Assembly (NCBI GenBank): GCA_025358515.1
Contig: JANYJG010000099.1
Span: 1-49,082 of the forward strand
From: Chloroflexota bacterium
GTDB taxonomy: Bacteria > Chloroflexota > Limnocylindria > Limnocylindrales > CSP1-4
Length of the DNA: 49,082 nt
Reading direction: 5' to 3'
Positions 1-49,082 of the stretch are shown piece after piece. Position numbers and translations under genes: made by a program. Below the pieces are notes generated by a model that was given only the letters and a program-made list of their open reading frames with translations, searched no databases and was not told the origin of the DNA. Within the stretch, counting starts at the first letter, position 1, and each line of letters starts with the position of its first letter.

Positions 1-1
1 C

Positions 2-622
2 ACGGACATGCGCCGCTCGGTCAAGGGCGAGGTCATCAGTTCAACCTTCGACGAGCCGACCGAGAACCACACTCACGTCGCCGAGATGGCTCTGGAGATC
101 GCCAAGCGGCAGGTCGAGACCGGCCGCGACGTGGTCATCCTGCTCGACTCGATTACGCGTCTGGCCCGCGCCTACAACCTGGCCCTGCCTCCGTCCGGCC
201 GAACCCTGTCGGGCGGTCTCGATCCGATCGCCCTCTATCCGCCCAAGCGCTTCTTCGGTGCCGCGCGAAACATCGAAGAGGGCGGTTCTCTGACGATCAT
301 CGGCACGTGCCTCGTCGACACCGGTTCCCGCATGGACGATGTCATCTACGAAGAGTTCAAGGGCACCGGTAACAGCGAGCTGATCCTTGACCGCAAGCTG
401 GCCGAGAAGCGCATCTTCCCGGCTATTGACGTCCAGCGTTCAGGCACCCGCCGGGAGGAATTGCTCCTCGAGGAGCCGGTCCTCAAGATGGTCTGGACGA
501 TGCGCCGAATGCTCTCCGCGGTCGGTACCAACGAAGGACTCGAGCTGCTGCTCAACCGCCTCGCCAAGAGTGAGAGCAACGTCGAGTTCCTCGCCAAGCT
601 GACCAAGAACCTGGAGTCCTAG
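2..622 (+). CDS. rho: Transcription termination factor Rho, C-terminal part (5' end outside window)
   Basis: Rho is the hexameric RNA-dependent ATPase that ends transcription of untranslated RNA. The 206 residues present are the C-terminal ATPase core. They include the conserved run around [15 protein letters not shown] (Walker B), the Q-loop region ending in LSGG, and [37 protein letters not shown] and the [10 protein letters not shown] block. The N-terminal RNA-binding domain and the Walker A loop lie upstream of the window. The reading frame is open from base 2, so the ATG at 8 is internal and not a start. The gene ends in TAG at 620-622. Identity is near certain from the near-continuous match to the Rho family. 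Confidence 0.97.
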
Positions 623-732
623 CCGGCCGCTCGATCGAATTGCGCCGGCCGGGTCGCTCTGGTACGGTTGGCCTGCCGTCGACCAACCCGCCACTACTTG
701 CCGGCAGCCCTCCGCAGTCACGGGAGCAGCTA

Positions 733-1959
733 TTGCATTCGCCATCGGCCGCCGCGGCCCGCCTCATGCGAAGCTTCTTCGGGGGCGACTCGTCTGCCGC
801 CGGCGGTGCGAGCTCGGATCTGCGGTCCCAGGTATCGAGCGTCGTCCGCTCGGCCGCCGCGCCGCTAGCCGATTCTGCGAATGAGTTGCTGGGCGGCGAC
901 ACTGCCCGCTTGACGCGAGCCCTCGATAGACGACGGCCGCTTGGGCTCCTGATTTCGGCACGTACCCGCTTGTCCTCCTTCGACCGCCCCGAACGTTTGG
1001 TTCCTGTAGCGGTCTGCGGCATGCTCGTCGGGGCGGCGCTGCTCAGCTCCATTCCAGCCGCCGGGCCGGCCTCGGCCGCCGGAGCCCCAAGCCGCGCGCC
1101 ACGGGTGGTCCTCGCCAACCTCGGCGGCGGTCAGGGCACTCCCGAAACGGCAGCTGCCAACCTGTACCTCGGCGACGGATCCATCTCCAACACCCTGTCC
1201 GATCCAAACGTCCCCTCCGGCGAACGAGACCTGATCACGATCTACACCGTTCAGAACGGCGACTCGGTCCATGCCATCGCTCGCAGTTTCGGGCTGGCGA
1301 CGACTACCGTCTATTGGGCCAACAAGGGCCAGCTGCCGTTCCCTGCGTCTATCCGAGCCGGCCAGAAATTCGTAATCCCCGCCTTCGACGGACTTGTCAT
1401 TGCGGTCGGCACCGGGGACACCCTGGATTCGCTGGCGGTCAAGTACCAGGTCTCAGTCGTCGATATCGTCGACTCGAACAAGCTGACCGAACCCAACCTC
1501 GCGTTCGACCAGAAGCTCGTCATTCCGGGCGTAAGCGGCGGCCCGATGCCGGTCACATCCGGAGGCATGCGCTGGCCGATCCTCGGAGACTCGTCCATAA
1601 GCCAGTTCTTCCACACCGGTCATCCGGCCCTGGACATAGCCGCACCTTCAGGAGCGCCCGTTGTTGCGGCGCAGACTGGAACCGTGATCTACGCCGGCTG
1701 GAAGCTTGGCGGCGCCGGATCGGGCGGTGGGATCGTCGTCTGGCTATCTCACGGGAGTGGTATCTACACCACGTACAACCACTTGTCCCGCGAAACTGTG
1801 CGCGTCGGCCAGCGAGTCCGAGCCGGCCAGAGAATCGGCAGCGTGGGAGCCACGGGTAACGCCTCTGGCCCGCACCTCCATTTCGAAGTCTGGGTCTGCT
1901 ACCCCTGGACGGGCTGGACCACCAGCTGCGCCCGCAACCCATTGAGGTACGTGGGCTGA
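733..1959 (+). CDS. Membrane-anchored LysM / M23 peptidase (murein hydrolase)
   Basis: Probable cell-wall endopeptidase of the lysostaphin/M23 type, held at the envelope. From the chosen start the order is: a Ser/Ala-rich cytoplasmic segment (about 1-88), one membrane segment (about 90-112, VPVAVCGMLVGAALL), two LysM peptidoglycan-binding domains (about 167-217 and 220-266), then the M23 domain (about 281-387). The M23 domain has the zinc ligands in HPALDIAAPSG and the GPHLHFEVW motif. The TTG at 733 was chosen because GGGAG sits 6 nt upstream. A TTG at 640 would add 31 residues and has no ribosome site; an ATG at 766 is also in frame but lacks one. The gene follows rho on the same strand. 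Function is clear at family level; the bond cleaved is not known. Confidence 0.88.
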   Translation: MHSPSAAAARLMRSFFGGDSSAAGGASSDLRSQVSSVVRSAAAPLADSANELLGGDTARLTRALDRRRPLGLLISARTRLSSFDRPERLVPVAVCGMLVGAALLSSIPAAGPASAAGAPSRAPRVVLANLGGGQGTPETAAANLYLGDGSISNTLSDPNVPSGERDLITIYTVQNGDSVHAIARSFGLATTTVYWANKGQLPFPASIRAGQKFVIPAFDGLVIAVGTGDTLDSLAVKYQVSVVDIVDSNKLTEPNLAFDQKLVIPGVSGGPMPVTSGGMRWPILGDSSISQFFHTGHPALDIAAPSGAPVVAAQTGTVIYAGWKLGGAGSGGGIVVWLSHGSGIYTTYNHLSRETVRVGQRVRAGQRIGSVGATGNASGPHLHFEVWVCYPWTGWTTSCARNPLRYVG

Positions 1960-2043
1960 CGATTACTGGGGCCGGCGTTCAGCCAGGTCCGTGTCGGCGC
2001 ATCAGCGGCCGGCTTGTCCGGATCGCATGCGAGAATTGACACC

Positions 2044-3459
2044 ATGTTCTTCGATAAAGTCCGCATCTTCGTAAACGCCGGCAACGGCGGCGATGGCGCA
2101 GCCACGTTCCGCCGCGAGGCTCACGTGCCCCTGGGTGGCCCCGACGGCGGTGATGGCGGCCGCGGCGGCTCCATCTACCTGGTGGTCGACCCCGGCGAGA
2201 CGAGCCTGCGGGACTATCGCCAGACCCACCACTTCAAGGGTCAGCCCGGCGGGCGCGGCTCCGACCAGAAGAAGCACGGCAAGGCCGGAGACGACCGCAC
2301 CCTGAAGGTTCCGCCCGGCACCGGTGTCTTCGACGACGCGACCGGCGAACTCATCGGCGATCTCGTCGCCACCGACCAGACGCTGATGGTCGCGCGCGGC
2401 GGTCGCGGGGGGCTCGGGAATGTTCATTTCGCCACGTCCACCCATCAGGCTCCCAAGCACGCCCAAATGGGCGAGCCGGGTGAGGAGCGCTGGGTTCGTC
2501 TGGAACTGCGCCTGATTGCCGATATCGGCCTGGTGGGGCTGCCCAACGCAGGCAAGTCCACGCTGCTGGCGGCCCTGACCGCGGCTCGGCCCAAGATCGC
2601 AGACTACCCGTTCACCACGCTGGAGCCGAACCTGGGCGTGCTGGACCTGGGGGGCGAGGCTCCTGCGGGCGAGGCTCCTGCGGGCGAGGCTCCTGCGGGC
2701 GAGGCTCCTGCGGGCGAGGCTCCTGCGGGCGAGGCTCCTGCGGGCGAGGCTCCTGCGGGCGAGGCTCCTGCGGCTGAAGACACCCGCCGGCCCACCATCG
2801 CCGACGTCCCCGGCTTGATCGAAGGCGCGAGTTCCGGTGCCGGCCTGGGCCACGCCTTCCTGCGCCATGTGGAGCGGACCCGGGTTCTGGTTCACATCGT
2901 GGACGGTGCCGATCGCGACCCCAACTGGAGCTTCAACGTAATTCGCGATGAGCTCGCAGCCCACGACCCGGCTCTGCTCGAAAAGCCGATGCTCGTGGTG
3001 CTGAATAAGATGGACCGACCCGAGGCGGCCGAGGCATGGCCCGCGTTCCGGGATGCACGCATGGCGGAGGGCCTCAACGTCATCGCTATTTCCGCCGAAG
3101 CCCGCACGGGGCTGGTCGAGATTCGGGCCAAGCTGGCCTCGCTTCTGCCGAGCGCGGCGGAGGAGCTTGAGGCTCCGCAGGACCCTGCCGCCGTCGTGAT
3201 CCATCGGATCGAAGCTCTGGGCGACTCGTTCCGAGTGACCCGAGAGGACGGCATGCTCGTTGTTCGCGGGAAACGTATCGAGCGGATCGCTGCCCAGACC
3301 AACTTCGAGGTCGAAGAATCGGCGGAGCGTTTCCAGCACGATCTGATCAAGCTGGGCGTCGACCAGGAGCTGCGGCGCCAGGGCGTAACCTCCGGCGAGA
3401 CGGTCCGGATCGGCTCGATCGAGCTGGAGTGGGAACCCGAATCCTGGGACGATCGGTGA
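2044..3459 (+). CDS. obg: GTPase Obg/CgtA with an expanded repeat inside the G domain
   Basis: Obg is the essential 50S-associated GTPase linked to ribosome maturation and stress. The 471-residue protein has the glycine-rich Obg fold (about 1-157), the G domain and the OCT C-terminal domain (about 380-471). G1 is GLPNAGKST near 165, G3 is DVPG near 254, G4 is NKMD near 321, and a G5-like SAEA is near 350. The ATG at 2044 (MFFDKVRIFVNAGNGGDGA) matches the family N-terminus; an upstream TTG at 2014 does not. Unusually, eight perfect GEAPA pentapeptides (residues 204-243) lie between the switch I region and G3, where relatives have only a short beta hairpin. The stop overlaps the nadD start (GTGA), so translation is probably coupled. 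Confidence 0.96.
   Translation: MFFDKVRIFVNAGNGGDGAATFRREAHVPLGGPDGGDGGRGGSIYLVVDPGETSLRDYRQTHHFKGQPGGRGSDQKKHGKAGDDRTLKVPPGTGVFDDATGELIGDLVATDQTLMVARGGRGGLGNVHFATSTHQAPKHAQMGEPGEERWVRLELRLIADIGLVGLPNAGKSTLLAALTAARPKIADYPFTTLEPNLGVLDLGGEAPAGEAPAGEAPAGEAPAGEAPAGEAPAGEAPAGEAPAAEDTRRPTIADVPGLIEGASSGAGLGHAFLRHVERTRVLVHIVDGADRDPNWSFNVIRDELAAHDPALLEKPMLVVLNKMDRPEAAEAWPAFRDARMAEGLNVIAISAEARTGLVEIRAKLASLLPSAAEELEAPQDPAAVVIHRIEALGDSFRVTREDGMLVVRGKRIERIAAQTNFEVEESAERFQHDLIKLGVDQELRRQGVTSGETVRIGSIELEWEPESWDDR
2653..2772 (+). repeat. Eight perfect 15-bp tandem repeats within obg
   Basis: The unit GGCGAGGCTCCTGCG is repeated eight times without any mismatch. It is in frame and encodes GEAPA eight times. 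Synonymous positions are identical in every copy, which points to recent expansion by slippage or unequal exchange. Confidence 0.98.
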
Positions 3460-4130
3460 CCGTGGCGGGCTGGATCGCACCCGGCGATAGCCGTATTGGA
3501 GTGTTGGGCGGCACGTTCGACCCGATCCATTTCGGCCATCTGGCTATCGCCGAACAGGTCCGCGAGGCTCTGAGCCTGGATCGCGTCCTGTTCGTGCCCG
3601 CCGCTCGCCCGCCCCACCGGCTTGCCTCGGATGTGACTGCGGCGGCGGACAGGGCCGCGATGGTGGCGCTGGCTATCGCCGATAACGCGGCCTTCTCGCT
3701 GTGCCGGATCGAGCTGGATCGCGACGGCCCCTCGTACACCTCGGACACCGTGGCCGCCCTGGCCGACGAGGCCGCCCGCGAGAGAGTGGTCCCGGAACTC
3801 TTCTTCATCCTATCCTCGGAGGCGTTGGTCGGGTTCGCCAAGTGGCACGACCCGGACCGTGTCCTCGCCTCGTGCCGGCTGGCGGTTGTCCCGCGGCCGG
3901 GCACGCCTCTGCCGGCTCGGGCTTGGCTGGAGAGCCACCTGCCCGGCGGCGCCACGGCCGCGGACCGCGTAGATTGCGTGGAAACCGTGCCGCTCGCCAA
4001 TTCCGCTTCAGGCGTGCGGCTCCGAGTGAGCCAGGGCCTGTCGGTCCGTTACCTCGTGCCGCCTACCGTTGAAACCTACATCTGCGACCATCGTCTATAC
4101 ACCCAGCCAGCAAACCGAAGGACCGCCTGA
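3456..4130 (+). CDS. nadD: Nicotinate-nucleotide adenylyltransferase
   Basis: NadD transfers AMP from ATP to nicotinate mononucleotide, giving deamido-NAD in NAD biosynthesis. The N-terminus carries GVLGGTFDPIHFGHL, with the nucleotidyltransferase HxGH motif near residues 25-28. SEALVGFAKWHDP matches the family's substrate-binding stretch. The C-terminal motif that is usually ISSTxIR appears as NSASGVRLRVSQG, followed by a typical RYLVPPTVETYI. Length is 224 residues, slightly above the usual 190-215. The GTG at 3456 overlaps the obg stop; a GTG at 3462 is equally possible. The obg-nadD-rsfS order is common in many bacteria and supports the call. Confidence 0.93.
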   Translation: MTVAGWIAPGDSRIGVLGGTFDPIHFGHLAIAEQVREALSLDRVLFVPAARPPHRLASDVTAAADRAAMVALAIADNAAFSLCRIELDRDGPSYTSDTVAALADEAARERVVPELFFILSSEALVGFAKWHDPDRVLASCRLAVVPRPGTPLPARAWLESHLPGGATAADRVDCVETVPLANSASGVRLRVSQGLSVRYLVPPTVETYICDHRLYTQPANRRTA

Positions 4131-4131
4131 C

Positions 4132-4698
4132 GTGACCGACTCAACGCCGACGCCCGAAACGATGCCCAGCCCCGACGGCCTGCCTCGGCGCCGCAAGCCG
4201 AGTGCTGCCGCCGCCGCGAAAGCGGCGTTGGCCGAGGCCGCCCTCAACGAGGCCGCCGCCGCCCTCGAAGCCGAGGTGGAAGAAAACGCGGTCGAGGACC
4301 AAGTCCCGACCGAGCCCGAGATCGAGGAGACACTGCGCCAGAAGGGCCTGCGCCTAAGTTCGCTCGAAATCGCCCATAAGATCGTCGACGCAGCCGAGGA
4401 TAAGAAGGCCGCCGACATCGTCCTGCTGGAGGTCACGGAGCTGACTTCGATGGCCGACTACTTCGTTATTTGCACCGGCGGCTCGGAGCGCCAGCTCGGC
4501 GCCATTGGCGACGGCATCTCCGAGAAGCTGCGCGAGGACGGCGTGAAGCCCATCGGACGCGAGGGCGGCTCCAATTCGCACTGGACGCTGCTGGACTTCG
4601 GCGCGGTCATCGTCCACATCTTCGCCCCCGAGGAACGCGACTTCTACCAGCTCGAACGGCACTGGTCAAAGGCTAAGGTGATCGTTCGGGTCCAGTGA
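4132..4698 (+). CDS. rsfS: Ribosome silencing factor RsfS (Iojap) with long N-terminal extension
   Basis: RsfS binds ribosomal protein L14 and blocks subunit joining when nutrients are scarce. The conserved domain starts near residue 78 (SLEIAHKIVDAAEDKKAADIVLLEV). It continues through MADYFVICTGGSERQL, the GREGGSNSHWTLLDFG block and VIVHIFAPEERDFYQLERHWSKAK to the end. Ahead of it are about 75 residues rich in Ala and Glu, probably helical or disordered, which most RsfS proteins lack. The GTG at 4132 has an excellent ribosome site (GAAGGA, 9 nt upstream) and follows the nadD stop by one base. A longer version from 4069 would overlap nadD and is not supported. Confidence 0.93.
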   Translation: MTDSTPTPETMPSPDGLPRRRKPSAAAAAKAALAEAALNEAAAALEAEVEENAVEDQVPTEPEIEETLRQKGLRLSSLEIAHKIVDAAEDKKAADIVLLEVTELTSMADYFVICTGGSERQLGAIGDGISEKLREDGVKPIGREGGSNSHWTLLDFGAVIVHIFAPEERDFYQLERHWSKAKVIVRVQ

Positions 4699-4783
4699 GC
4701 GGGGCACGTCACGCACGAATTCGGGGCGCGCCACATGCGCCAGGTTGCGCAGGACCAGCAGCGAAACGCTCGATTCCGTAAAC

Positions 4784-4810
4784 TTGACGGGCCGACGCCT
4801 TGCATAGGCT
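4784..4810 (+). promoter_or_regulatory. Weak candidate promoter for the 2-oxoacid oxidoreductase operon
   Basis: TTGACG (4784-4789) and TAGGCT (4805-4810) are separated by 15 bases. They sit in the 138-bp gap after rsfS and just before the GGGAG ribosome site at 4824-4828. The -10 match is poor and the spacing short, so this is only a candidate. Confidence 0.3.
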
Positions 4811-4836
4811 AAGCGACTGACTCGGGAGATCCGACC

Positions 4837-5256
4837 ACGACCACCCCATACGCCGCCGAAAAACGACCTCATCTAGCCCCCACCATCGTCGACTACGTCA
4901 ACATCCGGTGGGTCGATGAGTGGTGCAAACGCTGCAATATCTGCGTCGAGATCTGTCCCAAGGACAGCCTCGTCCTGACTCACGACGCCATCATCGAGGC
5001 CACGGACTGCATCCGTTGCGGCCTGTGCGAACGCTACTGCCCAGACCTCGCCATCGAAGTGCTGCCCAAGCGCGACGAATCCGGCCGGCTGCCGGCCGCG
5101 ACTCAGGCCCAGGAAAGTGCACCCACGACCAGCGCGGCTGCCCGCCAGCACGTCCCCGACGTCGCCCGTGGTCCGGCCGTCGCAGGAACCGATCCACATC
5201 GCGGTATGACCGACACGGAGAGCGCTCCGAGAGTCGATCGCGACAACCCGACCTGA
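4837..5256 (+). CDS. korD: 2-oxoacid:ferredoxin oxidoreductase, delta (ferredoxin-like) subunit; no canonical start codon
   Basis: Small electron-transfer subunit that takes electrons from the catalytic subunits through two [4Fe-4S] clusters. Two complete motifs are visible, CKRCNICVEICP and CIRCGLCERYCP, in a frame open from 4813 (after a TAA at 4810-4812) to the TGA at 5254-5256. There is no in-frame ATG, GTG or TTG before the first cluster; the first is a GTG at 5059, after both clusters. A good GGGAG at 4824-4828 lies 8 nt before an ACG at 4837, so ACG may be the start, or a former ATG may have changed. The tail after about residue 90 is low complexity. The alpha subunit follows after 16 bases. 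The family call is secure; the exact start is not. Confidence 0.8.
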   Translation, partial: TTTPYAAEKRPHLAPTIVDYVNIRWVDEWCKRCNICVEICPKDSLVLTHDAIIEATDCIRCGLCERYCPDLAIEVLPKRDESGRLPAATQAQESAPTTSAAARQHVPDVARGPAVAGTDPHRGMTDTESAPRVDRDNPT

Positions 5257-5272
5257 TCGACAGGATTCACCG

Positions 5273-6364
5273 ATGACCAAGCGACTCGTCCAGGGAAACG
5301 AGGCCGTCCTGCTCGGCGCCATTCGCGCCGGGGCGACGTACTTCTGCGGCTACCCGATCAGCCCCTCGTCTGAGATTCTTGCGCAAGCGTCGCACCACGC
5401 GGCCAAGCATCCCGAGTTCCGGTTCCTGCAGGCCGAGGACGAGATCGCCAGCGCGAACGCGATCATGGGGGCCAGCCTGGCCGGCGCCAAGTCGTTCACT
5501 GCCACCTCCGGGCCGGGCTTCAGCCTCATGCAAGAAGCCATCGGTTACGGCCACAAGATCGGCATCCCGACGGTCATCGTCAATGTCATGCGAGTCGGGC
5601 CCGGTACCGGAATGCCCACGATGCCCGGTCAGGGCGACCTGAACCAGACCCGCTACGGCTCCACCGGCGACTACACCAGCATCGTCTTCTACCCCTCCAC
5701 CGTGGCCGAGTGCTTCGAGTACTCGATCCAGGCCTTCAACGCGGCGGAGGAAAGCCGCTCGCCGGTGATCCTCCTGTCGGACGCCTTCCTGGGCCACCTC
5801 AACGAAGTGGTTGACCTGGACCCGATAGATATCCCCGTTGTGCCACGGACAATGGAGCCTCTCGCATCGGGTAGTACACGCCTCTTCTCGGGCGTTGCCA
5901 CCTACGACGACGGCGAGCCCGCAACGGCGGACAGCGACGAGTTCATCCGCCAGTACATCGAGAATCGCGATTGCCGTCTGGCGGTGGCCGAGAAGTACGC
6001 GTTCTACGAGTACGGCTGGAACAAGGAGGCGGACACGCTCGTGATCGCCTTTGGCAGCACCCGTCGGATCGCCCAGCCGTTGGCTCCCCATTTCGCTCTT
6101 TTCCGCCCGATCCGCATATGGCCCACGCTGGACAAGGAACTGGTCGAGATCGCCGGGCGCTACAAAAAGGTCATCGTGATCGAGGGCAGCGACGGCCAGT
6201 ACGCCAATGTCGTGGAGCGAATGCTCTTGCGGCGTGTTGAGCGCGTGCCGCTCCTCGGTGGCCGGATGAGTATTGAGGCGATCCGTGAAGGCCTCAATCG
6301 CATCGGCGAGCTGCCTTCCGAGTCGCTCGAGTCAGGCGCCGAAGCGCCCGTCCGCGTCGGCTGA
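5273..6364 (+). CDS. korA: 2-oxoacid:ferredoxin oxidoreductase, alpha subunit (2-oxoglutarate type likely)
   Basis: Part of the CoA-dependent enzyme that oxidatively decarboxylates a 2-oxoacid, most likely 2-oxoglutarate, to the acyl-CoA while reducing ferredoxin. The 363-residue protein begins RLVQGNEAVLLGAIRAGATYFCGYPISPSSE, the pyrimidine-binding domain. It continues through QAEDEIASANAIMGASLAGAKS, the ATSGPGFSLMQEAIGY block, and MRVGPGTGMPTMPGQGDL. The central domain (about 240-330) carries IAFGSTRR. The ATG at 5273 has AGGA upstream. The beta and gamma subunits follow at once, forming one operon. Exact 2-oxoacid specificity cannot be proved from sequence. Confidence 0.93.
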   Translation: MTKRLVQGNEAVLLGAIRAGATYFCGYPISPSSEILAQASHHAAKHPEFRFLQAEDEIASANAIMGASLAGAKSFTATSGPGFSLMQEAIGYGHKIGIPTVIVNVMRVGPGTGMPTMPGQGDLNQTRYGSTGDYTSIVFYPSTVAECFEYSIQAFNAAEESRSPVILLSDAFLGHLNEVVDLDPIDIPVVPRTMEPLASGSTRLFSGVATYDDGEPATADSDEFIRQYIENRDCRLAVAEKYAFYEYGWNKEADTLVIAFGSTRRIAQPLAPHFALFRPIRIWPTLDKELVEIAGRYKKVIVIEGSDGQYANVVERMLLRRVERVPLLGGRMSIEAIREGLNRIGELPSESLESGAEAPVRVG

Positions 6365-6389
6365 TCAGCGTCCCAAGAGGTTCATTTCG

Positions 6390-7190
6390 ATGGCTGTCAA
6401 GGACAAGCTCAAGACCGATCTCTTCCCCACGATCTGGTGCCCCGGCTGCGGAATCGGCCTCATCATGCAGCAGCTGGCGACGGTTATGGACGAGCTTGGT
6501 CTGGACAAGACCAATACTGTTCTCATCACCGGTATCGGTTGCACCGGTCGCATGGGCGCCTACATGAACTTCGAGTCGGTTTACACGCTGCACGGCCGGA
6601 CGCTGCCGGTTGCCGAGGCAGTCAAGACCGTCCGCCCGGAGCTGAACGTGATCGTGGTTTCGGGTGATGGCGATACCGCCTCGATCGGTGGCAATCACCT
6701 GCTGCACTCGATCCGTCGCAACCCCAACATCACGGTTCTGTGCAACAACAACGAGATCTATGGCCTGACCGGCGGCCAGACCGGCCCGACCACACCGCAG
6801 GGCACGAACACCATTTCGTCCCCGACCGGTGCGGCCTACACGCCGATCAACCTGCAGGGCGTCGTCAGCACGAACCCGAACGCCTACTACGCCAAGACCA
6901 CGGTGTACCACCAGGGCCCGATGCGTAAGGCCATCAGGGAGGCCATCGAATGGCCGGGCTTCTCCTTCGTGGACATTGCCAGCCAATGCATCGAGAACAA
7001 CGGACGGCGCATCGGCTTCCCCAGCGCCTACGCCATGCTCGAGCACTACAAGACCGATTACAAGCCGGCGCCGCGCGGCGCCACCCACTTGGAGCCCAAG
7101 CAGCTCGGCATCGTCAAGGGCGAGGTGCCGACCGGTCCCGCGTCTGACAACGGCAATGGTCAGCTCGCTGCTGGCCCCCGGACCGACTAG
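6390..7190 (+). CDS. korB: 2-oxoacid:ferredoxin oxidoreductase, beta (thiamine diphosphate) subunit
   Basis: Catalytic subunit that binds thiamine diphosphate and a [4Fe-4S] cluster. The 266 residues show CPGCGIGL near the N-terminus, GIGCTGRMGAYMNF, and the ThDP/Mg motif GDGDTASIGGNHL followed by NPNITVLCNNNEIYGLTGGQ. The Cys residues of CPGC and a later VDIASQCIENNG are in the positions expected for cluster ligands in this family. The ATG at 6390 follows AAGAGG and fits the family start; an upstream in-frame start at 6273 would run into korA. It lies between korA and korC in the operon. Confidence 0.93.
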   Translation: MAVKDKLKTDLFPTIWCPGCGIGLIMQQLATVMDELGLDKTNTVLITGIGCTGRMGAYMNFESVYTLHGRTLPVAEAVKTVRPELNVIVVSGDGDTASIGGNHLLHSIRRNPNITVLCNNNEIYGLTGGQTGPTTPQGTNTISSPTGAAYTPINLQGVVSTNPNAYYAKTTVYHQGPMRKAIREAIEWPGFSFVDIASQCIENNGRRIGFPSAYAMLEHYKTDYKPAPRGATHLEPKQLGIVKGEVPTGPASDNGNGQLAAGPRTD

Positions 7191-7207
7191 GAAGCGAGGA
7201 ATACCCA

Positions 7208-7825
7208 ATGGCGGGCAAGTCCATCGTCATCGACGGCGTTGGGGGCCAGGGCGTTCGCGTCATCGGCAGCACCATGGCCAGTCTTCTGGTCGTCATGGGC
7301 TATGAGGTGACGCTGCTCTTCGACTACGACTCGTCGGTCCGCGGCGGCATGAGCGAGGCGTTCCTAAAATATGACCGTGAGCCTATCTCCAACTTCGTGG
7401 TCGAATGTGCGGACGTGGTCCTGCGTCTGGCGGATCGCGGTCCCGTCCACCTGAGCTCGGATTACGTAATCGCGGATGTCGGTCTGAAGAGGCCGGGCGA
7501 GGTAGGCGAGGAGATCCCGTTCATGCAGCTGGGCGTGGACAAGTTTGGCCGCGATCTCTTCGGCAACATGATTGCCCTGGGCCGACTGCTATGCGTCTGC
7601 GACGTCGATTTCACCGACGAGCACCTACGCGATGCGCTCCCCAGCAAGTACGTGGAAGACAACATTGCCGCCATCAAATGGGGCTACGGGCTGGAACGGG
7701 AGTCGATCCTTGCCCTGGTGCCGGAGCAGGCGGCCAGCAGCTTTGCCGAGCGTTACGCCCAGACCGTGCTGGCCGGGACGGCCCCGGCCGAGGCGGTCGG
7801 CCTGGCCGCTGCCCTCAAAGGCTAG
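7208..7825 (+). CDS. korC: 2-oxoacid:ferredoxin oxidoreductase, gamma subunit
   Basis: Gamma subunit of the complex (205 residues), usually holding the CoA-binding region. The start VIDGVGGQGVRVIGSTMASLL is typical of the family, followed by EVTLLFDYDSSVRGGMSEAFLKY and a Rossmann-like middle with VECADVVLRL. The ATG at 7208 has AGGA upstream and lies 17 bases after korB. Together with the delta, alpha and beta genes it gives a complete four-subunit enzyme. In aerobic bacteria such enzymes can replace the 2-oxoglutarate dehydrogenase complex in the TCA cycle; whether that is so here is inference. Confidence 0.9.
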   Translation: MAGKSIVIDGVGGQGVRVIGSTMASLLVVMGYEVTLLFDYDSSVRGGMSEAFLKYDREPISNFVVECADVVLRLADRGPVHLSSDYVIADVGLKRPGEVGEEIPFMQLGVDKFGRDLFGNMIALGRLLCVCDVDFTDEHLRDALPSKYVEDNIAAIKWGYGLERESILALVPEQAASSFAERYAQTVLAGTAPAEAVGLAAALKG

Positions 7826-7926
7826 CGCGCGGCGTGGGCTCCAGGAGACGTGGCCGTGGATACGGTGGTGGAGCGGCTGCCCCCGGCGCGCCTTTGGTAG
7901 TCGCGCCCCTGGTCGTCGCGCCTTTG

Positions 7927-8508
7927 ATGGCCGACGCGGACGAGCAGGAGGTAGTTCTCACAGAAGCGGCAGTGGTAACGCCCGCCGAACTGTTGCCCGC
8001 CGAGCCGTTGCCCGCCGAGCCGTTAACGGCCGAGCGGTTGCCCGCCGAACTGTTGCCCGCCGAGCCGTTGCCCGCCACTGCCCCGCGACGCGCTGACTAC
8101 CGCGGCGGCAGGGTAGGGTTCTCGCCCCGCCCTGCCAGGCCTCAGGAGCCGGACCCACTTACCGGTCCCGCCTCGGGCGCGGTCTCTGTCGCTCCCGAGA
8201 CGGCGGCTCCCGAGTCGGCGGCTCCCAGGTCCGGAGCCACGCTTGCCCAGATGCGCCGCTTCATCAAGAGCCGCCCGTACGTGCCCGTACACGAACTTCG
8301 CCGCCGCTTCCTGATTGAGGGCATGGAGGACGAGGTGAGCCCTGTGTCGACGGGCACGAACACGCTCTACGTCGGCTTGCCGCGGCAGGAGGCTGACTTC
8401 CTGGGCGATCTCGTCAAGAACGGCGAAGTCGGCTGCGAGGTTCTCCTGGATCCGCCCAGCCCCGGCGTCGTCGGCGTATTCGCCATGCGGCCGGTCTCGC
8501 GCCAATAG
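7927..8508 (+). CDS. Unrecognised protein with pentapeptide-like linker and compact C-terminal domain
   Basis: Not recognised as a known family. The reading frame runs on from the end of korC. From the ATG at 7927 it has 193 residues. Residues about 19-50 are built from 15-bp repeats (LPAEP-like units), and a short PETAAPESAAP repeat follows. The last 90 residues look like a folded domain: an ATLAQMRRFIKSRPYVPVHELRRRF helical start, then a mixed stretch with GTNTLYVGLP, GEVGCEVLLDPPSPGVVGVFAMRPV. A TTG at 7894 or 7924 could be the true start; none has a clear ribosome site. The position directly behind the oxidoreductase genes suggests co-transcription. Confidence 0.6.
   Translation: MADADEQEVVLTEAAVVTPAELLPAEPLPAEPLTAERLPAELLPAEPLPATAPRRADYRGGRVGFSPRPARPQEPDPLTGPASGAVSVAPETAAPESAAPRSGATLAQMRRFIKSRPYVPVHELRRRFLIEGMEDEVSPVSTGTNTLYVGLPRQEADFLGDLVKNGEVGCEVLLDPPSPGVVGVFAMRPVSRQ
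7981..8076 (+). repeat. Six 15-bp tandem repeats in the protein after korC
   Basis: Units of the type CCCGCCGAGCCGTTG start at 7981, 7996, 8011, 8026, 8041 and 8056, with a 6-bp partial copy after them. Units 1-2 equal units 5-6, so a larger 60-bp duplication is visible. They encode (L)PAEP-like pentapeptides in frame. Confidence 0.93.
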
Positions 8509-8591
8509 GCGCACGGACGCAGCGGCGTGGCGCACCTCGCCACCACGGAGTCACCTATCGCGGTGTCGCTGCGTCGGTGTACGCTCGTTCC

Positions 8592-9575
8592 ATGCTGATG
8601 CGGACTCTCGGCAACACCGGGCTTTCGGTGAGCGAGATCGGGCTCGGTCTGGCAGCCATCGGGCGGCCGGGATACATCAACATCGGCCGGGACCGTGATC
8701 TCGGCTCGGACCGCGGCGTCGAGGCACTCCGTCATCGCGCCCACGACCTGCTCGACGCCGCCTATGCCGGCGGCGTCCGGTATTTCGATGCCGCCCGCTC
8801 TTACGGCCTGGCCGAAGAGTTCCTGGGCTCGTGGTTGGAGCGTCAAGGCTTTGCGCCCGGTCACGTCACCGTGGGTTCTAAATGGGGTTACCGCTACACC
8901 GCCAATTGGCAAGTGGGCGCGCAGGTGAACGAAGTCAAGGACCACTCACTCGCCAACCTCCGGCATCAGTTGGTTGAGAGCCGGTCCCTCCTTGGCGAGC
9001 GGCTTTGCTTGTACCAGGTCCACTCGGCGACGTTCGAAAGTGGCGTGCTGGATGACAAGGACGTGCTGGCCGCTCTGATCCGGCTCGCCGACGTCGGTCT
9101 GACCGTCGGTCTGACCGTCAGTGGTCCGCACCAGGCCGATGTCGTACGTCGGGCCTCGGAGCTTCGAGCGGACGGCCGAAATCCCTTCGCCTGCGTGCAG
9201 GCGACCTGGAACCTGCTCGAGCCTTCGGTCGGACCTGCCCTGGCAGAGGCGAAGCAGGCCGGCTGGGGAGTCATCGTCAAGGAAGCCATGGCCAACGGGC
9301 GCCTGGCCCCGGGCAGCGAGATAGCGCTGACGGAGCCGTTGGCTGGGCTTTCGCTACGATTGGCCCGCAACCCCGACGCCGTCGCTATCGGCGCTGCCCT
9401 GGCCCAGCCGTGGTCCGACGTGGTCCTGTCCGGGGCTGTCAGGACGGACCAACTCGCGAGCAATCTCGACGCTGCCAACGCGTCCCTGTCGCCCGCAGAC
9501 CTGTCCGAACTCGCAGCCCTGGCCGAGTCGCCGGATCGCTACTGGGCCACGCGGTCTTCGCTCGCCTGGCAGTGA
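8592..9575 (+). CDS. Aldo/keto reductase family oxidoreductase
   Basis: NAD(P)H-dependent carbonyl reductase of the aldo/keto reductase fold, 327 residues. The N-terminus MRTLGNTGLSVSEIGLGLAAIG is typical. The four catalytic residues can be placed: Asp in RYFDAARSYG, Tyr in the same run, Lys in VGSKWGY and His in YQVHSAT. The substrate cannot be deduced. The ATG at 8592 was chosen over a GTG at 8577 because TACGCT lies exactly 6 nt upstream, a spacing seen before leaderless starts. A 12-bp direct repeat at 9093-9116 gives the internal duplication VGLTVGLT. The gene is convergent with the next aldo/keto reductase, three bases away. Confidence 0.85.
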   Translation: MLMRTLGNTGLSVSEIGLGLAAIGRPGYINIGRDRDLGSDRGVEALRHRAHDLLDAAYAGGVRYFDAARSYGLAEEFLGSWLERQGFAPGHVTVGSKWGYRYTANWQVGAQVNEVKDHSLANLRHQLVESRSLLGERLCLYQVHSATFESGVLDDKDVLAALIRLADVGLTVGLTVSGPHQADVVRRASELRADGRNPFACVQATWNLLEPSVGPALAEAKQAGWGVIVKEAMANGRLAPGSEIALTEPLAGLSLRLARNPDAVAIGAALAQPWSDVVLSGAVRTDQLASNLDAANASLSPADLSELAALAESPDRYWATRSSLAWQ

Positions 9576-9578
9576 TGC

Positions 9579-10562
9579 CTACCAGCGCTGGTGGACCAGC
9601 GGCTTGATGCGCAACTCATAGAGGTCGAGGATTCGTTCCATGGTGGCGGGCGATAGCGGGGCGAGGTCTGCCGCCGCGGCGTTCGCCTGGGCCTGCTCGG
9701 GCGACTTGGCGCCGGGTATCGCTGCCGTGACGCCGTCATTCATGAGGACCCAGCGCAAGGCCAGCTGGCCCATCGTGGCCCCGGCAGGTACGAGGCTCCG
9801 CAGCTCCTCGACGAACGCCAGGCCCGTTTCGAAGTCCAGGCCCGCGAACGTCTCGCCTACGTCGAAGGCCTCGCCGTGGCGGTTGTACCGGCGGTGGTCG
9901 GACGGGTCGAACGCCGTCGCCTTGCTCATCTTCCCGGTCAGCAAGCCGGACGCCAGCGGGATTCTCGCCAGGACACCGACGTCACGGCGTTTCGCCTCGG
10001 CCAGGAAGCGATCTGCCGGCCGCTGGCGGGCGATGTTGTAGACGATCTGGACGGAGGCCACGCCCGGGAACTCGATCGCCTTGAGCGCCTCCTCGACCTT
10101 CTCGACGCTCACCCCGTAGTTGGCGATTGCCCCCGCCGCGACCAGATCGTCGAGCGCCGCGAAGGTCTCGGGGTTGTAGTAGACGGCCGTCGGCAGGCAG
10201 TGAAGCTGGATCAGGTCGAGGCGATCAACGCCCAGGTTGTCGCGGCTCCGATCGACCCATTCACGGAAGGTTTCGGGTGTGTATTGGGCCATGTCCAGGG
10301 GTGCGCGGCGTCCCATCTTGGTGGCCACGAAGAGGCGCTTGTCGCCGCGCTCGCGGAGGAAGCGGCCGATTACGCGCTCGCTCCGACCGTCCCCGTACAC
10401 ATCAGCCGTGTCGAATAGCGTGACGCCTGAGTCGGCGGCCGCATTCAGGGCGCGGATGCTGTCGTCGTCGTCAACGCTGCCCCAGTCTGAGCCAATCGCC
10501 CATGCGCCGAAGCCGATCGCGCTGACCTCGCGGCCGGTCTTGCCGAGTCTGCGGTATTCCAT
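9579..10562 (-). CDS. Aldo/keto reductase
   Basis: A 327-residue aldo/keto reductase: MEYRRLGKTGREVSAIGFGAWAIG at the start. Catalytic Asp and Tyr lie in LFDTADVYG, Lys in VATKMGRR and His in LIQLHCLPT. The C-terminal part has the family's NADP-binding segment IPGAKSPEQAQANAAA. It differs clearly from the convergent neighbour, so the two are not a recent duplication. Start ATG at 10562. Substrate unknown; its relatives are often called general stress or sugar aldo/keto reductases. Confidence 0.9.
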   Translation of the reverse strand: MEYRRLGKTGREVSAIGFGAWAIGSDWGSVDDDDSIRALNAAADSGVTLFDTADVYGDGRSERVIGRFLRERGDKRLFVATKMGRRAPLDMAQYTPETFREWVDRSRDNLGVDRLDLIQLHCLPTAVYYNPETFAALDDLVAAGAIANYGVSVEKVEEALKAIEFPGVASVQIVYNIARQRPADRFLAEAKRRDVGVLARIPLASGLLTGKMSKATAFDPSDHRRYNRHGEAFDVGETFAGLDFETGLAFVEELRSLVPAGATMGQLALRWVLMNDGVTAAIPGAKSPEQAQANAAAADLAPLSPATMERILDLYELRIKPLVHQRW

Positions 10563-10704
10563 CGTGTGGCCTCGCCTGCGCGGCCGGGATCCAAGGCAGG
10601 ATCATCTTTGGAGCCGACGGTTCGAGGCGGCAACCACGCTTTCGAGCCGTTGCGCTAATGGTAGCCTCCGGTGCCACCCGGACCGAGCCCGATGTGGCGT
10701 CGAA

Positions 10705-11073
10705 TCAGAACGGCGCGACGAAGAAGCGTCCGACGGCGACGAAGGCGGCGATCAGCCCGAACGTGGTGCTGAACGCGATCTGGGGGATTTCGCGGCGCCT
10801 CACGTGGAAGGCGACCGCAACCGCCATCAGAACCGCCAGCGCGAGGGCGGCGGTCGGGGTGAGCCACGGCTGAACCCCGGTCCATGCCGGCACAATCAGC
10901 CCGAGCGCAGCCAGCATCTCCAGAGAACCCAGAGCAACGGCCAGTTTCTTGGGCAGCGCGGCGACCCAGGCCATTCTCCGACCTGCGTCCGTGTAGAGCA
11001 CAGCTTGGTCGTAGCCGGCACCGAGGAAGGCCAGAGCGAGAAGCACCTGAGCGATCCAGAGGACCACGTTCAC
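10705..11073 (-). CDS. DoxX-like small integral membrane protein
   Basis: A 122-residue protein with four predicted membrane segments: VVLWIAQVLLALAFLGAGY, LAVALGSLEMLAALGLIVP, LTPTAALALAVLMAVAVAF and FGLIAAFVAVGRFFVAPF. This is the layout and N-terminal pattern of the DoxX/DoxX-like family, whose members are often tied to redox or oxidative-stress functions. The GTG at 11073 was chosen because AAAGGAG lies 6 nt upstream. An ATG at 11097 in the same frame would place that ribosome site inside the gene. It is transcribed away from the following short-chain dehydrogenase. Exact role unknown. Confidence 0.75.
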   Translation of the reverse strand: MNVVLWIAQVLLALAFLGAGYDQAVLYTDAGRRMAWVAALPKKLAVALGSLEMLAALGLIVPAWTGVQPWLTPTAALALAVLMAVAVAFHVRRREIPQIAFSTTFGLIAAFVAVGRFFVAPF

Positions 11074-11327
11074 CGGAGACTCCTTTGAGAGGGTCATGGC
11101 TTGGACGGATTCTCGACGTTCCACCGCCACGGAACGGGACCCGCGATGCGGCGATGTCTGGTCGAATGGGCAGTCTAGACCTGCCCATTGTGATGGGTGC
11201 GGAGGCGTACGGCGGGCGACCAGGTCACGGGCTTGCGGCACGGGACAAGATCGCCCGTGGGCCCGGTGCCGGCGTCTATGCTGAGCAACACGCACAACGC
11301 AGATGCGACGGGCGCAAGGAGCCGACA

Positions 11328-12248
11328 TTGGGCTGGAAAGCCACTGACATTCCGGATCAGACGGGACGGGTCGCGGTCGTGACGGGCGGCAATGGCGGCC
11401 TGGGGCTCGAGACAACTCGGCAGCTGGCCGCTCACGGCGCCCACGTCGTCATCGGCGCCCGCAACCTCCAGAAGGCCGACTCCGCGTGCAAACAGATCCT
11501 GGCGTCCGTTTCGGGAGCGTCGCTCGAGGTCCATCACCTGGACCTCGGCTCACTGGCGTCGATTGCCCGGTTCGCCGCCGAGGTCAAGGCCGCTCACCCG
11601 TCCATCGACCTGCTGTTCAACAACGCGGGCGTAATGGCCGTGCCTGAGGGAACCACGGCCGATGGCTTCGAGACCCAATTCGGGACGAACCTTCTGGGCC
11701 ATTTCGCCCTGACCATTCGGCTCCTACCTGTTCTCCTTGTCGCTCCGGCCGGCCGGGTGATCAACACCACCTCCACGGCTCGCTTCAGGGCCGGCAAATA
11801 CGACCTCACCAACCCCAACATGCATGGCTGCTACGACCCCTGGCAGGCGTATGGAATGTCGAAGCGCGCCGATCTCCAATTCGCCATCGAACTAAACCGC
11901 CGCCTGACCGACCGAAACGTCACCGCCTATGCGGCGGACCCGGGCTTCGCCAAGACGGATCTCCAGATCACCAGCGCCAAAGCGATGAGCGGGTCGCGCC
12001 AGGGGCCCTGGCGCCGGCTCGTGGGGATCCTGGGCCAGCCTGCCGCAACCGGCGCCCTGTGCCAGCTTCGGGCGGCAACCGACCCGGCCGCGGTTCCGGG
12101 CGCCCTCTATGCCCCACGCTGGTTTACGTTTGGGGCGCCCGTGCTGCGCCGGGTCGGTGCCGGTATGCGCAGGCCAGAAGAGCTTGCCCAGCTGTGGAAT
12201 CTTTGCGAGCAGGAGACACGGCTCACATTCGACTCGGCCCTCGGCTGA
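11328..12248 (+). CDS. Short-chain dehydrogenase/reductase (retinol dehydrogenase-like)
   Basis: A 306-residue Rossmann-fold NAD(P)-dependent oxidoreductase. It shows the cofactor motif TGGNGGLG, the DLGSLASI segment, NNAGVM, and the active-site YGMSK with a preceding TTSTAR serine region. The extended C-terminus resembles retinol dehydrogenase/WW-domain oxidoreductase-like SDRs. The TTG at 11328 has a perfect AAGGAG six bases upstream, so the much longer frame open from 10884 is not used. The gene is divergent from the DoxX-like gene; 254 bp separate them. Substrate unknown. Confidence 0.86.
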
Positions 12249-12364
12249 GCCGCCGGAGGACTGGCCGCTATTCCGCATCAGAAGACCCCGTAACGGCTCG
12301 CGGACGGTGGCATCCAGCAATTTCAGCTTTTCGGTGCCGGCGGTTGCTCCCAGGGACGGTCCCG

Positions 12365-12393
12365 TTGCCGGCTTCAGGACTTCGGAATATACT
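12365..12393 (+). promoter_or_regulatory. Promoter of the copper-type ATPase gene
   Basis: TTGCCG (12365-12370) and TATACT (12388-12393) are separated by exactly 17 bases, the best sigma-70-like promoter in the window. The predicted transcription start falls near 12400, so the ATG at 12404 would have almost no leader. Confidence 0.68.
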
Positions 12394-12405
12394 CCCGGGG
12401 AGTAT
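12389..12405 (+). promoter_or_regulatory. Perfect dyad (operator candidate) over -10 and start codon of the copper-type ATPase gene
   Basis: ATACTCCCGGGGAGTAT is a perfect inverted repeat with 8-bp arms around one central G. It overlaps the -10 element, the predicted start of transcription and the first two bases of the ATG. AT-flanked C-tract/G-tract dyads of this type are bound by copper regulators such as CsoR. That assignment is inference; no regulator gene is adjacent. Confidence 0.62.
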
Positions 12406-14755
12406 GTACAACACCTCCACCGGGCCCACCCTCGCTGCCCCTGTCTCGCCCACGGCTGAGATCCAGCTGCCTATCGACGGCATGACCTGCGCCTCGTGCG
12501 TGAACCGGATAGAGCGGTTCCTGCGCAAGACGCCGGGCGTCGCCGAAGCCACCGTCAACCTGGCCACCGAGGTGGCCACAATCCGCTACTTGCCGGAAAT
12601 GGCCGGGTTGGACGAACTGGCGAAGGCCATCGAGGCCGCGGGCTACGAGGTCCGCCCGCAGACAAAGACGAGCGACGGCACCGCTCAGAGCTTGATCGAG
12701 GAAGCCGACGCCGAGGCGGCCGATCGGGCACGGAACCTTCGGACGCTCGGGCTGACGGCCGCGTTCGCGCTGGCGGTGGCGGTCGTGGCGATGCTCGTGA
12801 TGTACCTGCCAGCCTGGCCGCTCATGATGGAGCAGACCTCGTGGCTTCTCATGGGCCCGGCGACGATCGTCCAGTTCTGGGCCGGCCGGCGCTTCTACCG
12901 TGCGGCGTGGCGGGCGGCCATCCACCGCAGCACCAACATGGACACTCTGGTCGTGGTGGGCACCAGCGCGGCCTGGGGGTTCAGCATCCTGGTCACATTT
13001 GCGCCGGAGCTATTCCGATCGGCCGGCATCGAGCCGCGGACGTACTTCGACAGCTCGACCGCCATCATCGGCCTGATCCTGATGGGTCGCTGGCTGGAGG
13101 CTCGGGCCAAGGTGCAGACCGTCGGTGCCATCAAGGCCCTGATCGGCCTTCAGGCCAAGTCGGCCCGCATCGTTCGAAACGGCCGCGAGATCGATGTGCC
13201 GCTCGAGGAAGTCCGAGTCGGAGACGTGGTGCGAGTGCGTCCGGGCGAACGAGTCCCGGTTGACGGTCGAGTCGTCGAGGGCGCCTCCGCGGTGGACGAG
13301 TCAATGCTCACGGGCGAGCCGATGCCGGTGGAGAAGGGGACAGGGTCGGACATCATCGGTGGCACGATAAACGGACACGGGACTTTCCTGTTCCGCGCGA
13401 ACCGCGTTGGGCGCGAGACGGCGCTGGCCCAGATCGTGGAGTTGGTCCGCCGCGCCCAAGGATCCAAGGCTCCGATACAGCGTCTCGCCGATCGGATCGG
13501 GGGGATCTTCGTGCCGATCGTGCTGGTCGTGGGCGCCGCTACGTTTGCCATTTGGTACGTCCTGGGCCCGGAGCCGCGTCTGACCCACGCTCTGGTGGCG
13601 TTCATCACCGTAGTCGTGATTGCGTGCCCGTGTGCCATGGGCTTGGCCACTCCCACCGCCATCATGGTTGGGACGGGGCAGGGAGCGCAGGTCGGGATCC
13701 TGATCCGTGGCGGCGAAGCCCTGGAACTGGCCGCGCGGGTGAATGCGGTGGTCTTCGATAAGACGGGAACGTTGACGCGCGGCCAACCTTCGCTCGGGGA
13801 CGTGATAGCGGCGCCGGGGTTCAGCGCGGACGAGGTGCTGGACCTGGCGGCGTCTGTAGAGCGGGGCAGCGAGCACCCACTGGCTGCCGCGATCCTGGCG
13901 CGTGCCGACGACGCGGCCGCGGCAGGAGCGGCCGCGGGTCGCCGGCCGGTAGAGGAATTCGAAGCGGTGGCGGGACGCGGCGTCCGCGGCCGAGTCGAAG
14001 GCCGTGAAGTGCTGGTCGGGACATTGGCTTTCCTCACTGAGGCCGGCGTAGCCACGGGCGAGTTGTCCGGGCTCGCGGGGCTCCCGGACGGCATCTCCGC
14101 GATCACGTATGTCGCGGTGGCCGGCCGGGCCGCCGGGCTGCTGCTCACGCGCGACGAAATCAAGCCGGAAGCAGCTGCCGCTGTGCGCGAACTGGCTGCG
14201 GCCGGCCTGGAAGTCTGGCTGGTAAGCGGCGATCAGGGTCCGGTGGCGCGGGCCGTGGCGGCGGAGGTCGGCATTCCTGCCGACCACGTGCTGGCGGAGG
14301 TACTGCCGGCTGGCAAGGCAGATGCCGTGGCCGCCATGCAGGCTCGGGGTTTGCGCGTGGCGATGGTCGGTGACGGCATCAACGACGCCCCGGCCCTGGC
14401 CCAGGCGGACGTTGGCATCGCCATTGGGACGGGGGCGGACGTGGCCCTGGAAGCTTCCGACGTCACGCTCGTCGGCGGCGATCCACGCGGGGTCGGGGCT
14501 GCGATCGGGCTATCGCGTCGCACGGTCCGGATCATCCGTCAGAACCTGGTATGGGCCTTCGGCTACAACATTGTCCTAGTCCCGGTGGCGATGGGCGCGC
14601 TGTATCCGTTCCTGGGTATCACCCTGAACCCGGCGATCTCCGCGGCCGCGATGGCGCTATCTTCTGTGAGCGTCGTCACGAACTCGCTGCGTCTGCGCCG
14701 GAGCGGGCCCCCGCGCACGACGACGCCACTCCCGGTGGCGGGTCAGCCGAGGTAG
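12404..14755 (+). CDS. copA: Copper-translocating P1B-type ATPase
   Basis: Membrane ATPase exporting (most likely) Cu(I). The 783 residues contain one N-terminal heavy-metal domain with GMTCASC (26-32), then membrane helices. The transport motif CPC is at 408-410 in [14 protein letters not shown]. The phosphorylated Asp is in DKTGT (452), with HP in SEHPLA and [20 protein letters not shown] near 656. The last helices carry [15 protein letters not shown] and [16 protein letters not shown], the Cu(I)-type pattern. The ATG at 12404 gives the family-like N-terminus; the open frame extends to 12059 but overlaps the SDR gene. Promoter and dyad lie immediately upstream. The 3' end overlaps the opposite-strand membrane gene by 13 bp. 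Confidence 0.93.
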
Positions 14756-15261
14756 GAGCCGACGGCTACAGTCACCAGGCTCACGGCCGCCGCACCGAGC
14801 GCGGACCGGAGAGCTGCCGAACGCCCAAACCCAAGACGCGCCGTGAGCTGACCGAATAGCAATCCGGCCAGGGCGGCCGGCAGGGCCAGCCCCGCTGCGA
14901 CGACGCCCAGCGGCAGACTGCGCGACAGTGGCTGGATTAGCACGTAGTCATGGGCCACCAGCGAGACGGCCATCAGGGCGTCGGCAGCAATCAGGAAAGC
15001 GGCCACGGAACCCAAGATCGCGTCCGTTCGGGTTGCCGCCAGGACGGTCGGGTAGCAGACGGCCAGAACCCCCAGCGCAATTACGGCAGGCGTCAGGATC
15101 ATTGCCCCGTCCAGTCCATTCGGGATCGCCAGACGAGGCGCCGGCCTGCTCAGCTGGAACGCCACCAGGGTGCCGCCGGCCAGAAGCGCCCCAACGACGC
15201 CGGCTTCGAAGCCGCGCCGGAGCCACGCTGGGATGAGACGGCGATCACTCACGAGAGGCAT
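14743..15261 (-). CDS. Small multi-pass membrane protein, unrecognised
   Basis: Not assigned to a family. The 172 residues give about five hydrophobic segments: [74 protein letters not shown] and [19 protein letters not shown]. Charged residues sit in the short loops. Codon use and frame look like a real gene. Start ATG at 15261. It ends in a 13-bp tail-to-tail overlap with the copper ATPase gene, which does not by itself imply a shared role. Confidence 0.6.
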
Positions 15262-15311
15262 CGTACACGCTGACCGGACGGGGACCCTGCGGGCCTGCCT
15301 GGAAGGCGCGC

Positions 15312-16577
15312 TCAGACTTCGAAGCGGCGGAATACGGCGACCGCATTCTGTCCGCCGAAGCCGAAGCCGTTGATGATCGCCGTATCCACGCGCTTGACCC
15401 GCTTGACGTTGGGGACGTAGTCGAGGTCGCAGTCGGGATCGGGATTCTCGAGGTTCGTGGTCGGCGCGATTACGCCGTCACGGATGGCCCCAATGGCTGC
15501 CAGTCCGCTGATCGCGCCGGCGGCACCGAGCATGTGTCCGACCATCGACTTTGGCGAGCTGATCGCGGTCTTGTAAGCATGGGCGCCAAAGGCACCCTTG
15601 ATGGCCCGCGTCTCGGTGACGTCGTTCAGGGGAGTGGAGGTGCCGTGGGCGACGATGTAGTCGATCTCGTCCGGAGCCACGCCGGCCTTTCGCATGGCCT
15701 TGTTCATGGCCGCGGTTGCGCCGCGACCGGTCGGTTCCGGGGCACTGATGTGGAAGGCGTCGGCGGTCATCCCGCCCCCCAGGACCTCGCAAATGATCTT
15801 GGCTCCGCGAGCCAGGGCATGCTCGGCGGACTCAAGCACGACGATCGCGGCGCCTTCGCCGAAGACGAAGCCGTCGCGCTCGCGGTCGAACGGCCGCGAG
15901 GCTCGAGTGGGGTCGTCATTGCGGTGCGAAAGCGCGCCCATATTTCCCAGGGCTGCGAATGCGATCGGCAGGAGCGCCCCCTCGGTGCCGCCAATGATGG
16001 CCACGTCCACCTCATCGGTCTCGATGAGGCGATGACCGTCGATAAAGGCAATGACGCTGCTGGCGCAGGCCGCGACCTGGGTGATGACCGGACCCGTAAT
16101 GCCGTACTTGATCGATATCTGGCAGGCGGCCATGGAGCCCGAGAGGGCGGGGATGGCGAAAGGCGACACCTGGCCCGGACCCTTTCGTTCGAGGATTTCG
16201 GTGCCCGTGATGACCTGCTCAAGACCGCCGCCGCCGGTGTTAACGACCACGGCGCAGCGATCCCGCTCGTCGGGTGTGTATGCCGCGAAATCGATGCCGG
16301 ACTCGGCCACGGCCTCGGCAGAAGCCGCCATAGCCAGCTGGACGAAACGGCTCATGCGGCGAGCCATCTTGCGGTCCATTCCGACCGTCGGGTCGAAATC
16401 CTTGACCTGAGCCGCGATTCGGACGTCCAGCCCGGACGGGTCGAAGGCCGTGATCGTGCTTACGCCCGAAGCGCCCGCCAGCAGATTCTCCCAGTAGGAA
16501 ACGGCGGTGTTGCCGATCGGGGTGACTGCCCCGAGACCGGTGACGACTACGCGACGGGCTAGATCCTGGTTGGGCAC
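15312..16577 (-). CDS. fabF: Beta-ketoacyl-ACP synthase II (FabF), copy 1
   Basis: Condensing enzyme that adds malonyl-ACP to the growing acyl chain. The 421 residues show RVVVTGLGAVTPIG at the start and the active-site Cys in AACASSVIAF. The two His are in VAHGTSTPLND and SMVGHMLGAAGA, and GFGFGGQNAV is the C-terminal glycine motif. The GTG at 16577 has AGGAG six bases upstream; the ATG at 16583 is too close to that site. A second, diverged FabF lies 1.5 kb upstream with a MarR-type regulator between. No acpP or fabG is adjacent. Confidence 0.92.
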   Translation of the reverse strand: MPNQDLARRVVVTGLGAVTPIGNTAVSYWENLLAGASGVSTITAFDPSGLDVRIAAQVKDFDPTVGMDRKMARRMSRFVQLAMAASAEAVAESGIDFAAYTPDERDRCAVVVNTGGGGLEQVITGTEILERKGPGQVSPFAIPALSGSMAACQISIKYGITGPVITQVAACASSVIAFIDGHRLIETDEVDVAIIGGTEGALLPIAFAALGNMGALSHRNDDPTRASRPFDRERDGFVFGEGAAIVVLESAEHALARGAKIICEVLGGGMTADAFHISAPEPTGRGATAAMNKAMRKAGVAPDEIDYIVAHGTSTPLNDVTETRAIKGAFGAHAYKTAISSPKSMVGHMLGAAGAISGLAAIGAIRDGVIAPTTNLENPDPDCDLDYVPNVKRVKRVDTAIINGFGFGGQNAVAVFRRFEV

Positions 16578-16654
16578 GGCCATCTCCTACGGCGTGGCTG
16601 CAAAGCGGAGGCGACCACCGCTGGCGGCGCCCGGCTCATCTGTCATCTCAGCGA

Positions 16655-16664
16655 CGATTAATCG
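16655..16664. promoter_or_regulatory. Short palindrome upstream of fabF copy 1
   Basis: CGATTAATCG is a perfect 10-bp palindrome in the 191-bp gap between the MarR gene and fabF. A TTGCCG on the minus strand (16684-16679) lies about 17 bases before its TTAATC part, so it may overlap a weak promoter. Regulator unknown. Confidence 0.3.
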
Positions 16665-16768
16665 ATTCGACGACCGGACGGCAATCGAAACCACGGCGCC
16701 AAGTCGTGCGCCGCGGGGCCGACCTGCGAATTGTACCGGCTCTCGGCGGGCGGGGAGCGGGCCGGCTC

Positions 16769-17302
16769 TCAGGCTCGCTCCGGCAGGTCTCGGCGGAGCA
16801 GTTCCGAAATGTCGCGCAGGAACAGCCGGACCCCGGCTCGTTCGCCTTCGGTCAATGGCTCGAGGGCTTTGGCAACGGCCTCGCTGCGCCAGCGAGAGGC
16901 GCGCTTGACTTCGTCGCGTGCGGCATCAACGAGTCTCACGTGCACCACGCGCCGATCGTCCGCGTCGCGCTCTCGCTGAACATAGCCGAGCTGCTCGAGT
17001 TCCTCCACGACCCGACTGGCCCAGCCGTAGGAGATGCCGAGGCCGCTGGCGAGCTGTCCGATCGTCCGCTCGCCGTGCTGGTAGACGTGCGTCGCGGCTC
17101 TCATGGCATGCGGCGAGACATCCCGCCGCTCCGCGCCGTGGGCAATCTCGGTCTCGCCCGGATTGCGGGTCCCCTGGTCCAGTCGACGCGTGGCATAGGC
17201 GGCGTGCAGGAACTCCACGAGCAGCCGGCACGTCTCGAGGGTCTCCTCGGCCAAGGCGGACGAAGCGGGAGCACTCAGCTCGACTGGCCTCTTGTCAGGC
17301 AT
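16769..17302 (-). CDS. MarR-family transcriptional regulator, next to fabF
   Basis: A 177-residue DNA-binding regulator. The winged-helix core is visible: HAMRAATHVYQHGERTIGQLASGLGISYGWASRVVEELEQLGYVQRERDADDRRVVHVRLVDAARDEV, with the recognition helix in GISYGWASRVVEEL and the DDRR wing. A helical dimerisation segment follows. The ATG at 17302 has TATATT exactly 6 nt upstream, so the message is probably leaderless. It lies between the two fabF genes on the same strand. A role in regulating fatty-acid synthesis, as for FabT (also MarR family), is a guess from position. Confidence 0.83.
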   Translation of the reverse strand: MPDKRPVELSAPASSALAEETLETCRLLVEFLHAAYATRRLDQGTRNPGETEIAHGAERRDVSPHAMRAATHVYQHGERTIGQLASGLGISYGWASRVVEELEQLGYVQRERDADDRRVVHVRLVDAARDEVKRASRWRSEAVAKALEPLTEGERAGVRLFLRDISELLRRDLPERA

Positions 17303-17308
17303 GCCCGG

Positions 17309-17314
17309 AATATA
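17309..17314 (-). promoter_or_regulatory. -10 element of a probably leaderless MarR gene
   Basis: TATATT on the minus strand ends six bases before the ATG at 17302. That spacing puts the transcription start on or next to the start codon. No clear -35 hexamer is visible. Confidence 0.45.
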
Positions 17315-18079
17315 GCATAAGCGCAATACTTACCATTGCCTCACGCAAGGATGATTCCCGAGGGTGACTCCCTAGAGTCGTCGGCTCCTGCCCAGTCGGC
17401 GGTCCCGCTCGTCGGCCCCCCAACCGCCGGCCCCCGCCCGTCGGCGGCCCCGCCCGTCGGCGGCCCCAACCGTCGGCCCCCGCTCCGTTCGGCCCCCGTT
17501 CGGCGGGGAGCCCGCCCCGTCAGCAGCGAGCATGGCCCGGGGACCGCCTTCGCCAGCCCCGTTTCTTGTTCAATGCGCGCCAGCTGAGCGTGAGGCAAGC
17601 GGTTCCAGCGAAAACGCGTGGGCCCGCAAAATCGGGATGCCTCGCCTGCCTCGGGGGCGTCCGAAAGGCCCAATTTGCCCCGAATCTGACCCAATCGGCC
17701 TCGATGAGGCCGTCATCTCTGACCCCCGACCGTCCAGCCGCCAATCCTCGGGGAGCCTCCTTGCATAACGCTCACCTCACGCGCGATCAACAAGAACTGC
17801 CGGGTCCGCGAGAACTGTCGCGACGGCAAGAGCGGATGGCACGCGGAAAGCCGCGCCAGCGAATCCACCGAGCTCCGCCACCGCCGCCGGCCGCCGCTAC
17901 CCCCCCCGTGGCCTCGGCCGGTCAGTCGCCGGTCTCGTCGCCGGCCTCGTCGCCGGCCAGTCGCCGGCCAGTCGCCGGCCTCGTCGTCGGTCGGTCGCCG
18001 GTCTCGTCGCCGGTCAGTCGCCGGCCTCGTCGCCGGCCTCGTCGTCGGTCAGTCGCCGCTACGCCGCCCGAATCGCCGG
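17315..18079. other. Long low-complexity spacer between the MarR gene and fabF copy 2
   Basis: About 765 bp without a recognisable gene. The segment 17400-17515 is made of GTCGGC/GGCCCC-rich imperfect repeats. The middle (17600-17800) has lower GC and no recognised motif. The segment 17925-18079 is a VNTR-like tract that reaches into the fabF stop. Open frames on both strands here (17341-17694 minus, 17566-18102 plus) have compositions dictated by the repeats and match nothing I know. I see no RNA gene or convincing terminator. Confidence 0.6.
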
Positions 18080-18082
18080 TCA
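17925..18082. repeat. Degenerate minisatellite running through the fabF stop codon
   Basis: Imperfect 9-15 bp units built from GTCGCCGG joined by TCTC, CCTC, CCAG or TCAG. On the minus strand the units read GGCGACGAGGCC, GGCGACTGACC and GGCGACGAGACC. The fabF stop codon TGA is the TGA of one GGCGACTGACC-type unit, so the array touches the coding end. Confidence 0.75.
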
Positions 18083-19342
18083 GTCGCCGGTGTAATGCTT
18101 GAAGATGACCGCTGCGTTGTGGCCGCCCAGGCCGATGCTGTTCGAGAGGGCGTATCGGATGGGCGTCTTGACTGTCTCGGTGGCGACGTTGATGTTGCAA
18201 TCCGGATCGGGCTCGCGGTAGTTGAGCGTTCCGGGAACGGTCTGGTTGTACACCGACAGGATGGTCGCAAGACCCTCAAAGGAGCCGGCGGCGCCCATCA
18301 TGTGGCCCGTCATCGACTTGGTCGCGGAGATGAGGATGTCCGGGGTGTGGTCGCCGAACGCAGCCCAGATCGCCTCGCTTTCGCGCTTGTCGCCCAGCGG
18401 TGTGGAGGTGCCGTGGGGGTTGATCATGTCGATCTCGTCGCCCGGAACGTCGCGCCGCTCCAGGGCCATCTTCATGGCTCGGGCGGAACCCTCGCCGCCG
18501 TCGGCCGGGGCGATCATGTCGAAGCCGTCCGCCGCGGATCCATAGCCCACGACCTCGGCGTAAATGTGAGCCCCGCGAGCCTTGGCCAGGTCCAGGTCCT
18601 CGAGGATCAGGGCCGCACCGCCCTCGCCCAGAACGAACCCGTCGCGAGTTCGATCGAACGGCCGAGATACCGTGCTGATGGGCTCGCCGGGTCGGGGCGT
18701 GCCCATGCCGCGCATGTTGGTGAAGCCAATGTGGACCAGCTCCAGCAGCGGCGATTCGGCCGAACCGGCGATGACCGCGATGCAGTCGCCGCGTCGGATC
18801 GCCTCCGCTGCTTCGCCGATCGCCGTCGTGCCTGTTGAGCACGCAGACACAGGACAGAAATTGTGGCCCTTAGCGCCGGTCTCGATGGCGATCGTGCCTG
18901 AGCTGGCGTCGACTAACCCATTGGCGATGAAGAAGGGGCTGACCGATCGGGCGCCCTTGGCTTTCCAGAGATCCTGGTTGGAGATGAACAGCCCCTGACC
19001 GCCTCCGCCGGATCCGTAGATCACGCCGATGTCGTAGCGGTTCTCGTCGGTGATCTGCAGACCGGAGTCGGCGACCGCTTGCTTTGCCGATGCAACCGCG
19101 TAATGGACGGTCGTTTCGGTGCGACGGGCGTCCTTGAAGTTCATGTACTTGGTCACGTCGAAGTCGTGGACCTCGCCGCCGGCCTTGTGCTCGTAGGGTG
19201 CGGGATCGAAACGGGTGATCTCGCCGATGCCGCTTCTGCCCGCGACCAGGCTTTCCCAGACGGCGTCCTTATCGTTGCCGATGGGGCTTATGACGCCCAA
19301 TCCGGTGATGACTACGCGTCGGTTGTAGTCGGGTTTTCGCAC
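18080..19342 (-). CDS. fabF: Beta-ketoacyl-ACP synthase II (FabF), copy 2
   Basis: Second 3-ketoacyl-ACP synthase, 420 residues. The start is RRVVITGLGVISPIG; the catalytic Cys is in PVSACSTGTTAIGEAAEAI. The two His lie in INPHGTSTPLGD and SMTGHMMGAAGS, and the C-terminal motif is SIGLGGHNAAVIF. It begins with GTG at 19342 (MRKPDYN), with AGGAGG about 11 bases upstream. It follows fabD by 41 bp on the same strand, so the two are likely co-transcribed. It is clearly diverged from copy 1, so not a recent duplication. The last codons run into a repeat tract. Confidence 0.91.
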   Translation of the reverse strand: MRKPDYNRRVVITGLGVISPIGNDKDAVWESLVAGRSGIGEITRFDPAPYEHKAGGEVHDFDVTKYMNFKDARRTETTVHYAVASAKQAVADSGLQITDENRYDIGVIYGSGGGGQGLFISNQDLWKAKGARSVSPFFIANGLVDASSGTIAIETGAKGHNFCPVSACSTGTTAIGEAAEAIRRGDCIAVIAGSAESPLLELVHIGFTNMRGMGTPRPGEPISTVSRPFDRTRDGFVLGEGGAALILEDLDLAKARGAHIYAEVVGYGSAADGFDMIAPADGGEGSARAMKMALERRDVPGDEIDMINPHGTSTPLGDKRESEAIWAAFGDHTPDILISATKSMTGHMMGAAGSFEGLATILSVYNQTVPGTLNYREPDPDCNINVATETVKTPIRYALSNSIGLGGHNAAVIFKHYTGD

Positions 19343-19383
19343 GGGACGAGGTTCCTCCTGGGGCTGGGATTGGGACGTCGGAA

Positions 19384-20355
19384 TTAGTTGGCGGCCGAGA
19401 CTTCGAGGAAGGGCACGGCGAGACCGCCGGGCGCGGATGCGTCGTCGAGCGCAATCGGACTTACTTCTGGAGAGATGCGCCTGATCAAACCGGTCAGGAC
19501 TTTGCCCGAGCCGACCTCCACGAACGTCGTGACCCCCTGCGCTGTCATGCTCTGGACGGCGGCGACCCAGTCGACGCCACGGGTCAGGTGGGCAATGAGT
19601 TCGGCGCGAGCCTGGGCCGCGGTTGTGATTGGGCGGGCGTCGGCGTTGGCGATCAACGGCGTGCTGGGGTCTGCGAATTCGATCGGCTCGAGAATGCGAG
19701 CCATGCCTTCCGCCGCCTGGGCCATAAGCGCCGAATGGGCCGCGACCGAAACGGGGAGGACAATGCCGCGCCGCGCCCCCAGGTCCTTGGACCCGGCGAC
19801 AGCCGCCTCCACAGCGGCCCTGTCGCCCGAAATAACGACCTGGCCGGGCGAGTTCCGATTGGCAACGGTCAGGCTACCGTGCGGCGTGCCGAGAGCGAGC
19901 AGCTCGGGCAGGCGGGCCTCGTCCAAACCGATGATCGCGGCCATCGCGCCGGCTCGGCCCTGGCCGGATGCCTGCATCTGACGTCCTCGCTCGCGCACGA
20001 GTCGGACCGCGTCGCGGAGGGAAATAGATCCGGCCGCAACCAGGGCCGAGTACTGACCCATTGAATGGCCGGCCAGAAACACCGGCGTGGGGGCTTTCAG
20101 TCCGGCTGCCGCCCAGCGCTCGCGCAGCGCGGCCAGGAATGCGATCGAAACTGCGACCAGGGCAGGCTGGGCGTTGACCGTCAGATCGAGCTCCTCGGCC
20201 GGACCTTCGAATGCCAGCTTGCTTATAGGCTCACCGAGGGCTCGATCGGCTTCGGCAAGTACGGCTGCGGCTGCCGGGGATGACTCCGCCAGGGCCTTGC
20301 CCATGCCCACGGACTGGGACCCTTGGCCTGGGAAGACGAACGCAATTCGATCCAT
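19384..20355 (-). CDS. fabD: Malonyl-CoA:ACP transacylase
   Basis: FabD loads malonyl groups onto acyl carrier protein for fatty-acid elongation. The 323 residues begin IAFVFPGQGSQSVGMGKAL. The catalytic Ser is in AGHSMGQYSALVAAG, the family Arg is in LVRERGRQMQ, and the catalytic His is in SVAAHSALM. The C-terminal part shows EVGSGKVLTGLIRRI. Start ATG at 20355; the GGAG upstream is rather far (about 15 bases). Downstream fabF copy 2 follows at 41 bp. The usual fabH, fabG and acpP neighbours are absent from the window. Confidence 0.93.
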   Translation of the reverse strand: MDRIAFVFPGQGSQSVGMGKALAESSPAAAAVLAEADRALGEPISKLAFEGPAEELDLTVNAQPALVAVSIAFLAALRERWAAAGLKAPTPVFLAGHSMGQYSALVAAGSISLRDAVRLVRERGRQMQASGQGRAGAMAAIIGLDEARLPELLALGTPHGSLTVANRNSPGQVVISGDRAAVEAAVAGSKDLGARRGIVLPVSVAAHSALMAQAAEGMARILEPIEFADPSTPLIANADARPITTAAQARAELIAHLTRGVDWVAAVQSMTAQGVTTFVEVGSGKVLTGLIRRISPEVSPIALDDASAPGGLAVPFLEVSAAN

Positions 20356-20551
20356 GAGTCGGTGTCTGGTCTCCTTCGGCTCTTAGATCGCGTCTTCCAT
20401 AGACGTGACCGTTGGAGCCGGGATGGGTCGCGGGATGGTCTGCCGGAAGGCAGCCGGTCTTATGGAGGGAAGGTTATCGCCTCGCCACCGGCCACGAGAA
20501 GAAACGTATGCAGGTTTGCATGGATCCGGGATTCACCTGTACTCTGCCCTC

Positions 20552-21385
20552 GTGCCGCAGTTTCGACCCAAGCTTCCCAACCTGGGCCAGAGGCCCACTG
20601 GACAGGCCGCCGCGCCCGCTCCTGTGGCTGCGCCGCCGCCCGCTGTCACGAGCGACGCGGATCCTGCAACCGAACGGGCCACGTGGCGCGAGTCGCAGGC
20701 GGATGGGCGGCCGGGCGCAGGCTCGGGTGGGGCGGCGCCGATGAGCGAGCCGTTGCCGGCCAGGCAGGCCGGACCGGGCCTGCGGCTGTTGCGGGGCTCG
20801 CCTCGCCCGTTCCTGCATATGCCCTGGCTTACCGTCCCGAGTCGAGCGGCCGTCGAATCCGCCGCCAGGGAGTTGCTCTCGGCGCCGGTCGAGGCGGCTC
20901 GTCACCGCCTCCAGAACCCGCGAGAGATATCGGACCGCGTGGCCATGGGCCGAGCCATCTGGCGGGATCTGGTGATTGGGTTTGCGGCGCAGCTGGGTGA
21001 GTTGGGACTGGGTTTCACGCAACTGGCGGCGCTCTATGCCCTAGCGGACAGCGGCACGATGACGGTCGCGGATCTGGCGGACGCCCTGGGTCGTTCGCCG
21101 TCGGCGACGAGCCGGCTAGTCGACGGCCTGGTAGTCCGCCAGCTGCTCGAGCGCAGGCAGGACTCGGAAGATCGTCGCCAGCGGACGCTCGCCCTGACAG
21201 GACGAGGCCAGGCTTTGCTGGGAATCGTGGATCGGGCCCGCGCGGAGGAGTTCCTATCGATCGTGCGGCCGCTGCCAACCGCGGAACGAGCCCTCGTGGC
21301 TATGGGCGTGGCGGCGCTGTCGACGCACGCTATTTCCAGGCGCGGCCGATTGATCAAGCAGCGGCGAGTGAACCGGCGCGCTTAG
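20552..21385 (+). CDS. MarR-family transcriptional regulator with long N-terminal extension
   Basis: The C-terminal half is a winged-helix MarR domain: GFTQLAALYALADSGTMTVADLADALGRSPSATSRLVDGLVVRQLLERRQDSEDRRQRTLALTGRGQALL. About 140 mostly disordered Ala/Pro/Arg-rich residues precede it if translation starts at the GTG at 20552. That GTG follows TACTCT by six bases, suggesting a leaderless message. An ATG at 20741 is the main alternative and would remove 63 residues. The gene is divergent from fabD, so control of the fab genes is possible but not shown. Its stop lies in a 19-bp repeat. Confidence 0.76.
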   Translation: MPQFRPKLPNLGQRPTGQAAAPAPVAAPPPAVTSDADPATERATWRESQADGRPGAGSGGAAPMSEPLPARQAGPGLRLLRGSPRPFLHMPWLTVPSRAAVESAARELLSAPVEAARHRLQNPREISDRVAMGRAIWRDLVIGFAAQLGELGLGFTQLAALYALADSGTMTVADLADALGRSPSATSRLVDGLVVRQLLERRQDSEDRRQRTLALTGRGQALLGIVDRARAEEFLSIVRPLPTAERALVAMGVAALSTHAISRRGRLIKQRRVNRRA

Positions 21386-21438
21386 GAAGCCGACGATCTC
21401 TTAGGAAGCGGACGATCCCTCAGGAAGCGGCTGCGACC
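21382..21438. repeat. Three 19-bp direct repeats spanning two convergent stop codons
   Basis: Units TTAGGAAGCCGACGATCTC (21382), TTAGGAAGCGGACGATCCC (21401) and a weaker copy at 21420 lie head to tail. The first contains the stop of the MarR gene. The third contains the stop of the ACT-domain gene on the other strand. The whole 34-bp intergenic gap is repeat. Confidence 0.85.
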
Positions 21439-21836
21439 AGGGAGTGGACCGTAGGCAATCCCAGGATTTCGCGGGCCTTGGCTTCGTTATCGAGGGACAG
21501 CGACCACTCCGCCAGGCCCTCGCGACGGCCGATGACGCAGCAGCCCTTCAGGGTGACGCCGCCTTCGGCCAGCTTGTCGGTGAGGTCGCCCAGGGCGCAT
21601 GGGTTGTCCTCGATCTCAACGATCAACGTTGAACCGGCCGTAAAGGAGTAGCCCATGCCGCGCAGGACATCGCCGGTGGCCTTGTCATCGTCCGTGTAGA
21701 GCAGGGCACATGCCAGATCGCCGGCCGTGCTGCCCTGGATCTGGATTAGGTTTACGCCGCGCGCGCACAGCGCCTTGGCGAGGTGGGATAGTTCGCCAGG
21801 GCGATTCGGTAGCTGAACGACGAACGGCTGACCCAT
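21420..21836 (-). CDS. ACT-domain protein (small amino-acid-binding regulator)
   Basis: A 138-residue protein made of two ACT-like folds in tandem. The first begins FVVQLPNRPGELSHLAKALCARGVNLIQIQG and the second LIVEIEDNPCALGDLTDKLAEGGVTLKGCCVIG. ACT domains bind amino acids and usually regulate metabolic enzymes; stand-alone pairs like this have no assigned partner. The ATG at 21836 has GGGGAG five bases upstream. It is at the downstream end of a minus-strand block carrying ilvD and an M20 peptidase, separated from the latter by 209 bp. A link to branched-chain synthesis is only positional. Confidence 0.78.
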   Translation of the reverse strand: MGQPFVVQLPNRPGELSHLAKALCARGVNLIQIQGSTAGDLACALLYTDDDKATGDVLRGMGYSFTAGSTLIVEIEDNPCALGDLTDKLAEGGVTLKGCCVIGRREGLAEWSLSLDNEAKAREILGLPTVHSLVAAAS

Positions 21837-22045
21837 TGGTCTCCCCTGCGGCAGGCGTTGGCGACTGGATGTGCGCCTCGAGTGAAGGACTGGATCCGCC
21901 GCTCGGGGTGCCTGGACCAGTTGACGACCCTCAGCCGGCAAGCGGCATCAGGTTCTACGGGCATTCTTCGGGTGCGGGCCCATCGCGGCAAGGGCCGCAA
22001 GACCCGGCCGGACAGGGGCCAACGATCACTTAGGCGAAATTGCCG

Positions 22046-23455
22046 TCAGTCGCAGAAACGTGCCACGGCATCCCAGAGAACCGGCAGGCCGAACCGCAGC
22101 GCCGCCACGCTGACGCGCTCGTTGTCGGCGTGCATCAGGTTCAGGAGCCCCTCACCTCCGCCCAGCTTAAGCGGCGAGAAGCCGTAGGTTGGAACGCCGA
22201 TGCGGGCGAGGTGCTTGGCGTCCGTCGCGAACGGCGCCAGGAACGGCAGCGGCACGCCCTCCGGATCGTGGGCGCGCACGACTTCCTCAAGGAGCGGGTA
22301 CAGCGGGCCGTCCAGTGGCGCCTGAACCGGGTCGCCGAGTTGGGTACATTCGATATCCATGCGAGCCCACAGCTCTTCGCCGATGCGGCGCCGCAACTCG
22401 GCCCGCATCGCCGCCTCGTCCGTTCCCGGCAGGATCCGGCAGTCGATCTCGATCTCAGCGGTACCGGGGATGACGTTGTACTTGAGGCCGGCCCGGATGA
22501 TCCCGACGGACACCGTGTCGTGGACGATGGCCGAAATTGTGCGCGCCAGGACCGGGTCGCATAGGTCGTGTAGCGTGGCCTCGATGCGGGGCGGCTGGCC
22601 GCTTGCGAGTCCCATGAGGGCGGCCGTCGCTCTGGCGGTCAGATGCGGCAGGGCTCGCGCGATCGACACTTTGACCGCCTCGGTGAGGCGGGCCGGACCG
22701 GGCTCGGACAGGCGAGTCACGATCTGGGCGGCCAGGACGGCGGCGTTGTCCGGTGTCGGGACGGAGCCGTGGCCCCAGCGTCCCTTGACGTGGAGCCGGT
22801 ATACGACGAAACCTTTCTCCGCGACCTGGATCGGGTAGAAGCGGATGCCGCCGTAGGTCATCGAAATTCCGCCGGCCTCGTTGAGGGCGCCGGCGGCCTT
22901 CAACCAATCCGGATGCTCGTTTACGATCCAGTTGGCGCCGTGCCAGCCGCCTGCTTCCTCGTCCGCGGAGGAGCAGAAAATGACATCCCGGCGCAGACCT
23001 GGGATCGGGTCGGTGGCCGGGTCGCGGCCTGCTGCGCGCGCGGCTCGGGCGAGGCGGCGCATGACCTGGACTTCCATCGCGACCATGCCCTTCATGTCCA
23101 GGGCGCCCCGACCCCAGACATAGCCGTCAACCAGCTCACCGCCGAACGGGTCGTGGGTCCAGCCGGCCGGATCGGCGGGCACGACGTCGAGATGCGAGAT
23201 GAGCAGGAGGGGATCGCCGCCGGTGCCGTCGCCGCGTACGCGGGCCACGATCGACCCGCGGCCCGGGGACGGCTCCACTACCGTGGGCCGAAGGCCTTCA
23301 TCGGTGAGTACTTGTTCCAGGTAGCGAGCCGCGAGGATCTCGTCGCCGGGCGGGTTGACGGTCTTGAGTCGGATCAGCGCCCGCAGCAACTCAACGAGCT
23401 CGTCGAGTTCACGGTCGTCCATCTCGCCTGCAGGTGGTTCGATCGGTCCGCTCAT
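22046..23455 (-). CDS. M20-family zinc peptidase/deacylase
   Basis: A 469-residue member of the M20/ArgE/DapE/CPG2 family, hydrolysing an amide bond in an N-acyl amino acid or dipeptide. Metal-binding and catalytic motifs are in order: SHLDVVPAD, GRGALDMKG, SADEEAGG and, near the C-terminus, HADNERV. The lid/dimer domain lies between, with KGRWGHGS. Start ATG at 23455. It follows ilvD by only 16 bp, so co-transcription is likely. The substrate cannot be inferred, though the neighbourhood is amino-acid synthesis. Confidence 0.88.
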   Translation of the reverse strand: MSGPIEPPAGEMDDRELDELVELLRALIRLKTVNPPGDEILAARYLEQVLTDEGLRPTVVEPSPGRGSIVARVRGDGTGGDPLLLISHLDVVPADPAGWTHDPFGGELVDGYVWGRGALDMKGMVAMEVQVMRRLARAARAAGRDPATDPIPGLRRDVIFCSSADEEAGGWHGANWIVNEHPDWLKAAGALNEAGGISMTYGGIRFYPIQVAEKGFVVYRLHVKGRWGHGSVPTPDNAAVLAAQIVTRLSEPGPARLTEAVKVSIARALPHLTARATAALMGLASGQPPRIEATLHDLCDPVLARTISAIVHDTVSVGIIRAGLKYNVIPGTAEIEIDCRILPGTDEAAMRAELRRRIGEELWARMDIECTQLGDPVQAPLDGPLYPLLEEVVRAHDPEGVPLPFLAPFATDAKHLARIGVPTYGFSPLKLGGGEGLLNLMHADNERVSVAALRFGLPVLWDAVARFCD

Positions 23456-23471
23456 CAGGATGTCCGGCCCC

Positions 23472-25226
23472 CTAACGGGTCGAGCGCGCGAGTTGCTCGG
23501 CCAGGCGATCGCCGGTCGTGACGGCGCCCTTTGAGGCGGACGAGACCAGGGCCGCGTACTTGGCCATGACGCCGCTTGTGTAGCGCGGCGCCGGGGCGGA
23601 CCAGCGGGCGCGTCTTTCGGCCAGGACGGCGGCAGGAACGTTTATGTCGAGGGCATGGCGATCGACATCGATGATGATTTCGTCGCCCTCCTCGACCAGC
23701 GCGATTGGGCCGCCCATGACCGCTTCCGGCGCTACGTGCCCGATCATCAGGCCGTGGGTGCCGCCGGAGAAGCGGCCGTCCGTGAGCAGTGCAACGGAGT
23801 CGCCCAGGCCGACGCCGACGAGGGCCGCGGTAACCGACAGCATCTCCTGCATGCCGGGTCCGCCGACCGGACCTTCGTAGCGGATGACGATGGCGTCGCC
23901 GGGCTTGATATCACCGCTTCGGACCGCGGCGTAGCAGGCGTTTTCGTTCTCGAAGACGCGAGCTGGGCCGGCGAAATGGCGTCGTTCGTGACCGGCCAGC
24001 TTGATCACGCAGCCGTCCGGAGCGAGGCTGCCGTGGAGGATCGTTAGGCCTCCGGTCGCCTTCAGCGGCGCGTCGATCGATACGACCACCTTCTGATCGA
24101 CCGTCTCGACAACCGCGGCCGCCGCCGAGGCAATCGTGCCGCCGTCGACGTTGGGGGTCGAGCCGTCGATCAAGCTCTTCTTGAGGAGCTCGCGCGTGAT
24201 GAGGCTGAGGCCGCCGGCATCGAACAAGTCGGACGCGGCGTATCGTCCGCCGGGCACGAGGTCGCCCACGATCGGCGTTCGGTCGGCGATCTCGCCGAAC
24301 TCGTCGATTTCGAGCGGGATGCCGAACTCGTGGGCGATCGCCAGGAGGTGCAGAACGGCGTTGGTCGAGCCGCCCGTTGCGGCCACGCAGGCGATAGCAT
24401 TTTCGATCGACCTGCGGGTAACGAATTCCTTGGGTCGGACGTCGCGCCGGACCAGGTCCATGACGATCTCGCCGCAGCGGTGTGAGGCCTCGTCCTTGGC
24501 CGGATCCTGAGCCGGGATACCGTTCAGACCTGCCGGCGAGAGGCCCAGGATTTCGAGCACCATCGACATCGTGTTGGCCGTGTACTGGCCACCGCACGCG
24601 CCGGCGCCGGGGCAGCTGACGGACTCGATCTCGTATAGCTCCTCGGCCGACATCTTGCCGGCCCGGAATGCGCCGATCGCCTCGAAGATGGTCACGATCG
24701 TGGCGTTGCGCTTGCCCTTGTACACGCCCGGATAGATCGTGCCGTTGTAAAGCACCAGCCCCGGGATATCGAGCCGGCCGAGGGCGATGATGGCTCCCGG
24801 GATCGTTTTGTCGCAGCCGACGAGGCAGACCAGGCCGTCGAAGAGGTGGCCCCGCGCGCACAGCTCGATCGAGTCCGCGATCACCTCGCGGCTGATCAGG
24901 CTGGCCTTCATCCCCTCCGTGCCCATGGTAGTGCCGTCCGACACGGCGATCGTGTTGAACTCCATGGGCGTGCCGCCCGCGGCTCGAATCCCCGCCTTGA
25001 CGTGCTCGGCCAGTCGGCGCTGGTTGTAGTTGCACGGCATGGTCTCGATCCAGGTCGTGGCCACGCCGATGATCGGCCGCGCCAGGTCGGCGTCGGTGAA
25101 GCCGATGGCCTTGAGCATGCCGCGCGCCGCCGCTCGGTCCGGGCCGTCGGTCAGAGCCGCACTGTGGCGCTTGGCCGGATCGCTCGGCACGTCGTAGGGA
25201 AGAGGGCGAGGGGCGTCATTCGACAT
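23472..25226 (-). CDS. ilvD: Dihydroxy-acid dehydratase
   Basis: IlvD removes water from dihydroxy-isovalerate and dihydroxy-methylvalerate, the third common step of valine and isoleucine synthesis. The 584 residues show the Fe-S cluster cysteines in VGCDKTIPG and [16 protein letters not shown], the [14 protein letters not shown] block, and the C-terminal [20 protein letters not shown]. Length and motifs are those of the family. Start ATG at 25226 with GGAG seven bases upstream. It is on the strand opposite to ilvBNC 14 kb away. The M20 peptidase gene follows closely. Confidence 0.95.
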
Positions 25227-25309
25227 GGTTCATCTCCGCGGGAATGGGCGAGCTTTTGGCGTCGGCGACAAGTTTAGGGCCTCCGGCCGGCCCGCGAGAG
25301 GTGGCCGCC

Positions 25310-26863
25310 CTAGTGTCGGACGAGGCCGATCAGCCAGCCCACGATGTTCGTTCGGACGTGAGTGGGGTGGCCGTACCTGACCGCGACCGCGACGCTATGG
25401 CGCTGTCCGTCCGGTCCGACGGCCGTCACCGCCGACCACCAGTCCGGCACGGACCGCGGCAGCTGGTTCAGATTGACGAGGCCGCCGCTGCCGACGTCTA
25501 TTGAAGGCGCCTTGGCGGACGAATCCGGCCCGATGCCCACGTTCGAACGCACAGCCGGCCACACCTCCAGCCTCGCATCGTGCCAACCCGGCGTGGTCCC
25601 AAGGTCGATCGTTACTCTCCACGTCGCGGATGTTTGACTTCCGTCCCAGGTGACGTGTGCACTTTCGTCGCGTGTGAACGGCGCCCCGGCCGGCGGACCC
25701 GCAGCCGGGTCGTAGCTCCAGACCCTGGTGCCGGGGAATAGCAGCAGCGCCAGCACGATCGCACCGCCGAGAACCGCCCCCCGGCTCGTGATCGTCGCTC
25801 CGTATAGCGGCGACGGGTGCAATGTTCCGAGCACCCAGGCAGCGGGAATGCCGAACAGTGTCAGGACCACGAGGGGGTCGAGGCTCACCGGCAGGAGGAT
25901 TGCGGCCGTCGTCAGCGGCACGGCGCCGATCAAAGCCCACGTCCGCCAGATGCTGTGCTCGGAGCGTCTCGATCGAAGGGCCAGGTGGGGCATGCTGCGC
26001 CGAGCGCCGACGAAGGCGCCAACCCAGCCGGCCAGGCCCAACTCCTCCGCATGCCATTCAGACGTGATGGGCGCATACAGATGAACTCCGATTTCCGAAC
26101 CGATGCCGACGACAACGCCCACCACAAGCAGACTGAAGATCGTGAGCAGGGTCCAGGTCAGCACGAGGCCCACGAGCGCACTCAGCATGCCGACGGCACT
26201 GCCCCATGAGAGTCCCTTGCGCAGGCGTCCCTTCGTCAGTTGGGCGGCGTTGATTTCTATGGCGAGAAGGTCGGCCGGGCCGAGGCCGGCGATCGCCTGG
26301 TCCATCGCATCGGCACATTCCGCGCCCAAGGAGTTGAGTCGGGCCGAACTGTCGGCCAGATGATCGTCGATCTCATCGCGAACGTCGGTCCGATCAACGA
26401 TCGAGAGCTCCAGCGCCGCGCCGAGCCGTCGAATGTAGGCAGCCGCAGCGGTGGCTTCCGGCGAGTCCGCCGGGGCGTCGGTCCCGAGCTGAGCCGACCC
26501 GGGTTCTCCGGCCGGATCGGACGGCCAGGACCACTCGCCGTCCTCGTTCGGTTGCGGCGCCCCGCGGCGCCGGCGAAACGCGACTTCCGTCCAGCCTTGC
26601 TCCGCCGCTTCTCGATGGCCGGTGGCGGTGATGCGATATTTGCGGCGGGTGCGTTCATCCTCGCTCCATCGGCCCTCGATTAATCCCGCCGCTTCCAGTC
26701 GGTAGAGGGTCGGGTACAGCGCCGCCTCGGTGAGCTGCCCTGTGGCGCCGTGGATCGGCCCGAGCCACTGCCAGATCTCGAACCCGGTCAGGTCGCGGCC
26801 ACGCAACGCCCCGACGATGGCGCGCGTAATCCTGATGTCGTCGCCGGCCTGTTTCTTGTCCAT
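25310..26863 (-). CDS. Membrane-tethered PadR-family regulator with HAAS-like and multi-pass membrane domains
   Basis: A 517-residue fusion. Residues 1-100 are a PadR winged helix (RAIVGALRGRDLTGFEIWQWL, LTEAALYPTLYRLEAAGLIEGRW, RRKYRITATGHREA). A Pro/Ser linker leads to a helical segment (about 145-215: ELSIVDRTDVRDEIDDHLADSSARLNSLG) resembling the HAAS domain normally found in separate genes beside PadR. Then come about five membrane segments and a soluble C-terminal domain (about 395-505) with beta-rich sequence, probably outside the membrane. Start ATG at 26863. It sits between leuD and ilvD on the same strand. DNA-binding and sensing in one chain is inference from the domains. Confidence 0.78.
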   Translation of the reverse strand: MDKKQAGDDIRITRAIVGALRGRDLTGFEIWQWLGPIHGATGQLTEAALYPTLYRLEAAGLIEGRWSEDERTRRKYRITATGHREAAEQGWTEVAFRRRRGAPQPNEDGEWSWPSDPAGEPGSAQLGTDAPADSPEATAAAAYIRRLGAALELSIVDRTDVRDEIDDHLADSSARLNSLGAECADAMDQAIAGLGPADLLAIEINAAQLTKGRLRKGLSWGSAVGMLSALVGLVLTWTLLTIFSLLVVGVVVGIGSEIGVHLYAPITSEWHAEELGLAGWVGAFVGARRSMPHLALRSRRSEHSIWRTWALIGAVPLTTAAILLPVSLDPLVVLTLFGIPAAWVLGTLHPSPLYGATITSRGAVLGGAIVLALLLFPGTRVWSYDPAAGPPAGAPFTRDESAHVTWDGSQTSATWRVTIDLGTTPGWHDARLEVWPAVRSNVGIGPDSSAKAPSIDVGSGGLVNLNQLPRSVPDWWSAVTAVGPDGQRHSVAVAVRYGHPTHVRTNIVGWLIGLVRH

Positions 26864-26993
26864 TGACGGGTGCCGCTCCCCTAGTGACCAATCGAGCCAA
26901 GAGCACGTCCGAGTATGGTGGTCCCGCGGTCAGTCGGGGGAAATGCGCGCTACTCCGACCGCTGCCGTCACTCGAATCTACCGACCGCGACCG

Positions 26994-27635
26994 CTAGTCG
27001 GCGTTGACGCCCTCGCGGGTCTCGACGCGGGTCTCGACGCGGGCCGGGTGAGTTGCCTCCCAGGCCTCGATGGCGGGCAGCTGGGCTCGGACGTAGCCAA
27101 TTTCGTCCGTGCCGGCCAGGATCATGGTGCGGCCGAACGGGTCAATCTCGAACGCGAACGCGTCGCCGCCGGGCAGCGTGACCAGGCCGGCATCGAGGTC
27201 CACCGTCCACTCGCCTTCTGGGTCGGCCGCCAGCAGCGCGACTAGCGCCTCGTACCTTTCCGGCGTCACGACCACCGGCAAGAGTGCGTTCTTGAGCGAG
27301 TTGCTCTTGAAGATGTCGGCGAAGCTCGTGGAGACGATGGCCCGGATGCCCCATGCCCGCAACGCCCAGGGAGCGTGCTCGCGTGAGGACCCCGCGCCGA
27401 AGTTGTCGCCCACCAGCAAGATCTGGCGGCCGGCGTTATGCGGCTCGTCGATGAATGACGGCGGCTGGCGGCGGGTTCCGTCCGGCATGAAACGCCAGTC
27501 GAAGAAGAGGGCGTCAGCGAGGCCGGCCTTGTCGGTGATCTTCAGGAAACGGGCCGGGCAGATCTGATCGGTGTCGATGTTGGAGCGCGGGATAGCGATG
27601 ACGCGGCTGGTGGTCTGAACGAACGGTTCGGGCAT
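26994..27635 (-). CDS. leuD: 3-isopropylmalate / citramalate dehydratase, small subunit
   Basis: Small subunit of the aconitase-like isomerase that converts 2- to 3-isopropylmalate and, with a citramalate pathway, citramalate to 3-methylmalate. The 213 residues show IPRSNIDTDQICPARFL, the NFGAGSSREHAPWALRAWGIRAIVSTSFADIFKSNSLKNALLP block, and a typical C-terminal FDP-type segment (EIDPFGRTMIL). The C-terminus has a tandem VETRVETREGV from a 12-bp repeat. The start is one base after the leuC stop (TGACATG), so the two are coupled. Confidence 0.95.
   Translation of the reverse strand: MPEPFVQTTSRVIAIPRSNIDTDQICPARFLKITDKAGLADALFFDWRFMPDGTRRQPPSFIDEPHNAGRQILLVGDNFGAGSSREHAPWALRAWGIRAIVSTSFADIFKSNSLKNALLPVVVTPERYEALVALLAADPEGEWTVDLDAGLVTLPGGDAFAFEIDPFGRTMILAGTDEIGYVRAQLPAIEAWEATHPARVETRVETREGVNAD
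27015..27038 (-). repeat. 12-bp tandem repeat in the leuD C-terminus
   Basis: GCGGGTCTCGAC occurs twice in a row on the plus strand, followed by a partial copy. It encodes the repeated VETR near the end of LeuD, so it lengthens the tail without breaking the frame. Confidence 0.9.
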
Positions 27636-27636
27636 G

Positions 27637-29073
27637 TCAGTGAGCCTCCACGGCCGTGTTCGGGACGACGGTCAGCGTGCGCGGGTCGGTGACCACTCCG
27701 GCAACGGCGCTGGCGGCCGCCGTCAAAGGCGACGCCAGGAACGTCCGCCCGCCCTTGCCCTGGCGCCCCTCGAAGTTTCGGTTGGAGGTGCTGATGCCGT
27801 ACTGGCCTGGCTCGAGCTGGTCGCCGTTCATGGCGATGCACATCGAGCAGCCGGATTCGCGCCACTCGGCGCCGGCCGCGGTGAAGACCTGGTTCAGGCC
27901 CTCTGCCTCCGCCTGCTTCTTGACCTGCTGGGATCCGGGCACGACCAGGACCCGCAGTCCGCTCGCCACGTGCCGGCCGCGGAGCACCGATGCTGCGGCG
28001 CGCAAGTCCTCGATTCGGCCGTTCGTGCAGGAGCCGATGAAGACCACGTCGAGCTTCTGGCCGGCGATGGACGCGCCCGCCTCCAGACCCATGTACGCGA
28101 GGGCGCGTTCCAGGTCCGGGCGGAAGGCCGGCTCGACATCGGTGAGCGACGGAATCCGACCGGTCACCGGGATGCCCATGCCGGGGTTGTTGCCGTAGGT
28201 GACCATCGGCTCGAGCTTGTCCCCGTCGAGCGTGATGGTTCGGTCGTACGTCGCGCCCGGGTCGGTCGGAAGGCTGCGCCAGAGCGCCACCGCTTCATCC
28301 CAGGCTGCTCCCTGCGGAGCGAACTTGCGGTCCTTCAGGTACGCAAATGTAGTCTCGTCCGGGGCGATGAGACCGGCCCGAGCACCAGCCTCGATCGACA
28401 TATTGCAGACGGTCATGCGCTCTTCCATCGATAAGGCGCGGATCGCCTCGCCGGTGTATTCGATGACATGGCCGGTTCCGCCGCCGATGCCGATGCGGGC
28501 GATCAGGGCCAGGATGATGTCCTTCGCGCCGACGCCCGGCTGGAGTCGCCCGTCGATCTGGACCCGGAACGTCTTGGGCTGCCGCTGCAGCAGCGTTTGC
28601 GTGGCCAGCACCATCTCGATCTCGCTGGTGCCGATGCCGAATGCGAGAGCGCCGAAAGCGCCGTGCGTGGCCGTGTGAGAGTCGCCGCAGACGATCGTCA
28701 TCCCCGGCTGTGTCAGCCCCAGCTCCGGCCCGATGACATGGACGATGCCGCGCGAGACCGAGCCCTTGCCGTAGAAGGGGATGCCGAACTCGCGGCAGTT
28801 CTCCTCGATCTGGCGGAGCTGCTTGGCGGCCAGCTCGTCCGCGATCGGCAGCGACGGATCCAGGGTGGGGATCGAATGGTCCGCGGTGGCGACGGTCTGG
28901 CCCGGCTTGCGGACTTTCAGCCCGCGCTCGCGCAGGCCGGTAAACGCCTGTGGGCTCGTGACCTCATGGACGAGGTGTAGATCGACCGCGAGAATTGCCG
29001 GCGCGCCGGGTTCGGACGACACGAAATGTTCGTCCCAGATCTTCTCCACCAGGGTGCGCGGTCTCTCAGACAT
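27637..29073 (-). CDS. leuC: 3-isopropylmalate / citramalate dehydratase, large subunit
   Basis: Large, [4Fe-4S]-bearing subunit of the isomerase, 478 residues. It begins [12 protein letters not shown] and carries [25 protein letters not shown]. The cluster cysteines are in [17 protein letters not shown] and [14 protein letters not shown]. The ATG at 29073 ([13 protein letters not shown]) fits the family; an in-frame start at 29142 would add 23 unlike residues. With CimA and LeuB in the window, it is expected to act in both leucine and isoleucine synthesis. Confidence 0.95.
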
Positions 29074-29107
29074 AGTCCCACTCGCGATTCGATTGCCTCG
29101 CCTCACC

Positions 29108-29125
29108 GGCTGGCGCAGTCCAGCC
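29108..29125 (-). other. Leader hairpin before leuC
   Basis: GGCTGG and CCAGCC flank a 6-nt loop in the predicted leuC leader. It lies between an extended -10-like element and the ATG. There is no U-tract, so it is not an intrinsic terminator; its function is unknown. Confidence 0.35.
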
Positions 29126-29144
29126 GCGCGGACGGGGGCCATCG

Positions 29145-29153
29145 AGGTTACCA
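29145..29153 (-). promoter_or_regulatory. Extended -10 candidate for leuCD
   Basis: TGGTAACCT reads as TG-n-TAACCT on the minus strand, 71 bp before the leuC ATG and inside the 136-bp gap after the GH3 gene. No clear -35 hexamer is seen. Confidence 0.4.
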
Positions 29154-29209
29154 GACGAGGGCAAATCGGCGCAGGTCGAGGTTTCAGCGGGCGGGCGGTG
29201 ACAGCGCGG

Positions 29210-31789
29210 TCAGGCCAGCTCGACCGAAGCGCGGAGGCGGATGTCGCGGGAGGAGTGGCCGATCTCGATGTCGAACCGGCCGGGCTCGATGCGCCAGGAA
29301 TGGCGCTCCACGTCCCAATAGGCGAGATCGCGGTCCTCCAGGGTCATCGCGAGTTCTGTCGATTCGCCGGCTGCCAGCCGCACGACAGCGAATCCCTTGA
29401 GTTCGCGTTTGGGCCGTGGTGTCGTCGATTCGAGGTCGGCGACGTATACCTGCACGACCTCCTTGCCGGGCCGGTTGCCGGTGTTGCGGAGCCTAACCCG
29501 CACTTCGAGCGGCTCGCCCTCTGCCAGACCCTCGGCCGCCACCGTCAGCGACTCGTACACGAAGGTCGTGTAGCCGAGGCCATGCCCGAAGGCGAAGCGC
29601 GGTTCAATTCCTGCGGAGTCGAAGCCTCGGTAGCCCAGATTCACTCCCTCGCGATAGACCAACTCGCCGTTCGAATCGGGCGTCGTGTCGAACGCGGGGT
29701 AGTCGGCTTCAAGGCGGGCCAGGCTGACGGGCAATCGGCCCCCCGGCTCGGCCAGGCCGAGCAGGACATCCGCCAGTGCGTGCCCGAACTCCTGGCCCGG
29801 CAGCCAGACGTACAGAACCGCGGCGACGCTGTCCGCCCAGGGCAAGTCCATCTGGCATCCGGCGTTGACTGCCACGATAGTTCTTGGGTTCGCGGCCGCG
29901 ACCCGGGCCACGAGCTCATTCTGGCGGCCCGGCAGGGTCACGGTCTTGCGGTCGCGGCCTTCCGTCTCCCACGTCTCGTCGTTGCCGACGACGACGATGG
30001 CCACGTCGGCCGACGCAGCCGCGGCCACCGCCGATTCGATCATGTCTCGGGTTTCGGGCGCGGCGCAGCCGATCGCCAGCAGTCTGGGATCGTGGCTGGC
30101 CGAATGAAGCTCGGCCGAGATCAGGACACGTTTGCCGGCCTGGAACTCGAACGTGCCGCCGTGCTCCTTGCCCTCGAACAGAGCTGTGGCCACATCCGTG
30201 CTGGTCGGCGCGACCCATTCATCGGCGGCCGGTTTGCCGTCGACGAAGAGCCGCCGACCACCGAGTCCGCGCATTGCCACCTGGTGTGGGCCGCTGACCT
30301 GGGGCGTCAGCCAGCCCGAAACCCGCACCGCGAAATTGTCCTTAGGCACGCCGGCAGGTATGTCACCGAAGAGGTGCACGTCACTCGAAACGGTGTTAAT
30401 GCGGGCGATCGATTGCCCCGACGGTTCCTGGCCAAGGTAGAACTCGACCGTTAGGCCCGGCTTGCCGTCCAGGTCAGTGACGTTCATCAGGGTCAGCAGC
30501 GGTAGCAGCAGGTCGATCGAGCACCCGGGTTCATGGACCACTTCCACGCCGGCGGGAAGGGCGGCCCGCAAACCCTCCAGCGGGGAGATCGCATAGGGCG
30601 CATTGATGTGAGCGGCGCCGCCGCCCTGGATGCAGGGCGAAGCGGAGTTGGGCCCGATGATGGCCACGCGGCGCAGGCCCGCCGGGGCGAGCGGCAGGGT
30701 TCCGTCGTTGGTCAGCAGCACGAACGACTCCGCGGCGGCTCGGCGGACCAGCGCCGCGCCATCGGCATCGGACAGGAGCAGCTGCTGCTCGTCCGCCGCC
30801 GCGCCAAGGTTGCCAGCGGCGGGGCTGGCGGCGGGGCCGGGGCCGACGGCGGGGCCGGCGCCGGGACCGACGGCGGCGAGCCGACCCACATCGATCGGCA
30901 GAGCCCCGACCCGCCCGGCCAACGTCAGAACCCGGACCGCGGCGCAATTGAGCGTCTCCTCGTCGACCCGGCCGTCTAGCACGGCCCCGGCAAGATGCTT
31001 TCCGAAGAAGCGAGGCGGTCCGGGCATCTCCAGGTCGAGCCCGGCGTTGATGTCGTCGACGGTATCGTGGGTGGCGTGCCAATCGGACATGAGCACGCCG
31101 TCCCAGCCCCATTCCTCGCGCAAGATCACGTTGTTCAGGGCGGCGTTGCGCGAGCAATGAATGCCGTTGACGCGGTTGTAAGCGACCATCATCGACCAGG
31201 CGCCGCCCCGGGCAACCTTCTCGAAGGGGAGCAGATAGACCTCGCGCAGGGCTCGCTCATCGATGATGCAGTTGACCGTGGTTCGACTCGACTCCGAGTC
31301 ATTGCCGACGAAATGCTTGGGGCACGCGGCCACGCCTCGCGACTGCATTCCGGCAACGTAGGCGGCGCCCAGCCCCGCCGTCAGAACCGGGTCCTCCGAG
31401 TAGCACTCGAAATCGCGGCCCCCGAGCGGGGAGCGGACGATGTTCAGGACGGGCCCGAGCATGTAATGGACGCCGGCTCGCTTTGCCTCGCTGCCGATCC
31501 GGGCCGCGACCTCGAACACCAGGTCCTTGTCCCAGGTGGCGCCGAGGGCGGTTCCGCACGGGGTGCAGGTGGCGCTCGAGCCCTTCGGGAACGTCATGCC
31601 TCGGACACCGTTGGGGCCGTCCAGGGTGAGCATCGGCCCCAGACCGATGGAATCGACTCCCGCTGAGTGCCAGGCGTCCACTCCTGAGGTCAGCTGGGCG
31701 CGCTCCTCGATGGTCAGCGAGCGCACCAGTTCGTCCATGCGGGCGGTATCGATCGGGTCGAGTCCGGCGGCTTCCGAAGCGCGGTCCAT
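29210..31789 (-). CDS. GH3 family beta-glucosidase with PA14 insert
   Basis: Glycoside hydrolase family 3 enzyme, 859 residues, removing terminal sugars (usually glucose) from beta-linked oligosaccharides. The N-terminal barrel shows [15 protein letters not shown], the KHFVGNDSE motif and the nucleophile Asp in [26 protein letters not shown] (near 235). The second domain begins around [17 protein letters not shown]14-like domain is inserted (about 440-560), and a fibronectin-III-like domain ends the protein ([21 protein letters not shown]). No signal peptide is seen, so it is probably cytoplasmic. The ATG at 31789 was chosen over in-frame starts further upstream; AGGAG lies about 10 bases before it. 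A low-complexity Gly/Pro/Ala linker lies near 30822-30890. Confidence 0.92.
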
Positions 31790-31837
31790 GGTGCCACTTC
31801 TCCTGGAGGATTCCCTCACGGCGATGCCGCGATCTGC

Positions 31838-31843
31838 ATCGTA
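31838..31843 (-). promoter_or_regulatory. -10 candidate of the GH3 gene
   Basis: TACGAT on the minus strand lies about 50 bp before the GH3 ATG. At 17 bases spacing the -35 position falls inside the LacI-type dyad at 31852-31869. Confidence 0.4.
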
Positions 31844-31851
31844 GCCGACGC

Positions 31852-31869
31852 GGCGAAATCGGTTTCGCC
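31852..31869. promoter_or_regulatory. LacI-family-like operator upstream of the GH3 gene
   Basis: GGCGAAATCGGTTTCGCC has 7-bp arms around TCGG. A GAAAnCGnTTTC core with a central CpG is characteristic of LacI-family operators. It lies over the -35 position of the GH3 promoter, which fits repression in the absence of sugar. No LacI-type gene is in the window. Confidence 0.6.
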
Positions 31870-31952
31870 CGCGCGGGGTAGTCGGCGGAGGCGCCATAGC
31901 CTAACCTCTTCTGCAGGCCCGACACAGGCAACCGGAAGTGGAAGGGGAGGTC

Positions 31953-32627
31953 ATGACAACCGTTGAAGGTGCATCCATGGGGGCGCAGGCATCGGCTGCC
32001 GGCGAAGCATCTCCGCACGAATCCTGGGGCGAGTCACTCGGCTATCCGGACTCAGTTGCGAAGTTCATGCCTGCGCTGCACGGCGGCTTCAATGCCGTGA
32101 ATAAGTACGTCAGCGTGCCGGCACTGCGGGCCGGACTCGGCCGCTTCATATCCAACCCGCTGACGGGCTACCTGATGATTCTGCGAACCCGCGGCCACAA
32201 GAGCGGCGAGATGCGGGACGCTCCGCTGGGCTACACGATCGTCGGCGAATACGTGTATTGCATGGCCGGATTCGGCAGGAAGACGCACTGGTTTCAGAAC
32301 GTGCTGGCGGACCCGCACGTTGAGGTCAATCTGCCGGGCCGCAGCTTCTCCGGCGTGGCTGAGCAAGTGACCGACCCCGATGAACGGCGCCGCGTCGTGG
32401 CTCCGCTAATGCGCAGCATGGGCGCGATCGCCGCCATGGTTGGGATGGGCAACCCCTGGCGCGACTCGGACGAGGCGATCGCCCGCAAGTGCCAGGGCAT
32501 GCCGCTCGTGCGGGTGCGTGCGACGGGTATCGCCGCCGGCGCCGATGATCCGGGCGGTTGGTTCTGGGTCGTGGTCATGGGCGCCTCCGGGTGGTGGCTG
32601 CTGCGGATGCTGCGACACCGGGCGTGA
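31953..32627 (+). CDS. Deazaflavin (F420)-dependent nitroreductase-like protein, Ddn family
   Basis: A 224-residue protein of the DUF385/Ddn family, whose members bind deazaflavin F420 or flavin. The core FISNPLTGYLMILRTRGHKSGEMRDAPLGYTIVGEYVYCMAGFGRKTHWFQNVLADPHVEVNLPG contains the family's (T/R)GHKSGxxR and WFxNVxADPxVEV motifs. The C-terminus ends in one hydrophobic segment (FWVVVMGASGWWLLRML) that may anchor it. The ATG at 31953 directly follows GGGGAGG; a GTG at 31938 is also in frame. It is divergent from the GH3 gene. Reaction unknown. Confidence 0.8.
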   Translation: MTTVEGASMGAQASAAGEASPHESWGESLGYPDSVAKFMPALHGGFNAVNKYVSVPALRAGLGRFISNPLTGYLMILRTRGHKSGEMRDAPLGYTIVGEYVYCMAGFGRKTHWFQNVLADPHVEVNLPGRSFSGVAEQVTDPDERRRVVAPLMRSMGAIAAMVGMGNPWRDSDEAIARKCQGMPLVRVRATGIAAGADDPGGWFWVVVMGASGWWLLRMLRHRA

Positions 32628-32773
32628 CGCCGCCATTGATGGCGCCGACGGACCTATGCGATTCGTACCGGTGGCGAATGCTCCTGGCAACCCGATCGGC
32701 GGTCTGATCGGCCGCGCCCGAGTGACCTACGCTTAGCCGCGCCCACTAGGGCCAAATTCATTAAGGGCGGGAG

Positions 32774-33922
32774 ATGGCGATCGGCGACTGGCTGCGAAGC
32801 CTGCAAAGGCGGCATACGCCGTTCATGAATCAGGCCAGCGAGGGCAACAAGCGGCTGGTCGGCATTCTTTTCTTGATCGTGGGCATTCTGGCGGTCGTCG
32901 GACTGCCGGCGCTGTTCGCGGCATTCCCGCTTGGCAATGATGTCGACATTCCACTGCGGGCGGCCGAGCGCTGGTTGGCCGGCGGTCAGCCTTACCCGCC
33001 GGAGGCCATGACGGTCCTGCGCGGCGCCGACCTGCCATTCCTGTACCCGCCTTTCCTGCTGCCGCTGATCGCGCCGTTCGCCCATCTCCCCAGGGACGTG
33101 GTCAGCGCGGTCTGGATCGGCCTCACGATCCTGGCCGCCGGCTGGAGCTGCCGGCGGCTTGGCATGCCGTGGCTGGCCGTGCCCTTCGTTCTCGCCTGGC
33201 CGCCGTTCGCGGAAGGAATCATCTGCGGCAACGTCCAGGTCATGCATTTCGCGGCTTACGTCGCCTTGCTCTATCTGCCCGGCTCGGTGGCTCCAATTCA
33301 GAGGGAGCTGTCCCGGCGGGGCGACATCGCGAACGGCATTCTGGCGGCCGCCGTAGGCGTGCTCAAAGTCACTCAGCTACTTCCAGTTCTGTATCTCGGG
33401 CGGCGGCGTTTCCGGGCGGCCGTCATCTCCGGGCTGGCGCTGGTTGCGATCGTTCTGCTCTTGCTACCCTTCACCGGCATCCTGGTTTACGGCGACTGGC
33501 TGGCCCAACTCAGCCGAGCCAACGATCCATCGTGGCTGCCGGGCGGGATCCCGCTGGCCAAGATGATCGGACTGCCGAACATGCTGCTCGCAGCGATGGG
33601 CGTGGCCATCGCCTTGCTGGCTCGCGGACGGGACTCCGCCGCCTGGCTGGGCATCGCCCTGATCGTCGCTGCGCCGAGCATGCACGGCTACGGGATGCTC
33701 TTCCTGCTGCCGGCGCTGATGACGCTGCGGCGCGACCTGGCCATCCCGCTCGCGGCCCTCTTCCTGGGCAACTACCACGGCTATGCCTGGTGGCTGTGCG
33801 TCCTCATAGTCGCGTATCTGCTGGTCGCCTCGCAGCGATGGTCGTGGCTGCGCGCTCCGGCCGGGCCCCGGGACGAGCCGGAGAGTGTCGCGGGCGACGT
33901 TGCGCTGGGGACGGCCTCGTGA
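32774..33922 (+). CDS. GT87-like polyprenyl-sugar membrane glycosyltransferase (first of three)
   Basis: A 382-residue multi-pass membrane protein of the GT-C/GT87 (DUF2029) type, which uses polyprenyl-phosphate sugars on the outer face of the membrane. A first helix (RLVGILFLIVGILAVVGLPALF) is followed by an acidic loop with NDVDIPLRAAERWLAGGQPYPPEA. The FLYPPFLLPLIAPFAHLP motif is typical of GT87, and about 8-9 further helices follow. Start ATG at 32774 after GGGCGGGAG. The stop overlaps the next gene by 4 bp (GTGA). The sugar and acceptor are unknown. Confidence 0.76.
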   Translation: MAIGDWLRSLQRRHTPFMNQASEGNKRLVGILFLIVGILAVVGLPALFAAFPLGNDVDIPLRAAERWLAGGQPYPPEAMTVLRGADLPFLYPPFLLPLIAPFAHLPRDVVSAVWIGLTILAAGWSCRRLGMPWLAVPFVLAWPPFAEGIICGNVQVMHFAAYVALLYLPGSVAPIQRELSRRGDIANGILAAAVGVLKVTQLLPVLYLGRRRFRAAVISGLALVAIVLLLLPFTGILVYGDWLAQLSRANDPSWLPGGIPLAKMIGLPNMLLAAMGVAIALLARGRDSAAWLGIALIVAAPSMHGYGMLFLLPALMTLRRDLAIPLAALFLGNYHGYAWWLCVLIVAYLLVASQRWSWLRAPAGPRDEPESVAGDVALGTAS

Positions 33923-34869
33923 CGGCAGCCCGGCGACGGGGCCGGAGGGCAATCGCCCTCGGGATCCTGACCGACGTGGGCCTGGTACTCGGCGGAGCCA
34001 TAGCCCTGGCGGCGTTGGTGGTGATCGCCAAAGACAACTCGGGTATCGGGTTCGACACGCCGTCCTACTGGTACGCCGGCCGCCACGTCATCGAGGGCGC
34101 GCCGCTCTACCAACCTGACCCGTACTCAACGCTCGGGCTGTACACATACCAGCCCGTCTTCGCGCAGCTGTTCGTGCCTCTGGCGCTCCTGCCCGAGGTC
34201 CTCGTTGCCTGGGTTTGGCGAGTCACAGGCGTGCTGTGCCTGCGATACATCGTTGGGTCGTGGAAGGCCACGATAATCAGTTGCGCCTTCCTGCCGGTGC
34301 TGACGGAACTCTCCATAAGCAACGTCACCCTTCAGATCGCCGCGGTTTTGGTCTTTGCTCTGCGCGATAAGCGGGGGGCCTACCTGCTGCCATGGGCAGC
34401 GGCTCTCAAATTCGGGCCCGTCTTGATCGTGCCGTATCTGTGGTTCAGACGCCCGGAGACGCGGCGGCCGTTGATCGTCGGCGCCCTCGTCTTCCTGGCG
34501 GCGTGCCTGGTGTCGTTCATCCTTGCCCCCCGGCTCTGGGCGGACTACGTGGACATGCTCCGCTTCCAAAACGTGACCGAGCTGTCTGGGATGCAGGTTA
34601 TACATCTCATCCCGTCCGGCGGCGGCATCGACTTCATAGCGCGCTTCGGTCTGGCCGCGCTCGTCGCCGTGGTTGCGGCGATCGTGAACCGAGACTGGCT
34701 CGCCTATGCGGCGGCGTCCATAACCTGCCCCGTTTTGGCCTTCAGCCGATTCGCTCCACTGGTTGGGTTGTGGCGGTTCCGACCGGTCGGCTGGCCCGGC
34801 AGCAGGCGTTCGGCTGAGCCGGCCCCGGCTTGCCAGCCCGAAGCTCAGCCGCAATGGCCCTCGGCATGA
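33919..34869 (+). CDS. GT87-like membrane glycosyltransferase (second of three)
   Basis: A 316-residue protein of the same kind. After a first helix (ALGILTDVGLVLGGAIALAALVVI) comes GFDTPSYWYAGRHVIEGAPLYQPDPYSTLGLYTYQPVFAQLFVPLALLP, matching the first-loop and YxPP-like region of GT87 enzymes. Further helices include the LPWAAALKFGPVLIVPYLWF segment. It starts with GTG at 33919 overlapping the previous stop and ends with a 4-bp ATGA overlap into the third gene. The three proteins are diverged paralogues that may act in sequence on one glycan. Confidence 0.74.
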   Translation: MTAARRRGRRAIALGILTDVGLVLGGAIALAALVVIAKDNSGIGFDTPSYWYAGRHVIEGAPLYQPDPYSTLGLYTYQPVFAQLFVPLALLPEVLVAWVWRVTGVLCLRYIVGSWKATIISCAFLPVLTELSISNVTLQIAAVLVFALRDKRGAYLLPWAAALKFGPVLIVPYLWFRRPETRRPLIVGALVFLAACLVSFILAPRLWADYVDMLRFQNVTELSGMQVIHLIPSGGGIDFIARFGLAALVAVVAAIVNRDWLAYAAASITCPVLAFSRFAPLVGLWRFRPVGWPGSRRSAEPAPACQPEAQPQWPSA

Positions 34870-35783
34870 CCGCACAGTCCACGCCCGCCGCCGGCCGCTC
34901 GCCGCTACGAGCCCGCCTGGCTCTGTATCGAAATCCGCTCGTCGTCGGATGCTCCGGCTTCGGAGTCGTCCTACTCGGCTGGTTGCTGCTGGTCGTCGGC
35001 CCGGCCCAGGGAACGATCGGCTTCGACGCCTACGCCTACTGGGCCGTGCCGGTTCTGCATCCATACGGTGCGCCCCTCGGGACCGTCGGTTCGTTCACCT
35101 ATTCACCCGCCGTTGCCCTCGCCTTCGCTCCGGCCCACTTGCTGTCCTTCGGCGCGTTCTACGTGGTCTGGGCCGGCTTCCTGGCGGCGAACCTGGTCTG
35201 GTTGACCCGCCGGTACGGGTTGCTGTGGTTGGCCATCCTGCCAGTGCCGCTCGAGCTTTATCACGCCAACGTCAACCTTCTGCTGGCAACGGTGTGCGTT
35301 CTGGGTTTCCGCTATCCGGCGCTGTGGTCCATCGCGCTGCTGACCAAAGTCACGCCTGGTATCGGGTTGCTGTGGTTCGTGGTCCGGGGCGAGTGGCGTC
35401 CACTGGCGATCGCCCTGGGCGCGACTGCGACCATCGCCGCCGTCTCGTTCGTCATCGCGCCCGGAGCGTGGTTCGACTGGATCCGCTTCCTGTCCAACTC
35501 CAGTTCCACGGGACCGCTCGACAACGGCTCGTACCAGTGGCTGTTCCCGCCGCTCTGGCTGCGTCTGATTGGGGCCGCCGCCCTCATCGTCTGGGGCGCA
35601 AGGACGGACCGGCGCTGGGTGTTGCCGGTCGCCATGACGATAGCTATGCCTGTCATTTGGATCACCTCGCCGGCGATCCTCGCTGCGATCCCCCGTCTCC
35701 GCCGTCACCCTGAGGAGACCGTGCCAGCGATTTCAGCGCCGCCCAGGGCATCGTCGCCGGGCGTCCCCCGAGCCGCGACCTGA
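34866..35783 (+). CDS. GT87-like membrane glycosyltransferase (third of three)
   Basis: A 305-residue multi-pass membrane protein, also GT87-like. It has TIGFDAYAYWAVPVLHPYGAPLGTVGSFTYSPAVALAFAPAHLL in the first loop and LLTKVTPGIGLLWFVVRGEW, a pattern common in this family (K-P motif between helices). The ATG at 34866 overlaps the previous stop as ATGA; an ATG at 34854 is also in frame but not needed. The proline-rich tail is probably cytoplasmic or disordered. Role in envelope glycan assembly is inferred from family only. Confidence 0.73.
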   Translation: MTAQSTPAAGRSPLRARLALYRNPLVVGCSGFGVVLLGWLLLVVGPAQGTIGFDAYAYWAVPVLHPYGAPLGTVGSFTYSPAVALAFAPAHLLSFGAFYVVWAGFLAANLVWLTRRYGLLWLAILPVPLELYHANVNLLLATVCVLGFRYPALWSIALLTKVTPGIGLLWFVVRGEWRPLAIALGATATIAAVSFVIAPGAWFDWIRFLSNSSSTGPLDNGSYQWLFPPLWLRLIGAAALIVWGARTDRRWVLPVAMTIAMPVIWITSPAILAAIPRLRRHPEETVPAISAPPRASSPGVPRAAT

Positions 35784-35895
35784 TCCGAGTCAACCCCAAC
35801 TCGCCTCTCGGACCTACAATTTCCGGTGCCGTGCCAACAATTACGTCCCTCGGCCATGCCGAGCCATTTGACATCCCGCAGAAGGTGCGCCAGAG

Positions 35896-38742
35896 ATGTT
35901 CGACCGACTTGGCCGACTCGTTCTTAGGTTTCGATTCGTGTTCGTGCTCGGTTGGGCCATCGCCGCGATTCTCTTCGGCGCCCTTGGGCCATCGCTGACC
36001 AAGGTCGGCTCGGCCGACGAAACGAGCTTCCTGCCCAAGAACGCGGAGTCCATGGCGGCGCGGAACCTCATCAGGAGCGCCTTCCCGAACGACTCGGCGC
36101 CGGCCCAGGGCCTCATCGTCTTTGCCCGTTCCGGCGGCGTAACCGAGGCCGATAGGGCTGTGATAGAGGGCCTGCGAAGCTGGTTCGAGAGTCGCGACAA
36201 CTCCGGATCAATCCTCCGCTACGTCACCGTCGAGCATTCGGCACAGCTGGCATCGATGTACCGCAGCTCGGACGGAACAGTGGAACTGGCACGGGTGGAT
36301 CTGTCCTCGCCATCGTTCCTGCCCGCGACAAATACCGCGATCGACGCCATCCGAACACATCTGGCGGAGCCGGGTGTGCTGCCGGCGGGCCTGACCGGAC
36401 AGGTCACCGGCCAGGCCGGAATCGGTCGCGACTACCTCAAGGCGATCCAGGAGGGGACCGACCGAACGACCATCGTGACCGTCATGCTGGTCATGGTCGT
36501 CCTGCTCCTGATTTACCGCGCACCTCTGGCTGCGCTCGTTCCGCTGGTCACCATAGGCGCGGCCTTCATGGTCTCGCGGGGCACTCTTGGGTTTCTGGCT
36601 CAGAGCGGCTGGAAGCTGTCGTCCGTGCTGGACTCGTTCATCGTCGTAATGGTCTTTGGCGTCGGCACCGACTACACCATCTTCCTGATCTCCAGATTCC
36701 GTGAGGAGTTGGGCAGGAACCGCAACGAAGATGCGGTGCGCCTGACCGTGAGCCGTATCGGCGCCGTGATCACGGCCTCCGCGGCCACGGTCATCGTCGG
36801 CCTCACGTCCATGCTGGCAGCCCAATTCGGCATGATCCAGACGATCGGTCCGGCCCTCGCCATCACCATTTTTATGACGTTGCTGGCGGGCTTGACCCTG
36901 GCCCCATCCCTGCTGGCGATCTTTGGGAGGCGCCTATTCTGGCCGCTCCACGAGCAAACTCGCACGGCCAGCCACGAGTCGGCCGGCTTCTGGGCGGGAC
37001 TGGCTCGCCGAATAACCGAGCGCCCGGGCCGACTGGCCGCCCTGGTTCTCGTGGTGCTTTTCATTCCGCTCCTGGCCCTGCCGCAACTCAAGCAGAACTT
37101 CGACCTGATCCAGGAGCTGCCGTCCAGCGCCGAATCGCGGCTCGGATTCCAGACCCTCGGGGCCCATTTCCCGCAGGGCCAGCTGATGCCGCTGACCGTG
37201 CTCGTGGACGTGCCGGCGGGGGACCTGGGCTCGCAGCCGGCGCTGGCCCGAATCGGCGAACTGGAGAGCAAGCTCGCCGCGTTGCCGGACGTGCAATCAG
37301 TTCGCAGCGTCGTCGACCCAGCGGCCGAGGGCAAGGTCTCCGACCTCGTCCGACCGGCCGTGCAGCTGACGCAGGCGGCGGACGGTTTCCGCAAACCGCC
37401 CAGCCGGGATATCAACGTCCAGTTCGGTGAAAAATCCCTCACCAACCTGCGGTCGCTGTCCTCATACCTCAAGGGTCTGGCCGCATCGTTCCCCAAGGTG
37501 GCCGGGTCCGCCACGCTGTCCGGCGCCCCAGCCGATCTGGCGTTGCTCGAGCAGGGCATCCTCGCCGGCCGGCAGTCGGCGCTGGTGAGCAATCAGCTCA
37601 ACGCGATCGCTGGCAATGTCCAGCAGTCCGTATCGGGTGTCGGCTCGAGCGATGCCGCCGCCCAGCTCCTGGCGCTCAATGCCTATCTCGAGGAACTGGG
37701 TACGGCACAGCCGGCGGTCAAGTCCGTCGACTCGTACACGACTGCCAGGGCCGCGCTTGTGACCCTGGCCACGAACGGCTCCGACAAGGTGGCCGGCTTG
37801 CAGCTTCTGACCTCGGTGCGCGCCCTGGCGAGCTGGTTCGGGGCCCGGCCTGCGCCGGTCTACTTCGCGCCGACAAGCGCAACCCCGACGGCCGATTCGA
37901 TAGCTCAAGCCCAGGCAATGGCGGCTGCCCGCTCGCGTCTGGCCGCCGAGTTCGATGGAGTCGCCGCCGCCTTCTCATCGACGGACCTGTACGCGTCCTC
38001 CGAGTTGACGGCTGCGTACCGGTCGTCCGATGGCCGCGTCGCTCGGCTGTACGTCACAACCGTCACCAACCCGTATGACACCAAGGCCTTCGACACGGTC
38101 CGGCAGATGCGCACCGCGCTGAAGGCCCAGGCCTCGAGCTTCGGGCCCGAGGCGCGCGTCTACGTCGGCGGGGCTACGGCCGAGTTTGCGGACGTCCAGA
38201 CCACGATTTCTGCGGACTTCCTGCGTGTCGCGGGCATCACAATCCTGGGCATCCTGATTGTGTTGATCCTGCTGCTGCGGGCTCTGACGGCGCCCGTGTA
38301 CCTGGTCCTGACGGTGTTGCTTTCCTTCGCCGGCAGCCTGGGCCTATCCGCCCTGATCCTGCAGCGGGTCTTCGGCGAGGCCGGCATCAATTATTTCATA
38401 CCGCTCATGGTGTTCGTGTTACTCGTGGCCCTCGGGTCCGACTACAACATCTTCCTGATGTCACGGGTTCGGGAGGAGAGCGCCACCCGGCCGCTCCTTG
38501 AAGGTATACGGGTCGCCTCCGCCCGAACGGGCACGGTCATTACCTCCGCGGGTCTGATCCTGGCCGGAACCTTCGGGGCGCTTATAACCTCGCCGCTGCA
38601 ACTGCTCTTCCAGGTCGGCGTCACGGTCGGGCTGGGCGTGCTGATCGACACGTTCGTGGTTCGCAGCCTGCTGGTTCCGGCCCTGACGGCGTTCATCGGC
38701 GAGCGCGCCTGGTGGCCGTTCCATCGCCGCGGGGACTCGTAA
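35896..38742 (+). CDS. MmpL-family RND transporter
   Basis: A 948-residue transporter of the MMPL/RND type, proton-driven and usually exporting lipids or glycolipids. Two repeats are visible. Each has a first helix, a large external loop and a block of helices. The first block has VVMVFGVGTDYTIFLISRFREELGRN (GTDY near 257) and the second MVFVLLVALGSDYNIFLMSRVREES (near 848). The GxDY Asp residues are the expected proton-relay sites. An extra external region (about 400-735) carries Ala/Ser-rich coiled segments. Start ATG at 35896 after GAAGG. It lies 112 bp behind the three glycosyltransferases and may export their product; that is inference. Confidence 0.9.
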   Translation: MFDRLGRLVLRFRFVFVLGWAIAAILFGALGPSLTKVGSADETSFLPKNAESMAARNLIRSAFPNDSAPAQGLIVFARSGGVTEADRAVIEGLRSWFESRDNSGSILRYVTVEHSAQLASMYRSSDGTVELARVDLSSPSFLPATNTAIDAIRTHLAEPGVLPAGLTGQVTGQAGIGRDYLKAIQEGTDRTTIVTVMLVMVVLLLIYRAPLAALVPLVTIGAAFMVSRGTLGFLAQSGWKLSSVLDSFIVVMVFGVGTDYTIFLISRFREELGRNRNEDAVRLTVSRIGAVITASAATVIVGLTSMLAAQFGMIQTIGPALAITIFMTLLAGLTLAPSLLAIFGRRLFWPLHEQTRTASHESAGFWAGLARRITERPGRLAALVLVVLFIPLLALPQLKQNFDLIQELPSSAESRLGFQTLGAHFPQGQLMPLTVLVDVPAGDLGSQPALARIGELESKLAALPDVQSVRSVVDPAAEGKVSDLVRPAVQLTQAADGFRKPPSRDINVQFGEKSLTNLRSLSSYLKGLAASFPKVAGSATLSGAPADLALLEQGILAGRQSALVSNQLNAIAGNVQQSVSGVGSSDAAAQLLALNAYLEELGTAQPAVKSVDSYTTARAALVTLATNGSDKVAGLQLLTSVRALASWFGARPAPVYFAPTSATPTADSIAQAQAMAAARSRLAAEFDGVAAAFSSTDLYASSELTAAYRSSDGRVARLYVTTVTNPYDTKAFDTVRQMRTALKAQASSFGPEARVYVGGATAEFADVQTTISADFLRVAGITILGILIVLILLLRALTAPVYLVLTVLLSFAGSLGLSALILQRVFGEAGINYFIPLMVFVLLVALGSDYNIFLMSRVREESATRPLLEGIRVASARTGTVITSAGLILAGTFGALITSPLQLLFQVGVTVGLGVLIDTFVVRSLLVPALTAFIGERAWWPFHRRGDS

Positions 38743-38961
38743 AAGGGTGACTTCATTTCGTGCACGGCGCAGTGCGGGTCCCCGGTCGATTCCGCTCACC
38801 CGATGAGCAACGCTGGCATTTGGGCCCGCTTCTGGCCTTGGCTGCTCACCGGGTGAGCACATGGAACGTCGTGGGCCAGTCCACGGCTCTGATTTGTCGA
38901 AACTGCTCAGATCCAGTCACAAGTTCGACCAAATGCGGGCCCCCCACGACCCGGTTGGTCG

Positions 38962-38986
38962 AACTTGCCCACCGGGTGAGCAAGTT
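38962..38986. repeat. 25-bp near-perfect inverted repeat (largest of the spacer palindromes)
   Basis: Arms of 12 bases (AACTTGCCCACC and GGTGAGCAAGTT) around a central G, with one mismatch that would be a G-U pair in RNA. It contains one copy of the 15-bp palindrome and overlaps the 12-bp inverted repeat at 38955-38966. Confidence 0.85.
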
Positions 38987-39094
38987 GGACGGTCCAACAC
39001 GCTGAAAGAGCCCCGGCATGTGTGATGTGCTCTCCCGGTGGTCGCCCCGGAGCCGCCAGGAGCCCGCAACGCCAGGTTTGTGTGGCCATCTGAG

Positions 39095-39152
39095 CAGCAG
39101 CGGCAGGATCGACAGGTGGCAGGTGGCAGGCAGCAGCGGCAGGATCGACAGG
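39095..39152 (+). repeat. 22-bp direct repeat with 36-bp period
   Basis: An identical 22-base block (starting CAGCAGCGGCAGGATC) occurs at 39095-39116 and 39131-39152, with GTGGCAG motifs between. There are only two copies and no spacer diversity, so it is not a CRISPR array. Confidence 0.9.
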
Positions 39153-39271
39153 CCTGCGTTCATGGCGACGGGCGCAAACCCTTCTCCAGTCGAGACCGGA
39201 CCTGGCGATGACTCCGGTACCATCGTCCTGCGGTCGCAAGACCATGGCATAAGGCGTGGGTTGACTGCTGC

Positions 39272-39280
39272 TGATACACT
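39272..39280 (+). promoter_or_regulatory. Extended -10 candidate for the ilvB operon leader
   Basis: TGATACACT reads as TG-n-TACACT. It would start the leader near 39287, about 48 bases before the leader ORF. A TTGACT at 39261 is too close to serve as its -35. Confidence 0.45.
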
Positions 39281-39334
39281 CGCCAAACACTGCGGGTCTA
39301 ACCACCCGAGAGCGTTAGCTACGGAGTAACCAGG

Positions 39335-39541
39335 TTGGGTCTATTCAACGCTCGGAGCCGCCGCCACGTCGCCATCCTTGTGAGGGCTGACGGTCGGCGT
39401 GTCCAGGTGCCTCTCGAAGACCTCGGCCTGGTTGACGTATCCCTCCTCGGTCTACTTAGCTCGCTTGAGCTTGGCATTGAGCACGTATTTGGGCTCATTA
39501 CCGGCTCCCGGCGGGGGACTGGACGGCGGGATCAGCGCTAG
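39335..39541 (+). CDS. Candidate leader peptide of the ilvBNC-leuAB-cimA operon
   Basis: A 68-codon ORF with a TTG start and a clean GGAG eight bases upstream. Residues 25-55 hold 16 Leu/Val/Ile in 31 positions, including SLLGLLSSLELGI. Of 12 Leu codons only one is CTG; four are CTT and two CTA, unlike the CTG/CTC-dominated neighbours. It ends 25 bases before a perfect intrinsic terminator, and the operon it precedes makes leucine, valine and isoleucine. This is the arrangement of an attenuation leader peptide. I do not recognise it as a protein family. It could instead be a small protein of unknown function. Confidence 0.62.
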   Translation: MGLFNARSRRHVAILVRADGRRVQVPLEDLGLVDVSLLGLLSSLELGIEHVFGLITGSRRGTGRRDQR

Positions 39542-39578
39542 CGGGCGCAGAACCTAGAACCACCAGAACCCTCGCCGG
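39508..39578 (+). promoter_or_regulatory. Possible antiterminator pairing in the ilvB leader
   Basis: CCGGCGGGGG (39508-39517, inside the leader ORF) can pair with CCCTCGCCGG (39569-39578) in ten consecutive pairs, one of them G-U. The second segment is the left arm and loop of the terminator hairpin, so the two structures exclude each other. A seven-pair alternative uses 39524-39530, within the footprint of a ribosome at the leader stop codon. Confidence 0.55.
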
Positions 39579-39595
39579 CGCGGCGAGGGTTTTTT
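39567..39595 (+). terminator. Intrinsic terminator (attenuator) before ilvB
   Basis: The stem CCCTCGCC (39569-39576) and GGCGAGGG (39582-39589) is perfect, extended by two A-T pairs, with a 5-nt loop and six Ts at 39590-39595. It is the only hairpin with a clear T-tract I found in the window, and it lies between the leader ORF and ilvB rather than at an operon end. Confidence 0.88.
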
Positions 39596-39665
39596 CATGA
39601 GTTTCAAGACCGACGACTTGGCAGTCACCCGGGGGGCCGGGCAGAAACCAAAAGGAGTGGCAGCG

Positions 39666-41591
39666 ATGGGCAGCACAGACGACGCCGCGGGAGGTTCGCC
39701 CGCGACTGCGACGACGCCCGCGACGGCGACGACGCCGGCGACGGCAGCGCGTTCGCGCATCAACCACATGCCCGGCGCCGGCTCCGCGCGGGCCGCGGCC
39801 ATCGAGGCCGGACGGCGAGAGATGCTGCACGAGAGCCGCCGGCTGGAGCTCAAGAGCCTCGGGGAGCGCGGCTTGAAGCGTCCCCGCATCGGTGCCGATG
39901 CAGTGTGCGAGGCGCTCCTGGCGCAGGGCGTCGACGTCATCTTCGGCTTTCCCGGCGGCGTGCTCCTGCCCCTCTACGATGTCCTCGGCGACTACCCCGA
40001 ACTTCGCCACATCCTGGTCCGCCACGAGCAGGGCGCGTCTCACGCCGCCGATGGCTACGCTCGGGCATCGGGCGACGTCGGGGTCTGCCTCGGAACCTCC
40101 GGCCCGGGGGCCACGAACCTCGTCACCGGCATCGGCAACGCCATGCTGGACTCCATCCCGATGGTCGCGATCACCGGCAACGTCGTCTCCTCCCTGCTGG
40201 GCAAGGACGCCTTCCAGGAGATCGACATCACCGGCATCACCCTTCCCTGCACCAAGCACAACTACCTGGTCCGCGATCCCAACGAAATCCCGCGCGTTTT
40301 CGCCGAAGCCTTCCACATCGCTCGGACGGGCCGTCCCGGACCGGTCCACGTGGATCTCACCAAGGACGCCCTGATGGGCGTGTGCACGGCCGAGCATCCC
40401 ACAACCGTCGATCTGCCCGGCTTCAAGCCCACTTTCGAAGGCCATCCCCGCCAGATCAAACTAGCGGCCCAAGAGATCGCCAAGGCCCAGCGCCCAGTCA
40501 TTCTGGCCGGGCACGGCGTCCTGATCTCTAACGCGACCGCCGAGCTCCTCGAATTGGCCGAGAAGGCGCAAATCCCTGTGGCGCATACGCTTCTGGGCGT
40601 TGGCGCAATGGACGAGAGGCACCCGCTCAGCCTCGGCTTCGTCGGCATGCACGGCTGGAAGCACGCCAACAAGGCGATCCAGTCGTCGGATCTGCTGATC
40701 GCGCTGGGTATGCGCTTCGACGATCGCGTGACGGGCCACGTCCCCACGTTCGCGCCCTATGCCCGGATCATCCATGTCGACATCGACCCGGCCGAGATCG
40801 GCAAGAACGTCGCCGTCGAAATCCCGATCGTGGGCGACGTCAAGCGCGTCCTGATGGCCCTCATTCCGCAGGTCGACGCGGTCGAGCCGGAGGGCCGCGC
40901 CGCATACCTGGCCGAAATCGACGGTTGGCGGGCCGAGGCCGAGACTACGCCGTGGCACGGCTCCGGGGCGTGGCGCAACGGCCAGCTCTCGGCCGACTTC
41001 GTCGTGCGAAAGATCGGCGAGGCATCCGACCACGACGCCACGCTGGTGGCCGACGTCGGTCAAAACCAGATGTGGACGGCCCGATACGGTGGGTTCCGCC
41101 GGCCCAACAGCCACATAAGTTCCGGCGGCCTGGGCACGATGGGCTATGGGCTGCCTGCGGCGATGGGCGCGGCAGTCGGCCGGCCCGACAAGGAGACCTG
41201 GGCAATAGTCGGCGACGGCGGCTTCCAGATGACCGTCCAGGAGCTCATGACTCTGGTCCAGGACCATATCCCGGTCAAGATTGCTCTGCTGGACAATCAC
41301 AAACTGGGCATGATCAGGCAGTGGCAGGAGCTCGTGTACGCTGGCAACTACCACTCGTCGCATCTTCTGGGGCCCGATTGGATGAAGCTGGCCGAGGCCT
41401 ATGGCATCCCGGCCTTCATGGCCAGCACGCCCGAGGAGGTCGAGGCGGCCATCGCCGCGGCCCGCGCCGTGGACGGTCCGGCACTAGTCAATTTCCAGAT
41501 CGCGGAAGAGCAGAACGTCTTCCCGATGATGCCCGCAGGCAAGGGCCTGTCTGATCTGCTCGAGGAACAGTTCGAGGAGCCCAAGCGATGA
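39666..41591 (+). CDS. ilvB: Acetolactate synthase, large (catalytic) subunit
   Basis: Thiamine-diphosphate enzyme joining two pyruvates, or pyruvate and 2-oxobutyrate, in the first common step of valine and isoleucine synthesis. The 641 residues include an Ala/Thr repeat-rich start (18-bp repeats), then GADAVCEALLAQGVDVIFGFPGGVLLPLYD, the catalytic Glu in RHEQGASHAADGYARASG, GTSGPGATNLVTGI, and the C-terminal ThDP motif VGDGGFQMTVQELMT. The ATG at 39666 has AAAGGAG eight bases upstream. The in-frame ATG at 39597 lies against the terminator T-tract and is not credible. It overlaps ilvN by 4 bp (ATGA). Confidence 0.96.
   Translation: MGSTDDAAGGSPATATTPATATTPATAARSRINHMPGAGSARAAAIEAGRREMLHESRRLELKSLGERGLKRPRIGADAVCEALLAQGVDVIFGFPGGVLLPLYDVLGDYPELRHILVRHEQGASHAADGYARASGDVGVCLGTSGPGATNLVTGIGNAMLDSIPMVAITGNVVSSLLGKDAFQEIDITGITLPCTKHNYLVRDPNEIPRVFAEAFHIARTGRPGPVHVDLTKDALMGVCTAEHPTTVDLPGFKPTFEGHPRQIKLAAQEIAKAQRPVILAGHGVLISNATAELLELAEKAQIPVAHTLLGVGAMDERHPLSLGFVGMHGWKHANKAIQSSDLLIALGMRFDDRVTGHVPTFAPYARIIHVDIDPAEIGKNVAVEIPIVGDVKRVLMALIPQVDAVEPEGRAAYLAEIDGWRAEAETTPWHGSGAWRNGQLSADFVVRKIGEASDHDATLVADVGQNQMWTARYGGFRRPNSHISSGGLGTMGYGLPAAMGAAVGRPDKETWAIVGDGGFQMTVQELMTLVQDHIPVKIALLDNHKLGMIRQWQELVYAGNYHSSHLLGPDWMKLAEAYGIPAFMASTPEEVEAAIAAARAVDGPALVNFQIAEEQNVFPMMPAGKGLSDLLEEQFEEPKR
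39702..39746 (+). repeat. 18-bp tandem repeat at the ilvB N-terminus
   Basis: Two 18-base units (39702-39719 and 39720-39737) and a half unit encode ATATTP-ATATTP-ATA in frame. Confidence 0.85.
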
Positions 41592-42226
41592 GCGGCACTA
41601 CCCCCGATAACGCGGCGTCGGCGCACGGCACTGCCGGGGCCCACTCCGCCGCCCCGGCCCACTCCGCCGCCCCGGCCCATACCGCCGCACCGCCGCGGAC
41701 CATGCCCGGCCACGGTGAGGCCCACCGTCATGTCCTGGTCGCGATCGTCCTGAACCGACCCGGAGTTCTCAACCGCGTGGCAAGCTTGATGCGGGCCCGC
41801 AACTTCAACATCGAGACCCTGGCCGTCAGCCACACCGATCAGCCGGACGTCAGCCGTATGACGCTCACCCTCATCGGCGACGACGTGGCGGTCGAGCAGG
41901 CCGCCAAGCAGCTGTACCGGCTCATCGATGTGCTAAAGGTCCAAGATGTCACCAGCGATCCGATCGTTGAGCACGAGATCGCGCTAATCAAGGTTCGCGC
42001 CACCGACCGCAATCGCGGCGAGGTGCTTACCATCGCGGATATGTACAAGGCCAAGGTTGTGGACCTGGCGGCCGAGTCGCTAATTGTCGAGGCGACCGGT
42101 ACGGAGGCAGAAGTGGACGCTCTGATCGCCCTCCTTCGCGGTTTTGGCATAAAGGAGCTTGTCCGCTCCGGTACCGTCGTCATGTCCCGGGGTGCCGGGT
42201 CAATCGAGGAGGCAACTAAACGATGA
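41588..42226 (+). CDS. ilvN: Acetolactate synthase, small (regulatory) subunit
   Basis: Regulatory subunit that gives feedback control, usually by valine, and raises activity. An ACT domain begins near residue 47 ([37 protein letters not shown]), followed by the IlvN C-terminal domain ([66 protein letters not shown]). About 45 Ala/His-rich residues from an 18-bp repeat (41642-41695) precede it and are unusual. It overlaps ilvB and ilvC by 4 bp each, so the three are translated as a coupled set. Confidence 0.94.
41642..41695 (+). repeat. 18-bp tandem repeat in the ilvN N-terminus
   Basis: Two perfect units of CACTCCGCCGCCCCGGCC (41642 and 41660) and a degenerate third encode HSAAPA-like hexapeptides. 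Confidence 0.88.
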
Positions 42227-43266
42227 CCGCTCGCATGTACTACGACGCAGACGCCGATCCGTCCGCCCTGGAGGGGCAGAAAATCGTCATCGTCGGCTAT
42301 GGCAGCCAGGGCCACGCCCACGCCCAGAACCTTCACGACTCCGGCTACGACGTCACCGTCGTCGAGGCCAACCCGAAGGCTCGGGCGCTAGCGGACGAGG
42401 CCGGTCTGAAGACCGCCGACATCGCCGCTGCCGTCAAGGCGGCGGACGTGATCATGATCCTGGTCCCCGACACCCTTCAGAAGATGGTGTTCGAGACCTC
42501 GATCGAGCCGAACATGCACGCCGGCCAGCTGCTCATGTTCGCCCACGGCTTCAACATCCGGTTCGATCGGATCAAGCCGGGCGAAGGCATCGACGTTGGC
42601 ATGGTCGCCCCCAAGGGCCCAGGCCACCTCGTCCGCTCCGTCTTCGAGCAGGGCGGCGGCGTTCCGGCGCTCTTCGCCGTCGAGAAAGATGCCACCGGAA
42701 CGGCTCGCGCCCGCACCCTGGCCTACGCCCGGGGCATCGGCGCCACTCGGGCCGGCGTCCTCGAGACCACCTTCAAGGAGGAGACCGAGACCGATCTCTT
42801 CGGCGAGCAGGTCGTTCTGTGCGGCGGCGTCACGAGCCTGATCAAGAACGGCTTCGAGACCCTCGTCGAGGCCGGCTACCAGCCGGAACTGGCGTACTTC
42901 GAAGTCATGCACGAGCTCAAGCTGATCGTGGACTTGATGTACCGCGGCGGCATGAACTTCATGCGCTTCTCAGTCAGCGATACCGCCGAGTACGGTGACT
43001 ACGTCTCCGGCCCGCGCATCGTGGACGCCCGCGTCCGCGACGAGATGCGCAAGGTCCTACACGAGATCCAGGATGGCACCTTCGCCGCGAACTGGATCGC
43101 CGAGAACGAAGCGGGCCAGCCCAATTTCAAGAAGATGCGCGAAGCGGACCGCGACCACCAGATCGAGCAGGTCGGGGCCCGACTACGCAAGGCCATGCCG
43201 TTCCTCAACCCCGTCGAAGTCGTGGCCGGGCAGCCACAAGCGGCGGCCGAGAAGCCCAGGAGCTAG
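42223..43266 (+). CDS. ilvC: Ketol-acid reductoisomerase (class I)
   Basis: IlvC isomerises and reduces acetolactate or acetohydroxybutyrate, the second common step. The 347 residues show the cofactor loop [55 protein letters not shown] and the C-terminal [39 protein letters not shown] block with acidic metal ligands. Length is that of the short class I form. The ATG at 42223 overlaps the ilvN stop. Confidence 0.96.
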
Positions 43267-43283
43267 GCCCCAGGGGGAGTCAT

Positions 43284-44918
43284 ATGAGCGAGCACGCATC
43301 CGCGGACGCCAACGTCCGGATCTTCGATACCACTCTCCGTGACGGCGAGCAGGCGCCCGGCGCCGGCCTGACCGTCGCGGAGAAGATCGAGGTCGCCCGC
43401 CAGCTGGTCCGCCTCAACGTCGACGTCATCGAGGCCGGCTTCCCGGCCAGTTCGCCCGGCGAGTTCGAGGCGGTCCAGACCATCGCCCGCGAGACAAAGG
43501 GCGTGGCCGTGGCGGCCCTTGCCCGCTGCAAGGACGGAGATCCGCAGCGCGCGGTGGAGGCTCTTCGGGTTGCCGAGCGGCCCCATCTCCACGTCTTCAT
43601 CGCCAGCAGCGACATCCACCTCAAGCACAAGCTGCGCATCTCACGTGACGAGGCGCTGCTCGCAGCTTCCAAGTGGATCGCCTACGGCCGCAAGGCTCTG
43701 GGGCCCGATGCGGAGATCGAGTTCAGCGCCGAGGATGCCACTCGGACCGACATCGATTTCCTGATGAAGCTGTACGAGGCCGCGGTCGATGCGGGTGCGA
43801 GCACGCTCAATATCCCCGATACCGTCGGGTATGCCATTCCGGTCGAGTTTGGCAAACTTGTAGGCCGGGTCGTGGATCGTTTCGGCTTGGCCGCCACGGT
43901 CTCCGTCCATTGCCACAACGACCTGGGTCTGGCCACAGCCAACACCCTGGCGGCGCTGCAGAACGGAGCCCGCCAGCTGGAGGTCTGCGTCAACGGCCTG
44001 GGCGAGCGAGCCGGCAACGCCTCGCTTGAGGAAGTGGTCATGGGCATCAGGACCCGTCCCACCCAGTTCCCCAACCTTTCGACGCGGGTCGTTTCTGAGC
44101 AGATCACGGCTGCCAGCCGGTTGGTCAGCTACCTGACCGGCTTCGCCGTGCAGCCGAATAAGGCGATCGTCGGCGGCAACGCCTTCGCTCACGAATCCGG
44201 CATCCACCAGGACGGCGTGATCAAGAACCCGCTGACCTACGAGATCATGACCCCGCAGTCCGTGGGTTTGTCGGGCAGCCAGCTGACGATCGGCAAGCTT
44301 TCGGGCCGGCGCGGCCTGCAGGGCAAGCTTCGAGAGCTCGGTCATGACGTCCAAGGGGAGGCCCTAGACGCGATCTACGCCCAGGTCATCGCTCTCGCGG
44401 ACGTCAAGAAGGACGTTACGGACGCGGACATTCTGGCCATCGTGGAGCAGGGCGCGACCGAAACCGCTCAGGCCATCTGCCTACAGGGTTGGAGCGTGAC
44501 CAGCTCTCATGGCGGTCGGGCCATGGGCATGATTTCTCTCAAGATCGGCGATGAGTCGCGGGCGGTTGAGGCGACCGGCAACGGTCCGGTGGATGCCCTG
44601 TATGGGGCCATCGATCAGGCCGTCGAAGCGGTCCTGGGCTGGAAGCCGGTCCTGGCCGAGTACGAGATCAAGGCCGTTTCCGCCGGTGAGGACGCCCAGG
44701 GTCAGGTAGTGGTCCGAGTCCGCCGCTCAACCGAGGAAGGCCGCGACGCATTTGTGGCAACCGGCCACGGCCTGTCAACGAACATCATCGAGGCCTCCGT
44801 GGCCGCGTACCTGGCCGGCGCCGAGAAGCTCCAGCAGGACGCCATCGCCAAGTCCAAATTGCTCGAGGCGGCCCTTGCGGCCGGTGAGCAGCCCGAGAAG
44901 GTTGAGAAGCTTCCGTGA
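43284..44918 (+). CDS. leuA: 2-isopropylmalate synthase
   Basis: LeuA joins acetyl-CoA to 2-oxoisovalerate at the entry to leucine synthesis. The 544 residues start with [30 protein letters not shown]. They carry the metal site [36 protein letters not shown] and [13 protein letters not shown], and end with the allosteric domain ([21 protein letters not shown] onward), which normally binds leucine. Start ATG at 43284, 17 bases after ilvC. It differs clearly from cimA further on, which has a related catalytic domain. Confidence 0.95.
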
Positions 44919-46132
44919 CAGAACCTGCCAACCAGCCGACGGCCGATGCCCCCGGGTTCCCCCGCATCGGCTTCAACCTGGTGTTCGTTCCCGGCGATGG
45001 GATCGGGCCCGAGGTAATCGCCGCCGGCCGGCGCGTTCTCGAGGCGACCGGCCGGCTCTTCGGCTTTCGTTTTGAGTGGCAGGAGATCCTGATCGGCGGC
45101 GTGGCCATCGATGCCTACGGCGTGCCGATGCGCGACGAGGATCTGGCCGCCTGCCGGGATGCGGACGCGGTCTACTTCGGCGCCATCGGCGATCCCAAGT
45201 ACGACGATCCCACGGCCACGGTTCGACCGGAGCAGGCGCTGCTGGGCCTGCGCAAAGGTCTGGGCCTGTACGCGAACCTGCGGCCGGTCACCGTTCAGCC
45301 CGTCCTGCGGGCTAGCTCCCCAGTGCGCGAGTCGCTGCTCGAAGGCGTGGACATGATGATCGTCCGCGAGTTGACGGGCGGCCTCTACTTCGGCAAGCCA
45401 TCCGGTCTGAGAGCGGGCCCGGCGGGCCGTGAGGCGGTCGACACCCTGATCTATAGCGAGGAAGAGATTCGTCGCGTCGTCAGGCTCGCCTTCGAACTGG
45501 CCCGCGGCCGCCGCAAAAAGCTGACCAGCGTGGACAAGGCCAATATCCTGTCGTCCAGCCGGCTGTGGCGGACGATCGTGGAAGAGGTCCGGCCCGAATA
45601 TCCTGACGTCACCGTCGAGCATCGGCTCGTTGACGCCTGCGCCATGACCCTCATCCAGCGCCCCGCGGTATTCGACGTGCTGGTGACGGAGAATCTGTTT
45701 GGCGACATCCTGTCCGACGAGGCCAGCGTCCTGGCCGGTTCGCTGGGGATGCTGCCCTCCGCATCCATCGGCGAGCGGCAAACGGCCCACGGCCTGCACG
45801 GCATGTACGAGCCGATCCACGGTTCCGCGCCGGATATCGCGGGCAAGGACATCGCCAATCCCCTGGCTGCGATCCTGTCCGGAGCGATGATGCTGCGCTG
45901 GTCGCTGGGTCAGAACGCGGCCGCGGTGGCGATCGAGCGGGCCGTAACCGCGGTCCTGACGGCCGGCTATCGCACCGCGGATCTCCTGTCGGCGACGGGC
46001 GACGCCACCGGCCTGCGCCCAGTCGGCACTCAAGCCATGGGAGATGCGGTTGTGGCCGCTATCGAGAACCAGGAACACACCGCCGCCGAAGACGGCGAAA
46101 GAGCGACTGCGCTCAGCGGCGGCTCACGGTGA
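44915..46132 (+). CDS. leuB: 3-isopropylmalate dehydrogenase
   Basis: NAD-dependent oxidative decarboxylase of leucine synthesis, and expected to act on 3-methylmalate in the citramalate route. The 405 residues show [16 protein letters not shown], the [13 protein letters not shown] loop, [36 protein letters not shown] and [24 protein letters not shown], then [21 protein letters not shown]. The C-terminus is about 40 residues longer than usual. GTG at 44915 overlaps the leuA stop (GTGA). Confidence 0.95.
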
Positions 46133-47847
46133 GCGCAAACATGAGCAACAAGATCATCCTGTACGACACGACGCTCCGCGACGGCACTCAGCGGGAAGGC
46201 CTGGTCGTCTCGCTGGCGGACAAGATCAAGGTCGCGCGGCGGCTCGATGAGTTCGGCTTCGCCTACGTCGAGGGCGGCTGGCCCGGCTCGAATCCCAAGG
46301 ACGCCGATTTTTTCGCCGCTGCCAAGTCGATCGCCTGGAAGAACACCAAGCTGGCGGCCTTCGGTTCCACGCGCCATCGCAGCAACCGGGCCGAGTCCGA
46401 CCCGAACCTCCTGGCCCTCGTGGCGGCCGAGACGCCAGTCGTCACGATCTTCGGCAAGAGTTGGCTGCTCCACGTCCGCGACGTGTTGGGAGCCACGCCG
46501 GAAGAGAACCTGGCCATGGTCGGGGACTCGGTTGCCTTTCCGGCGGCCGCCGGCCGGGAGATGATCTACGACGCCGAACACTACTTCGACGGCTACAAGG
46601 ACGATTCCGCCTATGCGCTGGCGACTCTGCGTGCGGCCCGGGACGGCGGCGCCCGAACCCTCGTCCTGTGCGACACCAACGGCGGCACCCTGACCGACGA
46701 ACTGGTGGAGATCGTGCGGGCGACGCGGGCCGCCCTCGACGGCGATGACGCGGCCACTGCGCCCGTCGTATGGGGCATCCATTGCCACAATGACTCGGAG
46801 CTGGCGGTCGCCAACTCCCTGGCCGCCATCGCCAATGGCGTGCGCCACGTCCAGGGCACCATCAACGGCTACGGCGAGCGGTGTGGCAACGCCAACCTGA
46901 TCAGCATCCTGGCCGACCTGGAACTCAAGACTAAATTCGAGCCCGTGCCATCGGGCCGCCTGGCCGAGTTGACGGACCTCTCTCGTTACGTTGCGGAAAT
47001 AGTCAACATCGCCCCCGATGACCACCAGCCGTACGTCGGCCGGTCGGCCTTCGCCCATAAGGGCGGCGTCCACGGTTCCGCCACGGCGCGCGTACAGCGC
47101 TCCTACCAGCACATCGACCCGAGCTTTGTCGGCAACGTCAGCCGCCTCGTGGTCAGCGAGCTCGGAGGCAAGGCCAACACCCAGCTGCGTGCCGAACAGC
47201 TCGGCCACCGGCTCGACGGCGTGGACTCGAAGGCCCTCAGCCAGGTCATCAAGCAGCTCGAGGCGGACGGCCTCGCCTTCGAGGGCGCGGAAGCATCGTT
47301 CGAGCTGCTGGTCAAGCGCCACCGCCCGGGCTACGAGCTGCCCTTCGTCCTGTGCGATTACACCGTCCTGGTGGAGCAGCGCGGCGGGGCCGAGTTGCTC
47401 GCCGAGGCCACGGTCAAGGTCGAGGTGGCGGGCGAGGTGCTCCACACCGCCGCCGATGGCAACGGCCCGGTAAACGCCCTCGATAGCGCTCTCCGCAAGG
47501 CCCTTGGCGCGTTCTACCCGGAGCTGGACGCCGTCCACCTCGTCGACTACAAGGTCCGCATCCTCGACAGTGGCGAAGCGACGGGCGCCCAGACGCGAGT
47601 CATCATCGACTCGTCCAACGGGCCGCTGGAGTGGTCGACGATGGGCAGCGGCACGAACATAATTGCGGCCTCGTGCCAGGCGTTGTGCGACTCGCTCGAG
47701 TACGCCATCTGGAAGACGGGCGCGGAAGTGCGGCGACGCGACGAGCGTCATTTCACGACCGCTGTAACCACAAACGGCGGAACGGGCACCGGCGGAACGG
47801 CGCCCGCCGGAACGGCGCCCGCCGGCCCAATCACGCGTCCCGAGTAG
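46129..47847 (+). CDS. cimA: (R)-citramalate synthase
   Basis: CimA condenses pyruvate with acetyl-CoA to citramalate, the start of the threonine-independent isoleucine route. The 572 residues have [49 protein letters not shown], the [19 protein letters not shown] stretch typical of CimA rather than Leu[21 protein letters not shown], and a C-terminal regulatory domain ([24 protein letters not shown]). The GTG at 46129 overlaps the leuB stop; an ATG at 46141 is possible. The tail carries a GTAPA repeat from a 15-bp duplication (47794-47823). No threonine deaminase gene is present in the window. Confidence 0.94.
47794..47823 (+). repeat. 15-bp tandem repeat at the cimA C-terminus
   Basis: GGAACGGCGCCCGCC occurs twice without mismatch, encoding [10 protein letters not shown] in frame near the end of CimA. 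Confidence 0.92.
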
Positions 47848-47862
47848 ATCGCGAGGATCTGC

Positions 47863-48744
47863 ATGGCCTCGTCTCCGACCGGCAGTTCTAACTCAGCCTC
47901 GCCGCGTGTCGCGTTTCAGGGCGAACCGGGCGCGTTCAGCGAGGAGGGCGTCCTCTCGGCCTTCGCCGAGTCGCAGGCCGTGGCTCTGCCCACGTGGCGG
48001 GCCGTCTTCGAGGCCGTCAACGATGGCACGGTCGATGCCGGTGTGGTGCCCATCGAACGGTCGGCCGGCGGCAGCGTCCGCGAGATATACGACCTGCTCT
48101 TCAAGTTCGACGAGTTGCGGATCGTGGCCGAAGTGACGGTTCCGGTGAGGCTGGCGCTGCTGGCCATGCCGGGCCAGACCCTGGACCAGATCGAGCGGGT
48201 CTATAGCATCGCCCAGGCCCTGGATCAGGCCGACGAGTTTCTGCGCTCGCGACCGTGGTCGGTGCTGACGAGCTACAACACAGCCGGCGCGGCCAAGTCG
48301 ATCGCCGACAAAGGTGAGATGGGCGCGGCCGCCGTTGCTTCCGCGCGCGTCGCCCCGCTCTACGGCCTGGACGTTCTCGCCAACGACATCCAGACCGGCG
48401 CCGCCAATCGGACCCGCTTCGCCGTACTGACGCGCGAGCCTCTGGCGGACGAGTTGTTCGTGCCGTCCGCGATCGCCGGGCCGATGAAGACGACGCTGGT
48501 GTGGGCCGTCCGCAACGTACCAGGCAGCCTTTACCGCTGCCTCGGCTGCTTCGCCGAACGCAAGATCAACCTGTCACGCCTGGAGTCGCGGCCGAGTCGC
48601 GGCGTCCGCTGGGAGTACGTCTTCTGGGCCGACATGGACTCCGACCCGGATGTCCCCGACTGCGCTGCCGCGCTGGCGTCTCTCTTGCGGGAGGCGGTCA
48701 TGGTTCGCGTTGCGGGCGTCTATCACCGCGCCGCGGAGCAGTAG
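47863..48744 (+). CDS. pheA: Prephenate dehydratase
   Basis: Converts prephenate to phenylpyruvate in phenylalanine synthesis. The 293 residues have VAFQGEPGAFSEEGV, the VPIERSAGGSVREIYDLL motif, NTAGAAKSIAD and the active-site NRTRFAVL. An ACT domain follows, with NVPGSLYRCLGCFAERKINLSRLESRPSRG (the ESRP motif that binds phenylalanine). No chorismate mutase domain is fused. Start ATG at 47863, 15 bases after cimA, so it may be the last gene of the operon although it belongs to a different pathway. Confidence 0.94.
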   Translation: MASSPTGSSNSASPRVAFQGEPGAFSEEGVLSAFAESQAVALPTWRAVFEAVNDGTVDAGVVPIERSAGGSVREIYDLLFKFDELRIVAEVTVPVRLALLAMPGQTLDQIERVYSIAQALDQADEFLRSRPWSVLTSYNTAGAAKSIADKGEMGAAAVASARVAPLYGLDVLANDIQTGAANRTRFAVLTREPLADELFVPSAIAGPMKTTLVWAVRNVPGSLYRCLGCFAERKINLSRLESRPSRGVRWEYVFWADMDSDPDVPDCAAALASLLREAVMVRVAGVYHRAAEQ

Positions 48745-48973
48745 ACCCGAGCCCCGTGCCCGCCTCCGCGCCCGCGCCCCGGGCCCGCCTCCGCGCCCCG
48801 GACCCGCCGCGTCCGCGTACCGTCGCCCCTTAGCCGGGCCGCCGCATGGTGCCTCGGCGGAGGCGGCGTTCGGGCCCTCCCCCGATTCCACGAAAGTCCG
48901 GGTCGCGGCTATGGGGGCGTAGCGGTACCCTGCATCCTGAGACCGCTACAAGCGGCATCACAGCGAGGTGAGG
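48745..48973 (+). other. Spacer after pheA
   Basis: A 229-bp gap. It begins with a CCCGCCTCCGCGCCC-type imperfect repeat (48758-48810), then has no recognisable gene. TACCCT near 48926 is a weak -10 candidate for the next frame. No T-tract terminator is visible. Confidence 0.5.
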
Positions 48974-49082
48974 GTGAGCGGCGACACTCTCTCGGCACAA
49001 GCGGAGCGAATTCGCGTACTGGCGGCCGAACCACGCGCAGCCGTAGAGAACCGGCCGGCCAGTTCGGCCGCCAGTACGCGAA
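48974..49082 (+). CDS. Start of an unidentified gene, cut by the window end
   Basis: GTG at 48974 follows GAGGTGAGG and opens a frame of 36 codons running off the window (VSGDTLSAQAERIRVLAAEP...). The codons look coding, but the fragment is too short to identify. Its last part overlaps a perfect inverted repeat, so the very end of the sequence may be unreliable. Confidence 0.4.
   Translation, partial: MSGDTLSAQAERIRVLAAEPRAAVENRPASSAASTR
49011..49082. repeat. Perfect 21-bp inverted repeat ending at the last base
   Basis: Bases 49011-49031 are the exact reverse complement of 49062-49082, with 30 bases between. There is no T-tract, so it is not a simple terminator. Confidence 0.9.

Follow-up and report, generated by a model that had tools for sequence, protein, structure and literature searches.

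Genes and features at the locus

The window, a stretch of 49,082 nucleotides from a Chloroflexota draft genome of 2.78 Mb, carries ilvB, ilvN, ilvC, leuA, leuB, and cimA in that order, preceded from 5' to 3' by a 68-codon leader open reading frame (ORF), a hairpin lying within the leader, a predicted antiterminator, and an intrinsic terminator. From ilvB to cimA, neighboring genes overlap by 4 bases or, at ilvC-leuA, are separated by a gap of 17 bases. The leuA product passes one curated cut-off (NF002086) and falls narrowly under that of TIGR00973. A prephenate-dehydratase-like gene that scores under its cut-offs lies downstream of cimA. The features are as follows.

39272..39280, + strand: predicted extended -10 element, TG-A-TACACT (alignment by eye)
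39323..39326, + strand: GGAG, likely ribosome-binding site of the leader ORF (sequence; TACGGAG in most same-genus loci)
39335..39541, + strand: leader ORF, 68 codons, TTG start, TAG stop (homologous ORFs in relatives; protein profile)
39359..39412, + strand: N-terminal segment, about codons 9-26, RRHVAILVRADGRRVQVP, protein-conserved, with ordinary codons (dN/dS; codon counts)
39434..39499, + strand: control region, about codons 34-55, where the Leu/Ile/Val codons are for the most part rare synonyms and the last two codons are CTC-ATT (codon bias in 38 leaders)
39501..39522, + strand: hairpin 1:2, putative anti-antiterminator inside the ORF, CCGGCTCCC-GGC-GGGGG-A-CTGG (window fold; compensatory changes between two families)
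39508..39522, + strand: predicted antiterminator 5' arm (core pairing in relatives; covarying inner extension)
39563..39578, + strand: predicted antiterminator 3' arm, of which 39567-39577 doubles as the terminator 5' arm (helix pairing and covariation tests)
39567..39595, + strand: intrinsic terminator hairpin and T-run (pairing and two-sided changes in relatives)
39666..41591, + strand: ilvB, acetolactate synthase large subunit, first gene of the putatively controlled operon (above the TIGR00118 cut-off)
41588..47847, + strand: ilvN, ilvC, leuA, leuB, and cimA (ORF table and NCBIfam names)

A sequence-only reading had proposed that the region ahead of ilvB is a ribosome-mediated attenuator answering to branched-chain amino acids. 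Comparison with related genomes supports this proposal through the ORF, its codons, the terminator, an extension of the antiterminator, and a promoter-like box.

Related loci

Using tblastn anchors, 111 ilvB loci were located, which left 96 non-identical upstream regions after identical upstream ends were removed. A strict hairpin plus T-run pattern matched 51 of the 96, and 50 ORFs were read; the pattern missed most of the remote loci of Dehalococcoidia type, as well as some nearer ones recovered by a looser test or by a model, which found, for example, L008, L017, and L037. Codon tests used 38 of the 50 ORFs, all from the family of the window; eight leaders from a sister family were handled apart, L018, L022, and L042 were left out, and L063, an ilvB locus with a terminator and no homologous ORF, was excluded by hand as non-homologous. 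The RNA alignment, A1, has 49 rows, with L063 and L029 (cut by its contig end) left out.

At E ≤ 1e-7 and by hand count, the covariance model R1 matched 94 of the 126 order genomes (80 of 107 in the window family and 14 of the 19 sister-family genomes), most A1 sequences being derived from these same genomes; 32 of the 126 had no match at this threshold. Across 301 genomes sampled from the phylum, no match at 1e-7 lay outside the order. The nearest, in genome G163, reached 1.3e-7 and sits ahead of ilvB, where there is a 26-codon ORF, MRQLPARDLVPLAFLLCLPGAGARAS, with GTA and CTT codons; it is possible that this is a short form of the element elsewhere in the phylum. When 25 loci around R1 matches were fetched, ilvB adjoined the match in 17 of 17 cases at E ≤ 1e-7 and also in G163. 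Weaker matches (E 8.1e-7 to 5.8e-5) adjoined ilvB in 0 of 7 cases and were treated as unrelated terminators.

A conserved leader ORF in distinct parts

The 68-codon ORF with its TTG start, already picked out from the sequence of the window, recurs in relatives together with its start codon, whose position is identical in 38/38 aligned leaders (TTG in 25, GTG in 9, ATG in 4, and nothing else). These window-family leaders are 61 to 76 codons long, with a median of 68. The reported enrichment of the middle of the ORF in Leu, Ile, and Val (16 of 31 residues) holds for codons 25-55. At E ≤ 0.01, a protein profile of the leader had matches in 82 of the 126 order genomes, with 81 reaching ≤ 4.9e-6, and none of the matches listed in this search belonged to the sister family. 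In the eight sister-family loci that were read, the leaders have 39 codons, are without the N-terminal part, and end in Leu-Ile-(Gln/Arg)-Pro-(Arg/Lys)-Arg-Gly-stop.

By simple pairwise counting over the 38 leaders, dN/dS was 0.37 with a pS of 0.47 in the N-terminal columns 11-29, and 0.48 with a pS of 0.49 in the control columns. Among 14 same-genus leaders the dN/dS of the N-terminal segment fell to 0.24, with pS between 0.39 and 0.47 over both sets. The six codons for Thr-Gly-Ser-Arg-Arg-Glu (TGSRRE) also serve as RNA arms, those on the loop side of hairpin 1:2 and that of the antiterminator; in the 38 leaders they showed about tenfold less silent change, with a pS of 0.042 against 0.46 to 0.51 elsewhere. 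From this conservation we infer that the leader ORF is probably translated.

Searches with the peptide gave little. The window leader had a single Pfam match (E 5.5). For the 38 leaders, isolated matches turned up in Pfam and NCBIfam (best 0.0042, to YukD in 2/38, and 0.011), and the best in the PDB, at 0.027, covered 21 residues of a surface-layer protein; none of these was given weight. A structure model (mean pLDDT 59, pTM 0.26), with short strands at residues 12-16 and 22-26 and a helix at 37-56, was too weak for a fold search. A paralogue of the leader within its own genome was considered and rejected, as the second match reached only E 0.196.

Rare synonymous codons are confined to the control region

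Apart from its start codon, the window leader contains 12 Leu codons (CTC 5, CTT 4, CTA 2, CTG 1), so that the skew toward CTT and CTA noted earlier amounts to 6/12, compared with 29/241 in the six operon genes. In relatives, the Leu, Ile, and Val positions are conserved and carry a strong rare-codon bias. With the control region defined as alignment columns 44-66 and each locus's own ilvB usage as the expectation, GTA accounted for 57 of 91 Val codons in the 38 leaders (expected 0.6, simulated maximum 4), ATT for 56 of 90 Ile codons (expected 3.1, maximum 12), and CTT plus CTA for 99 of 269 Leu codons (expected 8.4, maximum 20), with the simulations counting as independent loci that are in fact related. 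CTG, for which 129 were expected, made up just 25 of these 269 Leu codons. The N-terminal columns 5-33 of the same leaders are ordinary, with GTA at 0/170 Val, ATT at 4/36, and CTT plus CTA at 7/83. The GTA bias is found both in the 14 same-genus loci (38/44) and in the other 24 (19/47). The sister-family leaders, compared with ilvB, have ATT at 21/27 versus 88/325, CTT plus CTA at 20/59 versus 69/426, and GTA at 5/23 versus 15/368. The last control position is ATT in 34 of the 38 leaders; in the window the final CTC-ATT pair lies at 39494-39499.

CTC and CTT should both be read by tRNA-Leu GAG, and GTA by tRNA-Val TAC. One of each was found in the genome, and CTC plus CTT make up 237/269 of the control Leu codons. 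A tRNA-Ile GAT was absent among the tRNAs found in this incomplete draft.

Three helices pair in relatives

The perfect hairpin followed by six Ts at 39567-39595 had been described from the window sequence; it recurs in relatives and covaries. The terminator (3:4) was paired in 480/480 cells of A1, compared with at most 61% for slid versions, and 4 of its 10 pairs changed on both sides, a count reached by 1/500 shuffles; because the alignment rows are related, this and the shuffle results below are not probabilities. Variation in this stem is limited to the outer pairs plus a single inner pair, where both left-arm bases still pair with the antiterminator G, which fits a left arm that has two partners.

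In the predicted antiterminator (2:3), 39508-39517 pairs over ten bases with 39569-39578 when G-U pairs are counted, as had been claimed, and 39519-39522 (CTGG) pairs with 39563-39566 (CCAG). The ten-base pairing recurs in relatives: 87.5% of cells were paired versus at most 53% when slid, and six central pairs (A1 core pairs 17-22/91-96) were each kept in at least 47 of the 48 rows. Pair 23-90 fails in 37/48 rows. The core covaries only weakly (two pairs, reached by 57/500 shuffles), and RNAalifold on a truncated alignment returned the 2:3 core only. When the RNA ending at region 3 was folded row by row, the antiterminator was extended inward in 49/49 rows by sequences that covary and differ by group (CTGG/CCAG, CCTG/CAGG, CTGA/TCAG, and others). 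We performed a swap test in which the 3' pieces were dealt anew among the pairs and the mean duplex energies compared. Over 36 unique pairs the observed value was -5.20, against a re-dealt mean of -3.75 (SD, 0.22), and over 17 thinned representatives it was -5.55 against -3.82 (SD, 0.39); 0/5000 re-dealings were as good in either set. This test is the best evidence for the predicted antiterminator that is independent of the terminator.

Hairpin 1:2 was paired in 81.8% of cells, with outer pairs failing in 20 and 27 of 48 rows. Its count of covarying pairs was reached by 292/500 shuffles, and its covarying cells mostly reflect one split between the window family and the sister family. The sequence-only reading had also listed a second segment, 39524-39530, as able to pair with the terminator's left arm. 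The seven-base pairing of that segment with 39571-39577 does exist when G-U pairs are counted, but it is not conserved, as its CGGCGGG occurs in only one other of the 49 rows (L007). In the stalled-ribosome model the competitor of the antiterminator arm is the hairpin at 39501-39522 inside the ORF, which that reading had not listed.

A promoter-like box ahead of the leader

A -10-like hexamer, TACACT, lies at 39275-39280, preceded by TG and 60 nt ahead of the leader start. Of 38 loci, 35 have the motif TA[CG][AG]CT no more than 70 nt before the leader start, compared with a mean of 1.3 and a maximum of 5 in shuffled sequences. A stricter two-hexamer scan of 38800-40000 found no promoter, nor did it list the terminator at 39567. 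In eight sister-family loci and in L023, L045, L051, and L054, a -10-like box ends 6 to 10 nt before the start codon; judging from this spacing, these leaders may be translated from leaderless RNA. In 8/9 sister-family loci the ATG of ilvB lies just 21 to 25 nt past the T-run, which leaves little room for a separate ilvB promoter.

Proposed mechanism

The locus combines a leader ORF with control codons, a terminator before the first gene, an antiterminator pairing on the terminator 5' arm, and a competing 1:2 hairpin within reach of a stalled ribosome. We consider it highly probable (about 0.9), on comparative grounds, that the element is a ribosome-mediated transcription attenuator answering to the charging of branched-chain tRNAs. 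We infer from the sequences where transcription starts, where ribosomes stall, when RNA polymerase terminates or reads through, and which amino acids are effective, as follows. Transcription would start upstream of the leader ORF. A shortage of Leu-, Ile-, or Val-tRNA would slow the ribosome at the rare control codons; a ribosome stopped at the final CTC-ATT would cover the 5' arm of hairpin 1:2 and free 39508-39522, which could then pair with the terminator's left arm, letting RNA polymerase read on into ilvB-cimA. When charged tRNA is plentiful, the ribosome would run to the stop codon at 39539-39541, hairpin 1:2 could close behind it, and the terminator would form.

Equilibrium folding alone does not predict this switch. 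The terminator was preferred in 46/49 rows for the complete leader without a ribosome, and it won in 49/49 rows in the modeled stalled state. In RNA ending at region 3 without a ribosome, 2:3 formed in 44/49 rows and hairpin 1:2 in only 2/49. When 15 nt from the Leu codon were covered, the minimum-free-energy (MFE) structure of the same RNA had an antiterminator of at least 5 pairs in 46/49 loci, and with the covered stretch moved one codon earlier in 49/49. Region 3 was paired upstream in 42/49 real loci versus 787/980 composition shuffles, a control that does not discriminate. Since folding favors the terminator even when the ribosome is stalled, and 2:3 over 1:2, the switch must be kinetic, as is also assumed for other attenuators; the mechanism depends on timing and on what the comparison shows.

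Other explanations

The ORF could instead be a conventional gene for a small protein, followed by a terminator of its own, its peptide acting in trans and ilvB being expressed from another promoter or by random read-through. Its length of 61 to 76 codons, the protein-level conservation of its N-terminal segment, and the terminator directly after it would suit such a gene, but the confinement of rare codons to the control region, the near-silent conservation of the RNA arms, and the covariation of the antiterminator would not. The sister family also has unrelated 39-codon leaders in the same place with the same three helices, and the short distance from the T-run to ilvB in 8/9 of its loci likewise argues against this explanation, which we regard as very unlikely. 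The conserved segment also invites the idea of an arrest peptide, that is, an attenuator working mainly through its nascent-peptide sequence and not through tRNA charging. The distance from this segment to the last Leu codon, 26 to 41 residues with a median of 34, is about the length of the exit tunnel. However, the residues beside the presumed stall site are variable (alignment columns 61-63 have L, V, F, G, S, or A), an arrest peptide would not need rare synonyms as control codons, and the sister family does without the segment; this alternative is highly improbable. A T-box or ligand riboswitch acting directly on the terminator, with the ORF incidental, was also considered. T-boxes and riboswitches control branched-chain genes in other bacteria, and 40 of 61 order genomes have T-box matches below the cut-off at other places. 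The window had no Rfam match at gathering scores, the T-box (RF00230) was absent at 39200-39700 with E up to 10, where only weak Leu_leader, rnk_leader, and int-alpA matches appeared, and such an element would leave the codon bias and the reading-frame conservation unexplained. We judge its probability to be close to negligible. Excerpts of PMC10272879 and PMC5794164 name ppGpp riboswitches and T-boxes.

Within the attenuator reading, a second input is conceivable, in which rare-codon sensing is combined with an N-terminal segment acting as a nascent chain. A ribosome at the last Leu-Ile codons would hold the segment 26 to 41 residues from the peptidyl-transferase center, about at the tunnel exit, where its folding, or its capture by a factor (possibly an operon product), might lengthen or release the stall. 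The segment would then be a module added onto an older short attenuator, which the sister family would keep without it. We think this elaboration rather unlikely.

Relation to known attenuators

In the enterobacterial leu, ilvGMEDA, and ilvBN leaders, ribosomes stall on control codons, hairpins alternate, and the synonymous control codons are biased. The present element resembles them in its predicted control-codon stalling, its alternative hairpins, and its biased control-region synonyms, and differs in its phylum, its much longer ORF, and the placement of both arms of hairpin 1:2 inside the ORF; against RF00512 (Leu_leader) it scores 19.3 bits (E 0.16), below the gathering cut-off of 50. These enterobacterial leaders are listed in an excerpt of PMC1183508, and leader-peptide attenuation of ilv or leu genes is described for enterobacteria, Corynebacterium and other actinobacteria, and staphylococci in excerpts of PMC11857589, PMC10272879, PMC1262725, PMC5794164, PMC2965389, and PMC1183508.

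The ilvBNC leader of Corynebacterium (the ilvB-II motif), as described in the excerpts of PMC11857589 and PMC10272879, is likewise a branched-chain-rich ORF before ilvB, occurs once per genome, and has anti-antiterminator, antiterminator, and terminator hairpins. Its peptide has 15 to 17 residues as a rule, whereas the leaders here have 61 to 76 codons, including a conserved N-terminal segment, and those of the sister family 39; its near-leaderless start is matched here only by the leaderless-looking arrangement of some loci. There was no sequence match at the level of Rfam 15, and the two are set apart by description. The Staphylococcus aureus ilvD leader (PMC5794164, in part) is, by description, similarly a Leu-rich leader with a terminator before a branched-chain operon, with a different gene order and lineage. 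The ilvB-OMG RNA motif, which the excerpt of PMC10272879 places in various phyla, is linked to ilvB and probably contains a short ORF rich in branched-chain codons; this comparison is by description only, and the motif may overlap Chloroflexota members; no ilvB family of Rfam 15 matched here. Caution comes from the ilvB gene of Streptomyces coelicolor, whose similar-looking leader, according to excerpts of PMC1262725, did not behave like a classical attenuator, as changes to its codons had no effect; this result calls for care in the present reading as well.

The suggestion that such control is undescribed in this lineage agrees with a search of the open-licence PMC literature, which found no description of leader-peptide attenuation in Chloroflexi/Chloroflexota. 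The attenuator differs from known ones in its lineage, its long three-part ORF, and its RNA arms within the ORF.

Significance

The comparison thus points to an apparently translated, conserved ORF, a rare-codon bias restricted to the control region, near-silent RNA arms, three helices that pair in relatives, and a fixed place before ilvB. If read correctly, the speed of the ribosome through the leader very probably decides whether the branched-chain amino acid genes of this organism are on or off, and leader-peptide attenuation would extend to a deep, mostly uncultured phylum. Control codons have been thought to be chosen for sensitive isoacceptors (PMC1183508, excerpt), and the family-wide use of GTA, ATT, and CTT in genomes that hardly use them would offer a clean natural test of this idea. 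The long, partly protein-conserved leader also raises the question of whether an attenuator peptide may have a function beyond being translated.

Leader variants and other signals

In the window, a small hairpin of the AGCGC-TAGC-GGGCGC type lies at 39530-39560, with the stop codon of the leader within its loop or stem, and GC-rich repeats are found at the matching place in many relatives as well.

At the eight loci read in the sister family, which has 39-codon leaders without the N-terminal segment (L027, L028, L030, L031, L066, L068, L069, and L070), a -10-like box ends 6 to 10 nt ahead of the leader start codon, as it does at L023, L045, L051, and L054; because of this spacing, leaderless RNA may be the translation template for the leader ORFs of these 12 loci.

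The draft genome G100 carries, besides an ordinary ilvB copy, a second one (L063 / L131) with the terminator and no homologous leader ORF; this second leader may have decayed, may come from another species, or may be of a different kind. A T-box-like match was observed at G000:C65:28418-28729 (65.2 bits, E 7.2e-14, below the family cut-off of 93); comparable sub-cut-off matches occur in 40 of 61 genomes of the order, and none of those listed belongs to the sister family.

Near 740-880 of L128 (G056:C4:114600-117500), a small ORF (MTFGLPLPILIPAPLE...) is followed by a hairpin with a T-run and then by a long ORF, aminotransferase-like by eye. Outside the order, in genome G163, L124 (G163:C15:14900-17700) contains at 631-711 a 26-codon ORF with GTA and CTT codons, followed by a terminator and ilvB; this ORF and terminator are possibly a short version of the same probable attenuator device as the window leader.
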